Below, piece by piece: positions 1-64,000 of a stretch of 64,000 nt of DNA (within the stretch, counting starts at the first letter, position 1; each line of letters opens with the position of its first letter). Under the pieces are notes generated by a model. The model had not been told where the DNA came from. It worked only from the letters and a program-made list of their open reading frames with translations, and ran no database searches. This stretch comes from Nitratireductor basaltis (lineage in GTDB: Bacteria > Pseudomonadota > Alphaproteobacteria > Rhizobiales > Rhizobiaceae), in contig NZ_JMQM01000001.1 in assembly GCF_000733725.1 (NCBI RefSeq), positions 930,001-994,000 of the forward strand, in the 5' to 3' direction. Both the position numbers and the translations under genes were made by a program.

Positions 1-1578
1 TTTTCGCAGAGCATGCAGGCTTCACTCGGAGTGGAACTCGGTACTGATACCGAAACCCGTGAGGAAGCTGCATACGCCGCATCTGCGCCGGTCGAGCCGA
101 CGGGCGCCGAAACGTCTCGCTACAGCCAGCCCGAGATCGATACGGTTGATGTTCCAGATGAGGCCGTGCCTCAAACCGACCAGCTTGATCTTCCAGAAGT
201 CGACTATCACGGCGACAAACCTGTGCAGGGCGAGTTCGACGACCTCGAGGAACTGCTTTCGGGCGCGTTCGGTGAAGGCAGCGGAGTGGGAGCGGAAGAG
301 CCGGAGCCGCAATGGGCTGAAGCCGCGGCTGCAACTGCCGTTGCTGCACCTGCTGCCGCAGTTGCTGCTACAACAGCGTCCGCGCAGACGGACTATGACG
401 ACGACTATTTCGACTCCGTTTATCAGCCCGGCGCACAGGGCGCTGCTGCCTTTGGTGCATCCGCTCAGGCCGCACCGCATTTCGGAGCGCCTGTCGACCC
501 CAGCTGGGGCGATTTCGACGAGACTGAAGCGCGTCTGGCACCTGCGCCCGGTGCTGAGCCTCCCTATCACACGGCCGCGCCATGGTATCAGTCGCGCAAC
601 GTGATGGCTGGTGCTGCGGCCGCTCTGGGCATCTTCATCCTGGGTGGCGTTGGCTATTACGCGTTCAGTTCCGGTGACGAGGCCTCTTCCGGTCCGGTGA
701 TCGTTCGCGCCGACGAGGGGCCGATCAAGGTAAGGCCGGAGAATCCGGGCGGGGTCCAGATCCCCAACCAGGACAATCCGGTCTACAAGAAGGTCTCCGG
801 CGCCAGCAACGAGCCAAAGGCAGAGCAGACCGAACTGGTCTCCACCACCGAGGAGCCGATCGATGTCGCTGCGCGTGTCCCAGCCGCTCCTTCACAGCCG
901 TCGCCAGTTGCGTCGGCCGATACGGCAAAGAGCGAGGAACGTCTTGAGACAGCGGGTGATCAGGATGGTTCCGCCGGCTCCGACACGGTGACGCTGGCGC
1001 CACGGATGGTGCGCTCCCTGGTTGTTCGTCCCGATGGCACCATGGCTCCGCGTGAATTGCCAAAACCGCAGCCACAGACGGCTGAAGGAGCGGCGCCGGC
1101 CGATACGCAAACTGGCAATACAGCTGCCGAAGAACAGACTGCGGTGCAGCAGGTCTCGCTGCCAGCAACGCCATCTGCAGTTCCGACGCAGCGGCCATCA
1201 CGTCCGGCTGCCGCACAGGCGGCTCCAGTTCAGCCTCAGGCTCCCGCTCAGCAGCAGGTTGCCGCTGCACGTGCACCGGCCGCTCCGCAGCCAGCCGCCG
1301 CGCAGCCTGCAGCGCCCCAAGCTCCTGCCGCAAGTTCGGGATGGTCGGTTCAGATCGCTTCTCAGCCTTCGGCCGCCGGTGCGCAGCAATCCTATCAGCA
1401 GATGGCCCAGCGTTATGGAAATCTCCTGCAGGGCCGTGGCGTGAATATCGTGAAGGCGGATATTGCGGGCAAGGGAACCTATTACCGGGTTCGTATCCCG
1501 TCATCCTCCAAGGATGATGCGATCCAGCTTTGCTCGCAGTTGAAATCCGCCGGCGGCAGCTGCTTCGTATCCAAGTAG
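1..1578 (+). CDS. SPOR-domain membrane protein (5' end outside window)
   Basis: Predicted inner-membrane, peptidoglycan-binding protein of the cell-division or envelope type. The reading frame is open to the window edge (four codons before the first ATG at 13), so the true start may lie upstream. Numbering from that ATG, residues 1-195 are acidic and Ala/Pro-rich (cytoplasmic). A single transmembrane helix spans about 199-220. A long Pro/Ala/Gln-rich periplasmic linker follows, and a SPOR domain fills about 441-521, beginning SGWSVQIASQ and ending at the stop. SPOR domains bind denuded glycan strands at division sites. In Rhizobiales such a gene commonly sits between argS and nagZ, and nagZ follows here. 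The partner and exact role cannot be read from sequence. Confidence 0.85.
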   Translation, partial: FSQSMQASLGVELGTDTETREEAAYAASAPVEPTGAETSRYSQPEIDTVDVPDEAVPQTDQLDLPEVDYHGDKPVQGEFDDLEELLSGAFGEGSGVGAEEPEPQWAEAAAATAVAAPAAAVAATTASAQTDYDDDYFDSVYQPGAQGAAAFGASAQAAPHFGAPVDPSWGDFDETEARLAPAPGAEPPYHTAAPWYQSRNVMAGAAAALGIFILGGVGYYAFSSGDEASSGPVIVRADEGPIKVRPENPGGVQIPNQDNPVYKKVSGASNEPKAEQTELVSTTEEPIDVAARVPAAPSQPSPVASADTAKSEERLETAGDQDGSAGSDTVTLAPRMVRSLVVRPDGTMAPRELPKPQPQTAEGAAPADTQTGNTAAEEQTAVQQVSLPATPSAVPTQRPSRPAAAQAAPVQPQAPAQQQVAAARAPAAPQPAAAQPAAPQAPAASSGWSVQIASQPSAAGAQQSYQQMAQRYGNLLQGRGVNIVKADIAGKGTYYRVRIPSSSKDDAIQLCSQLKSAGGSCFVSK

Positions 1579-1602
1579 TCCTGCCACTACATGTGTTGGT
1601 GA

Positions 1603-1632
1603 AAGCGCTGCCCTGACGGGCGGCGCTTTTTT
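1603..1632 (+). terminator. Rho-independent terminator after SPOR gene
   Basis: An 11-bp stem with one G-U pair (arms 1603-1613 and 1618-1628) and a 4-nt loop is followed by a run of six T. It lies 25 nt after the stop of the SPOR gene and separates it from nagZ. Confidence 0.85.
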
Positions 1633-1670
1633 CTTTGTGCGCCGGGTATGTGGGCGCATAACCTTTCTTC

Positions 1671-2687
1671 ATGACCGAATCAAAAGCCATGATCCTCGGC
1701 GCAAAGGGCCTGAGCCTGACCGCCGATGAAAAAGCCTTCTATGCAGCCGAGCGGCCATGGGGCTTCATCCTCTTTGCCCGCAACATCGCTGAGCGTGAAC
1801 AGGTGATCGACCTGGTCGCCAGCATGCGCGAGAGCATCGGACGCTCCGATGCGCCTGTCTTTATCGATCAGGAGGGCGGGCGTGTGCAGCGTCTGCGGCC
1901 ACCGCTCGCTGACAACTATCCGGAGGCTGCCAAGCTTGGCGAGGTTTATCGTCGGGACCGGGAGGCAGGACTGCGCGCGGCCTGGCTTATGGCGCGGTTG
2001 CATGGATTCGACCTTCGAAAGCTTGGTATCACCGCCGATTGCCTGCCGGTTCTTGATGTGCCTGTTGAGGGTGCCCATGACGTGATCGGCAATCGCGCCT
2101 TTGCCAAGGACCCGCAGACCGTGATCGCGCTTGGTCGTGCGGCAGCTGAGGGTCTGATGGCTGGGGGCGTCCTGCCCGTGATGAAACATGTGCCGGGTCA
2201 TGGGCGCGCGGGCGCCGACAGCCACAAGGCACTGCCGCGCGTTTCGGCGACGATGGATGAACTGCGTGCGCATGATTTCGTGCCGTTCAAGGCGCTGAAC
2301 GATCTGCCCATGGCGATGACGGCGCATGTGGTCTATGAAGCGATCGACCCCGAGCGACCGGCCACCACTTCGACGAAGGTGATCAACGAGATCATCCGAC
2401 AGGAAATCGGCTTTGACGGTCTGCTCATGAGCGATGACCTCTCCATGAACGCACTTTCTGGGGATTATCGCAGCCGCGCGGAAGCAGTTCTTGCGGGCGG
2501 GTGTGATCTTGTCCTTCACTGTGACGGCACGATGGGCGACATGATCGAGGTGGCCAAAAGCACGCCTGAATTAAGCGGTAGATCTTCACAGCGTGCACAA
2601 ACAGCGCTTGCCGCGCTTGGTGCGGGTGATGGAACGGAAGAAGCCGTGGCGCGCGCGGAGTTTGACAGTCTGGTGAGGGCTGCCTGA
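1671..2687 (+). CDS. nagZ: beta-N-acetylhexosaminidase NagZ
   Basis: Cytoplasmic glycoside hydrolase family 3 enzyme that removes N-acetylglucosamine from anhydro-muropeptides during peptidoglycan recycling. The length of 338 aa is normal for the single-domain NagZ. The family motif KHVPGHG is at 172-178, followed by DSH near 184, which supplies the acid/base dyad. The nucleophile Asp is in SDDLSM (D255). The ATG at 1671 is used; a second in-frame ATG (1689, MILGAKG) is possible. It is followed 17 nt later by scpA, so the two are probably cotranscribed. This nagZ-scpA-scpB-tat order is common in Rhizobiales. Confidence 0.95.
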   Translation: MTESKAMILGAKGLSLTADEKAFYAAERPWGFILFARNIAEREQVIDLVASMRESIGRSDAPVFIDQEGGRVQRLRPPLADNYPEAAKLGEVYRRDREAGLRAAWLMARLHGFDLRKLGITADCLPVLDVPVEGAHDVIGNRAFAKDPQTVIALGRAAAEGLMAGGVLPVMKHVPGHGRAGADSHKALPRVSATMDELRAHDFVPFKALNDLPMAMTAHVVYEAIDPERPATTSTKVINEIIRQEIGFDGLLMSDDLSMNALSGDYRSRAEAVLAGGCDLVLHCDGTMGDMIEVAKSTPELSGRSSQRAQTALAALGAGDGTEEAVARAEFDSLVRAA

Positions 2688-2704
2688 ACAGAACGGATTG
2701 CAGC

Positions 2705-3565
2705 TTGGCAGAAGCGACGAAACAGGATGGGCAGAAAGGGGGGCTGAAACCAACCCCCATGGATCCTCTGTGGTCGGACGCGGAAGCAAATTCAGACCGT
2801 GGCGTCAGCGAGCCGGCTCTGACCGTAGATGTTGACGGTTTTGAGGGACCGCTTGATCTCCTGCTTCATCTGGCACGCAATCAGAAGGTTGACCTGTCCA
2901 AGATCTCAGTCCTCGCTCTTGCCGAGCAGTATCTCGTATTCGTGGAGCAGGTGCGCTCCATGCGGCTTGAACTGGCCGCCGATTATCTCGTCATGGCCGC
3001 CTGGCTTGCCTATCTGAAGTCGCGGTTGCTGATCCCCAAGAAAGCGGATGATGAGGAGCCTTCTGGTGAAGAGATGGCTGCGGTCCTTCAATTCAGGCTG
3101 AAGCGCCTGGAGGCCATGCGTGATGCCGCAGCGCGGTTGGTCAATCGCAATCGACTGGGGCGTGAGGTTTTCGGGCGCGGCATGCCGGAGCAACTGGTTG
3201 TCGACAAGCGCAGTACTTTCGAGGCCTCGCTCTATGACCTGCTTACCGCCTATGCAGCCCAGCGCCAGAGACGCGCGATCACCAATGTGCGCATAGCCAA
3301 GCGTGGCGTCTGGTCGCTGAAACAGGCGCGCGACATCCTCACGCGGCTCGTTGGAGAATTGAAGGACTGGACGGCATTGGACCGCTTCCTACTCCAATAT
3401 ATCGATGACCCGCGCGACCGGGCGACAGCGCTTGCAAGTTCCTTCGCGGCAAGTCTTGAACTTGTCCGTGAGGGTGCACTTGAGATCCGGCAACAGGAGG
3501 CGTTCGCGCCCATCTATATGCGCAACACCACGGACCTTACGCGTCCGAAGAGGGAAGCGGGATGA
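2705..3565 (+). CDS. scpA: segregation and condensation protein A
   Basis: Kleisin subunit of the Smc-ScpA-ScpB condensin complex, which compacts and segregates the chromosome. The body starts with the typical VDVDGFEGPLDLLLHLARNQ segment and is 286 aa from a TTG at 2705. An in-frame ATG at 2759 (MDPLWSDAE) is an alternative start of 268 aa; neither has a well-spaced Shine-Dalgarno, although a G-rich run lies at 2736-2742. The last codons overlap scpB by 4 nt (ATGA), indicating translational coupling. No smc gene is in the window. Confidence 0.93.
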   Translation: MAEATKQDGQKGGLKPTPMDPLWSDAEANSDRGVSEPALTVDVDGFEGPLDLLLHLARNQKVDLSKISVLALAEQYLVFVEQVRSMRLELAADYLVMAAWLAYLKSRLLIPKKADDEEPSGEEMAAVLQFRLKRLEAMRDAAARLVNRNRLGREVFGRGMPEQLVVDKRSTFEASLYDLLTAYAAQRQRRAITNVRIAKRGVWSLKQARDILTRLVGELKDWTALDRFLLQYIDDPRDRATALASSFAASLELVREGALEIRQQEAFAPIYMRNTTDLTRPKREAG

Positions 3566-4287
3566 GTGATCGTGCCAATGTCATACCGATTTTCGGCTCG
3601 TCTGAAGGGGATGACGGCAGCGTCGGAGGCGGAGTAGCGCTCAGTGATGCCAAGCGCATGGCGGAAGCCATCGTGTTCGCCAGTGCCGAACCTGTCTCGC
3701 GCCGCATGCTTGAGGAACGGCTGCCGGAGGGCGTCAATATCAGCAAGGTGATGGAAGCGCTTGTTCGCGATTATGCGACACGGGGCGTGAACCTTGTTCG
3801 TGTCGAGGACAACTGGGCGTTCCGCACGGCAGGTGATCTCGCATTCCTGATGAGCCGCAATGCGGTTCAGCAGAAGAAGCTTTCGCGCGCCGCGCTGGAG
3901 ATGCTCGCGGTCATCGCCTATCACCAGCCGGTTACACGCGCCGAGATCGAAGAGATCCGTGGTGTCGAGACCTCCAAGGGGACCCTGGACATTCTGCTGG
4001 AAACCGGCTGGGTGCGGATGCGCGGGCGTCGCAGGACACCGGGCCGCCCCGTCACTTATGGCACGACCACCGATTTTCTCGATCATTTCGGGCTTGAGGA
4101 ACTCCGCGATCTTCCAGGCATGGACGAGCTGCGTGGGGCCGGGCTTCTATCGGGGCGGATGCCCTCCGGCTTTGCGGTTCCCCAGCCGCCTGTGGACGCG
4201 GATGCATTGACTGAGGACGAAGATCCGCTGACGGATATCGACTTCGAGGAGCTCGGTCTGTTGACACCGCGCGTCGAGGATGATTGA
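3562..4287 (+). CDS. scpB: segregation and condensation protein B
   Basis: Winged-helix subunit of the Smc-ScpAB condensin complex; it dimerises and stabilises ScpA on Smc. It is 241 aa. The segment from SDAKRMAEAIVFASAEPVS through the paired winged helices (including AYHQPVTRAEIEEIRGV and RRTPGRPVTYGTT) is typical of ScpB. The C-terminal 50 residues are acidic. The start codon overlaps the scpA stop (ATGA). Confidence 0.95.
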   Translation: MSDRANVIPIFGSSEGDDGSVGGGVALSDAKRMAEAIVFASAEPVSRRMLEERLPEGVNISKVMEALVRDYATRGVNLVRVEDNWAFRTAGDLAFLMSRNAVQQKKLSRAALEMLAVIAYHQPVTRAEIEEIRGVETSKGTLDILLETGWVRMRGRRRTPGRPVTYGTTTDFLDHFGLEELRDLPGMDELRGAGLLSGRMPSGFAVPQPPVDADALTEDEDPLTDIDFEELGLLTPRVEDD

Positions 4288-4323
4288 CCCGGTTACGGAT
4301 CAACCGCGCGAGACGCTCCAGCC

Positions 4324-5427
4324 ATGAACGACATGAGGGAAAAGCCGGCCCGGGTTACCGCCGGTGTTACCTTTGCCGCGCGGCTTGCCTTCAAGAATAT
4401 CAGCCACCGGTTTGCGCCGGGCAAGGATACGCTTTGCGATGTGACGCTTGAGGCCGAGCCTGGTCAGGTTTTGTGCCTGCTTGGGCCGTCGGGCTCGGGC
4501 AAGACGACACTTTTGCGTATTGCGGCGGGTATCGAGGCGCAATCCGAAGGTCAGGTTGTTCTCAATGATCGTGAGATTGCCGGCCCCAATGTTTTCCTGC
4601 CGCCAGAGGAACGGTCGATCGGGCTTGTCTTCCAGGATTTCGCTCTGTTTCCCCACCTCACCATACTTGAAAATGTCCGCTTCGGCCTGACCGCGCTTTC
4701 AAGCGAAGAAGCGAGGCGGGAGGCAATGATCGCCCTGGAACGCGTGGGGCTTGAGGGTGTGGCAGAGGCCTATCCGCATGTCCTGTCCGGGGGGCAGCAG
4801 CAGCGTGTTGCGCTCGCGCGCGCTCTCGCGCCGCGACCGGCGGTCTTGCTGATGGATGAACCCTTTTCGGGCCTGGATTCGCGTCTCAAGGATTCGGTGC
4901 GTGCGGAAACGCTCGCGATTCTTCGCCAAAGCCGCGCTACGGCCATAGTAGTGACGCATGATGCTGAAGAGGCCATGCGGATGGGCGACCGTATCGCGCT
5001 GCTTCGCGATGGCAAGCTTGTGCAGGTGGGTACGGCTCAGGAGCTGTATCTTCAGCCGGTTGATCCTTTCGTTGCGGGCTTCTTTTCCGAGATCAACCGC
5101 ATCGAGTGTCGCGCGCAGAATCAGCAGGCTCAGACACCGTTCGGTTCATTTCCGGCAGCCGGGATGGCGGACGGCCAGCCCCTGACCGTGGCGATCCGGC
5201 TTGCAGGCTTCGATGTCTCGGAGGACGGCGAGGGGCTCGCTGCACGCATCGTCGCGCGGCGGTTCCTGGGCGTCGTGGAGCTTCTGGAACTGGCGGTTTC
5301 CGGTCTCGACGAGCATGTGCATGCGCGCGTGCGAGCTGGCATTCTGTCACCCGGTATACGAGACATTCGTATTAATGTTCGCCCTTCGGACGTTCTAGTG
5401 TTTGAAAGACAGAACGAAACCGCATAA
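4324..5427 (+). CDS. ABC transporter ATP-binding protein (orphan)
   Basis: ATPase subunit of an ABC importer of the spermidine/putrescine-iron-maltose class. Walker A GPSGSGKT begins at residue 54. The Q-loop is in [10 protein letters not shown], the signature [15 protein letters not shown] starts at about 154, Walker B is VLLMDEP near 175, and the H-loop is THDAEEA. Residues from about 240 form a C-terminal TOBE-like regulatory domain. At 367 aa it has normal length for the class. No permease or binding-protein gene is adjacent, so the substrate is unknown. The gene lies 36 nt after scpB and 35 nt before tatA, which suggests it is transcribed with the scp-tat block. Assignment to the ABC family is certain; transport role is inferred. 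Confidence 0.85.
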
Positions 5428-5462
5428 ATCAATCTTCAGGAAACAGGCAAAAGAGAATTATC

Positions 5463-5684
5463 ATGGGTTCCTTCTCCATCTGGCACTGGCTTATCGTTCT
5501 GGTCGTCGTGCTTCTGCTTTTTGGTCGCGGCAAGATCCCCGAGCTGATGGGTGACATGGCCAAGGGCATCAAGAGCTTCAAGAAGGGCATGGCGGACGAT
5601 GAGGATGCGGAAGACACCCGCACCGTTGAGCATCGGGCGGATGAGCCGGTAAAGCCGTCCAAGGAAAAAGCCACCAAGTCCTGA
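5463..5684 (+). CDS. tatA: Sec-independent translocase subunit TatA
   Basis: Small pore-forming subunit of the twin-arginine translocase, which exports folded proteins. It is 73 aa, with one N-terminal transmembrane helix (about residues 6-20), the hinge FGRGKIPEL, an amphipathic helix ([15 protein letters not shown]) and a charged tail. It is the first gene of a tatA-tatB-tatC set on the same strand, 43 nt before tatB. Confidence 0.97.
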
Positions 5685-5727
5685 CATTCGCGGCGTCACT
5701 TGTGACGCCTGCACGGAAGCTTGATAC

Positions 5728-6303
5728 ATGTTTGATCTTGGCTGGCCGGAACTGCTCGTCGTCGCGATTGTCCTGATCGTGGTTGTCGGGCCCAAAGACT
5801 TGCCGCGCGTATTGCGCGGCTTTGGGCGCACCACGTCGAAGATCCGCGGTATGGCTGGTGATTTCCGCAAGCAGTTCGATGAAGCCCTTCGGGAGGCGGA
5901 ACTGGAGGACGTCCAGACACTGGTCAAGGACGCTCGCAAGCTGGACCCGCGAAGGGAAATCAAGAAGCATCTGAGTCCGTTGGAAGAAGCGGGCAAGGAT
6001 GTTCGTGCGGGGCTGGATCAGGCCATGAAGCCAAAGGCTTCGCAGCCGAAGCTTGATGAAGGCAACCGGCCGGCGGCAAGCGACGCCGTGGCCAAGGCGC
6101 CGGTGAAGACAGGCGCAACGGCAAAGTCATCCGCGGCAGGTAAAGCTACGGCCAAGAGTGCCGCTTCAGCTGCGAAGAAGGCTCCATCCGGCTCCCGTAG
6201 CACATCGAAAACCGCTGCAAAGCCCAAGAGCGCGAGGGCAGGTGGGACAAAATCTGCCACTGCCAGGCCGGCAACAACCAAGAAGACAGGAAGCGGCGCG
6301 TGA
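5728..6303 (+). CDS. tatB: Sec-independent translocase subunit TatB
   Basis: TatB forms the substrate-receptor complex with TatC in the inner membrane. The N-terminus MFDLGWPELLVVAIVLIVV is the membrane helix, followed by GPKDLPRVLR and an amphipathic helix to about residue 75. From about residue 110 to the end (191 aa) the tail is low-complexity, rich in Lys, Ala, Ser and Thr, and resembles histone H1 or alphaproteobacterial TatB tails. The stop overlaps the GTG start of tatC. Confidence 0.96.
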   Translation: MFDLGWPELLVVAIVLIVVVGPKDLPRVLRGFGRTTSKIRGMAGDFRKQFDEALREAELEDVQTLVKDARKLDPRREIKKHLSPLEEAGKDVRAGLDQAMKPKASQPKLDEGNRPAASDAVAKAPVKTGATAKSSAAGKATAKSAASAAKKAPSGSRSTSKTAAKPKSARAGGTKSATARPATTKKTGSGA

Positions 6304-7142
6304 GTTCTCACGACGAAGACGATATCGAGGCGACGTCAGCCCCGCTGATGGAACATCTGATCGAGTTGCGCCAACGGCTGATCTGGGCCATTGGCGGCTT
6401 CTTCGTGGCGTTTCTGGTCTGCTTCTTCTTTGCAAAGCAGATATTCAATCTGCTCGTCATCCCCTTTCAGTGGGCGACTAGCTGGGCCGGCCTTGATGCC
6501 GACAAGGTCGATTTGATCTACACGGCGCCGCAGGAATTCTTCTTCACCCAGATCAAGCTCGCCATGTTCGGCGGTCTTGTCCTGGCTTTTCCGGTCATTG
6601 CTTCGCAGATATACAAATTCGTGGCTCCCGGGCTCTACAGGAACGAGCGCCACGCATTCCTGCCATTCCTGATCGCTTCACCGATCCTGTTCCTGATCGG
6701 TGCGGCACTCGTCTATTTCTTCTTCACGCCCATGGTGATGTGGTTCTTCCTGTCGATGCAGCAGGTTGGACCCGATGCCGAAGTGCAGATTTCACTTCTG
6801 CCGAAAGTGTCCGAATATCTCGGACTGATCATGACGCTGATCCTCTCCTTCGGGCTGGTGTTCCAGCTTCCGGTGGTGACGACGCTCATGGCGCGCGTCG
6901 GTTTGCTGACTTCCGAGGGGCTTGCCGACAAGCGCAAATATGCAATCGTAGCTGCTTTCGTGGCCGCTGCCATCCTCACGCCGCCGGATCCGGTCAGCCA
7001 GATCGGTCTTGCGATTCCGACCATCCTTCTCTACGAGGTTGCGATCTGGAGTGCCCGGATGGTGGAGCGCAGACGCGCTGAGCGGGAAGAAGCGGCAGCA
7101 GCTGAAACGGCTTCTGACAAGGCAGCCGAAACAGGCGAGTAG
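6300..7142 (+). CDS. tatC: Sec-independent translocase subunit TatC
   Basis: Six-helix receptor of the Tat translocase that recognises the twin-arginine signal peptide. The N-terminal cytoplasmic region has the conserved [13 protein letters not shown] segment, and the first periplasmic/TM2 region contains [16 protein letters not shown]. Length 280 aa is normal with a charged C-terminal tail. The start is GTG at 6300 and overlaps the tatB stop, so translation is coupled. Confidence 0.97.
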
Positions 7143-7210
7143 ACCGCATCCGTTCATCGAGCGCTATCGCCGTGCGGGCTCAATTTCACGCCTCGCACGC
7201 CGGAAAGAAC

Positions 7211-8500
7211 ATGCTCGACATCAAGTGGATACGCGAAAACCCGCAAGGCCTTGAACAGGCCCTCATCAAGCGTGGAGCGCAGGCCGACGAGGCCTCGAGC
7301 CTGGTACAATCCGTGCTTGAGGCCGACGAGGCGCGCCGTTCCCACCTCACAAAATTGCAGGAAGCCCAGTCGCGTCAGAAGACGATCTCCAAGGAAATCG
7401 GCCAGGCCATGGGCGCTGGTGACAAAGAGAAGGCCGAGGCACTCAAGGCCGAGGTCGGAGAACTGAAGCGCTTCGTACAGGAAGGCGAGGCTGCCGAGCG
7501 GGACCTGGATGCGAATCTTCTCAATATCTTGGCCGGTATCCCCAATGTGCCGCTGGAAGATGTTCCGGTTGGTGCCGACGAGAATGACAATGTCGAGTTG
7601 CGCCGCTTTGGCGAGCCAAGAGAGATGGATGGTGCAAAGGAGCATTACGAGCTTGGCGAGGCGCTCGGCATGATGGATTTCGAGCGTGCGGCGAGGCTTT
7701 CCGGTGCGCGCTTTACCGTTCTTTCCGGTCCACTTGCGCGTCTTGAGCGTGCGCTCGGCCAATTCATGCTCGATCTGCACACGCAGGAGCACGGATATAC
7801 GGAAGTGCAGCCGCCGCTACTGGTGCGTGACGATGCGCTTTTCGGCACCGGGCAGTTGCCGAAATTTTCCGAGGATCTCTTCAAGGCCGGTGACCATCAT
7901 TGGCTGATCCCGACTGCCGAAGTGCCGCTCACCAATCTGGTGCGTGAAGAGATTCTGGAGAAAGAGAAGCTACCGCTGCGCTTTACCGCGCTCACGCCGT
8001 GCTTCCGTTCCGAGGCCGGTTCTGCGGGACGCGACACGCGTGGCATGTTGCGTCAGCACCAGTTCTACAAGGTCGAGCTGGTCTCGATCACGGATGCGGA
8101 CAGCGCAATCGCCGAGCATGAGCGGATGACCGAATGCGCCGAGACGGTTCTGAAAAAGCTGGAACTGCCTTTCCGCACCATGACCCTTTGCACGGGGGAC
8201 ATGGGGTTTGGTGCACGAAAGACCTATGACATCGAGGTTTGGCTGCCGGGCCAGAATGCCTATCGCGAAATTTCATCCTGCTCCGTCTGCGGTGACTTCC
8301 AGGGGCGTCGCATGAATGCGCGCCATCGCGCGAGCGGCGAGAAGCAGACGCAGTTCGTGCACACGCTGAACGGTTCGGGCACTGCTCTTGGCCGCGCGCT
8401 CATTGCGGTCATGGAAAACTATCAGAACGCGGATGGTTCGATCACGGTGCCGACGGCGCTGCGTCCCTATATGGGCGGGGTGGAAAAGATCGGCGGATAG
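7211..8500 (+). CDS. serS: serine-tRNA ligase
   Basis: Class II aminoacyl-tRNA synthetase that charges tRNA-Ser in the cytoplasm. The ATG at 7211 ([11 protein letters not shown]) was chosen because homologues start there and GGAAAG precedes it; an in-frame ATG at 7172 would add 13 unrelated residues. That gives 429 aa. The N-terminal antiparallel coiled coil covers roughly 25-100. Motif 2 is near [20 protein letters not shown] and motif 3 near [19 protein letters not shown]. It follows tatC after 68 nt; serS-surE-pcm is a common Rhizobiales order. Confidence 0.97.
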
Positions 8501-8598
8501 GCGCTTGTCATCAAGCCCGTGTCTTTCCATTTGGCTTCGGTGCGGGCAGCATCAGCCGTTGTTGCACGATTGCGAATCATGGGCGAGGGGACTGAACA

Positions 8599-9357
8599 TT
8601 GCGCATTCTGTTGACGAATGACGACGGCATCCATGCTGAAGGTTTGCAGGTTCTGGAGCGCGTTGCCCGCACTCTGAGTGATGATGTCTGGGTGGTGGCG
8701 CCCGAGACCGACCAGTCCGGCTTCGCCCATTCGCTCTCGCTGTCCGAGCCGCTTCGCATGCGCAAGATCGATGATCGCCATTTTGCATTGCGCGGCACCC
8801 CGACCGATTGCGTGATCATGGCTGTCACCAAGGTTATGGACAGCCCGCCCGATCTCATCCTTTCAGGCATCAACAATGGCACCAATATCGCCGATGATGT
8901 CACCTATTCGGGTACAGTGGCCGGAGCCATGGAAGGAACGCTTCTCGGCATCCGTTCGATTGCGCTTAGCCAGGCCTACGACTTTACCGACGAAAGCCGC
9001 TTCGTGCCGTGGGATGTTGCCGAAACGCTGGCGCCTGATCTTCTGCGCAAGCTCGTGAAGACCGATCTTCCCGAAGGCGTGTTTTTGAACGTCAACTTCC
9101 CCAATTGTCGTCCTGAGGATGCAAAAGGCACGCAGGTGACGGCTCAGGGCAAACTGATCCACGGGCTGTGGATCGATGAACGAAAGGACGGTAGAGGCTT
9201 TCCCTATTACTGGCTGCGCTTTGGCCGCAAGCAGTCGGAAGTGCGGGAGGGAAGCGATCAGGCTGCCGTTCGTGACGGCTACATATCCGTTACGCCGCTG
9301 CATCTCGATCTTACCGCTCATGAGGTTCGTCAGGAACTGGCCAAGGTATTGAAATGA
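8599..9357 (+). CDS. surE: 5'/3'-nucleotidase SurE
   Basis: Stationary-phase survival phosphatase that dephosphorylates nucleoside monophosphates. The metal-binding N-terminus [16 protein letters not shown], the [20 protein letters not shown] segment and the 252-aa length are diagnostic. The start is TTG at 8599, preceded by GGCGAGGGG at a normal distance; no ATG is available near the conserved N-terminus. It overlaps pcm by 4 nt (ATGA), matching the frequent surE-pcm pairing. Confidence 0.96.
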
Positions 9358-10004
9358 GCGAGACCGGCAGCGACAGGGAGGGGTTTGCGGCCCTGATGCT
9401 GCGCATGCGCGCACGGGGCATAGGATCGAAGGCACTCTTCGAGGCAATTGAAAACACACCACGCGCGAGTTTCGTGCCCGCCGAATTCCGTGATGCGGTC
9501 TGGTCGAACCGCACCGTTCCGATCGCGTGTGGAGAGACCCTGGAAGCCTGCGATTTCCAGGCCGCCATGATTGCCGCACTTGATCTTCAGCCGGGCAACC
9601 GGCTTCTCGAGATCGGAACGGGGTCGGGATACACGTCAGCGGTCATGGCGCGGCTTTGCGACAAGGTCCTTACTCTCGATCGCTACAAGACGCTGATCCA
9701 GCAGGCCCAGTTACGCCACGAGCATCTCGGTCTGACCAACATCGTCGCCAGGCAATCCGATGGGCGCGAAGGAGCGGCGGAAGGTCCGTTCGATCGCATC
9801 ATCGTCTGGGCTTCGTTCGAGGAACTGCCACGAAAATTCGTCGATCAGCTCACCAGTGGGGGCATCATGATCGCTCCGATCGGGCCGGGGGAGGATGTGC
9901 AGACCATGACACATCTGACCAAGGTGGGGAGTCGTTTCGAGAAGGTGGAGCTTGAGACCACGAGGCTCCAGCCACTTGCAGCCGGTGTGGCCGAGGCAAT
10001 CTGA
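9354..10004 (+). CDS. pcm: protein-L-isoaspartate O-methyltransferase
   Basis: SAM-dependent repair enzyme that methylates isoaspartyl residues in aged proteins. The SAM-binding motif I is [16 protein letters not shown], preceded by the family segment [20 protein letters not shown], in which the usual SQP reads EAC-DFQ. It is 216 aa with normal length. Its start overlaps the surE stop, so the two are translationally coupled. Confidence 0.93.
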
Positions 10005-10031
10005 ATTTATGCCGATCATTCTTCGGCAGAT

Positions 10032-10062
10032 TTAACCGACCAGTAACATTAACGCGCTTTAA
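10032..10062 (+). promoter_or_regulatory. candidate CtrA boxes upstream of LysM/LytM gene
   Basis: TTAA-N7-GTAA (10032-10046) is one mismatch from the CtrA consensus TTAA-N7-TTAA, and TTAA-N6-TTAA follows at 10049-10062. Both lie within 50 nt of the start of a predicted cell-division amidase activator. Binding is inferred only. Confidence 0.3.
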
Positions 10063-10081
10063 TCCCATCCAGTTAGAGGTA

Positions 10082-11644
10082 ATGGGTACGCGGGTAGGTT
10101 CTATGTTTCTGGGCATCACAGGTCATCTAAGCCGCACGCTGGCACGCGGTGTTGCCGTGTGTGTCGTCGGCGGAACCGTTGTCGGTTGCGGCAGCGCGGC
10201 TAACCTCACCGATGGTCTGGTCACGAATTCGACCGCACAGGCCACCAGTTATGCACCGGCAAACCAGCCCTATCCGGGTGATGTGGCGCACACCACGCGG
10301 CGCAGTGCCGGTCGTCCGGGCATGAAGATTGTCCGGCCAAGTCTTCCTGTCGGAGGTGGTGGTATCCTGCAGAACAGGGCAGTCGCGAATCTTCCAAGTC
10401 CCAGCACGGCGCAGCAGCCGGTCTATACGGCAGCAGCAGCCCGGAATTCCACCGTGACCAGCCAGCCGCTTCCAGCACCTCAATCTGTGCAGGCGCAGCC
10501 CGCGCCGCAACAGGTTGCTTCGGCAGCATCGGCAACAATGCCTGCGCCCGCACAGGCAGCGCCTGCCAATATCGACAGTCGCTCGACCGGTTCGGTCGCG
10601 ACTGCCGCAACGACCACCGTAGCCAGTGCCGCAACACGCAGGATTACTGTCTCCGAAGGTGACACGCTCTACGGTCTTGCGCGTCGCTTCAATGTTCCCG
10701 TTTCCGCGCTGATGAGCGCCAATGGCATGAGCGAACCGCGCGGGCTGATGATCGGCCAGACGTTAGTGATCCCGGGTGCCGGTGCCGCGACTGCTCCCGC
10801 ACCAGCTGCGGTTGCTTCAAAAAAGCCCGTGCCGGAACCAGAGCAGCGCCCGCAGATCCAGGCGGTTGCAAGCGTGCCGTCAAAGCCGGAGCCGGTTGCC
10901 AAGGCGCCAGCTGAAGCGACGGCATCTTCCGATCAGGGTCGCTATACGGTGGTTGCTGGCGATACGCTCTATGGCGTGGCTCGCAAAACCGGTGCCAGTG
11001 TAGACGCAATCAAGCAGGCCAATGGCCTCGGCGACGGCGTCATCCGCATCGGTCAGACACTGAACATTCCAAATGGCAGCGGCAGCGTCGTTGCTGCCAA
11101 CGCGGGCGTTGACCCGGTCAAGACCGCAACGACGGTGAAGCCGAAGGAAGTGGAGAGCGACAGCTCCGCTCAGGTGGCTGCCTATACGCCGCCCAAGATT
11201 ACCGACGATGTGGCCAAGAAGGCAGAGAGCGACGCACAGACAGCAGCGCTCACCCCGCAATCCACCGGCGTCGACCGTTTGCGCTGGCCAGTGCGCGGCC
11301 GTGTCATCACCAGCTACGGTGCTGGTGCGGGTGGACGTTCAAGCGACGGCGTGGACATCGCCGTGCCTCAGGGCACGTCGGTTCGAGCCGCGGAGAACGG
11401 AATTGTCATCTATGCGGGTGACGGCCTGAAGGGCTTCGGCAATACAGTGCTCGTGCGCCACGAGAACGAACTTGTGACCGTATATGGTCACACATCGGAT
11501 ATCCGCGTGAAGCGTGGTGAAAAGGTCAAGCGTGGCCAGGAGATTGCTCTTTCGGGCATGAGTGGCGATGCAGACCGTCCGAAACTGCATTTCGAGGTTC
11601 GCAAGGGCACGAATCCTGTCGATCCGATGCAGTTTCTCGAATAG
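10082..11644 (+). CDS. NlpD-like lipoprotein: two LysM domains and degenerate LytM/M23 domain
   Basis: Predicted envelope lipoprotein that probably activates cell-wall amidases at the septum. The N-terminus has a hydrophobic signal ending in the lipobox-like VVGC. A Pro/Ala/Gln-rich linker follows, then LysM domains at about 187-232 and 287-332, and an M23/LytM domain at about 404-515. The zinc site is degenerate: the first His of the H-x-G-x-D motif is Ser421 (RSSDGVD), and the first His of the HxH motif is Lys501 (KLHFEV). E. coli NlpD is degenerate at the same places, so an activator role is more likely than peptidase activity. It follows pcm, as nlpD does in many proteobacteria. Confidence 0.88.
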   Translation: MGTRVGSMFLGITGHLSRTLARGVAVCVVGGTVVGCGSAANLTDGLVTNSTAQATSYAPANQPYPGDVAHTTRRSAGRPGMKIVRPSLPVGGGGILQNRAVANLPSPSTAQQPVYTAAAARNSTVTSQPLPAPQSVQAQPAPQQVASAASATMPAPAQAAPANIDSRSTGSVATAATTTVASAATRRITVSEGDTLYGLARRFNVPVSALMSANGMSEPRGLMIGQTLVIPGAGAATAPAPAAVASKKPVPEPEQRPQIQAVASVPSKPEPVAKAPAEATASSDQGRYTVVAGDTLYGVARKTGASVDAIKQANGLGDGVIRIGQTLNIPNGSGSVVAANAGVDPVKTATTVKPKEVESDSSAQVAAYTPPKITDDVAKKAESDAQTAALTPQSTGVDRLRWPVRGRVITSYGAGAGGRSSDGVDIAVPQGTSVRAAENGIVIYAGDGLKGFGNTVLVRHENELVTVYGHTSDIRVKRGEKVKRGQEIALSGMSGDADRPKLHFEVRKGTNPVDPMQFLE

Positions 11645-12086
11645 CCGACGTTCCCCAGACATTATCGGTTTAGCGGCCTGCTGACCTCCAGCAGTGGCCG
11701 TGCCTGAAGCGGGCTGCCTCTGACCCAATCGGCCGCCCGCTTCATGGCGTTTTCGGCCCGGTTGCGGCAATATGCGCCTCTTAACAGGTGCAAAACGGGC
11801 TTTTGCAGCGCGGAGCACGGTTGCCGCTGCGTTATCACGGTGCTAAGCGCGCTCCGCGAAAGTCGATGTTGCTGAAGGCAGGTCTTTTCGGAACGAAATA
11901 TAATCGTTCCCACTGCGCTGGGACATCAATCTTTCACTATTCAAGCTAAGCCGCCTGATCTCTTGAAGCGCACTTCGAGTGCTACGAGGACGGCAGTTGA
12001 AACTGTGGTTCGCTGTATTGGCGTCAGGCCAACGGCAATGCGAGACCGAATTTGGTCACACCACGCCACGCGAATGGATTGGAGCG
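11645..12086. other. 442-nt intergenic region before the transporter
   Basis: No convincing gene. After the lipoprotein stop there is a bulged hairpin at 11674-11700 without a T-run, and an 8-bp perfect inverted repeat at 11707-11714/11735-11742; either may act in 3'-end formation. A 21-bp palindrome with a TATAAT centre lies at 11890-11910 and is listed separately. The rest shows nothing recognisable. Confidence 0.5.
11890..11910. promoter_or_regulatory. 21-bp palindrome over a TATAAT box
   Basis: Perfect 7-bp arms GGAACGA (11890-11896) and TCGTTCC (11904-11910) enclose a 7-nt AT-rich centre. The -10-like TATAAT is at 11899-11904, but no good -35 hexamer is visible at 16-18 nt. This is the geometry of an operator overlapping an activator-dependent or repressed promoter for the transporter gene starting at 12087. 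Confidence 0.4.
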
Positions 12087-13409
12087 ATGGTTCAAGCACG
12101 TGAACACTGGTCCTCGAAGATGGGGTTCATCCTTGCCGCAGCAGGATCTGCTGTCGGCCTTGGGAATATCTGGCGTTTTCCCTATGTCACCGGCGAGAAT
12201 GGTGGTGGCGCATTTCTCTTGATCTACCTGGCCATCGTTTTCACGATCGGACTTTCGCTGCTGGTCGCCGAGCTTCTGATCGGCCGCTCAACCCAGCGTG
12301 ATGCCGCGCGGGCCTTCAAGGAGAGTGCAGGCGGTGCCTGGCCACTGGTGGGCTATATGGGCATTCTCACCGCATTTCTCATCCTGTCCTTCTACATCGT
12401 CATCGCCGGCTGGACCGTTGCCTATACGGTGAAGTCACTGACGGGTACGATCCTGGCGAGCGGGACAGAAGAGGTGGGGGCCGTGTTCACCGGCTTTATC
12501 TCCGATCCGATCGAGCCGGTGATCTACACGGCGATATTCCTGGCGCTGACCGTCTTCGTTGTTCTTGGTGGCGTTGCCAGCGGTATCGAGCGCGCCGCTC
12601 GCTATCTGATACCGATCCTGTTCATCATTCTGCTGGTTCTGGCCGCGCGTTCCGTAACGCTGGACGGTGCGGGCGAGGGGCTTTCCTTCTTCCTGAAGCC
12701 GGATTTCTCGAAAGTGGGTTGGGACACGTTTCTTGCCGCACTTGGGCAGGCCTTCTTTTCCCTGTCACTGGGCATGGGCGCGATGATCACCTATGGCTCA
12801 TATATGCGCCGGGACGATGCGATCGTGGGATCTGCGGCTTCCGTTGCGACACTCGATGCGCTCGTGGCCGTGCTCGCAGGTTTCGTCGTGCTGCCGGCTG
12901 TTTTCGCTTTTGGTGCCGAGCCGTCCGCCGGCCCCGGTCTCACCTTCATCACATTGCCATCGATCTTCGCGCAGATGCCCTTCGGCGCATTCTTCTCCGC
13001 GTTGTTCTTTTTCCTGCTCGCCATCGCAGCCTTGACCAGCGCGGTCGCGCTGTTTGAGGTCGTGGTTTCATACTTCTCGGCAGGAGATCCTGCGCGGCGC
13101 AAGCCGGTGACGCTGTGGGTCAGCCTTGCGAGCTTCGTTCTAGCCATTCCGACCTCGCTCAGCATGGGTGTCTGGTCCGGCTATACGATTGGTGGCAAGC
13201 CGCTGCTTGATGCTCTGGACTTCTTCACCAACAACATCACCATGCCACTGGGCGGCCTGCTGATCGCGATCTTCGCTGGTTGGGTGCTGCGACGTCAGGT
13301 GGTGCAGGAACTTGGAGCCAGCGGCACGCTGGTCGGTGCATGGCAGTTCGTCATCCGCTTCGTTGCGCCTGTGGCCATCGCGGTGATCCTGATTGCCGGG
13401 CTGATCTAG
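12087..13409 (+). CDS. sodium-dependent transporter, SNF/NSS family
   Basis: Secondary transporter of the neurotransmitter:sodium symporter (LeuT-fold) family, which takes up amino acids or related solutes with Na+. The start at 12087 (MVQAREHWSSKMGF) has GGATTGGAG just upstream; an earlier in-frame start at 11979 lacks conserved sequence. The 440-aa protein carries the family signature GSAVGLGNIWRFPY at residues 15-28 and roughly 11 transmembrane helices. Substrate cannot be told from sequence. It is monocistronic between a palindromic operator candidate and a strong terminator. Confidence 0.93.
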   Translation: MVQAREHWSSKMGFILAAAGSAVGLGNIWRFPYVTGENGGGAFLLIYLAIVFTIGLSLLVAELLIGRSTQRDAARAFKESAGGAWPLVGYMGILTAFLILSFYIVIAGWTVAYTVKSLTGTILASGTEEVGAVFTGFISDPIEPVIYTAIFLALTVFVVLGGVASGIERAARYLIPILFIILLVLAARSVTLDGAGEGLSFFLKPDFSKVGWDTFLAALGQAFFSLSLGMGAMITYGSYMRRDDAIVGSAASVATLDALVAVLAGFVVLPAVFAFGAEPSAGPGLTFITLPSIFAQMPFGAFFSALFFFLLAIAALTSAVALFEVVVSYFSAGDPARRKPVTLWVSLASFVLAIPTSLSMGVWSGYTIGGKPLLDALDFFTNNITMPLGGLLIAIFAGWVLRRQVVQELGASGTLVGAWQFVIRFVAPVAIAVILIAGLI

Positions 13410-13437
13410 CAATCATGTGAACCGGAGAGTTCGCGAG

Positions 13438-13468
13438 AGGGCGTTGCGGGCGATCGCAGCGCCCTTTC
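13438..13468 (+). terminator. Rho-independent terminator after SNF transporter
   Basis: An 11-bp stem with one G-U pair (13438-13448 with 13455-13465) and a 6-nt loop is followed by TTTCTG. It lies in the 62-nt gap between the convergent transporter and DUF815 ATPase genes and ends just before the latter's stop. Confidence 0.75.
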
Positions 13469-13471
13469 TGT

Positions 13472-14347
13472 TCAGGAATTGAGTCTGACCCCGAGACGCC
13501 CGGCAAGTTCCTGTATGAATTGCCATGCCACGCGGCCCGAGCGGCTGCCTCTCGTGGTCGCCCATTCGAGCGCGTCGTGCCGCCACTCACCCTGTGCAAC
13601 CGGCAATTCATAGAAGGCTATGTAGCCTTCGAGCATGGCCAGATATTCATCCTGGGAGCATTTGTGGAAGCCAAGCCAGAGACCAAAGCGATCTGATAGC
13701 GAGACCTTCTCTTCGACGGCTTCAGCCGGATTGATCGCGGTTGAACGTTCGTTCTCGATCATGTCGCGCGGCAGCAAATGCCGACGGTTGGAGGTCGCAT
13801 AGAAGATCACGTTTTCCGGCCGTCCTTCCACGCCCCCCTCCAGCGCGGCCTTCAGGGACTTGTACGAGCTGTCGTCAATGTCGAAGGACAGATCGTCGCA
13901 GAACAGGATGAACGCGAAGCGTGCCTGGCGCAGATGGTGCATGAGCTGCGGGAGTGTGTCGATATCCTCGCGGTGGATCTCGATCAGCTTCAGTCGCGAG
14001 GCGACTTTGTCGTCTTCATTCACCGCGGCATGAACGGCCTTCACGAGTGAGGACTTGCCCATGCCGCGCGCACCCCACAGCAGTGCATTGTTTGCAGGAA
14101 GACCGTTCGCGAAACGGCGGGTATTTTCCAGCAGCAGGTCGCGCGCACGGTCTACACCCTTGATCAGGCTGATGGAAATGCGGTTTACGTGTTCAACGGG
14201 TTGCAGTTCGGCGCGCTCCGGTTGCCAGACGAAACAGTCAGCCCGATCGAAGTCGGGGACAGCCTGTTCGGGCGGTGCCATCCGTTCCATGATGGACAGC
14301 AGTCGATCCAGCTTTGCGTTCAGTGTGGTCAGAGCATCCTGCGCCAT
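13472..14347 (-). CDS. AAA-type ATP-binding protein, DUF815 family
   Basis: Cytoplasmic P-loop ATPase of unknown function, widespread in alphaproteobacteria. The start at 14347 (MAQDALTTLNAKLDRLLSIM) follows an AGGTAA; an in-frame ATG 72 nt upstream adds unconserved residues. The 291-aa product has Walker A GARGMGKSS at 92-100 and a Walker B FILFCDDLSFD with acidic pair D151-D152. It also has a DMIENERSTAINPAE stretch and a C-terminal helical lid that contains an SGRVAWQF sensor-like segment. It is divergent from yajC and convergent with the transporter. Confidence 0.88.
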   Translation of the reverse strand: MAQDALTTLNAKLDRLLSIMERMAPPEQAVPDFDRADCFVWQPERAELQPVEHVNRISISLIKGVDRARDLLLENTRRFANGLPANNALLWGARGMGKSSLVKAVHAAVNEDDKVASRLKLIEIHREDIDTLPQLMHHLRQARFAFILFCDDLSFDIDDSSYKSLKAALEGGVEGRPENVIFYATSNRRHLLPRDMIENERSTAINPAEAVEEKVSLSDRFGLWLGFHKCSQDEYLAMLEGYIAFYELPVAQGEWRHDALEWATTRGSRSGRVAWQFIQELAGRLGVRLNS

Positions 14348-14370
14348 TTGATGGTTACCTGTCAGTGGTT

Positions 14371-14386
14371 CGTACCGTGCGGTACG
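14371..14386. promoter_or_regulatory. 16-bp dyad upstream of DUF815 gene
   Basis: CGTACCG and CGGTACG are separated by TG, 24 nt upstream of the ATPase start and in the divergent gap before yajC. The spacing suits a dimeric regulator's DNA site better than an RNA hairpin. No regulator can be named. Confidence 0.25.
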
Positions 14387-14460
14387 GTTTTCCACGGATG
14401 TGAAGTGGTTGCAAGCCACGCAGTTGCGCAGGAAAGCCTGTGTGCGGCTGTCGCATGGAG

Positions 14461-14488
14461 TTGCAAAGCGTTACTGAACATCTATATT
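14461..14488 (+). promoter_or_regulatory. sigma-70-like promoter of yajC-secDF
   Basis: TTGCAA (14461-14466), a 16-nt spacer and TATATT (14483-14488). It is about 60 nt upstream of the yajC start codon and in the right orientation. Confidence 0.6.
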
Positions 14489-14549
14489 CCGCCCAACCTT
14501 TACGGGGGCGCACAAGCGGCCTTTTCTTCATCAATTGCGGGAGTTCAAG

Positions 14550-14885
14550 ATGTTCGTTACACCGGCTTATGCCCAGACTGGCGCAGGCGCACCGGATATG
14601 TTGGTCAGCATTCTGCCCTTCGTCCTTATTTTCGTCATCATGTACTTCCTCATCATTCGTCCGCAGCGTACGCAGATGAAGAAGCGCCAGGAGATGCTTG
14701 CCAATATCCGCCGCGGTGACACCGTGGTGACGGGTGGCGGCCTGGTTGGCAAGGTTTCCAAGGTGGTCAACGACACCGAGCTCGAAGTCGATCTCGGCGG
14801 AGGCAACAAAGTGACGGCTCTTCGCTCCATGATCGCGGATGTGCGTGTGAAGGGCGAGCCGGCCGAGAAAGCCGCCAACAAGTAG
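14550..14885 (+). CDS. yajC: preprotein translocase subunit YajC
   Basis: Single-pass inner-membrane accessory protein of the SecDF-YajC complex, which assists the Sec translocase. The start at 14550 (MFVTPAYAQ) has GCGGGAG 6 nt upstream; the TTG at 14535 is less likely. The 111-aa product has a transmembrane helix (about 16-36, ending FLIIRPQR) and a cytoplasmic domain with RRGDTVVTGGGLVGKV. It is followed by secDF 71 nt downstream in the usual order. Confidence 0.95.
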   Translation: MFVTPAYAQTGAGAPDMLVSILPFVLIFVIMYFLIIRPQRTQMKKRQEMLANIRRGDTVVTGGGLVGKVSKVVNDTELEVDLGGGNKVTALRSMIADVRVKGEPAEKAANK

Positions 14886-14956
14886 GCCCTCAGGCTTCGG
14901 GACGAGATATGGCGGCGGTGCAGCACCGCCGCTTTTGGCAATCAGGAAGAGGCAGC

Positions 14957-17509
14957 ATGTTATATTTCCCTCGCTGGCAAACGGTTCTTATCTGGCTGGC
15001 GGTGGCGCTGGGCATAGCCTATGCCGCGCCCAATATTCTGCCTCAGACCTGGTTCTCCTCAATGCCGACCTGGGCTCCGAAGCAGCCCATGACGCTTGGT
15101 CTGGACCTGCAGGGCGGTTCGCATATCCTGCTGGCGCTCGATCGCGACGAATTGACCGAAGAGCGTCTTGTTTCGGCACGTGATGATGTTCGCCGTTCGC
15201 TGCGTGAAGAACGCATCGGCTATACCGGCCTTGCCATCAATGGCCAGGCGGTTCAGGTGCGGGTGCGCGATGCCTCCCAGCTCGATGCTGCACGGGAAGC
15301 ACTTTCCGAACTCACCCAGCCCGTTTCCAGCGGTGTTTTTGGCTCTGGTGCTGTCGCCGAGTTCTCGCTCAGCGAGCCGGAGCAGGGGATCCTGCGCTAC
15401 TCGCTTACAGAGCAGGGTATCGAGTACAGGCTGAACTCGGCCCTGTCCCAGTCCATCGAAGTGGTCAGCCGCCGCGTGAACGAGCTTGGTACGACCGAGC
15501 CCGTCATTCAGCGTCAAGGTGACGACCGCATTCTGGTTCAGGTGCCCGGTCTTCAGGATCCGGAGCGCCTGAAGGAGATTCTCGGCCAGACGGCCAAGCT
15601 GACATTCCAGATGGTCGATCAGTCCATGCCTGCGCAGGAGGCCATCGAAGGTCGTCCGCCGGTCGGCACGAGCGTGATGTATTCCACGGATGATCCGCCC
15701 GTTCCCTATGTTATCGAAGACCGCATCATCGTTTCGGGTGAAAACCTCGTCGATGCGCAGGCGAGTTTCGACCAACGGACGAACGAGCCGGTCGTTTCCT
15801 TCCGTTTCGACACACGAGGGGCAACGGGCTTCGGTCAGGCGACGCAGGAAAATGTCGGTCGCCTCTTTGCCATCATTCTAGACGGGCAGGTGATTTCCGC
15901 TCCACAGATTCGAGAGCCTATCCTGGGCGGAAGCGGTCAGATCTCGGGCAATTTCTCGGTTCAGGGCGCAAACGACCTGGCGGTTCTACTGCGCGCAGGC
16001 GCGCTTCCCGCTACCCTGACCGTCATCGAGGAACGTACGGTCGGGCCGGGCCTTGGCCAGGACTCGATCAATGCCGGCAAGATTGCCGCAATGATCGGCG
16101 CTGTCCTCGTGGTCGCCTTCATGATCATCGCCTATGGTACGTTCGGTGTATTTGCCGTGGTCGCGCTTGGCGCCAATATCGCCTTGATCATCGCCCTGCT
16201 TTCGGGCCTTGGCGCTACGCTTACCCTGCCTGGTATCGCCGGCATCGTGCTCACCATGGGCATGGCGGTGGATTCCAACGTGCTTGTGTTCGAGCGTATC
16301 AGGGAGGAACGCGCTAATGGGCGCTCGCTGATCCAGGCGGTCGATTCCGGCTTTTCCAAAGCGCTTGGCACCATCGTTGACGCCAATGTCACCACCCTTA
16401 TCGCGGCTATCATCCTTTTCTATCTGGGTACCGGTCCCGTACGCGGCTTCGCCGTGACGCTGGCAATCGGTATCGCAACGACGGTGTTCACGGCCTATAC
16501 GCTCACGCGCTGGCTCGTTGCTCAGTGGGTGAAGCGGCAGCGTCCGAAGGAGTTGCCGCGCGCACCGCTCAACCTGCTCCCCGGGGCGACTTCCATCGGT
16601 TTCATGTGGCTGCGCCGCATGACCTTCACATTGTCGGCCATTGCGTCCATAGCAGCGCTCGCGCTCTTCATGACGCTGAACATGAACTATGGCATCGACT
16701 TCAAGGGCGGTTCGGCCATCGAGGTGCAGGCGAGGCAGGATGTCGCCGATATTTCGGACATCCGCTCACGCCTGTCCGAACTCAATCTTGGAGAGGTGCA
16801 AGTTCAGGAATTCGGCAATCCGAAGGACGTTCTGATCCGCGTCCAGGCACAGGGCGGTGGCGAGCAGGCTGAACAGACAGTCATCACCAAAGTCCGCGAT
16901 GCGCTGGAAGCCGACTACGACTTCCGCCGTGTCGAAGTGGTTGGCCCGACGGTTTCGGGTGAACTCGCGCGGGCCGGCACCATCGCGGTTCTTGTCTCGC
17001 TTTTTGCGATCCTGATCTATATCTGGCTGCGTTTCGAGTGGCAGTTCGCGGTGGGTGCGATCCTTGCCACCACCCACGACGTGGTGATGACGATCGGCTT
17101 CTTCGTGATCACCGGCATCGAGTTCAACCTGTCGAGTATCGCCGCGATCCTGACCATTGTCGGTTACTCGCTGAACGATACTGTGGTGGTCTACGACCGC
17201 ATTCGTGAAAATCTGCGCCGCTTCAAGAAGATGCCGATGCCGCAACTTCTCGATCTGTCGATGAACCAGACGCTGTCGCGTACGATCATGACCTCGGTCA
17301 CGACACTTCTGGCTCTGATCGCACTCTATGCGTTCGGTGGCGAAGTCATCCGCTCCTTCACGGCTGCCATGATCTTCGGTGTGCTTATCGGCACCTATTC
17401 CTCGATCTTCGTCGCTGGTCCTCTTCTCATCCTGTTCCGTCTGCGTCCAACGGGCGCAGCAGCAAAGGATGCGGAGGAGAATGGTGAGGAGGTCGCGGTC
17501 AAGGGATGA
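14957..17509 (+). CDS. secDF: fused protein translocase subunit SecDF
   Basis: Proton-driven membrane component that helps complete Sec-dependent export. The start at 14957 (MLYFPRWQTVLIWLAVALG) follows AGGAAGAGG; the in-frame ATG at 14909 adds unconserved residues. At 850 aa it is a natural SecD-SecF fusion. The SecD part (about 1-520) has the P1 domain with LGLDLQGGSHILLALD, and its first TM bundle contains GMAVDSNVLVFERIREE. The SecF part (about 540-850) contains NYGIDFKGGSAIEVQ and GYSLNDTVVVYDRIRENLRR. The stop overlaps the next gene's start by 4 nt. Confidence 0.97.
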   Translation: MLYFPRWQTVLIWLAVALGIAYAAPNILPQTWFSSMPTWAPKQPMTLGLDLQGGSHILLALDRDELTEERLVSARDDVRRSLREERIGYTGLAINGQAVQVRVRDASQLDAAREALSELTQPVSSGVFGSGAVAEFSLSEPEQGILRYSLTEQGIEYRLNSALSQSIEVVSRRVNELGTTEPVIQRQGDDRILVQVPGLQDPERLKEILGQTAKLTFQMVDQSMPAQEAIEGRPPVGTSVMYSTDDPPVPYVIEDRIIVSGENLVDAQASFDQRTNEPVVSFRFDTRGATGFGQATQENVGRLFAIILDGQVISAPQIREPILGGSGQISGNFSVQGANDLAVLLRAGALPATLTVIEERTVGPGLGQDSINAGKIAAMIGAVLVVAFMIIAYGTFGVFAVVALGANIALIIALLSGLGATLTLPGIAGIVLTMGMAVDSNVLVFERIREERANGRSLIQAVDSGFSKALGTIVDANVTTLIAAIILFYLGTGPVRGFAVTLAIGIATTVFTAYTLTRWLVAQWVKRQRPKELPRAPLNLLPGATSIGFMWLRRMTFTLSAIASIAALALFMTLNMNYGIDFKGGSAIEVQARQDVADISDIRSRLSELNLGEVQVQEFGNPKDVLIRVQAQGGGEQAEQTVITKVRDALEADYDFRRVEVVGPTVSGELARAGTIAVLVSLFAILIYIWLRFEWQFAVGAILATTHDVVMTIGFFVITGIEFNLSSIAAILTIVGYSLNDTVVVYDRIRENLRRFKKMPMPQLLDLSMNQTLSRTIMTSVTTLLALIALYAFGGEVIRSFTAAMIFGVLIGTYSSIFVAGPLLILFRLRPTGAAAKDAEENGEEVAVKG

Positions 17510-17895
17510 GTGGCGGTATCGAAATGCGAGAGGCGCATTTCCCCGGGAAAGCGCCTATCGAAGCCTATGGCAATGGCGGCTTCCGCTTCGCCGATATGAG
17601 CCATCGCGGCTCGCTGCTCTGCCTGCCATCGGGTATACATGGCTGGAAGGCCACGGATGCGAGATCGCTGGACCTTGGCGATTTCCAGTCGGTCCTGGCC
17701 GAGGCTGAGGAGATTGACATTCTGCTGGTGGGTACAGGGCGCGATCTCTTGCACCTGCCACAAGGCTTGCGTGACGCCTTGCGCGAAAAGGGCATAGCGG
17801 TGGAGACAATGGCGACTGGTGCTGCGGTGCGCACATACAACGTCTTGCTCGCCGAGGAACGGGCGGTCGCTGCTGCGCTGATCGCGGTCGATTGA
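17506..17895 (+). CDS. Mth938/DUF498 domain protein, NDUFAF3-like
   Basis: Small (129 aa) soluble protein of the Mth938-like fold. The core LLVGTGRDLLHLPQGLRDAL and the segment REKGIAVETMATGAAVRTYN align by eye with human NDUFAF3, an assembly factor of respiratory complex I. It overlaps secDF by 4 nt and precedes an NDUFAF6-like gene by 1 nt, so the three are tightly coupled. A role in membrane-protein or complex I assembly is inferred from this context. No enzymatic motif is visible. Confidence 0.88.
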   Translation: MSGGIEMREAHFPGKAPIEAYGNGGFRFADMSHRGSLLCLPSGIHGWKATDARSLDLGDFQSVLAEAEEIDILLVGTGRDLLHLPQGLRDALREKGIAVETMATGAAVRTYNVLLAEERAVAAALIAVD

Positions 17896-17896
17896 G

Positions 17897-18739
17897 ATGG
17901 AAGCCCATTTTCTCCATGCCATGGAGCAGGTGCGGGCAGCAGACCCCGAACGCTATCTGAGCACACTCTATGCGCCTGAAGACAAGCGGCCTGCGCTTTA
18001 CGCGCTATATGCTTTCAACACCGAAATAGGGTCTGTGCGCGACAAGGTCAGTGAACCGATGCCAGGCGAGATCCGCCTGCAGTGGTGGCGCGATGTCATC
18101 GCGGATGACACTGAAGCACAGGCAGGCGGTAACCCCCTGGCCGAAGCATTGCTGGCAACGATCAAGCGGCATGAACTTCCTCGCCAGCCGTTTCTGAACA
18201 TGTTGGATGCGCGCGTTACCGACCTCTATGACGATGCCATTCCTTCTCGCAACGATCTTGAAGGTTATCTGGGCGAGACGCGCTCCGCTCTTATCCAGCT
18301 TGCATCTTTGTGTCTGGATCCGCGAATTGCGGGGGAGCATGCCCAACTGGCGGGCCATGCGGGCTGCGCACAAGGCGTGAGCGAGATCATCCGCAAACTG
18401 CCGCTACTGTCCCGCCGTGGTCAGAGCTTTATCCCCGCGGACATCCGTGCTGCGGCTGGAGCGGGAGAGGTCGCACTGCACGACCCGGCACAGGCAGCTG
18501 CGGCTGAACGCGTATTGGCTGCACTGATCGCGTTGGGTCGTCAGCATTTCTCGACATTCCGCCGCGACAGCGCTTCCCTGCCACAAAGCCTGCGCGCAGC
18601 CTATCTGCCACTTGCAAGCACGGGTGCTGTCTTTTCGCGCGCCGAACGGTTGGGCGCGAAAGCATTTCAGGAACCGGTTCGCATCTCCGTTTTGGCGCAT
18701 CACATCCATTTGTTGCGGAACGCTTTGGGCGGGTGGTAG
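17897..18739 (+). CDS. squalene/phytoene synthase-family protein, NDUFAF6-like
   Basis: Belongs to the trans-isoprenyl diphosphate synthase fold but probably is not a prenyl synthase. At the place of the first Asp-rich motif it reads AFNTEIGSVRDKVSEP, without the DDxxD cluster. The second motif region reads AQGVSEIIRKLP, also without paired Asp. Both segments resemble the mitochondrial complex I assembly factor NDUFAF6. It is 280 aa and starts 1 nt after the NDUFAF3-like gene. A non-catalytic assembly role is inferred; a carotenoid or hopanoid function is less likely because no pathway partner is adjacent. Confidence 0.85.
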   Translation: MEAHFLHAMEQVRAADPERYLSTLYAPEDKRPALYALYAFNTEIGSVRDKVSEPMPGEIRLQWWRDVIADDTEAQAGGNPLAEALLATIKRHELPRQPFLNMLDARVTDLYDDAIPSRNDLEGYLGETRSALIQLASLCLDPRIAGEHAQLAGHAGCAQGVSEIIRKLPLLSRRGQSFIPADIRAAAGAGEVALHDPAQAAAAERVLAALIALGRQHFSTFRRDSASLPQSLRAAYLPLASTGAVFSRAERLGAKAFQEPVRISVLAHHIHLLRNALGGW

Positions 18740-18815
18740 TGCCGTAATTTCGCCTGTCGCTTGTGCTAGCAGTATGGGCAATATTGTCTGCAATATTGTC
18801 GGCAGGGTCATTTCA

Positions 18816-20567
18816 ATGACGATATGGGCTGAAGAAATCGCCTCCACGGGCTGGAAATCGGTGCTGCGCGAAATGCAGGACGGTATCGGCAAGGCTCTGT
18901 CGCGGTTTCCCGTGCCCATAGCTTTCCTGAGTATGGCGACGATCAGCGCGTTCATGGAGATCGCGGACGCATCTTTCGCTCTTCCCTGGCGCGGACCCAA
19001 TGAACTGATGGCCGCTTTCCTCGGCGCTGCCGCTGCTGCACTGGTGTGCACATTGGTGACTGAGGCTCATCAGATCAAAAGAAGCTTTGGTTATCTGAGC
19101 GGCCTGCTGTTTGGATTGCTTCTGGGAGCGCTCCTGCTCGATCCAGCCTATCTCTGGGTGCAGGAGTGGTCTCTCGTGGCTGCGCTTGCAGGCTTGATTC
19201 TGGTTGCCCCTTTCACTCTGCGGGGAAACAGCAGCCAGTTTTGGATGTTTAGCCTGCGGGTAGCCTTCTCGGTTATGCTGATGGTGCTGGCCTTGCTTCT
19301 TTTTGCCGGAGGGACTTCGGCGACGCTTGCGACACTAAGCTTCCTGTTCGGGTTCGATATTGATCAGGGCGTCTATCAGTATGTATGGGCCTTCACGGGC
19401 CTGCTGGCCGCACCGGTCTTCGGACTGGGACAACTTCCTCGAAATTTCGACCACGAGCCGCGGCTGAGCCAGATCGGTGCGATGGATCGCGGCATGCGGG
19501 CGCTCGGTGACTTCGTGGCTGCGCCATTGCTGATACTCTATGCGGCTATCCTGCATCTCTATGCCGCAAAGATCGTGCTGACGGGCGAATTGCCTGCAGG
19601 CCAGATCGGCTGGCTGGTTCTCACCTACGGCTTCTGCCTCTTCGGCACCTTGCTGGTGATCAACCCGTTTCTGGATCTGGCGCGCGCGCCTACGCGGTTC
19701 GTTCTTCGCTTCTGGCCTGCGTTTCTCGTGGTGCCCCTCATTCTATTAGCGCTGGCTCTTTGGGTCCGTGTAGCCGCGTTCGGATTTACGCCAGACCGCT
19801 ATATGGTGATGCTTTTTGGTGGAGTGAGCGCAACGGTGGTTGCTCTTCAACTCGTTCCAACCCTGCGTGGCGACATACGCCTGATCCTTGCATTGCCCGT
19901 AGCGGCATTATTCCTTGCCAGTTTCGGGCCACAGGGCGCGCGCGCGGTTTCCGTCGCAAGCCAGGAGGATCGATTCCGAAACGCGATTGCGAATGAGCAG
20001 CTTACGCAAGAGCAAGAGCTTCAAGCCTTGGCCTCGTTGCGATATCTGTCTGGTCAGGGTGCGCTTCAACGGGTGACTCCGGTGGCTGCCGAAGGCGAAG
20101 TGCTGCCGGATGGCTACGAACAGGTCGCCCGGGCCTACGGCCTTGATCCCGAACTTCGCTATCCCGAACGCGAAAGACTTGTCCTGCGCCGAAGCGAAAC
20201 GCTTTTGGCGGAAGATCTCGGCGAATATCTGGGAAGCGAGGGATACGGTTTCGACATTTTCCTGCCTCAGCTTTCACTGAGGCAGGATTATCCGGTGGAT
20301 GTTGCGCTGCCGAGCGGGAAGAACATACGCGTCTCGCTGGCGGAAGACTCGATCCTGCTTGAAACGGAGAACAATTCAGCTCGATTTCATGTTGCGGAAC
20401 AGGATGTTGCCGCACTTGAAGATCGCGATTCGCGGGTGCTCCGCTTGATTGGCGAGGATGAGGAGCGTGAAATGCTCGTCATCCCTGCATTCGCGTTCGT
20501 ATCGGCTGATGGAAGGTTACAAACTTTCGAGACGCTTGTGTTCCTGCGCGGGCAGGATTGGGATTGA
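18816..20567 (+). CDS. DUF4153 domain multi-pass membrane protein
   Basis: Unknown-function inner-membrane protein. The start at 18816 (MTIWAEEIASTGWKSVLREM) follows AGGG at 8 nt; the open frame extends back into the preceding gene without conserved sequence. The 583-aa product has about 10-12 predicted hydrophobic helices from residue 25 to about 375. A soluble C-terminal region follows, with a predicted helix-rich segment (NEQLTQEQELQALASLRYLS) and a tail of beta character. Its stop (20565-20567) abuts the trmFO stop on the other strand with no spacer. Confidence 0.8.
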   Translation: MTIWAEEIASTGWKSVLREMQDGIGKALSRFPVPIAFLSMATISAFMEIADASFALPWRGPNELMAAFLGAAAAALVCTLVTEAHQIKRSFGYLSGLLFGLLLGALLLDPAYLWVQEWSLVAALAGLILVAPFTLRGNSSQFWMFSLRVAFSVMLMVLALLLFAGGTSATLATLSFLFGFDIDQGVYQYVWAFTGLLAAPVFGLGQLPRNFDHEPRLSQIGAMDRGMRALGDFVAAPLLILYAAILHLYAAKIVLTGELPAGQIGWLVLTYGFCLFGTLLVINPFLDLARAPTRFVLRFWPAFLVVPLILLALALWVRVAAFGFTPDRYMVMLFGGVSATVVALQLVPTLRGDIRLILALPVAALFLASFGPQGARAVSVASQEDRFRNAIANEQLTQEQELQALASLRYLSGQGALQRVTPVAAEGEVLPDGYEQVARAYGLDPELRYPERERLVLRRSETLLAEDLGEYLGSEGYGFDIFLPQLSLRQDYPVDVALPSGKNIRVSLAEDSILLETENNSARFHVAEQDVAALEDRDSRVLRLIGEDEEREMLVIPAFAFVSADGRLQTFETLVFLRGQDWD

Positions 20568-21989
20568 CTATTCCGCAGCCGCAGCCGGTTGTGGCAAACC
20601 GAGCCAGCTGCGTGCATCAGCCAAGGCGCGTGCACTCAGCGCATGTTTGCGTGCGAGGCTTTTTTCCTTTCCGCGCAGACGTTTGCCTTCCGGCTTCACG
20701 ATTTCCACGGGCGGGAAGAGCCCGAAATTTACATTCATGGGCTGGAAGGAGCGTTTCCCGGGTTCGTCATCAGAGATGATGTGGCCGCCGGTTATGTGGT
20801 TGAGCAACGCGCCGAAAGCAGTAGTTGCAGGCGGTGGGGTGAGAGTTTCACCCTTTCGCGCCGCCGCGGCAAAGCGCCCTGCGAGCAGGCCCATTGCCGC
20901 GCTCTCCACATAGCCTTCGCAGCCGGTGATCTGACCTGCGAATCGTAGGCCATCGCGGCCCTTCAGCTGAAGTGTACCGTCGAGCAGAGCAGGCGAATTT
21001 ATGTAGGTGTTGCGGTGAAGCCCGCCAAGGCGGGCGAATTCCGCGTTCTGCAGGCCAGGAATTGTCCGGAAGATCTCGACCTGTGCACCATATTTCAGCT
21101 TCGTCTGGAAACCGACCATGTTGTAGAGCGTGCCCAGAGCATTGTCCTGGCGCAACTGCACGACGGCATAAGGTTTTTCATCGGGCTTGTGAGTATTGGT
21201 GAGGCCCATCGGTTTCATTGGACCGTGACGCAGGGTTTCTGGCCCGCGCTCTGCCATCACTTCAATCGGCAGGCAGCCGTCGAAATAGGGGGTACCCTCC
21301 CATTCCTTGAACTGGGTCTTCTCGCCGTCAAGAAGCGCCTGAATGAACCGCTCATACTGCTCCTTGTTCATGGGGCAGTTGATGTAGTCCTTGCCGGTAC
21401 CACCGGGGCCGACCTTGTCGTAACGCGACTGGAACCAGCAGGTGTCCATGTCAATGGAATCGTAATGCACGATGGGCGCGATGGCATCGAAAAAGGCCAG
21501 AGCTTCCTCGTCCGTATGCCTGCCGATCGCCTCTGCCAGTGAGGGAGCGGTGAGTGGGCCGGTGGCGATGATCGCCTGGTCCCATTCCTCAGGCGGAAGG
21601 TCAGTGACTTCCTCGCGCACGAGCTCGATCAACGGATGTTCCTGCAGTGCTTTTGACACCGCATCCGAGAAGCCGTCGCGGTCGACAGCCAGTGCACCGC
21701 CTGCAGGGACCTGATTCGCATCACCGCTTGCCATGATGATCGAGCCGGCCATGCGCATTTCCGCATGAAGAACGCCGACCGCATTCGCAGTGGCATCATC
21801 GGAGCGGAAGGAATTGGAGCAGACAAGCTCGGCGAGGCCGTCTGTCTTGTGCGCGTCGGTGCCGCGAACGGGGCGCATCTCGTGGAGGATGACCGGTACG
21901 CCGGCCTGCGCGATCTGCCAGGCAGCTTCGGAGCCGGCCAGGCCGCCGCCAATCACGTGAACTGGCTTGTATGGGGAGCTGTTTGTCAT
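20568..21989 (-). CDS. trmFO: tRNA (uracil-5-)-methyltransferase TrmFO, folate/FAD-dependent
   Basis: Methylates U54 of tRNA (T-loop) using methylene-tetrahydrofolate and reduced FAD. The N-terminal dinucleotide-binding motif [14 protein letters not shown] begins at about residue 14. Internal segments [15 protein letters not shown] and [14 protein letters not shown], and the C-terminal [17 protein letters not shown], are family-typical. Length 473 aa is normal. It is transcribed toward DUF4153, its 3' end directly abutting that gene. The terminator of the DUF1127/cuckoo unit lies 75-106 nt upstream of its start codon. Confidence 0.96.
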
Positions 21990-22063
21990 GTGGGGGAGAT
22001 AGGCAAAAGCGAACGGTAATGCAATTCACATGTGTGCCGCATGAAACGTCCGATAAAAAAACA

Positions 22064-22095
22064 ACACCCGCCGGGGGAGGAGGTCCGGCGGGTGT
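22064..22095 (-). ncRNA. cuckoo/CcsR-type stem-loop 3 and terminator
   Basis: Perfect 11-bp stem (22064-22074 with 22085-22095). On the minus strand the loop carries CCTCCTCCC (complement of 22075-22083). It is followed by TGTTTTTTT (22063-22055), so it doubles as the Rho-independent terminator of the DUF1127 transcript. It is the last of three such elements. Confidence 0.85.
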
Positions 22096-22107
22096 CGTTT
22101 TTGTCGA

Positions 22108-22135
22108 CCAGCTATCGGGAGGAGGAGAGAGCTGG
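22108..22135 (-). ncRNA. cuckoo/CcsR-type stem-loop 2
   Basis: A 6-bp stem CCAGCT/AGCTGG (22108-22113 with 22130-22135) holds a 16-nt loop containing CCTCCTCCC on the minus strand (complement of 22117-22125). It lies 12 nt from element 3 and 5 nt from element 1. Confidence 0.8.
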
Positions 22136-22140
22136 CCGTA

Positions 22141-22174
22141 TTCGTCAGAATTGGGAGGAGGTAATCCTGACGAA
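22141..22174 (-). ncRNA. cuckoo/CcsR-type stem-loop 1
   Basis: A perfect 8-bp stem TTCGTCAG/CTGACGAA (22141-22148 with 22167-22174) exposes an 18-nt loop with CCTCCTCCC on the minus strand (complement of 22153-22161). It begins 16 nt after the DUF1127 stop codon, so it would be cut from the 3' UTR of that mRNA. Confidence 0.82.
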
Positions 22175-22190
22175 ATCTCTTTGTCAGTCC

Positions 22191-22331
22191 TTAGAGGGAC
22201 TTGCGTGCAACGAACGGAATGTCGCCGCGGGCGATGCCGAGGTCGTTGAGCTCACGGCTGGAAAGGCGGCTCAGTTCGTTGACGGTCTGACGGTAACGGC
22301 GCCAGTTGCGGTAATTGCGAATGATGTTCAT
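22191..22331 (-). CDS. DUF1127 small basic protein
   Basis: A 46-aa protein rich in Arg with the DUF1127 core NELSRLSSRELNDLGIARGD at its C-terminal half and an N-terminal NYRNWRRYRQTV helix. The start at 22331 (MNIIRN) was chosen because the domain begins there; the frame stays open a further 40 codons upstream with no similarity. In Rhodobacter, and reportedly other alphaproteobacteria, small DUF1127 proteins bind RNA or affect sRNA maturation, phosphate/carbon metabolism or stress responses. Three CCUCCUCCC stem-loops follow in its 3' UTR, as in the Rhodobacter ccaF1-ccsR locus. Function here is inferred from that arrangement. Confidence 0.9.
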   Translation of the reverse strand: MNIIRNYRNWRRYRQTVNELSRLSSRELNDLGIARGDIPFVARKSL

Positions 22332-22605
22332 CTGTCTTGCTCGCTTCAGAATTCGTGTGGGGTGTTGATCACCCGTTGCGATGGACAGATAAGCCCATTG
22401 AGCCATGCGTAAAAGTGCCAATGTTGCATAGCAGCGATGCAGATTGTGCATTGCAACATCAAAGTGTCACAAAGCGGCCTGAGACGCGTCACACAGGTTA
22501 AATGAAGATGAAGAATCGATGACGCTCTAGACGGCCGTGGAAGCGTCTCAATGCTGAAGATATGTAAAAAGCTCCCAAAAATCCTTGCACCAGGCCAATT
22601 TCCCT
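22332..22605. other. intergenic region between DUF1127 and tRNA-Leu promoter
   Basis: No gene seen. It must hold the minus-strand promoter of the DUF1127 transcript, but no convincing sigma-70 or heat-shock-type -35/-10 pair could be read. The one clear structure is the inverted repeat listed at 22421-22459. Confidence 0.4.
22421..22459. promoter_or_regulatory. inverted repeat upstream of DUF1127 gene
   Basis: ATGTTGCA (22421-22428) and TGCAACAT (22452-22459) form a perfect 8-bp dyad with a 23-nt spacer, 90-128 nt upstream of the DUF1127 start. It could be a regulator site for the DUF1127/cuckoo operon. No regulator family is implied. Confidence 0.3.
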
Positions 22606-22633
22606 TTGAACACACATGGTCAGGTGATATAGA
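22606..22633 (+). promoter_or_regulatory. sigma-70-like promoter of tRNA-Leu
   Basis: TTGAAC (22606-22611), 16-nt spacer, TATAGA (22628-22633). It lies 33 nt before the mature tRNA 5' end, a usual distance for a short leader. It may also serve the trigger factor gene downstream. Confidence 0.65.
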
Positions 22634-22666
22634 GGCGCGCGCTTTCGGGAGCGTTGGCTGTCGGCA

Positions 22667-22751
22667 GCGGGTGTGGTGGAACTGGTAGACACGCCAGATT
22701 TAGGTTCTGGTGGCGCAAGCCGTGGGGGTTCAAGTCCCTCCACCCGCACCA
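22667..22751 (+). tRNA. tRNA-Leu (anticodon UAG)
   Basis: Acceptor stem GCGGGTG/CACCCGC (22667-22673 with 22741-22747), discriminator A and encoded CCA. The anticodon arm CCAGA-TTTAGGT-TCTGG gives anticodon TAG. It has a long class II variable arm, as expected for Leu. It lies 89 nt upstream of tig. Confidence 0.97.
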
Positions 22752-22840
22752 GACAGAGCCATCCCCGAAACACGGAATTCGGCAGGCTGACCGCAAGGCG
22801 CCGTTGGCACGGCCAGTGAGTAAACGCAAAGGTTTGATGA

Positions 22841-24268
22841 ATGCAGGTAACCGAGACTCTCAATTCAGGTCTTAAGCGCGAGATCAAGGTCACCGTGCCG
22901 GCCCAGGACCTGGAATCGCGTCTTGTGGCGCGGCTCGAGGACGCCAAGGACAAGGTGCGGCTGAAAGGCTTCCGTCCGGGCAAGGTTCCGCTCAGCCATC
23001 TGCGCCGCATGTACGGCAAGTCCTTCATGGCAGAAGTGGTCAACGAGATCCTGTCCGACTCCTCGCGCTCCATTCTTGAAGAGCGCGGCGAGAAGCCCGC
23101 CATGCAGCCCGAAATCAACATGACCGAAGACGAGAAGGAAGCCGAAAAGGTTCTCGACGGTCAGGCCGATTTCGAGTTCTCAATGGCTTACGAAGTGATC
23201 CCGGCAATCGAGATCAAGGACTTCTCCGGGATCAAGATCGAACGCCCCGTTTATGACGTTTCCGACGAGGAAGTTGACGACCAGGTCAAGCGTATTGCCG
23301 ACTCCGTCCGCACCTACGAGGACAAGGACGGCAAGGCTGAAGATGGGGACAAGGTCACCATCGACTATCTTGGCAAGATCGACGGCGAAGCGTTCGACGG
23401 TGGTGCTGCCGAAGATTCAGATGTTGTCATCGGCCACAATCAGTTCATCCCCGGCTTCGAAGAGCAGCTGGTTGGTCTGAAGGCGGGCGACGAGAAGACC
23501 ATCAAGGTCAAGTTCCCCGACGAATATGCAGCAGCTCATCTTGCCGGCAAGGACGCCGAATTCGACATCAAGGTGAAGAAGGTCGCAGCGGCGGAAGAAC
23601 TCGTCATCGATGACGAGCTGGCGAAGAAGCTGGGTCTGGAATCGGCTGACAAGCTGCGCGAAATCGTTCGCGGCCAGCTGGAGAACCAGTTCGGCCAGAT
23701 GACCCGCCAGAAGGCGAAGCGTCAGCTTCTCGATGCTCTCGACGACCAGTACAAGTTCGAGGCGCCGGAGAAGCTGGTGGAAGCCGAATTCCAGAACATC
23801 TGGAACCAGGTGACCCGCGATCTGGAGAATGCCGGCCGCACCTTCGAGGACGAAGACACGACCGAGGAGGAGGCTCGCGAAGAGTATCAGCGCCTTGCCG
23901 AACGCCGCGTGCGTCTCGGCCTCGTGCTCGCACAGATTGGTGAAGAGCAGGGCGTGCAGGTGTCCGAAGACGAGATGCAGCGTTCGCTGATCGAATCGAT
24001 CCAGCGTTACCCGCGTCACCAGCAGCAGGAAATCTACGACTTCTACCGTCAGAACCCGCAGGCGCTCGCCAATATCCGCGCGCCGCTGTTTGAGGAAAAG
24101 GTCGTTGACGAGCTGCTTTCCAAGGCCGACGTGACCGACAAGAAGGTGTCTCGTGAAGAGTTGATGGCCGACGACGAGGACGAGGCAGAGGCTGAGAAGC
24201 CTAAAGCCAAGGCCAAGAAGAAGGCCGCGCCGAAAAAGAAGGCTGCCAAGGCTGACGACGCCGAATAA
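22841..24268 (+). CDS. tig: trigger factor
   Basis: Ribosome-associated chaperone and peptidyl-prolyl isomerase that meets nascent chains at the exit tunnel. The N-terminal ribosome-binding domain has the signature [17 protein letters not shown] near residue 45. The FKBP-like PPIase domain is about 150-240, and the C-terminal helical chaperone domain runs to about 430. At 475 aa it is longer than E. coli TF because of a Lys/Ala/Glu-rich tail (about 440-475), as in other Rhizobiales. The ATG at 22841 follows AAAGG. Confidence 0.97.
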
Positions 24269-24293
24269 GCCCTCCGTCAGGTGCATAGTCGAA

Positions 24294-24324
24294 AGCCCCT
24301 GCAGCCAAGCTGCGGGGGCTTTTT
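24294..24324 (+). terminator. Rho-independent terminator after tig
   Basis: An 11-bp stem with one G-U pair (24294-24304 with 24310-24320), a 5-nt loop and a T-run immediately after. It lies 25 nt after the trigger factor stop. Confidence 0.88.
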
Positions 24325-24409
24325 CGTTTGGCACAGGAACAAGCCTTATCTGGTTCTCGATCGATCCGTGCCAGCAGGCCGATAAAGCGGCGGATAGTGG
24401 AGGGTGCTG

Positions 24410-25096
24410 ATGAAGCGGGTGATTGACGGCGTTTTCCGTGGCACGCTGAAGACGCTTGGCCCCAAGGCCAGTCCGACGGGCATTTTCAAAGAGCCTGTGA
24501 AGGGACCTGTCGCTGTAGGTTCCGAGGGACTTTCCGGTGACCATCAGGGTGATCGCAGAGTTCATGGCGGACCCGAGAAAGCAATCCATCTCTATCCATC
24601 GGTTCATTACGCTTCATGGGTGACAGAATACCCTCATCTCGAATCCCAGATGCAGCCAGGCTCATTCGGCGAGAACATATCGGTCGGGTGCATGGACGAA
24701 GGTGATGTATGCCTTGGCGACCGGTTCAGGCTCGGGACCGCTGTCGTGGAATTTTCTCAAGGACGACAGCCCTGCTGGAAGCTCAATGCGCGCTTCCTGG
24801 AGCCGAGACTAGCGAAAGCCGTGCAGGATACGGGACGCACGGGCTGGTATTTCCGGGTGATCGAGCCCGGAACGGTGTCCGCCGGCGATGCCTTGGAGCT
24901 TGTGGAACGGCCACATGGAAGCTGGTCGCTGGCGCGGGTGACGCGTCTTTTCTATGTCGATCAGCTCAATTACGACGCTTTGGAAGAGCTGGCGGCAATC
25001 GCCAGTCTTGCAGAAAGCTGGCGGAAGCTTGCCTGTCGGCGTCTGGAGCGTCGTGAGGTGGAAGACTGGAACCGCCGCCTCAATGGTGAGGCTTGA
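24410..25096 (+). CDS. MOSC domain-containing protein (YiiM-like)
   Basis: Beta-barrel MOSC-family protein that may bind molybdenum cofactor or reduce N-hydroxylated compounds. The start at 24410 (MKRVIDGVF) has GGAGGG 5 nt upstream; the GTG at 24404 is inside that Shine-Dalgarno. The 228-aa product has LSGDHQGDRRVHGGPEKAIH early, SFGENISV, and the conserved-cysteine region FSQGRQPCWKLNARF, as in E. coli YiiM. It stands alone between the tig terminator and the convergent M23 gene, whose stop is 3 nt away. Confidence 0.9.
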   Translation: MKRVIDGVFRGTLKTLGPKASPTGIFKEPVKGPVAVGSEGLSGDHQGDRRVHGGPEKAIHLYPSVHYASWVTEYPHLESQMQPGSFGENISVGCMDEGDVCLGDRFRLGTAVVEFSQGRQPCWKLNARFLEPRLAKAVQDTGRTGWYFRVIEPGTVSAGDALELVERPHGSWSLARVTRLFYVDQLNYDALEELAAIASLAESWRKLACRRLERREVEDWNRRLNGEA

Positions 25097-25099
25097 GCA

Positions 25100-26374
25100 C
25101 TAGAGCAGGCGCTGGATGTTGCGACCGGCCTTGATGAAGCGCAACGGGTTGATGGGCTTGCCCGACTTGCGGACTTCATAGTGCAGATGCGGTCCGGTCG
25201 AACGCCCGCTGCTGCCGACCTTGCCGATGACGCTGCCGGGCGAGACCTTGTCTCCAACGCCGACATCGATCCGGCTCATATGGGCGTATCGCGTGGTCAG
25301 GCCATTGCCGTGGTCGATTTCCACCATTCGGCCATAGCCCCCATTCCATCCGGCGCGTATGACCTTGCCGGCGCCGGCCGCCTTGATGGGAGTGCCGGTC
25401 TTGCCGCTGAAATCCATGCCTGAATGGTGCGCGCGGCGTCCAAGGAGCGGATCACGCCGCGTGCCGAACATGCTTGTTACACGGGCTCCCGGGAGAGGAT
25501 TTGCAATGGGAACCTGGCGCGCCGTTTTCTTGAGCTGCTCCAGCGTGTTCAACGCTTCGTCGAGCTCACGGACCTTCTCGTCGAACGGTCCGATCTGGCC
25601 GGCAGCAAGGAGGGGGCCGCCAACAGCTTCCGTACCGAAGTTATCCGCAGGACGCACACCGGCTTCTGCGAGAGCCTGCGCAATCTCCTCCGCCGTCTGA
25701 TAGGCTTCCTCGGCGAGAACCTCCACACGCGCAATCTGTTCGGATTCGATGTCGCGCAGCGAACGGTTTATGGCAACGAACAGACGGTCTGCCTGATCTG
25801 CCTCGGATGGCTGCGCACGATCGCGAATCGGCCATCTCATCGCGGACACGGCAGCTGCGGGAGCCGGAGCATAGGCACTGGCGGTAAGTATCGTGGTGTC
25901 GACCGTGGTGCCTCTCAGCTGCAGTGATGCATCTTTCTGCGGGCGCGGCGAGGGGAGAGGAACAGCAGTATGCTTGTCTGGCCGACTGCGCTCGAGGATA
26001 GGCTCCAGCCTGCCGTGACGCTTTGTCAGCTGCTCCTGACGCTCGATCAGCTTGGAGACCTTGCGTTCCATCAATTGCTGGTCGAGAAGCTGACGGCTCG
26101 TGATCCTGTCGACCTGGGCGCGAAGTGTGGAAATACGGTCTTCATAGGCCTGCTGCATGCGCGCCTGGCGCGCCATCGCAGCGCCCATAAGGTCGTCACG
26201 GACCACCAGATAAGCAGTTGCCACCAGATATCCGCCAGCGATCACAGCCATTGCCGTACCCGCCAGGGCCGCGACCCATGGGCGGATGGTGAAATGCCGG
26301 ATCCGGTCGCCCCGCGCGATGATCACCGTGTGGGGCTCTTTGCGTTTGCCAAAGACTGTCGGCTGAATGTTCAC
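25100..26374 (-). CDS. M23-family metallopeptidase, membrane-anchored
   Basis: Predicted periplasmic peptidoglycan endopeptidase. The 424-aa product has an N-terminal cytoplasmic segment and a transmembrane helix at about 32-55. A coiled coil (about 70-125) and a linker follow, then a C-terminal M23 domain (about 290-400). The zinc-binding residues look intact: HSGMD for H-x-G-x-D, YAHMS, and HLHYEV for HxH. This contrasts with the degenerate LytM lipoprotein at 10082-11644. It is convergent with the MOSC gene and shares its upstream region with nothing on the same strand. Confidence 0.92.
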   Translation of the reverse strand: MNIQPTVFGKRKEPHTVIIARGDRIRHFTIRPWVAALAGTAMAVIAGGYLVATAYLVVRDDLMGAAMARQARMQQAYEDRISTLRAQVDRITSRQLLDQQLMERKVSKLIERQEQLTKRHGRLEPILERSRPDKHTAVPLPSPRPQKDASLQLRGTTVDTTILTASAYAPAPAAAVSAMRWPIRDRAQPSEADQADRLFVAINRSLRDIESEQIARVEVLAEEAYQTAEEIAQALAEAGVRPADNFGTEAVGGPLLAAGQIGPFDEKVRELDEALNTLEQLKKTARQVPIANPLPGARVTSMFGTRRDPLLGRRAHHSGMDFSGKTGTPIKAAGAGKVIRAGWNGGYGRMVEIDHGNGLTTRYAHMSRIDVGVGDKVSPGSVIGKVGSSGRSTGPHLHYEVRKSGKPINPLRFIKAGRNIQRLL

Positions 26375-26455
26375 GAGACCGTATCACCATAGAATGTTCA
26401 ACGGTCCCGATTACACCCTGTTAGGGTTAACAAAGCATTTGGCGGCAGGTAGAAA

Positions 26456-26935
26456 TCACGCCGAGGCGTTCAACTCTTCGACCTGCTTGAGCACGGCGTC
26501 GACGTGGCCTGGCACCTTGACCTTCCGCCAGGCCTGAATGATCGTCCCGTCGGCGTCGATCAGAAAGGTGGAGCGTTCAACACCCATATATTTGCGGCCA
26601 TACATGCTCTTCTCCACCCAGACGCCGTATGCCTGGAGGACTTCCTTCTCCGGATCGGAGAGGAGGGTGATCTTCAGATCATGCTTGGTCTTGAATTTTG
26701 CATGCTTCTGTTGGCTGTCGGGCGACATGCCCAGAACGACGGCACCCTGCTGTTCGAAATCGTTCAGCCGTTCGGTAAATGCGATGGCCTCTGCCGTGCA
26801 CCCGCTGGTGTCGTCTTTCGGATAGAAATAAAGCACGACCGGCTGGCCGCGAAAATCCGACAGTTTCACATTATCGCCGCCATCTGCAGTCAATTCAAAA
26901 TCGGGAGCAGGGCTGCCAATGTCTGGACCGGCCAT
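26456..26935 (-). CDS. bcp: thioredoxin-dependent peroxiredoxin Bcp, one-cysteine form
   Basis: Atypical peroxiredoxin (Bcp/PrxQ subfamily) that reduces hydrogen peroxide and organic peroxides in the cytoplasm. The start at 26935 (MAGPDIGSPAPDFEL) follows AAGAGGTAG; the frame extends 40 codons upstream without similarity. The 159-aa product has peroxidatic C46 in KDDTSGCTAEA, where Ser replaces the usual Pro. It contains no other Cys at all, so the resolving Cys of E. coli Bcp (five residues on) is absent. Recycling must therefore use an external thiol. It is divergent from the AsmA-like gene. Confidence 0.93.
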   Translation of the reverse strand: MAGPDIGSPAPDFELTADGGDNVKLSDFRGQPVVLYFYPKDDTSGCTAEAIAFTERLNDFEQQGAVVLGMSPDSQQKHAKFKTKHDLKITLLSDPEKEVLQAYGVWVEKSMYGRKYMGVERSTFLIDADGTIIQAWRKVKVPGHVDAVLKQVEELNASA

Positions 26936-27136
26936 TGTCTCTACCTCTTGGGCTGTTGCACGAAATGAAAACGAGGGAAAACCCCATGCGGTGGGTCCCT
27001 CGCAAGGCTGCACAGATATAATAGCTTCGCCGGATTCGTCCATCGCGAGCGGCAAACTTGAATAACATAGGCTGCCAGTGCGTCGTTGACATCAGATCAG
27101 GGTAATCACGAGAAGATCCGCTTCAGTCGCAAGGAG

Positions 27137-30100
27137 ATGCCGCGTTACGAGCAGTATCCCTCCGTTGAAGCGGCACGGGGCGGTGCGCCGGCTTGCCTGC
27201 GACGTCCAATACGTGTGCGCCGGTGGTTGGTTGTCCCTGTGCTTGCACTTCTGGCGCTGGTCGTTGTCATACTCGGCGGCATCTGGCTCGTTGGTGTTGA
27301 TGCGATCGGCAATGAGCGCCTTCGCGCACAGGCTGAACAGGCGCTGACGCGGCTTGCAGGCGTTGATGTCGATGTGGAGCTTGGGCGTCTGCATCTGGGG
27401 CTCGGGCGGAGAAGCCTCTTTGCACTCGAGATCAGCGATGTGCGCATCAATCTGGCGCAGACCGGCGAGCAATTGGCGCGAGCCGACAATCTGCGTATCG
27501 GCCTCAAGGCCGTCCCCATGCTTTCCGGCCAGCTTGAACTCGGTGCAGTTACCCTCGTCGACGCAGAACTTGCACCCTTCTTCCTTCCCCAGCTTGGTCA
27601 GGAGGGGATGGGACCGCCGCAAGGGGCGCTTTCTCCTCAGGAGGTGGAGGCCGCGGTTTTCGGTGCCGTTCAACGTGCTTTTGCAATCACTGACAATTCC
27701 GGCCTGCGGCAGCTCGTCCTGCGCAATGTCGGCTTGCGCTTGCGAGATAAAGGGGAGCTGTCGGACCTGACCATCAACCAGCTTGACCTTCTGCGCGTGA
27801 GCGAGGACGAGATCACCTTCGCGGGCGAAGCGCAATTTCGCGAGCGCGTTGCATCCTATGAAGGCAGCGCATTGCGAGGTGAGAACGCGACGGCCATTGA
27901 AGACCTGGAGCTGAAAGTCACTTCTGACGTTCCCGAAGATCCTCTGCCGGCACCTGGTGGCGGGCTGCAGAGCGTGGGCTCCTACAGTTTCGTCCTCAGC
28001 GGCAACAGCGAGGGTCCGGGAGACGGCAGCGGCCGGACCGGGGCGGAGCTTCTACTTGATGCGCAGATCAATGACATTGCCGTGCGTTTCGATGATGATG
28101 CCATCAAGGTGGATCAGGTGCGGGTTCGTACCGGCTTCTCCGGCACGGCGGACAAGTTCACACTCGGTGCGCTCGAATTCGACATGGGGCGTTCGCAGGT
28201 CAATCTGCTCGGGACTTTCGGGCCCGAGGGCGCTGACAGTTCGCGCTATGCATTCGAGCTTGTTTCCCGCGAATCGCGCCTTGCCCCGGTCGATTCCCCG
28301 GAAGCGGCCTTGCCTTTCGGAGCACGAATAGCCGGGACCTTGGATGTTGCGGAGTCGGTGTTGCAGGCCGATTCCATCAACATTCGGACCACCAATGGCG
28401 AACTGGTCGCGCGCTCTGCGCTCGACTTCGAACGCGGTTCTTCGCCGGGAATTTCATTCTCGCTTGACGTTGCCAACATGGCGACTTCGCATGTGAAGCA
28501 GTTGTGGCCCTGGTTCTCTGCTCCAGGCGCGCGGCGTTGGACCCTGGAGAATGTTTTCGGGGGCGTGATGCAGTCAGGACGCATCTCGCTGGAGGTGCCG
28601 CCGGGCCGGCTTGGCAATGGTGTGCCGCTTGGTCCGGATGAAGTCTCAGGACATTTTGAACTTGAAGGTGCACGCTTCGACATTGCGGGTGAAATTCCGC
28701 CGGTGCGCAACGGGACTGGCAGCGTTTCCTTTGCAGGAACTGACGTCGAGGTCGCCTTGTCCAGCGGTGTCATATACACGGGCAGTGGACGCACGGTGCA
28801 GGTGGCGGAGGGTGCACTGGCAATCCGCTCGGCACATCTCACGCCGCGAATCGGCGATCTGGATATCAAGGTGGACGGGGAGGCCGCCGCCGTTCTGGAA
28901 CTTGCTTCCTACAAACCCATCGATGCTTCACGATTTCACGATCTCGATCCGGAGGCTCTTTCGGGCCTGGTGCGTGGCCATGTGAAGGCGCGCATCCCCT
29001 TGCAGGATGGCATCGATCGCGACGATCTCCCCTGGCAGGTCGAGTTCTCCTTCAATGATCTTGATTTTGCGGAACCTTTTCAGGGGCAGGATATCAAGAA
29101 TGCCAAAGGCAGCCTTCGCATTCAGCCTGATCGCGCGGAGGTCGAGGCTGAGGCGGCGCTGAACGGCATGCATGCGGTCATCAGCATTCTCGAGCCATTG
29201 CAGGAGAGTGATCTTGCCCGCAAACGCGACATAGTGCTGAAGATGGATGACGCCGCGCGCGCAAAGCATCTTCCGGGTCTCAATGATCTTGTATCAGGCC
29301 CGATCGAACTGGACGTGAAAGAACCTGAAGCCGGTGTGCGCGATCTGGTCGTAGATCTATCAGCCTCTCGTCTGCAGATACCCTGGATCGGATGGTCCAA
29401 GGGCAAGGGCATTCCGGCAACGGCCACATTTCGAATGCGTGACGAGGATGGACGCATCACGCTCTCCGATTTCCGGCTGAAGGGAGAAAGTTTCAACATA
29501 TTCGGCAATGTGAGTATCGACGACGGTTCCTTGGTCGACGCCGATTTCTCGCAGGTTCGCCTGACGCGGCAGGACGATTTCCGCGCCCGGGTGGTAAAGG
29601 AAGGTGCGGGCTATCGCGTAACGGTGCGCGGCAAGGCGATGGACGCGCGAGCTCTTGTGAAGAAGCTTATCGCTCCGTCGAAGGCGGCGGGCGAGGGCGG
29701 CGGAAGCTCCAAGGGCAAACGCGTTGCCGTGGATGCGAAGCTGGACCTCGTTCACGGGTTCAAGGGTGAAGCAGTCAGTTCGCTCGATGCGCAATACAGG
29801 GTATCGGCGTCAGGGATTGCCACCGGTTCCGTGCGGGCAAGCCACTCCGGTGGCGGCGCGTTCCACATTACCAAGACCGCTGAGCAACAGCAGCATCAGC
29901 TCAGTGTTGCCTCAGGCAATGCAGGGGCGCTGGCCCGTTTCCTCGATCTCTACGGAAACATGCAGGGCGGACAGCTTGCGGTTTCCCTGGCAGGGCAGAA
30001 TCTCGACGCGCTGGCAGGGCAGGTGAATGTCGAGAATTTCTGGATCGTGAATGAGCCGCGGATGGAATCGCTCGTCGCTGCCACAGATGGCGCTGCAAAG

Positions 30101-30466
30101 GCAGATGTCGACAGTTCTCGCTTGAGCTTCGAACGTGGTGCTGCCCGCGTGGCGATCAATGGCAGTCGACTGGATATCGCCGACGGCGTGCTCAGAGGAA
30201 GCCTGATCGGCTCCACCTTTCAAGGCGCATACAACGAAAAGGCGGATATGGTGGAGATCACCGGTACCTTCATGCCGTTTTACGGTCTCAACCGCATATT
30301 CGGCGAGTTGCCTGTGATCGGTCAGATCCTTGGCAACGGGCGGGATCGTGGCCTGATCGGGATCACCTACAAGCTCAGTGGCAAAGCCAGTGATCCCGAA
30401 CTCTTCATCAATCCGATCTCGGCCATCGCGCCGGGGATTTTCCGGCAGATATTCGAATATCGGTGA
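27137..30466 (+). CDS. AsmA-like/DUF3971 domain protein (YhdP-type)
   Basis: Very large membrane-anchored protein of the AsmA/YhdP repeated beta-groove type, implicated in phospholipid transport between inner and outer membranes. The product is about 1,109 aa from the ATG at 27137 (MPRYEQYPSVEAAR). A TTG at 27086 is an alternative because the nearest AAGGAG abuts the ATG. A transmembrane helix lies at about 28-50, followed by a long beta-strand-rich periplasmic region and a C-terminal AsmA segment ending ISAIAPGIFRQIFEYR. It is convergent with tyrS across 13 nt. Confidence 0.85.
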   Translation: MPRYEQYPSVEAARGGAPACLRRPIRVRRWLVVPVLALLALVVVILGGIWLVGVDAIGNERLRAQAEQALTRLAGVDVDVELGRLHLGLGRRSLFALEISDVRINLAQTGEQLARADNLRIGLKAVPMLSGQLELGAVTLVDAELAPFFLPQLGQEGMGPPQGALSPQEVEAAVFGAVQRAFAITDNSGLRQLVLRNVGLRLRDKGELSDLTINQLDLLRVSEDEITFAGEAQFRERVASYEGSALRGENATAIEDLELKVTSDVPEDPLPAPGGGLQSVGSYSFVLSGNSEGPGDGSGRTGAELLLDAQINDIAVRFDDDAIKVDQVRVRTGFSGTADKFTLGALEFDMGRSQVNLLGTFGPEGADSSRYAFELVSRESRLAPVDSPEAALPFGARIAGTLDVAESVLQADSINIRTTNGELVARSALDFERGSSPGISFSLDVANMATSHVKQLWPWFSAPGARRWTLENVFGGVMQSGRISLEVPPGRLGNGVPLGPDEVSGHFELEGARFDIAGEIPPVRNGTGSVSFAGTDVEVALSSGVIYTGSGRTVQVAEGALAIRSAHLTPRIGDLDIKVDGEAAAVLELASYKPIDASRFHDLDPEALSGLVRGHVKARIPLQDGIDRDDLPWQVEFSFNDLDFAEPFQGQDIKNAKGSLRIQPDRAEVEAEAALNGMHAVISILEPLQESDLARKRDIVLKMDDAARAKHLPGLNDLVSGPIELDVKEPEAGVRDLVVDLSASRLQIPWIGWSKGKGIPATATFRMRDEDGRITLSDFRLKGESFNIFGNVSIDDGSLVDADFSQVRLTRQDDFRARVVKEGAGYRVTVRGKAMDARALVKKLIAPSKAAGEGGGSSKGKRVAVDAKLDLVHGFKGEAVSSLDAQYRVSASGIATGSVRASHSGGGAFHITKTAEQQQHQLSVASGNAGALARFLDLYGNMQGGQLAVSLAGQNLDALAGQVNVENFWIVNEPRMESLVAATDGAAKADVDSSRLSFERGAARVAINGSRLDIADGVLRGSLIGSTFQGAYNEKADMVEITGTFMPFYGLNRIFGELPVIGQILGNGRDRGLIGITYKLSGKASDPELFINPISAIAPGIFRQIFEYR

Positions 30467-30479
30467 CGGGTGAAGCCGC

Positions 30480-31733
30480 CTAGCGCGGCTTGACCAGGAC
30501 GTGCTTCTTGCGGCCTACGGAAAGCTTGATGACCCCGTCCGCGTTCAACGCGCTGTCGGACACGGTGGCGCGGTCATCGTTTACCTGAATATCATTGACC
30601 TTCAGTGCGCCACCTTTCACATGGCGACGGGCTTCACCATTTGACGCTGCAAGTCCGGCTTTGACAAAGAGCGCAAGCACGCCGATCCCTTCATCCAGTT
30701 CCTTGCGGGGAACATGGATCGAGGGAAGTTCTGCAGCGTGCGCGCCTTCCTCGAAGGTCTTGCGTGCGGTCTCTGCAGCTTTCTCTGCCGCTTCGCGGCC
30801 ATGAAGCATTGCAGTTACCTCGGTCGCCAGCACCTTTTTCGCTTCGTTGATCTCCGCCCCTTCAAGTGCGGCGAGCTTGGCGATCTCGTCCATTGGCAGT
30901 GTGGTGTAGAGCTTCAGGAAACGGCCGACATCGGCATCTTCCGTGTTACGCCAGAACTGCCAGAATTCGTAAGCGCCCAGCAGGTCGGGGTTCAGCCAGA
31001 CGGCGCCGTCCACGCTCTTTCCCATCTTCGCGCCTGAAGCAGTGGTCAGCAGCGGCGAGGTCACTGCATAGAGCTGCGGCGTGCCCATGCGGTGGCCGAG
31101 ATCGATACCGTTGACGATATTGCCCCACTGGTCGGAACCGCCCATCTGCAGGCGCACGCCGAGGCGCTTGTTCAATTCGACAAAGTCGTAGGCCTGCAGG
31201 ATCATGTAATTGAATTCGAGGAAGGACAGCGACTGCTCTCGATCGAGGCGAAGCTTCACCGAATCGAAGGACAACATGCGATTGACCGAGAAGTGGCGAC
31301 CGACATCGCGCAGGAACTCGACATAGTTCAGGCCGAGAAGCCAGTCGGCATTGTTGACCATGACCGCATCCGTCTTGCCTTCGCCGAAGGTGAGGTAGTT
31401 CGAAAAGACCTTCTTGATGCCGTTGATGTTCTCTTCAATGGTGTCCGGCGTCAGAAGCTTGCGCGCCTCGTCCTTGAATGACGGGTCGCCGATCATACCT
31501 GTACCGCCGCCCATCAGCGCGACAGGGCGGTGGCCGGTCTTCTGCAGCCAATGCAGCATCATGATCTGCATGAGGCCGCCCACATGCAGGCTCGGAGCCG
31601 TGGGATCGAAACCGATATAGGCCGTTACCGTCTCCTTGGAAAACAGCTCGTCCAGACCGCTGTCATCGGAGGTCTGGTGAATGAAGCCGCGCTCGGAGAG
31701 CGTGCGCAGGAAGTCGGACTTGAACTCGGACAT
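30480..31733 (-). CDS. tyrS: tyrosine-tRNA ligase
   Basis: Class I aminoacyl-tRNA synthetase that charges tRNA-Tyr. The HIGH-type motif reads PSLHVGG and the KMSKS-type loop reads GAKMGKS. A C-terminal S4 domain (about 350-417) binds tRNA. The length 417 aa is normal for the bacterial TyrRS class. Its stop lies within a small perfect hairpin (30473-30479 with 30485-30491) in the convergent junction with the AsmA-like gene. The tRNA-Tyr gene is 12 kb away. Confidence 0.97.
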
Positions 31734-31879
31734 CGTCTATCGGGTCCCAATGGGGTGGTTGGATGGAGGATTGCGGCGTTTAACACCAGTTCCTTGGCAG
31801 AGACAAGCAAGACGGCCTCTGAGTAATCGCCAAGGGCTTTGCGCTTCACCTTGAGTCAGTTGCGAAGATAACTGGCTAC

Positions 31880-31924
31880 AAAAAGAAACGCTTCCGATCG
31901 GGTGTTGAAGCCTGATCGGAAGCG
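31880..31924 (-). terminator. Rho-independent terminator of the alpha/beta hydrolase
   Basis: A perfect 11-bp stem (31889-31899 with 31914-31924) and 14-nt loop. On the minus strand it is followed by TTTCTTTT (31888-31881). It lies 27 nt after the hydrolase stop, in the 217-nt gap before tyrS. Confidence 0.85.
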
Positions 31925-31950
31925 CTTGAAGTTCTGATTCCACTGAATGT

Positions 31951-32625
31951 CTATTTCAGTCGCTTCGGACGCGCCTCGGCCAGTTCACCGTTCAAACGGC
32001 GATCCAGATAATCGGCACACTCCTCGATGAGCGTGTCGATCTTGTCCGTATAGAAGTGATTGGCGCCGGGCATCGTCTTCTGGGTAATCGTGATGCCCTT
32101 CTGTGACTGCAGCTTGTCGACGAGTGTCTGGACATCTGCAGGGGGCGCAACCTTGTCTGCTTCACCGTGGATGATCAGGCCCGAGGAGGGACAGGGTGCA
32201 AGGAACGAGAAATCGTAGGTGTTCGGCTGCGGGGAGATGGACATGAAGCCTTCTATCTCCGGACGGCGCATGAGAAGCTGCATGCCGATCCAGGCGCCGA
32301 AGGAATATCCAGCGACCCAGCAACTCTTGGAATCGGGATGGAGCGACTGCACCCAGTCCAGTGCGGCAGCTGCATCGGAAAGTTCGCCCGTGCCGTGGTC
32401 GAATGCACCCTGGCTGCGACCGATGCCGCGGAAATTGAAGCGAAGCGTGGTGAAGCCGCGCTGCTGGAACATGTAGAACAGGTCGTAGACGATCTTGTTG
32501 TTCATCGTCCCGCCGAACTGCGGGTGAGGATGGAGAATCAGCGCAATGGGCGCGTTCTTTTCCTTCGATGGCTGGTACCGGCCTTCAAGGCGACCGGACG
32601 GTCCGGCAAAAATGACCTCTGGCAT
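31951..32625 (-). CDS. alpha/beta hydrolase
   Basis: Serine hydrolase of the dienelactone-hydrolase-like or YqiA/YheT-like small type, substrate unknown. The start at 32625 (MPEVIFAGPSGRLEGRY) has ACGGAGA upstream; a much longer open frame extends over the opposite-strand cysteine desulfurase and is rejected. The 224-aa product has HPHPQFGGTMNN near residue 33 and FNFRGIGRSQG. The nucleophile elbow is GYSFGAW, the catalytic Asp is in HGEADKV, and the catalytic His is in GANHFY. It is divergent from the suf operon. Confidence 0.88.
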   Translation of the reverse strand: MPEVIFAGPSGRLEGRYQPSKEKNAPIALILHPHPQFGGTMNNKIVYDLFYMFQQRGFTTLRFNFRGIGRSQGAFDHGTGELSDAAAALDWVQSLHPDSKSCWVAGYSFGAWIGMQLLMRRPEIEGFMSISPQPNTYDFSFLAPCPSSGLIIHGEADKVAPPADVQTLVDKLQSQKGITITQKTMPGANHFYTDKIDTLIEECADYLDRRLNGELAEARPKRLK

Positions 32626-32719
32626 CGTGTCTCCGTTAGCGATACGCCCGGGGGCAGGGAGCTTGCCTGTGCAAGTTTCGCTCAACCCTTGACGCGGCGC
32701 GTGTGCCTCCATAGAAGCT

Positions 32720-32740
32720 AGTTTAGAACCATTCAAAACT
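32720..32740. promoter_or_regulatory. 21-bp dyad between hydrolase and suf operon
   Basis: Arms AGTTTAGAA (32720-32728) and TTCAAAACT (32732-32740) match at 8 of 9 positions around a 3-nt centre. The dyad lies in the 219-nt divergent gap. On the minus strand TTGAAT within it could be the -35 of the hydrolase, with CTATGG 16 nt on. A dimeric regulator controlling the hydrolase, the suf operon or both is plausible; it does not match the RirA iron-responsive box. Confidence 0.4.
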
Positions 32741-32844
32741 GGCAGCCGAGCTGCGCAATAGCCGCGTAAATAGGACGGCTGGCCCTGCAAATTCAAGGAA
32801 ATAACGCCGCGGCAGCATGATTCTGTCACGGCCTGAACCGGAAG

Positions 32845-34011
32845 ATGATGTCCAACACGCGCATATATCTCGATCACAATGCCAGCGCGCCTCTGCGTGG
32901 GGATGCGCTGCGAGTGATGATCGATGCGCTTCAGGCCGTCGGCAACGCATCTTCCGTGCACGGTGAAGGCCGTAGCGCGCGGCGCATGGTGGAGCGCGCC
33001 CGCCAACAGGTTGCAGCTCTCGCGGGCGCCAGGGCGGAGCATGTGACTTTCACGTCCGGCGCCACGGAAGCAGCGACAATGCTGCTGACATCGGAATGGG
33101 TGATGGGGCGTGCGCCGCTGCATTTCTCGCAGCTTTATGTCTGTGCGGCCGACCATCCCTGCCTGTTGAGCGGTGGGCGCTTTGCGCGTGACCAGGTCCA
33201 CGAGCTTCCGGTCGATAATCAGGGACGCCTTGATCTGGAAGCACTCAAGGAAAGGCTGGCGGGCCACGACAAGGCAAAGGGACTGCCGCTCGTGGCGGTT
33301 CATCTGGCCAATAACGAGACCGGTGTCCTGCAGCCGGTCAGCGAAATATCCCGGCTTGCGCGAGAACATGGTGCAACGCTTATCCTCGATGCCGTGCAGG
33401 CTGCTGGACGAATTCCGCTTGTTGATACAATCGGCAATGCCGATTTCCTCATTCTTTCCTCGCACAAGATCGGCGGGCCGCAGGGGGCGGGCGCGATCAT
33501 CGGTGCAAGCGATCTCATGATGCCGCGTCCCCTGGTTCGTGGTGGCGGTCAGGAGAAGGGGCATCGCGCCGGTACGGAGAATGTTGCTGCAATCGCAGGA
33601 TTTGGTGCGGCTGCAGAAGCCGCCGCAGCCGATATCGGACTGATGGGCGAGGTCGAGCATATGCGCGACCGGCTGGAAGCTGCAGTCCTTCGCCATTTTC
33701 CTGCTGCCCGTATCCATGGCCGTGGCTCAAATCGCCTGCCCAATACCAGTTTCTTCACGCTGCCCGACGTGAAGGCTGAAACCGCGCAGATCGCTTTCGA
33801 TCTGGAAGGTTTCGCAGTCTCCGCAGGTTCTGCGTGTTCGTCCGGAAAGGTCGGCCCAAGCCACGTCCTCAGGGCCATGGGCGCTGATGCGGAGGCGGGT
33901 GCCATACGCGTCTCGCTTGGCGCAGCGACCAAGGATGAGGAAATCGGGAAGTTCATCACGGTGCTGGAACGTTTCGCCCGGCGCCGAAATGCCAAGGAAA
34001 CCGCTGCCTGA
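32845..34011 (+). CDS. cysteine desulfurase, IscS/NifS-like (group I)
   Basis: PLP enzyme that removes sulfur from cysteine to supply persulfide for Fe-S cluster assembly. It is 388 aa. The PLP Lys is in SSHKIGG, and the active-site Cys is in SAGSACSSGKVGPSHVL, the short-loop pattern of group I (IscS/NifS). It is the first gene of the suf operon, 156 nt before sufB, while a group II SufS is encoded downstream. The ATG pair at 32845/32848 leaves the exact start open. Calling it iscS would be reasonable, but no iscU or fdx is near. Confidence 0.93.
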   Translation: MMSNTRIYLDHNASAPLRGDALRVMIDALQAVGNASSVHGEGRSARRMVERARQQVAALAGARAEHVTFTSGATEAATMLLTSEWVMGRAPLHFSQLYVCAADHPCLLSGGRFARDQVHELPVDNQGRLDLEALKERLAGHDKAKGLPLVAVHLANNETGVLQPVSEISRLAREHGATLILDAVQAAGRIPLVDTIGNADFLILSSHKIGGPQGAGAIIGASDLMMPRPLVRGGGQEKGHRAGTENVAAIAGFGAAAEAAAADIGLMGEVEHMRDRLEAAVLRHFPAARIHGRGSNRLPNTSFFTLPDVKAETAQIAFDLEGFAVSAGSACSSGKVGPSHVLRAMGADAEAGAIRVSLGAATKDEEIGKFITVLERFARRRNAKETAA

Positions 34012-34030
34012 GCATTCGCTCAACAGCGGA

Positions 34031-34150
34031 TGAAGAAAACTGGAGAAAAACAGACATATTTTCTTCATGAACGGGTGAAAAGGCCCGTTCGAACCATTAA
34101 ATAGGAGCCAATCGCTCCCGAAATGTGAGAGTGCCGGCAATTTGGCCGGC
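34031..34150 (+). other. structured sufB leader, four successive stem-loops
   Basis: In the 156-nt gap before sufB four inverted repeats follow each other. They are a 9-bp perfect arm pair 34031-34039/34059-34067, a 7-bp GAACGGG/CCCGTTC at 34069-34075/34084-34090, a 5-bp GGAGC/GCTCC at 34104-34108/34114-34118, and a 6-bp GCCGGC/GCCGGC at 34133-34138/34145-34150. None has a T-run. They may tune translation, processing or relative expression of sufB. Confidence 0.5.
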
Positions 34151-34167
34151 TTGAATGGAGAACGCCG

Positions 34168-35697
34168 ATGCCTGCAGTGCAGGAGACAATCGATCAAGTA
34201 AAAATGATCGATGTTGACCAGTACAAATACGGATTCGAGACCGAGATCGAAAGCGATCTCGCGCCAAAGGGTCTGAACGAGGACATCATCCGCTTCATCT
34301 CGGCCAAAAAGGACGAGCCGGAGTGGATGACCAATTGGCGTCTCAAGGCCTTCGAGCGCTGGAAGACCATGCAGGAGCCCGAGTGGGCACGCGTGGATTA
34401 TCCTGCGATCGATTTCCAGGATCTGCATTATTACGCGGCACCGAAGAACACGCCTGGACCTTCCTCGCTGGACGAAGTCGATCCGGAGTTGCTGCGCACC
34501 TATGAAAAGCTGGGCATCCCGCTGAAAGAGCAGGAGATCCTTGCAGGCGTGCGCAAGCCTGGCGAGCCGAGCCCTGCGGATGCCGATGGCGAAGAGAGCG
34601 ACAACGTCTATTCCTCCGGACGTGTGGCCGTGGATGCCGTTTTCGACTCGGTCTCGGTTGTCACGACTTTCAAGAAGGAACTGGCGAAGGCTGGCGTGAT
34701 TTTCTGCTCGATTTCGGAAGCCATTCGCGAGCATCCCGAGCTGGTGCAGAAATATCTGGGATCGGTCGTGCCGATGTCGGACAATTTTTACGCGACACTG
34801 AACTCGGCGGTCTTTACCGATGGCTCCTTCGTCTATGTTCCCAAGGGTGTTCGCTGCCCGATGGAGCTGTCGACCTATTTCCGCATCAACGAGAAGAACA
34901 CCGGCCAGTTCGAGCGCACGCTCATCATCGCTGATGAAGGCTCGTATGTGTCCTATCTTGAGGGCTGCACGGCGCCTCAGCGCGACGAAAACCAGCTTCA
35001 CGCGGCTGTTGTCGAGTTGATCGCCCTGGACGACGCGGAGATCAAATACTCCACCGTTCAGAACTGGTATCCGGGCGACAAGGACGGAAAGGGCGGCATC
35101 TACAATTTCGTCACCAAGCGTGGTGATTGCCGCGGCAAAAACTCGAAGATCTCCTGGACACAGGTGGAAACCGGTTCTGCCATCACCTGGAAGTATCCGT
35201 CCTGTATCCTGCGCGGCGACAACAGCCGCGGCGAGTTCTATTCGATCGCAGTGTCCAATGGTCACCAGCAAATCGATTCCGGCACCAAGATGATCCATCT
35301 GGGCAAGAACACGTCCAGCCGCATCATTTCCAAGGGTATCTCGGCTGGCAACTCCAACAATACCTATCGCGGCCAGGTGTCGGCGCATCGCAAGGCGACC
35401 AATGCGCGTAACTTCACCCAGTGCGACAGTCTGCTGATTGGCAATGACTGCGGCGCGCACACGGTGCCTTACATCGAAGCAAAGAATGCCACGGCTCAGT
35501 TCGAGCATGAGGCGACCACCTCGAAGATTTCCGAGGACCAGCTGTTCTACGTGATGCAACGCGGCATCCCCGAAGAGGAGGCCATCGCGCTTATCGTCAA
35601 CGGCTTCGTGAAGGACGTCATACAGGAACTGCCGATGGAGTTTGCCGTCGAGGCGCAGAAGCTTATCGGCATTTCGCTTGAAGGCTCGGTCGGCTGA
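34168..35697 (+). CDS. sufB: Fe-S cluster assembly protein SufB
   Basis: Scaffold subunit of the SufBC2D complex on which new Fe-S clusters are built. The 509-aa product has the SufB core with [39 protein letters not shown] and [20 protein letters not shown]. It also carries the C-terminal [20 protein letters not shown]. The ATG at 34168 follows AATGGAGAACGCCG. The gene follows a highly structured leader and precedes sufC. Confidence 0.97.
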
Positions 35698-35726
35698 TAG
35701 CCGGAAAAAGTTTGGGAAAGAAAAAG

Positions 35727-36482
35727 ATGCTTGAGATCAAGAACCTGCACGCCCGTATCGCCGAAGACGGTACGGAAATCATCAAGGGCCTGAACCTGAC
35801 CGTAAAGGCCGGGGAAGTGGCTGCGATCATGGGGCCCAACGGCTCCGGCAAGTCGACCTTGTCCTACATCCTTGCAGGTCGTGATGACTACGAAGTGACC
35901 GAGGGCGATATCCTCTACAATGGCGAATCCATTCTGGAGATGGATCCGGCAGAGCGTGCGGCCGCCGGCCTGTTTTTGGCCTTCCAGTATCCGATGGAGA
36001 TACCGGGTGTCGCCACAATGGAGTTCCTGAAGGTTGCCATCAATTCGCAGCGCAAGGCGCGTGGCGAGCCTGAACTGAAGATCCCCGATCTTCTGAAGAA
36101 GGTCCGTGAAGCTGCCGGCGAGCTGGAAATGGACATGTCCATGCTCAAGCGCCCGCTCAACGTCGGGTTCTCCGGTGGTGAAAAGAAGCGCGCGGAAATC
36201 CTGCAGATGAAGCTTCTGGAGCCGAAGCTTTGCGTTCTCGACGAGACCGACTCCGGCCTCGACATCGATGCGCTGAAGATCGTTGCTGATGGCGTGAACG
36301 CGCTGCGTTCGCCGGATCGTGCGGTCGTGGTCATCACCCACTATCAGCGCCTGCTCGACTATATCGTGCCGGACAGCGTGCACGTGCTCTACAAGGGCCA
36401 GGTTATCAAGTCGGGTGAGAAGGATCTCGCGCAGGAACTGGAAAAGAACGGCTATGCCGGCATCATCGGCGCAGCAGCCTGA
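35727..36482 (+). CDS. sufC: Fe-S cluster assembly ATPase SufC
   Basis: ABC-type ATPase subunit of the SufBC2D scaffold. The start at 35727 (MLEIKNLHARIAEDG) was chosen because homologues begin there; a TTG 15 nt upstream is also open. The 251-aa product has Walker A GPNGSGKS at about residue 36, ABC signature FSGGEKKRAEILQM, and Walker B VLDETDSGLD. The gap to sufB is 29 nt and to sufD 8 nt. Confidence 0.97.
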   Translation: MLEIKNLHARIAEDGTEIIKGLNLTVKAGEVAAIMGPNGSGKSTLSYILAGRDDYEVTEGDILYNGESILEMDPAERAAAGLFLAFQYPMEIPGVATMEFLKVAINSQRKARGEPELKIPDLLKKVREAAGELEMDMSMLKRPLNVGFSGGEKKRAEILQMKLLEPKLCVLDETDSGLDIDALKIVADGVNALRSPDRAVVVITHYQRLLDYIVPDSVHVLYKGQVIKSGEKDLAQELEKNGYAGIIGAAA

Positions 36483-36490
36483 GGTTTGAT

Positions 36491-37756
36491 ATGAACATTC
36501 AAACACCCGTAAAGCATACGCCTGCCGAGGAAGCGCTGATCGCTTCCTATGGTGCGCGTGCGGCCGACCTGCCAGGTGACGGCAGCGTTACGCTGAAGCG
36601 CGACAATGCGGTGGAACTCCTCAAGCGCGGCCTTCCCACCCGCAAGGTGGAAGCGTGGCACTATACGGATCTTCGTCGACTTCTGTCGCAGGTTCCGTCC
36701 TTCGACCCGTCGGCCAGTGTCGAAACGATTGAGCCGCTTCTGGCGGGCTCGGACGTTCTGGTCGTCGCGAATGGTTTTGCCAATCGCGACATTGCTCTGG
36801 AGCAGGTTTCGGTATCAACGGTTGCGGATAAGCTCTCGGACGGAAGTCTCGCCGAGCTTCTTGGCACCGCAGGCGATGACGACACGGTTTCGGCGATCAA
36901 TTCAGCACTGGTTTCCGATGGCTATGTCATCGACATCGAAGCCGGGTGCGAGGTCGAGCGTCCCATTGAACTGCAGAACCTGCAGGCCGGCGGTCAGGCC
37001 CATGCGCGTTTCGTGGTGAAGGCCGGTGCTGGTGCCAAGGCGACCATCGTTGAACGCCAGACCGGTAGCGGTGAGGCGCTTGTCTCCAGCATCGCGCATC
37101 TTGATGTCGCCGATGGTGCCGAGATCACCTGGATCATCGTTCAGGAGCAGCCGGAGAATGTCAGCAATCTCGGCCAGCTCAACCTGACGATTGGCAGCAA
37201 TGCGAAGGCCACCGTCTTCATCATGAATGCCGGCGGCAAGCTTGTTCGTCAGGAACTGCGTATCGCCGCGAAAGGCGAGGGCAGTGACTTCCGCCTGCGT
37301 GGCGTGAACCTGCTTTCTGGCGAAACGCATACGGATGTGACCATGGTTCTCGACCATATCGCACCGGGTACGGAATCGACCGAGACCATCCGCAATGTGG
37401 TGACTGGCAAGGCCGAAGGTGTGTTCCAGGGGCAGATCCGTGTGGATCGCGAGGCCCAGAAAACTGACGCCAAGATGGCGTGCAACACGCTTCTTCTGTC
37501 GGATGAAGGCAGCTTCTCGGCCAAGCCGGAGCTGGAAATCTTCGCCGACGACGTGGCCTGCGGCCATGGTGCCACAGTTGCCGAGATCGACGAGAACCAT
37601 CTCTTCTATCTCATGGCGCGCGGCATCGACGAGAAGACGGCACGCGGCCTTCTGGTCAAGGCATTCCTGGCCGAGGTGATCGAAGAACTCGACGACGAGG
37701 CTCTGATCGAGGCGCTCGAAGCAAAGCTCGACGCCTGGTTCGCCGAGCACGGCTAA
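36491..37756 (+). CDS. sufD: Fe-S cluster assembly protein SufD
   Basis: SufB paralogue that completes the SufBC2D scaffold and helps bring iron. The 421-aa product has an N-terminal helical part (EALIASYGARAADLPG) and a beta-helix core. Its C-terminus reads CGHGATVAEIDENHLFYLMA, the SufB/SufD signature. ATG at 36491, 8 nt after sufC. Confidence 0.96.
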   Translation: MNIQTPVKHTPAEEALIASYGARAADLPGDGSVTLKRDNAVELLKRGLPTRKVEAWHYTDLRRLLSQVPSFDPSASVETIEPLLAGSDVLVVANGFANRDIALEQVSVSTVADKLSDGSLAELLGTAGDDDTVSAINSALVSDGYVIDIEAGCEVERPIELQNLQAGGQAHARFVVKAGAGAKATIVERQTGSGEALVSSIAHLDVADGAEITWIIVQEQPENVSNLGQLNLTIGSNAKATVFIMNAGGKLVRQELRIAAKGEGSDFRLRGVNLLSGETHTDVTMVLDHIAPGTESTETIRNVVTGKAEGVFQGQIRVDREAQKTDAKMACNTLLLSDEGSFSAKPELEIFADDVACGHGATVAEIDENHLFYLMARGIDEKTARGLLVKAFLAEVIEELDDEALIEALEAKLDAWFAEHG

Positions 37757-37818
37757 TCATGGATCGAGGGCAGGGGAAACGCTGCCCTCATCTGCCAAAC
37801 TGACAGGAAGCGGAAGAG

Positions 37819-39060
37819 ATGGACCAGGACACTATGCCCAAAGCGTTCGATGTCGAGGCAGTGCGGCGCGATTTTCCGATCCTGTCACGCGAGGTCTATG
37901 GCAAGCCGCTGGTCTATCTGGACAATGGTGCGTCCGCGCAGAAGCCGCAGGCGGTCATCGACGCGGTGTCCGAGGCTTACTCGACCACCTATGCCAATGT
38001 TCATCGCGGGCTGCATTTCCTCTCCAATGCCGCCACCGACGCTTATGAGGCCGCGCGCGAAACGGTGCGCGACTACCTGGGAGCCGAAAGCACCGATCAG
38101 ATCATCTTCACCAAGGGAGCGACCGAGGCGATCAACGCAGTCGCCTATGGCTATGCAATGCCGCGCATCGGCGAAGGTGACGAAATTGCGCTGTCGGTGA
38201 TGGAGCATCACTCCAATATCGTGCCATGGCATTTCCTGCGGGAGCGGCAGGGCGCGAAGCTCAACTGGATTCCCGTCGAGGATGATGGTTCCATTGCAAT
38301 GGAAGCCTTCGAGGCGAGCCTGACCGAGCGCACGAAACTTGTTGCCATCACGCATATGTCGAACGTGCTTGGCACGGTCAATCCGGTGAAGGAGATGATC
38401 GCGATCGCTCATGCGCGGGGTATCCCCGTGCTGGTCGATGGCAGCCAGGCGGCAGTGCATATGCCGGTCGACATGCGCGACCTTGATTGCGACTTTTACG
38501 TCTGCACTGGTCACAAGCTTTACGGGCCTTCGGGCATCGGTGTGCTCTACGGGAAGAAACATCTTCTGGAAGAGATGCGTCCCTTCCAGGGCGGCGGCGA
38601 GATGATCGAGGATGTCTCGGTCGACGGCGTTACCTATAACGACCCGCCACATCGCTTCGAGGCAGGCACGCCGCCTATCGTGCAGGCTATCGGCCTTGGT
38701 GCCGCGCTTCGCTATGTGCAGGGTGTGGGGCGCGAAGCCATAGCACAGCATGAGGCGGAGCTTTCCCGCTATGCGCATGAGCAGCTTCATGGCATCAACA
38801 GCCTGCGCATCATCGGTGAAGCGCCGGGGAAGGGCGCGATCATATCCTTCGAGCTTGAAGGCATTCACGCACATGATGTGGCAATGGTCATCGACCGTTC
38901 CGGTGTGGCGGTACGTGCAGGCACTCATTGCGCGCAGCCGCTTCTGAAGCGTTTTGGCGTGACCTCGACATGTCGTGCCTCATTCGCCATGTATAATACG
39001 AAGCAGGAAGTGGACGCGCTGGTGGAAGCGCTCGACAAGGCACGAAAGTTTTTTGGATAG
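37819..39060 (+). CDS. sufS: cysteine desulfurase SufS (group II)
   Basis: PLP-dependent sulfur donor for SufBCD. The start at 37819 (MDQDTMPKAFDVEAVRRDFP) follows a GGAAGAG. The 413-aa product has PLP Lys in TGHKLYGP and active-site Cys in VRAGTHCAQPLLKRFGV, the long-loop group II pattern. No sufE is in the operon; if SufS needs one it lies elsewhere. It is 62 nt after sufD and 4 nt before sufT. Confidence 0.97.
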   Translation: MDQDTMPKAFDVEAVRRDFPILSREVYGKPLVYLDNGASAQKPQAVIDAVSEAYSTTYANVHRGLHFLSNAATDAYEAARETVRDYLGAESTDQIIFTKGATEAINAVAYGYAMPRIGEGDEIALSVMEHHSNIVPWHFLRERQGAKLNWIPVEDDGSIAMEAFEASLTERTKLVAITHMSNVLGTVNPVKEMIAIAHARGIPVLVDGSQAAVHMPVDMRDLDCDFYVCTGHKLYGPSGIGVLYGKKHLLEEMRPFQGGGEMIEDVSVDGVTYNDPPHRFEAGTPPIVQAIGLGAALRYVQGVGREAIAQHEAELSRYAHEQLHGINSLRIIGEAPGKGAIISFELEGIHAHDVAMVIDRSGVAVRAGTHCAQPLLKRFGVTSTCRASFAMYNTKQEVDALVEALDKARKFFG

Positions 39061-39064
39061 CGAT

Positions 39065-39463
39065 ATGACGGACATGGTCGAAAACACCTCGGTGCCGAGC
39101 ACCGACGAGCCGGTCAAGACGGAGCCGAACGCCAATTCCGCGATTCCGCAGGAAGAACTGGCGCGGCTGAGCGACGATATCATCAGCGCTCTGAAAACGG
39201 TTTATGACCCGGAGATACCCGCCGACATCTACGAACTCGGCCTGATCTACAAGATCGACATCGAGGATGACCGGTCGGTAAAGATCGAGATGACGCTGAC
39301 CGCACCGGGCTGTCCGGTCGCAGGCGAAATGCCCGGCTGGGTGGAAAATGCCGTCAGCACGGTCGAGGGTGTCAGCGATGTCGAGGTTTCCATGACCTTC
39401 GACCCACCATGGACGCCGGACCGCATGTCCGAAGAAGCGCAGGTTGCCGTCGGCTTTTACTGA
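39065..39463 (+). CDS. sufT: SUF system protein SufT (DUF59/MIP18 family)
   Basis: Fe-S assembly accessory of the MIP18 (DUF59) family, thought to help cluster maturation or transfer under high demand. The start at 39065 (MTDMVENTSVPS) was taken because earlier codons overlap sufS. The 132-aa product has a disordered N-terminus to about residue 30, then the DUF59 core with TVYDPEIPADIYELGLIYKI and MTLTAPGCPVAGEMP including its conserved Cys. Confidence 0.93.
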   Translation: MTDMVENTSVPSTDEPVKTEPNANSAIPQEELARLSDDIISALKTVYDPEIPADIYELGLIYKIDIEDDRSVKIEMTLTAPGCPVAGEMPGWVENAVSTVEGVSDVEVSMTFDPPWTPDRMSEEAQVAVGFY

Positions 39464-39551
39464 TCTGCCCTTGTCGGCAGAAGTCCCGATCGCCATCTTG
39501 TGCAAAGCAACCTTCCGCGAGTCTTTCACCTCGCCGTGAATGGAGAATGAT

Positions 39552-39935
39552 ATGGGCCGCTTTCAGGTAATTTCTCTCACCGACGCTGCTGCAACCCGTG
39601 TGCGCGAAATCGTTGACGCACGTGAAGATGCGGCAGGCGTGCGCGTGGGTATCAAGAAAGGTGGCTGTGCAGGCATGGAGTATACGGTAGACCTCGTCAC
39701 CGAGCCCAACCCCGCGGACGATCATGTCGAACATGAAGGCGCACATGTCTATGTGGCGCCAGAGGCTGCGCTATTCCTGCTGGGCACTCAGATGGATTTC
39801 GAAGTGACGACGCTTCGCACCGGTTTCGTCTTCAACAATCCGAACCAGAGTTCAGCATGTGGCTGTGGCGAGTCGGTCGAGTTGAAGCCTGCGGATCTCA
39901 AGGCGCTGGCCGAAGCCCGCGCACAGAATGCGTGA
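39552..39935 (+). CDS. sufA: Fe-S cluster assembly accessory protein SufA/IscA
   Basis: A-type carrier that receives clusters or iron and passes them to apo-proteins. The start at 39552 (MGRFQVISLTDAAATRV) follows GGAGAATGAT; ATG at 39540 is also in frame. The 127-aa product has the three conserved Cys: first in KKGGCAGMEY and the final pair in SACGCGES. It is the last gene of the suf operon, 88 nt after sufT. Confidence 0.96.
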   Translation: MGRFQVISLTDAAATRVREIVDAREDAAGVRVGIKKGGCAGMEYTVDLVTEPNPADDHVEHEGAHVYVAPEAALFLLGTQMDFEVTTLRTGFVFNNPNQSSACGCGESVELKPADLKALAEARAQNA

Positions 39936-39971
39936 TCCAGACGGTCGCAATCAGCTGCTGATACTGGCACA

Positions 39972-39993
39972 AACCGGCGAGTGATCGCCGGTT
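39972..39993. terminator. bidirectional hairpin between sufA and helicase
   Basis: Perfect 9-bp stem AACCGGCGA/TCGCCGGTT (39972-39980 with 39985-39993) with a 4-nt loop, in the 66-nt gap between two convergent genes. The T-run is weak on both strands. Confidence 0.55.
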
Positions 39994-40001
39994 CTACGGT
40001 T

Positions 40002-41483
40002 TCAGACCTTGCCCGGGACCTTCATGAAGTCGGGGATATTGTCACCAAATCCTATGGGGGCATCATCGTCGCGATTGCGCGCCCTGGACTTGCTGTTAGA
40101 AGCCTTGATCGCGCTCTTGCGCTCCTCACGTGGCTTTTCAATCTTCTCTTCCGCCGCAACTTCAGGAGTTTTGGCTTCCTGAGGGGTATCAGCCTCGCTG
40201 GATGCGGAGGGCTTGCGCTTGCGGGTACGGGTATTGCGTGAGTCTTCGGAAGTGCTCTTGCCGCCGGCCTTCTTGCCACGCTGCGGCTTCTCATCGCCCT
40301 GATCCTCCGCCTCGAGCGTGGACAGGTCGCCATCGAGCCACTCGACGTCCTCACCGATCAGTTTCTCGATGGAATCGAGATATTTCGCGTCGCCCTTGGC
40401 GACCAGGGTGAAAGCCTTGCCAGAACGACCCGCCCGTCCCGTTCGACCGATGCGGTGCACATAGTCATCGGCGTGAGTGGGAATGTCGTAGTTGATGACG
40501 TGGCTCACGTCAGGAATATCAAGTCCGCGTGCGGCAACATCAGATGCGACCAGCAAGGACAATTTCCCTTTTCGGAAATTGTCGAGCATCATCATGCGCG
40601 CGCGCTGGTCCATGTCGCCATGCAATGCGCCGGCATCGAACTCATGGCGTGCCAGCGACCGGAAAAGCGTGGCAACTTCCGACTTGCGATTGCAGAAAAT
40701 GATCGCGTTTTTCAACTGATCGCCTTCGCCGCGGATCAACTCACGCAGACGCGCGCGCTTGGCCCAGGGCTTGGAACCCGTCTTCACCAGTTTCTGGGTG
40801 ATGTTGATGTTCGTGGAAGCGGGCTTTGCCACCTCGACACGTACCGGCGCCTGAAGAAACTGCTGCGTCAGCTTGGTGATCTCGGGCGGCATTGTCGCCG
40901 AGAAGAAAAGCGTCTGGCGGGTAAAGGGGATCAGTTTGCAGATGCGCTCGATGTCGGGGATGAAGCCCATGTCCAGCATGCGGTCGGCTTCGTCGATGAC
41001 GAAGATGTCCACGCCTGTCAGGAGCAGCTTTCCGCGCTCGAAGTGATCGAGCAGGCGACCGGGTGTGGCGATGAGAACATCCGCGCCACGCTCCAGCTTC
41101 TTTTCCTGCTCATCAAATGAAACTCCGCCGATGAGCAGCGCGATGTTCAGCCGATGGTTCTTGCCGTATTTGATGAAGTTTTCTTCGACCTGGGCGGCAA
41201 GTTCACGCGTCGGCTCCAGGATCAGCGTACGCGGCATGCGGGCACGCGCGCGGCCACGTTCCAGACGTGTCAGCATGGGAAGAACAAAGGAGGCGGTCTT
41301 GCCTGTTCCCGTCTGGGCTATGCCCAGAACATCCTTGCCTTCAATTGCATGGGGTATCGCACCCGCCTGGATGGGCGTGGGCGTTGTGTAACCTGCATCG
41401 GTAACAGCCGAAAGAACCTTGGGTGAAAGGCCGAGTTCGGCAAATGTCACAGCTTCCTGTGCGGTTTTATTGTCTTCTGACAC
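40002..41483 (-). CDS. DEAD-box RNA helicase, RhlE-like
   Basis: ATP-dependent RNA helicase, probably for rRNA maturation, degradosome or cold adaptation. The 493-aa product has the Q motif (FAELGLSPKVLSAVTDAGYTTP...PIQ) at about 15-40, motif I AQTGTGKT, PTRELA, DEAD (VIDEADRMLDMGF), SAT (FFSATMP) and motif VI HRIGRTGRAGRSG. The C-terminal about 110 residues are basic/acidic low-complexity and lack a further domain. Start ATG at 41483 (MSEDNKTAQEAVTF). A 217-nt gap upstream shows no other gene. Confidence 0.94.
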   Translation of the reverse strand: MSEDNKTAQEAVTFAELGLSPKVLSAVTDAGYTTPTPIQAGAIPHAIEGKDVLGIAQTGTGKTASFVLPMLTRLERGRARARMPRTLILEPTRELAAQVEENFIKYGKNHRLNIALLIGGVSFDEQEKKLERGADVLIATPGRLLDHFERGKLLLTGVDIFVIDEADRMLDMGFIPDIERICKLIPFTRQTLFFSATMPPEITKLTQQFLQAPVRVEVAKPASTNINITQKLVKTGSKPWAKRARLRELIRGEGDQLKNAIIFCNRKSEVATLFRSLARHEFDAGALHGDMDQRARMMMLDNFRKGKLSLLVASDVAARGLDIPDVSHVINYDIPTHADDYVHRIGRTGRAGRSGKAFTLVAKGDAKYLDSIEKLIGEDVEWLDGDLSTLEAEDQGDEKPQRGKKAGGKSTSEDSRNTRTRKRKPSASSEADTPQEAKTPEVAAEEKIEKPREERKSAIKASNSKSRARNRDDDAPIGFGDNIPDFMKVPGKV

Positions 41484-41700
41484 GAATTAGCTGTCTTTGC
41501 TTCTCAACAAAAAAGAGGATGAACGCTATGCGGCAGACCGGATGGGTGATCCGTGTTGGGGCCTAGAGCGTGCCTGACGCATTGTCAACCACAGTATAAA
41601 CAGGTCTGGCGCACGAATATATCCAAATCGCTCTGCCTGGGCATTCTTTTACGAGAATGTTTAATGTCGCCATCCGGTTCCGCGGATGTAGTTACCATCC

Positions 41701-42474
41701 TCAATAGCGAAATTGTTCGGAGAGAATACGCTCGTCCCAGGAATGGCTCGCATCGAACATTACTGTAACGGTCAGATCATGGGACTCGCGCACGCGCACG
41801 CGCTGTACCGATTTTATCTCGGTGTGATCTGCCACCGCGTTCACCGGGCGCTTTTGCGGTTCGAGGATCTCGAAATCAACGGTGGACTGGTTGGGAAGCA
41901 GTGCGCCGCGCCAGCGCCTCGGTCGGAAGGGGCTGACGGGGGTGAGCGCCAGAAGCGGTGCGTCCAGCGGCAGGATCGGACCTTGTGCGGAAAGATTGTA
42001 GGCGGTGGAGCCGGCGGGCGTGGCCACCATCACTCCGTCACAGATGAGCTCTTCCAGACGTTCCTTCTCGTCGATTGCGATCCTGATCTTTGCCGCCTGA
42101 TAGGACTGGCGCAGCAATGAGACTTCGTTGATGGCAAGAGCCTTGTGGCTGAGGCCTTCTGCATCGGTTGCGGTCATTTCCAGCGGGCGTATCGTTTCGG
42201 GAACGGCTGCGGCGATGCGCTCCCGCAAGCCTTCCTCGCGATATTCATTCATCAAGAAACCGATCGTGCCGCGATTCATGCCATAGATGCGCTTGCCGCT
42301 GCCCATCGTGTCACGCATCGTTTGCAGCATGAAGCCGTCACCGCCCAAAGCCACGATGATGTCGGCATCCGCCAGCTTTTCCTGCCCATAAAGCGCGGAA
42401 AGCCGTGCCGCGGCCTCACGGGCATCCTCCGTTTCCGCCGAGACAAAGGTTATCGCTGCAGGAAATTCTGACAT
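41701..42474 (-). CDS. nadK: NAD kinase
   Basis: Phosphorylates NAD to NADP in the cytoplasm. It is 257 aa. The catalytic GGDG is in [16 protein letters not shown] at about residue 45, the NE region is [15 protein letters not shown], and [22 protein letters not shown] follows. This is the shorter alphaproteobacterial form. Confidence 0.95.
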
Positions 42475-42628
42475 TGAAAGTTGTGTCCCGGTCTATCCAA
42501 GCGAAAGGCGGTTATCGCCTAGCACGCGTAAAAGCTGCTGCAAAGCGCGACACCGGCGCGACTAGACCTGCAGATAAAGCACAGAAACCATTTCCAAAGA
42601 CGAAACTTTTTGCTATGCGCACGCCACT

Positions 42629-42704
<76 letters not shown>

Positions 42705-42736
42705 TTTCTGGAAATTTCCGCGCCTATCTGATCCGC

Positions 42737-43561
42737 TCAGCCCTTCAGCGCCTGCCGTGCTATGTACAGCGATACGGCTGCTGCGTTGGATACGTTGAGC
42801 GAACGGATCGCGCCTGGCATGTCGAGACGGGCGAGGGCGGTAACCGTTTCGCGCGTCTTCTGGCGCAGGCCTTTTCCTTCAGCTCCAAGGACCAGGGCGA
42901 TCTTCCCGCCTTCCAAGGTTCCTTCCAGCGGTTCGGGGCCTTCCGAATCCAAACCGACCGTCTGGAAGCCGGCAGCGTGAAGTTCCTCAATCGCATTGGC
43001 GAGATTTCGAACCTCTATATGATCGATATGCTCAAGGGCTCCCGATGCCGATTTGGCGAGAACGCCTGATTCGGCAGGGCTGTGCCTTGTCGTTGTCACC
43101 AATGCGTCCACGTTAAATGCGACGGCCGAACGCATGATGGCCCCCACATTGTGTGGATCGGTGACCTGGTCGAGAACAAGGACGAGGCTGGCCCTGCCCA
43201 ACTCGCTGAGCGCCTTGGCCTTGCGGCGATGGGCTTCGACGACCACGCCCTGGTGTACGGCCTCGCTGCCCACCAATGCATCGATTGCCTTCGGCTCCAC
43301 GAGTTCTGCGGGATAGGGCAGGGCGTGCAGGTCCCCGAGCTCCAGCCTTTGGGCGGCATTGCGGGTGACAAACATGCGCAGGATCTTGCGCGAGGGATTG
43401 TCGAGCGCGGCCCGAACCGTGTGAAGGCCGTAGAGGCGCACCTGGTGCTCTGGCAGGTCAGGCGCGCTTGGTGCCGTGACCTGCTTGCGTTCGCGATGGG
43501 CCCGCCTGAGGCGCGCATAGTGGCTGTCTTTGGCCGAGCCGGCCTTCTTCTCATCTGTCAT
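42737..43561 (-). CDS. rlmB: 23S rRNA (guanosine-2'-O)-methyltransferase RlmB
   Basis: SpoU-family (SPOUT) methyltransferase that modifies G2251 in the 23S peptidyl-transferase loop. The start at 43561 (MTDEKKAGSAKDSHYARLRR) avoids an unconserved 13-codon extension. The 274-aa product has an N-terminal substrate-binding domain with QVRLYGLHTVRAALDNP. The trefoil-knot catalytic part contains VTDPHNVGAIMRSA, LVLGAEGKGLRQ and SLNVSNAAAVSLYIA. It lies on the minus strand between tRNA-Thr and the tRNA-Tyr promoter, on the opposite strand to both. Confidence 0.95.
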   Translation of the reverse strand: MTDEKKAGSAKDSHYARLRRAHRERKQVTAPSAPDLPEHQVRLYGLHTVRAALDNPSRKILRMFVTRNAAQRLELGDLHALPYPAELVEPKAIDALVGSEAVHQGVVVEAHRRKAKALSELGRASLVLVLDQVTDPHNVGAIMRSAVAFNVDALVTTTRHSPAESGVLAKSASGALEHIDHIEVRNLANAIEELHAAGFQTVGLDSEGPEPLEGTLEGGKIALVLGAEGKGLRQKTRETVTALARLDMPGAIRSLNVSNAAAVSLYIARQALKG

Positions 43562-43652
43562 GATCCAACGCCTATAAACGATGAGGCCGCCGCCTGCCAT
43601 CAGGCTGTTGGGCGAGGCGGCAAAATTTTATCCACGGAGTGCTGTCACACGG

Positions 43653-43681
43653 TTGACAGAAGAAGTCGTCCTCGCCATAAC
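43653..43681 (+). promoter_or_regulatory. sigma-70-like promoter of tRNA-Tyr/tRNA-Gly/tuf
   Basis: TTGACA (43653-43658), 17-nt spacer, CATAAC (43676-43681). It is 73 nt upstream of tRNA-Tyr and likely drives tRNA-Tyr, tRNA-Gly and perhaps the first tuf. Confidence 0.7.
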
Positions 43682-43754
43682 GCGCCTCGCAGACGGGCCG
43701 AGGCCAGAACCGAGGCCCAGACGCACAAGTAGCTCGCTACACGGTTCCGGTTCC

Positions 43755-43839
43755 GGAGGGGTGTCCGAGTGGTTAAAGGAGACGGACTGTAAATCCGTTC
43801 GCTATGCGTACGCTGGTTCGAATCCAGCCCCCTCCACCA
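43755..43839 (+). tRNA. tRNA-Tyr (anticodon GUA)
   Basis: Acceptor stem GGAGGGG/CCCCTCC (43755-43761 with 43829-43835), A discriminator, encoded CCA. The anticodon arm ACGGA-CTGTAAA-TCCGT gives GTA, and there is a long class II variable arm. Confidence 0.97.
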
Positions 43840-43902
43840 CCGGCCGGACCTGAGCGAGTTGCCCTCCAAGCGTTAAGCGAAAGGGGGCTGTTCACGCTGT
43901 AC

Positions 43903-43976
43903 GCGGGTATAGCTCAATGGTAGAGCAGCAGCCTTCCAAGCTGAATATGCGGGTTCGATTCCCGCTACCCGCTCCA
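43903..43976 (+). tRNA. tRNA-Gly (anticodon UCC)
   Basis: Acceptor stem GCGGGTA/TACCCGC (43903-43909 with 43966-43972), T discriminator, encoded CCA. The anticodon loop CTTCCAA gives TCC. The first anticodon-stem pair is a G-A mismatch. Confidence 0.96.
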
Positions 43977-44144
43977 GATGCTCCGATCACTAGAAGTGGT
44001 TTTGATTGCCGGGCCGGGCATGGCTTTTTGCGCGTTCGGCATTCGCGAACGGCTGAATGATGCATGCCCCCTTGTTTTTTTCGGCCATAGCCGCTAATCG
44101 CCCCCGCATCTGCAATTCCAACCACGCCGCCTAAGGGAAATAAG

Positions 44145-45320
<1,176 letters not shown>

Positions 45321-45346
45321 TCTCAACTCGATGTGGTAAGGATCAG

Positions 45347-45372
45347 GGGCGGGCCGCGAGGCTCGCCCTTTT
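45347..45372 (+). terminator. Rho-independent terminator after first tuf
   Basis: A 9-bp stem with one G-U pair (45347-45355 with 45360-45368), GCGA loop and four T. It starts 26 nt after the tuf stop. Confidence 0.8.
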
Positions 45373-45392
45373 CCGTTGGAGCAAATTTCGTC

Positions 45393-45662
45393 ATGTTGCG
45401 GACATATCTACTTTTGCTTCCGCTGCTGATATTGCCGGTCTGCCTTTCGTCCGTCATTCCGGCAAATTCGGATGTAAAATGTCCTGAACGACCGGCATGT
45501 CGTGGCTGTGGTTGCAAGGGTGGGCCAGGCTATCGTGGGCCCGACGGCAAGTGTGTCGGTTTCAAGGACCTCAATGAGAAATGCGGAGCATATCCGCATC
45601 CGCGCTGTGTTTTCGAGAATGCGCCGGGGACCGGTGCCAACAGCTACTGCGCACTTCACTGA
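45393..45662 (+). CDS. small Cys-rich exported protein, unknown function
   Basis: An 89-aa protein with no family I recognise. From the ATG at 45393 (MLRTYLLLLPLLILPVCLSS) there is a Sec-type signal peptide of about 25 residues, with likely cleavage near VIPANS. The mature part has eight Cys, four of them in the cluster CPERPACRGCGC, then GPGYRGPDGKCVGFKDL. An in-frame GTG at 45333 overlaps the tuf terminator and is rejected. Eight Cys suggest four disulfides in the periplasm. It lies between the tuf terminator and tRNA-Trp. Confidence 0.65.
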   Translation: MLRTYLLLLPLLILPVCLSSVIPANSDVKCPERPACRGCGCKGGPGYRGPDGKCVGFKDLNEKCGAYPHPRCVFENAPGTGANSYCALH

Positions 45663-45769
45663 GATCGGAAAATTTCTTCAGGAAATAGCCCCGCGATGGC
45701 CTTCGGACTCTGGACAATGCCGGCAGGGCGTAATATTGAACCGCCGTCGCAGCGCAATGCGCGCGGCAA

Positions 45770-45845
<76 letters not shown>

Positions 45846-45883
45846 TTTTCCCCACACGAGAAGCGCTATCCCTTAAAAGCCTC

Positions 45884-45912
45884 TTGCGCGTTGGGGGAAT
45901 CGCAATTATGTA
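45884..45912 (+). promoter_or_regulatory. candidate promoter of secE-nusG
   Basis: TTGCGC (45884-45889), 17-nt spacer, TATGTA (45907-45912). It is 168 nt upstream of secE. The -35 has two departures from consensus. Confidence 0.45.
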
Positions 45913-46079
45913 GAGCGGCAGACAGGCGGTGCGTGGAGCTGGCGAGCAGCTTTACGCGCCTTTGTTGCATGTGTGGAATACGGCAGCGATTCGCTAGGCC
46001 TATTTTGCATCCACCGGGTTGATCCGGGCGGTTACAAGATCCGGAGCAAATCCGGACGCTACAGAATAAAGAGCGGCAT

Positions 46080-46283
46080 ATGGCGTCGAAGACCACTAAT
46101 CCATTTACGTTCCTGCAGCAGGTGCGGTCGGAAACTGCCAAAGTGACTTGGCCGTCGCGGCGCGAGACACTTATCTCGACCCTTATGGTTATCGCCTTTG
46201 CGGCGCTGGCTGCGATTTTCTTCTTTGCCGCTGACCAGTTGATGGCGTGGGCAATCGAGCTGATCCTGCAGATCGGCAGCTGA
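46080..46283 (+). CDS. secE: preprotein translocase subunit SecE
   Basis: Essential single-pass subunit of the SecYEG channel. The 67-aa product has the amphipathic segment FLQQVRSETAKVTWPSRRET and one transmembrane helix at about 38-58, as in short alphaproteobacterial SecE. It is followed by nusG 31 nt later. Confidence 0.96.
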   Translation: MASKTTNPFTFLQQVRSETAKVTWPSRRETLISTLMVIAFAALAAIFFFAADQLMAWAIELILQIGS

Positions 46284-46314
46284 GCGCCACCAACGAACAG
46301 GAGTATTTTTTGAG

Positions 46315-46842
46315 ATGACTGCGCGTTGGTACATCGTCCACGCTTATTCGAATTTCGAGAAGAAAGTTTCCGAATCGATCGAAGAGCAGGCTCGCCAGAA
46401 GGGCTTGAGCCACGAGATCGAGCAGGTTGTCGTTCCGACCGAGAAGGTTGTCGAGGTGCGTCGCGGTCGCAAGGTTGACGCCGAGCGCAAGTTCTTTCCC
46501 GGCTATGTCCTGGTGAAGGCCAATCTGACCGATGCCGTGTTCTCGATGATCAAGAACACGCCGAAGGTCACCGGCTTTCTTGGGGATTCCAAGCCGGTAC
46601 CGATCACGCAGGCCGAAGCCGACCGTATCCTGAATCAGGTTCAGGAGGGTGTCGAGCGTCCGAAGCCTTCGATCAGCTTCGAGATCGGCGAGCAGGTGCG
46701 CGTCTCCGATGGTCCCTTCGCTTCCTTCAGCGGCTATGTGCAGGAAGTCGACGAGGAGCGTTCGCGCCTCAAGGTAGAGGTTTCGATCTTCGGGCGTGCA
46801 ACGCCTGTGGATCTGGAATTCGATCAGGTCGAAAAGCTCTGA
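46315..46842 (+). CDS. nusG: transcription termination/antitermination protein NusG
   Basis: Binds RNA polymerase and links it to Rho or the leading ribosome. The 175-aa product has the NGN domain with WYIVHAYSNFEKKV at the N-terminus and a C-terminal KOW domain (EQVRVSDGPFASFSGYVQEV). An AACAGGAG lies upstream of the ATG at 46315. Confidence 0.97.
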   Translation: MTARWYIVHAYSNFEKKVSESIEEQARQKGLSHEIEQVVVPTEKVVEVRRGRKVDAERKFFPGYVLVKANLTDAVFSMIKNTPKVTGFLGDSKPVPITQAEADRILNQVQEGVERPKPSISFEIGEQVRVSDGPFASFSGYVQEVDEERSRLKVEVSIFGRATPVDLEFDQVEKL

Positions 46843-46937
46843 TTGGATTGTCCGACCTCAGGTCGGGCTGAAACGGTGGAAGGTGGCTGCGGCTTTAGCC
46901 GGTTGCAGTGCAAGCCGAACCACCAAACTGCAACCGC

Positions 46938-46958
46938 CCCAACCGGAAACCGGTTGGG
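46938..46958 (+). other. hairpin in the rplK leader
   Basis: Perfect 9-bp stem (46938-46946 with 46950-46958) with an AAA loop, 22 nt before rplK. A shorter CCGACC/GGTCGG stem lies at 46852-46866. Such leaders in other bacteria carry the L1 autoregulatory site for rplKA; that role is inferred here. Confidence 0.45.
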
Positions 46959-46980
46959 CAAATGATAGGGCAGATTAGAG

Positions 46981-47409
46981 ATGGCTAAGAAAGTTGCAGG
47001 CCAGCTCAAGCTTCAGGTTCCCGCCGGGTCGGCTACGCCGTCGCCCCCGATCGGTCCTGCGCTTGGTCAGCGTGGCATCAACATCATGGAGTTCTGCAAG
47101 GCGTTCAATGCGCAAACGCAGGAAGCCGAGAAGGGTTCCCCGATTCCTGTAGTGATTACATACTATCAGGACAAATCCTTCACCTTCACCATGAAGACGC
47201 CGCCGGTGAGCTACTTCCTCAAGAAGGCCGCCAACCTGAAGTCCGGTTCCAAGGAGCCAGGCAAGGCTTCGGCAGGTCAGATTTCGCGGGACAAGGTGCG
47301 TGAGATCGCGGAAGCCAAGCTTAAGGATTTGAACGCGAATGATGTGGATGCGGCCATGCGTATGGTCGAAGGTTCCGCTCGTTCCATGGGCCTTGAAGTG
47401 GTGGGCTGA
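46981..47409 (+). CDS. rplK: 50S ribosomal protein L11
   Basis: Ribosomal GTPase-centre protein that binds 23S rRNA around position 1070. It is 142 aa. The N-terminus [15 protein letters not shown] and the conserved [20 protein letters not shown] are intact. It is 4 nt upstream of rplA. Confidence 0.98.
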
Positions 47410-47413
47410 AGAT

Positions 47414-48115
47414 ATGGCGACGAAACTTGCAAAGCGCGTGGCCAAGAGCCGCGAAGGTATCGACCGCAACAAGCAGTACAGCCTTGATGAAGCCGTCGCG
47501 CTTCTGAAGGAGCGTGCGACCGCGAAGTTCGACGAGACCGTCGAAGTTGCGATGAATCTGGGCGTTGACCCGCGTCATGCCGACCAGATGGTCCGCGGCG
47601 TTGTGAACCTGCCGAACGGCACGGGCCGCAATGTACGTGTTGCCGTCTTCGCTCGCGGCGACAAGGCCGAGGAAGCAAAGGCTGCCGGTGCCGACATCGT
47701 GGGTGCGGAAGATCTGGTCGAAACCGTCCAGAAGGGCGAGATCGACTTTGATCGCTGCATTGCCACGCCTGACATGATGCCGCTGGTCGGTCGTCTTGGT
47801 AAGGTGCTTGGACCGCGCGGCATGATGCCGAACCCGAAGGTCGGTACGGTGACGCCGGATGTGGCTTCTGCCGTCAAGGCTTCCAAGGGCGGTGCCGTAG
47901 AGTTCCGCGTAGAGAAGGCCGGTATCGTTCATGCAGGCGTTGGCAAGGCTTCCTTCGATGCCAATGCGATCGCCGAGAACATCCGCGCTTTCGCTGATGC
48001 TGTGATCAAGGCCAAGCCTACGGGTGCGAAGGGCAACTACCTCAAGCGTGTTGCGCTCACCACCACGATGGGCCCGGGCCTCAAGATCGACCCGTCGACG
48101 CTCAGCGCGTCCTGA
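47414..48115 (+). CDS. rplA: 50S ribosomal protein L1
   Basis: L1-stalk protein and autoregulator of its own operon. The start at 47414 ([17 protein letters not shown]) rejects a longer frame that overlaps rplK. The 233-aa product has the signature [20 protein letters not shown]. Confidence 0.98.
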
Positions 48116-48445
48116 TGAATTGCGGGGCCTCTCGCCCCGCCGAAGAATTCCGGGCCGGAAACGGCTCGGAATGTCAGAGGAAACTCTGGCAAATCCTGTC
48201 CGAGATTGCAGGCGGCTCGCCTTAATTCATATGGGCCTGCATGAGACGGGTGCGAACCGGATTTCGCCGCGCATGCGGCAAATGAAAGTTCGGACCGTGT
48301 ATGCCTTTTGTCCTTGCGTCTTCGGGCGTGGCGAAAGGGGGCAGGATCCTCGAACGTCGTTCGGGTGATCCGATGGATGACCCGTTCGGCAAAAGGCAAC
48401 CCGGCGGCTGGGTTCTACTCACCCGTCGTCAAATGGAGAAAGGCT
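48116..48445 (+). promoter_or_regulatory. rplJ leader region (330 nt)
   Basis: No gene. It holds a 7-bp GC-rich hairpin (48122-48128 with 48134-48140) just after rplA. A long bulged hairpin follows at 48344-48371 (5 bp, bulge, about 7 bp). In other bacteria this position carries the leader by which L10-(L12)4 represses rplJL translation; the same is inferred here. Confidence 0.5.
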
Positions 48446-48964
48446 GTGGAAAGAGCGGAAAAACGCGAATTCGTCACGAGCCTGAACGAGGTGTTTCAGA
48501 ACACCGGTTCGGTCGTCGTGGCCCACTATGCCGGACTGACCGTCGCGCAGATGAACGATCTTCGTTCGAAGATGCGTGAGGCGGGCGGTACCGTCAAGGT
48601 CGCGAAGAACCGTCTTGCCAAGATCGCTCTTCAGGGAACGCCATCCGAGGGTATCCAGGCGCTGTTCGAAGGACAGACCTTGATCGCCTATTCGGATGAT
48701 CCGGTTGCTGCTCCGAAGGTCGCCAACGATTTCGCCAAGGCCAATGACAAGCTTGTCATCCTCGGCGGTTCGATGGGTCCGACCGTGCTCGATGCTGATG
48801 GTGTGAAGGCTCTGGCCACCATGCCGTCGCTGGACGAGCTCAGGGCGAAGATTGTCGGCATGATCAATACGCCGGCAACCCGGATTGCACAGGTCGTCAA
48901 CGCACCGGCAGGAAATCTTGCCCGCGTGTTCGGCGCCTATTCCCGGAAGGACGAGGCGGCGTGA
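48446..48964 (+). CDS. rplJ: 50S ribosomal protein L10
   Basis: Base of the L12 stalk. The start is GTG at 48446 ([17 protein letters not shown]), preceded by GGAGAAAGG; earlier in-frame ATGs lie in the leader. The 172-aa product has [18 protein letters not shown] and the C-terminal L12-binding helix. Confidence 0.96.
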
Positions 48965-49015
48965 GGCCGTTCCTCAATCAATACACGAAGTTCGAACTTT
49001 TAAAGGAAGTGAAAA

Positions 49016-49393
49016 ATGGCTGATCTCGAAAAGATCGTTGAAGACCTTTCGAACCTGACCGTCCTCGAGGCGGCTGAGCTCTCGAAGATGCTCGAAGAGA
49101 AGTGGGGCGTTTCTGCCGCTGCTCCTGTTGCAGTTGCTGCTGCTGGTGGCGCTGCTGCCGGCGGTGAAGCTGCTGAAGAGAAGACCGAGTTTGACGTGAT
49201 CCTCACCGATGCCGGTGCACAGAAGATCAACGTCATCAAGGAAGTCCGTGGCATCACCGGCCTGGGCCTGAAGGAAGCGAAGGACCTCGTTGAGGGCGCT
49301 CCGAAGGCAATCAAGGAAGGCGTTGCCAAGGACGAAGCTGAGAAGATCAAGAGCCAGCTCGAAGGTGCCGGCGCCAAGGTCGAGCTCAAGTAA
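49016..49393 (+). CDS. rplL: 50S ribosomal protein L7/L12
   Basis: Multi-copy stalk protein that recruits translation GTPases. It is 125 aa. An N-terminal dimerisation domain and an Ala/Gly-rich hinge precede a C-terminal domain with [25 protein letters not shown] precedes the ATG at 49016. Confidence 0.98.
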
Positions 49394-49400
49394 TATGGAT

Positions 49401-49508
49401 GCGGCCTGCGGAAACTCTTCCGCGGGCCGCGCCCATTGACGTTTTACGGAAGCCTCTTTCCCAAAGGCCGGACCAACGGCCTTTGGGAAACGGGTTTTCA
49501 CCCGTTTT
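49401..49508 (+). other. three hairpins between rplL and rpoB
   Basis: A 13-bp stem (49401-49413 with 49418-49430), a second 13-bp perfect stem (49457-49469 with 49478-49490) and a short CGGGT/ACCCG stem ending at 49504 with TTTT. The first two are long enough to be RNase III targets. The third looks like a weak terminator. Together they would partly uncouple RNA polymerase from ribosomal protein expression, as does the E. coli rplL-rpoB attenuator. Confidence 0.7.
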
Positions 49509-49568
49509 GATCAGCCGTCACAGACGGCGCGGACGATGGCAGGCAAGCCAGGCAGGCAAGGAGCGACG

Positions 49569-53708
<4,140 letters not shown>

Positions 53709-53714
53709 GGATTG

Positions 53715-53740
53715 GGCGCCGCGAGCCTTCTCGCGGCGCC
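53715..53740 (+). other. hairpin between rpoB and rpoC
   Basis: Perfect 10-bp GC-rich stem (53715-53724 with 53731-53740), 6-nt loop, without a T-run. A 6-bp GCCCTT/AAGGGC hairpin follows at 53744-53758. Both lie 6-50 nt after the rpoB stop and may be processing sites. Confidence 0.5.
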
Positions 53741-53852
53741 ATCGCCCTTCGCAAGGGCTGGCCTTTGGCCAAGGGAATTGGACCGGTGAGGCGGTGGCGG
53801 CCGTCAGCACCGCAGATGACAAGGGACAAAGCGTCCCGCAAAGGAGATCGGC

Positions 53853-58061
<4,209 letters not shown>

Positions 58062-58088
58062 TAGGCAGCTCAGCGAGCTACAAATCAA

Positions 58089-58122
58089 AAGGCCGCCGGA
58101 GCTTTGCTTCGGCGGCCTTTTT
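58089..58122. terminator. strong terminator after rpoC, also usable from the other strand
   Basis: A 10-bp outer stem (58089-58098 with 58110-58119), extended inward by about 4 pairs, TTT loop and TTTTT. On the minus strand it also ends in a T-run, so it can close the convergent small gene at 58161-58442. Confidence 0.88.
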
Positions 58123-58160
58123 CATTGGTCGGCAGTTCGAGCCGGTCTGTGGCGCGCTGG

Positions 58161-58442
58161 CTATTCGTCGTCGTCGAAGGTAACGATCGCGATCTCGCCC
58201 TCGGTAGCTCCTTGCCAGGCAGACTGGTGGGGTTCTTCATCCGGTGGGCCTTCCATCTCGCCGATCTGATCAAGCTCGGCTTCCGCATAGCCCTCCTCGG
58301 AGAGCGCTTCGAGGGCCATGCGAACGGCGGTGTCTTCATCTGGCGCCATGAGGAGGATGTGGACACCCTCGGGCTTCTTGCTGCCTTCACGCCAGGCGCG
58401 ACCGACAATGATGCTGACGGGGTGGATGTCCTGTTCTTCCAT
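58161..58442 (-). CDS. conserved-looking small acidic protein, unknown function
   Basis: I do not recognise a family. From the ATG at 58442 (MEEQDIHPVSIIVGRAWREG) the product is 93 aa, with AAAGGCAGA upstream. The frame continues to an ATG at 58508 without a Shine-Dalgarno. It is strongly acidic, lacks signal and membrane segments, and ends in an Asp/Glu tail. It lies alone between the rpoC terminator and the str operon promoter on the opposite strand. Codon use is like its neighbours, so it is probably real. Confidence 0.6.
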   Translation of the reverse strand: MEEQDIHPVSIIVGRAWREGSKKPEGVHILLMAPDEDTAVRMALEALSEEGYAEAELDQIGEMEGPPDEEPHQSAWQGATEGEIAIVTFDDDE

Positions 58443-58909
58443 ACGTGATTCTGCCTTTTCATATTCGCGGCGATTCTCAGGCCCTACGGCCGGGCTCATT
58501 TCAGGCATATAGCGGCTGATCTGAAGTTAAAAGGGCAGGGCGGCAGGCTTGAGGGGTTAAAAAAGTGCTAATTTGCGCCAGGCAGGCTGGAATTATCGTC
58601 TTCCCATAACGATATCAGGCGCGACGGGGTTGACGATTGGCGATGTTAAGCGTAATACCCGCCTCGTCTGAGCCGATGTGAGGCTTTCCATTTTCAGAGC
58701 GACGCGCTCCGAAGCTGGCCTCAAACAGGGTTCGTTTTTACGAGCGACAGACCATCCGGCGCATGAAGCGGGCAACTGCTTCCTCTGCTTTTGTTCGGGC
58801 GAGACCGTGTATCACGGTTTGCGGCCCGAATTTGCGTATGGTCACCTGGCGCTTGGAGTTAGCGAACCCGTTCGCAAGAGACACGAGATTTGTAACAAGG
58901 GAAGGTTTG
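58443..58909. other. intergenic region upstream of the str operon
   Basis: No gene is visible apart from the possible N-terminal extension (to 58508) of the small acidic gene. It holds the promoter at 58630-58658. It also holds short hairpins at 58697-58709, 58804-58818 (ACCGTG/CACGGT) and a 14-bp dyad GCGAAC/GTTCGC at 58862-58875, in the rpsL leader. The rest shows nothing. Confidence 0.5.
58630..58658 (+). promoter_or_regulatory. sigma-70-like promoter of the str operon
   Basis: TTGACG (58630-58635), 17-nt spacer and TAATAC (58653-58658), 251 nt upstream of the rpsL start. It is the best consensus match in the window and is correctly oriented, giving a leader of about 245 nt. Confidence 0.7.
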
Positions 58910-59281
58910 ATGCCGACCGTAAGCCAGCTGATCCGCAAGCCGCGCCAAGCGCCGGTGAAGCGTAATAAGGTTCCCGCCATGCAGGCAAACCCGCAGAAGC
59001 GGGGCGTTTGCACGCGCGTTTATACGACTTCGCCTAAGAAGCCCAACTCGGCAATGCGCAAGGTCGCAAAGATCCGGCTCGCCAATGGCTTCGAGGTGAT
59101 TGGTTATATTCCCGGTGAGGGTCATAACCTTCAGGAGCACTCCGTGGTCATGATCCGCGGCGGTCGCGTGAAGGATCTTCCGGGCGTTCGCTACCACATC
59201 ATCCGTGGTGTGCTCGATACGCAGGGCGTGAAGAGCCGCAAGCAGCGCCGCTCCAAATATGGCGCCAAGCGTCCGAAGTAA
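58910..59281 (+). CDS. rpsL: 30S ribosomal protein S12
   Basis: Decoding-centre protein. The start at 58910 ([12 protein letters not shown]) follows AAGGGAAGG; the longer frame to 58763 is leader. The 123-aa product keeps the streptomycin-site lysines in TTSPKKPNS and GRVKDLPG, so it is of the sensitive type. Confidence 0.98.
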
Positions 59282-59326
59282 GGTTGTCCGGCGCTGGTGC
59301 CTCATGGCGCCAGGCTACGAAGGTGA

Positions 59327-59809
<483 letters not shown>

Positions 59810-59839
59810 TGACGGGCACGGATTGAAGAGGTAACGACG

Positions 59840-61930
59840 ATGGCCCGCGAATATAAGCTCGAAGATTACCGTAATTTCGGTATCATGGCGCATATCGACG
59901 CCGGTAAGACGACGACGACCGAGCGCATCCTGTTCTACACGGGTAAGTCGCACAAGATCGGTGAAGTTCATGATGGTGCAGCCACCATGGACTGGATGGA
60001 GCAGGAGCAGGAGCGTGGCATCACGATCACCTCTGCTGCTACGACCACCTTCTGGGAAGGCCGTGACGGCAAGAAGCGCCGTTTCAACATCATTGATACG
60101 CCCGGACACGTTGACTTCACCATCGAAGTCGAGCGCTCCCTGCGCGTTCTCGACGGTGCCATCGCTCTTCTCGATGCGAATGCCGGTGTCGAGCCGCAGA
60201 CGGAGACCGTCTGGCGCCAGGCCGACAAGTATCATGTCCCGCGCATGATCTTTTGTAACAAGATGGACAAGATCGGTGCGGACTTCTATCGCTCCGCCGA
60301 GATGGTCAAGTCGCGTCTTGGTGCAACGCCTGTTGTGATGCAGCTGCCGATCGGCGCTGAAAACGACTTCGCCGGCGTTATCGACCTGATCGAGATGAAG
60401 GCCCTTGTGTGGCAGTCCGAAAATCTCGGCGCCGCCTGGGATATCGTCGAGATCCCGGCCGACATGCAGGCCAAGGCTGAAGAGTATCGCGAGCAGCTGA
60501 TCGAGACGGCTGTCGAGATGGATGAAGCCGCGATGGAGCGTTATCTGGAAGGCGAAATGCCCTCCAATGACGAACTGCGCAAGCTGATCCGCAAGGGCAC
60601 CATCGAGGTCAAGTTCTTCCCGATGTTCTGTGGCTCTGCCTTCAAGAACAAGGGTGTTCAGCCGCTTCTCGACGGTGTTGTGGACTTCCTGCCTTCTCCG
60701 CTCGAAGTTCCGGCCATCAAGGGTGTTGATCCCAAGACCGAGGGCGAGATCTCCCGCAAGTCCTCTGATGAAGAGCCGCTTTCCATGCTGGCCTTCAAGA
60801 TCATGAACGACCCGTTCGTTGGCTCGCTGACCTTCTGCCGCATCTATTCCGGTGTTCTGAACAAGGGCGTTTCGCTCCAGAACACGGTCAAGGACAAGCG
60901 CGAGCGTATCGGCCGCATGCTGCAGATGCACTCCAACTCCCGTTCGGATCTTGAAGTTGCATATGCCGGTGACATCGTTGCCCTGGCTGGCCTCAAGGAG
61001 ACCACGACGGGTGATACGCTTTGCGATCCGCTGAAGCCGGTTATCCTCGAGCGCATGGAATTCCCCGATCCGGTCATCCAGATCGCGATCGAGCCGAAGA
61101 CCAAGGGCGACCAGGAAAAGATGGGCCTCGCGCTCAACCGTCTGGCTGCAGAAGATCCGTCCTTCCGCGTCAAGTCCGACGAGGAATCCGGTCAGACCAT
61201 CATCGCCGGCATGGGCGAGCTTCACCTCGACATCATCGTTGATCGTCTGAAGCGTGAGTTCAAGGTCGAAGCGAATGTTGGTGCGCCTCAGGTTGCTTAC
61301 CGTGAGACCATCACCAAGGCAGCCGAGATCGACTACACCCACAAGAAGCAGTCGGGTGGTTCGGGTCAGTTCGCTCGCGTCAAGATCATCTTCGAGCCGA
61401 ACACCGAGAGCGAAGAGTTCGAGTTCGAATCCAAGATTGTCGGTGGTTCCGTTCCCAAGGAATACATCCCCGGCGTTCAGAAGGGTATCGAGAGCGTTCT
61501 GTCTTCCGGTCCGGTTGCAGGCTTCCCGATGCTCGGCGTGAAGGCAACGCTCGTCGATGGTGCCTACCATGACGTAGACTCCAGCGTTCTCGCCTTCGAA
61601 ATCGCGGCACGTGCTGCCTTCCGTGAGGGTGCTCAGAAGGCTGGTGCACAGCTTCTCGAGCCGATCATGAAGGTCGAGGTCGTGACGCCTGAGGAATATG
61701 TGGGCAGCGTGATCGGTGACCTGAATGGCCGTCGTGGCCAGATTCAGGGCCAGGAACCACGCGGCATCGCCACCGTGATCAACGCGATGGTGCCGCTGGC
61801 CAACATGTTCAAATACGTGGACAACCTGCGTTCGATGTCTCAGGGCCGCGCCCAGTACACGATGCAGTTCGACCACTACGAGCCGGTGCCGACCGCAGTG
61901 GCTCAGGAAATCCAGAAGAAATACGCGTAA
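59840..61930 (+). CDS. fusA: elongation factor G
   Basis: Translocation GTPase. It is 696 aa. The P-loop is [14 protein letters not shown], switch II is [24 protein letters not shown] follows, and domain IV contains [20 protein letters not shown]. Normal length and position in the str operon. Confidence 0.98.
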
Positions 61931-61991
61931 GCCTCAGGCGCGCGCCAGTAACACAGGCCTGTAAAAGGCAAGAAAGAAACGGAGACCTCAC

Positions 61992-63167
<1,176 letters not shown>

Positions 63168-63233
63168 TCTGGGGCAGCATCCGGCGCGGCGCGGCAGAAG
63201 CCCGCGCCGCAGCGGAGAAGGAAACGAAGAATG

Positions 63234-63542
63234 ATGAACGGACAAAATATCCGTATCCGCCTCAAGGCTTTCGATCACCGGGTGCTCGATTCCTCGACCC
63301 GCGAGATCGTGTCTACGGCAAAGCGCACTGGTGCGAATGTGCGTGGGCCCATCCCGCTGCCGACGCGCATCGAGAAGTTCACGGTGAACCGTTCGCCGCA
63401 TATCGACAAGAAGAGCCGTGAGCAGTTCGAAATGCGCACGCATAAGCGTCTTCTGGATATCGTCGATCCAACCCCGCAGACGGTCGACGCGCTTATGAAG
63501 CTCGATCTGGCTGCCGGCGTGGACGTCGAGATCAAGTTGTAG
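63234..63542 (+). CDS. rpsJ: 30S ribosomal protein S10
   Basis: Small-subunit head protein and NusB partner in antitermination. The start at 63234 ([19 protein letters not shown]) follows GGAGAAGGAAACG; an ATG one codon upstream is possible. The 102-aa product has the motif [19 protein letters not shown]. It is the first gene of the S10 operon. Confidence 0.97.
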
Positions 63543-63622
63543 GCGGAAGACATTAGGTGAGGAACCCGCGATAGGTTGCTTGAAGCAGCCGGAGGCGGGA
63601 ACCCTGAAAGGAAATCGAACCG

Positions 63623-64000
63623 ATGCGTTCAGGTGTTATCGCACAGAAGATCGGGATGACGCGCGTCTACAACGAGGCGGGCGAGCATATCCCTGTCACG
63701 GTGTTGCGCATGGAAAACTGCCAGGTCGTCGCGCAGCGTACCGAGGAGAAGAATGGCTATACGGCTGTTCAGCTCGGTGTAGGACTGGCCAAGGTGAAGA
63801 ACACGTCGAAGGCAATGCGTGGTCATTTCGCCACGGCCTCCGTCGAGCCCAAGGCCAAGCTGGCCGAGTTCCGGGTAAGCCCCGACAACCTTCTTGAGGT
63901 TGGTGCAGAGATCACTGCCGAGCACTTCGTTGCCGGCCAGAAGGTTGATGTCACCGGTACCTCGATCGGTAAGGGCTTCCAGGGTGTCATGAAGCGCCAC
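63623..64000 (+). CDS. rplC: 50S ribosomal protein L3 (3' end outside window)
   Basis: Early assembly protein of the 50S subunit. The first 126 codons are present, from [20 protein letters not shown], and the frame is open at the window edge in [11 protein letters not shown], a conserved L3 motif. AAAGGAAAT precedes the ATG. Confidence 0.97.

Follow-up and report, generated by a model that had tools for sequence, protein, structure and literature searches.

A gene for a 46-residue DUF1127 protein and a complete small RNA sequence of the ar14 (NfeR1) family lie one directly behind the other in the window, the 64,000-nt stretch of Nitratireductor basaltis DNA analyzed here. We consider it probable that they form a two-product locus, in which one LsrB-activated transcript would yield both the DUF1127 protein and, from its 3′ UTR, an anti-Shine-Dalgarno (aSD) sRNA that silences mRNAs carrying GGGAGGAG. 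The LysR-type regulator LsrB (VtlR) would activate transcription at a conserved box upstream of the DUF1127 gene, and the single transcript would carry the 46-aa coding sequence followed by the ar14-family RNA with its own terminator. Endonuclease cleavage would then free the RNA from the 3′ UTR. Its three exposed CCUCCUCCC loops would serve as redundant pairing partners for purine-rich ribosome-binding sites (GGGAGGAG) of target mRNAs and would block translation, the likeliest targets being solute-uptake genes. LsrB binding, the single transcript, its cleavage, and the targets of the RNA are what we infer; the gene, the RNA fold with its constant loops on covarying stems, the conserved linkage, and a conserved upstream block that fits published boxes are what the sequences show.

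The protein gene (22191–22331, minus strand) matches Pfam PF06568 with 63.6 bits against a gathering threshold of 23.3 (E = 1.4e-17). A 46-codon DUF1127 gene had been predicted on this strand, and both strand and coordinates proved correct. The protein is rich in arginine (9 R and 1 K by residue count), and its N-terminus, MNxxRNYRNWRRYRQ, is common to the genus loci in alignment; an NCBIfam scan returned no name for this small protein or for the LysR regulator considered below. About 11 nt past the stop codon begins the ar14 sequence (22059–22179, minus strand), which matches Rfam RF02344 over the full length of the model (1–123 of 123) with 95.4 bits against a gathering threshold of 58.8 (E = 3e-16, whole window). 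The neighboring gene trmFO (GIDA family) begins 67 nt past the third hairpin of this RNA on the same strand. On the other side of the locus, a tRNA gene and an apparent trigger factor gene, the latter judged by eye, are divergent.

Folding and covariation define three minus-strand hairpins within this sequence. The first has 12 bp (22141–22174, loop CCUCCUCCC at 22153–22161), the second 11 bp, as 9 + 2 around a 1x1 mismatch (22105–22138, loop CCUCCUCCC at 22117–22125), and the third 18 bp (22057–22102, loop CCUCCUCCC at 22075–22083), ending in a U-run and constituting an intrinsic terminator. In the fold, CCUCCUCCC is unpaired in each hairpin, as in ar14 RNAs, and CCTCCTCCC occurs on the minus strand at these three loop positions with no further copies in the window. 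The array has a minimum free energy of −60.8 kcal/mol (z = −7.7), and none of 200 shuffles folded equally well. The original prediction of three hairpins behind DUF1127, with the motif in every loop and a U-run after the last, is borne out by the motif positions and the fold, although its stems of 8, 6, and 11 bp were too short. It had also called the array CcsR-type and proposed a covariance search. Covariance scoring against Rfam models placed ar14 (NfeR1) above its cut-off and the CcsR1 model (RF02791) below, at 33.8 bits against a gathering threshold of 65.3. We therefore reject the CcsR1 family for this RNA: the label is apt for the layout of the locus but wrong as an Rfam family, because the CcsR1 model fails.

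Comparison with relatives provides strong evidence that both structure and loop are under selection. We aligned 28 arrays, each directly 3′ of a DUF1127 gene. CCUCCUCCC is kept without variation in each of the three loops, with one row shifted by a base in the third, whereas 28 of the 41 stem pairs have changed on both sides, including all 8 pairs in the inner helix of hairpin 2 and 10 of the 18 in hairpin 3. Double-sided changes filled 138 cells, against 48 in shuffles. The covariation score was 0.354, compared with 0.193 for shuffled alignments and 0.058–0.117 with partners slid, a control in which the use of the window's own fold as the structure somewhat favors the real pairing. The constancy of the loops over covarying stems thus implies selection on structure and loop. 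Selection on the loop had been anticipated, as had a cuckoo-type locus yielding both a protein and an sRNA, and the constant loops and compensatory pairs uphold both ideas; in the genus and among its near relatives, the loops are not lost where the DUF1127 gene is kept.

The physical linkage of gene and array extends well beyond the genus. The ar14 model scored above cut-off in all 16 genus genomes searched and in 37 of 61 genomes overall. We took 80 loci around trmFO from named genomes: a DUF1127 gene lies upstream of trmFO in 67 of them and a CCUCCUCC hairpin array in 38, and every one of these 38 also has a DUF1127 gene. The gene precedes the array in Phyllobacterium, Mesorhizobium, Pseudaminobacter, Brucella, Aurantimonas, and Oricola, as well as in the genus of the window. 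In nearly all loci of this order, the DUF1127 stop codon stands 20–33 nt ahead of the first motif, which leaves little space for a separate sRNA promoter. This order is not universal, since arrays come first in Rhizobium, Sinorhizobium, Shinella, and others, with DUF1127 genes ∼70–500 nt downstream. In Sinorhizobium, Shinella, and relatives (L051, L055, L057, L063, and L075), ar14-like arrays are followed by DUF1127 genes and then by trmFO. No arrays were found at the Bradyrhizobium, Methylobacterium, and Microvirga trmFO loci that have DUF1127. Array size also varies. The three-hairpin unit is repeated two to three times in tandem behind DUF1127 in Mesorhizobium and Pseudaminobacter, and the Aurantimonas array has 7–8 hairpins (loci listed for repeated hairpins: L042, L046, L043, L044, L047, L050, L052, L059, L079, and L091). 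In the same family, a genome reduced to 1.1 Mb retains ar14 at 61.7 bits, just over the cut-off (G021:C2:250697-250814).

Upstream of the DUF1127 gene, genus alignment reveals a conserved 37-nt block, TGTTGCAATGCACAATCTGCATCGCTGCTATGCAACA (22422–22458, minus strand), which is a putative LsrB/VtlR binding region. It is kept in 10 of 10 genus loci and occurs once in the genome with up to three mismatches allowed. Within it, TGCA-N6-GCAT (22437–22450, minus strand) matches exactly the LsrB box described for the promoter of NfeR1 (PMC10746234), and GCAT-N3-TG-N3-T (22428–22440, minus strand) matches exactly the proposed VtlR box (PMC7486931); 0.04 occurrences of the two boxes overlapped in this way are expected in the window. 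The same alignment offers TATCTG (22386–22391, minus strand) as a candidate −10 element, and TATCTR lies ∼30 nt downstream of the conserved block in nearly all genus loci. If TATCTG is taken as the −10 element, the predicted start would fall near 22379, with the LsrB box spanning roughly −71 to −58, close to the position reported for the box of NfeR1, −72 to −57 (PMC10746234). A sigma-70 scan found no clear core promoter and gave one weak match, at 22470–22443, upstream of the DUF1127 gene.

Related loci carry the same kind of site. A matrix built from ten genus loci, applied at a threshold of 12 (the best shuffled sequence scored 11.6), found sites at 21 of 23 loci in which DUF1127 precedes an array, one of which (L039, the same locus as L068) also contributed to the matrix, and at 0 of 24 hairpin-less DUF1127 loci (Fisher 2e-11). 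The Brucella VtlR motif CAATGCAGCCATGCA comes from PMC12595884 and is independent of the genus-built matrix. Among 32 array loci, it was present at 19 with up to two mismatches and at 28 with up to three; the corresponding counts in 375 control stretches were 0 and 2. The loci in both tests are related, and their numbers therefore overstate independence. The copy in the window differs from this motif at three positions, yet matches both degenerate boxes exactly. Overall, the control region resembles an LsrB/VtlR site rather than the RpoHI/RpoHII promoter described for Rhodobacter ccaF1 (PMC10253847).

The genome also contains a candidate regulator. A LysR protein encoded directly behind thioredoxin reductase (trxB) finds its best PDB match in the Agrobacterium tumefaciens LsrB structure (9hh1, E = 1e-138). 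Judged by this match and its position beside trxB, the protein is an LsrB orthologue; lsrB–trxB linkage is typical within the order (PMC11975290). LsrB is indispensable for NfeR1 transcription (PMC10746234), and DUF1127 genes of Brucella are activated by VtlR (PMC12595884). In this genome, trxB, the lsrB orthologue, and an ar15/AbcR RNA adjoin one another (L167 and L200, G000:C1 575421-577621).

The alternatives differ mainly in how the RNA would be transcribed. It might be autonomous, with a promoter inside the DUF1127 gene, much as NfeR1 of Sinorhizobium has its own promoter and is an independent 123-nt transcript (PMC10746234). Arrays without an upstream DUF1127 gene do exist within the same genus, but the RNA here starts so close to the stop codon, and both the sole sigma-70-like match and the LsrB-like box lie upstream of the gene, that we regard autonomy as unlikely. 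It is a little harder still to credit a CcsR-type locus that follows the Rhodobacter wiring, with an RpoH-type promoter, stress induction, and maturation by RNase E, assisted by the DUF1127 protein, into single-hairpin RNAs. The order of DUF1127 and then CCUCCUCCC hairpins is the same, an association published for CIN1 (PMC10253847), and the CcsR1 model does give a sub-threshold match. Against this wiring stand that model's failure to reach its cut-off where ar14 matches at full length, and the fit of the conserved upstream block to LsrB/VtlR boxes.

Two further explanations are less likely again. The hairpins could act in cis only, as a 3′ UTR stabilizer and terminator; their place directly behind the gene and the terminator formed by the third hairpin would suit such a role, which is nonetheless very doubtful, as stability does not require constant 9-nt loops on changing stems, and family members act in trans via these loops (PMC10746234). 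The probability that the motifs are chance repeats of a pyrimidine sequence is negligible. CCTCCTCCC is not rare, with 31 copies across the 3.5-Mb genome (3.55 Mb in 5 contigs), a number not above that of the reversed control. However, chance does not explain three copies crowded into 87 nt with each one in a hairpin loop, because the fold z-score, the Rfam ar14 match, and the conservation rule it out; conserved loops and stems refute this explanation.

Returning to the two-product reading, we asked which mRNAs the loops might engage. NfeR1 blocks translation through three redundant aSD loops that pair with ribosome-binding sites (PMC10746234). GGGAGGAG with an ATG 3–9 nt downstream occurs at 38 genome sites, against 4 for the reversed pattern. 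Among the first 30 of these sites, at least 7 of 20 ORFs of ≥100 aa encode parts of uptake systems (two DctP, one sugar-binding protein, one NMT1-like protein, TctC, TctB, and one ABC-transporter ATPase). At control AAGGAGG sites, 1 of 14 ORFs was an uptake gene, in a set too small for significance; the Pfam scan covered part of the ORFs in both sets, and the target set is itself small. As candidate targets of the sRNA, the uptake genes are suggestive only.

It is useful to compare the locus with the systems it resembles. Like ar14/NfeR1 of Sinorhizobium meliloti (RF02344), the RNA has three hairpins with CCUCCUCCC in each loop and matches the model at full length, and an LsrB-type box lies at a similar distance from the predicted start; unlike the autonomous NfeR1 transcript, it lies in a DUF1127 3′ UTR, with the box upstream of DUF1127. 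It shares with CcsR1–4/ccaF1 of Rhodobacter sphaeroides (RF02791; CIN1) the succession of DUF1127 and CCUCCUCCC hairpins on the same strand. The covariance model of that family failed here, however, and Rhodobacter has four separate RNAs, an RpoHI/RpoHII promoter, and a DUF1127 protein of 71 aa rather than 46. The CIN1 locus of the cuckoo RNAs comprises a short DUF1127 gene with CcsR-like CCUCCUCCC hairpins, and the present locus has this composition, the definition being taken second-hand from PMC10253847. Brucella BAB1_0914, BAB2_0512, and BAB2_0574 and Agrobacterium Atu1667, all VtlR-activated, likewise are short DUF1127 genes with an upstream VtlR box, but have been described as small-protein genes, with Atu1667 also described as a putative sRNA; in two other Brucella species (L049 and L056), we find ar14 hairpins downstream of DUF1127. 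Finally, AbcR1/AbcR2 (ar15, RF02345) are also LsrB/VtlR-regulated sRNAs with aSD-like loops and uptake-gene targets, but form a separate family, and the genome's one ar15 copy is elsewhere, just past lsrB.

Much of this is already published: the ar14 family and its aSD mechanism are described, and so is the association with DUF1127, at the CIN1 locus (PMC10253847). That LsrB controls NfeR1 and that VtlR controls DUF1127 genes has likewise been published, each on its own. What is new here is that NfeR1-type LsrB control and DUF1127 control appear to meet on one putative transcript; in the literature collection searched, which did not extend to the original cuckoo and CcaF1 papers, no paper mentions both NfeR1 and DUF1127. 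The locus thereby joins two lines of work, one on LsrB/VtlR control of DUF1127 proteins and the other on cuckoo-type anti-Shine-Dalgarno RNAs. More broadly, the LsrB/VtlR-activated DUF1127 genes beside trmFO in Phyllobacteriaceae, Brucella, and Aurantimonas relatives could be dual protein/sRNA genes, in which a redox regulator induces a cuckoo sRNA through a coding mRNA. We give this generalization slightly less than an even chance. If it is true, phenotypes ascribed to DUF1127 proteins in VtlR studies could stem partly from the 3′ UTR ar14 RNA. If gene and RNA are cotranscribed, phenotypes seen on deletion of the protein genes call for re-examination, and the locus would offer a simple test of signal sharing between an mRNA and its 3′ UTR sRNA.

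Elsewhere in the genome are four weak ar14-like places (L002–L005), at which an Rfam scan found no ar14 or other sRNA family above cut-off. One of them (L003:1580-1640, plus strand; G000:C1:875139-875273) has a single strong hairpin with a CCUCCUCCC loop and a U-run, and DUF1127 is absent nearby. Another (L002:1500-1604, minus strand; G000:C1:2150230-2150333) adjoins a tRNA gene and consists of two hairpins whose loops read CUCCUCC; its end resembles a terminator. It scores 36.9 bits with the ar14 model, below the cut-off, folds with z = −4.8, and is matched at the DNA level in 15 of the 16 genomes searched in the genus, its own included. This RNA is possibly an undescribed small cuckoo-like sRNA.
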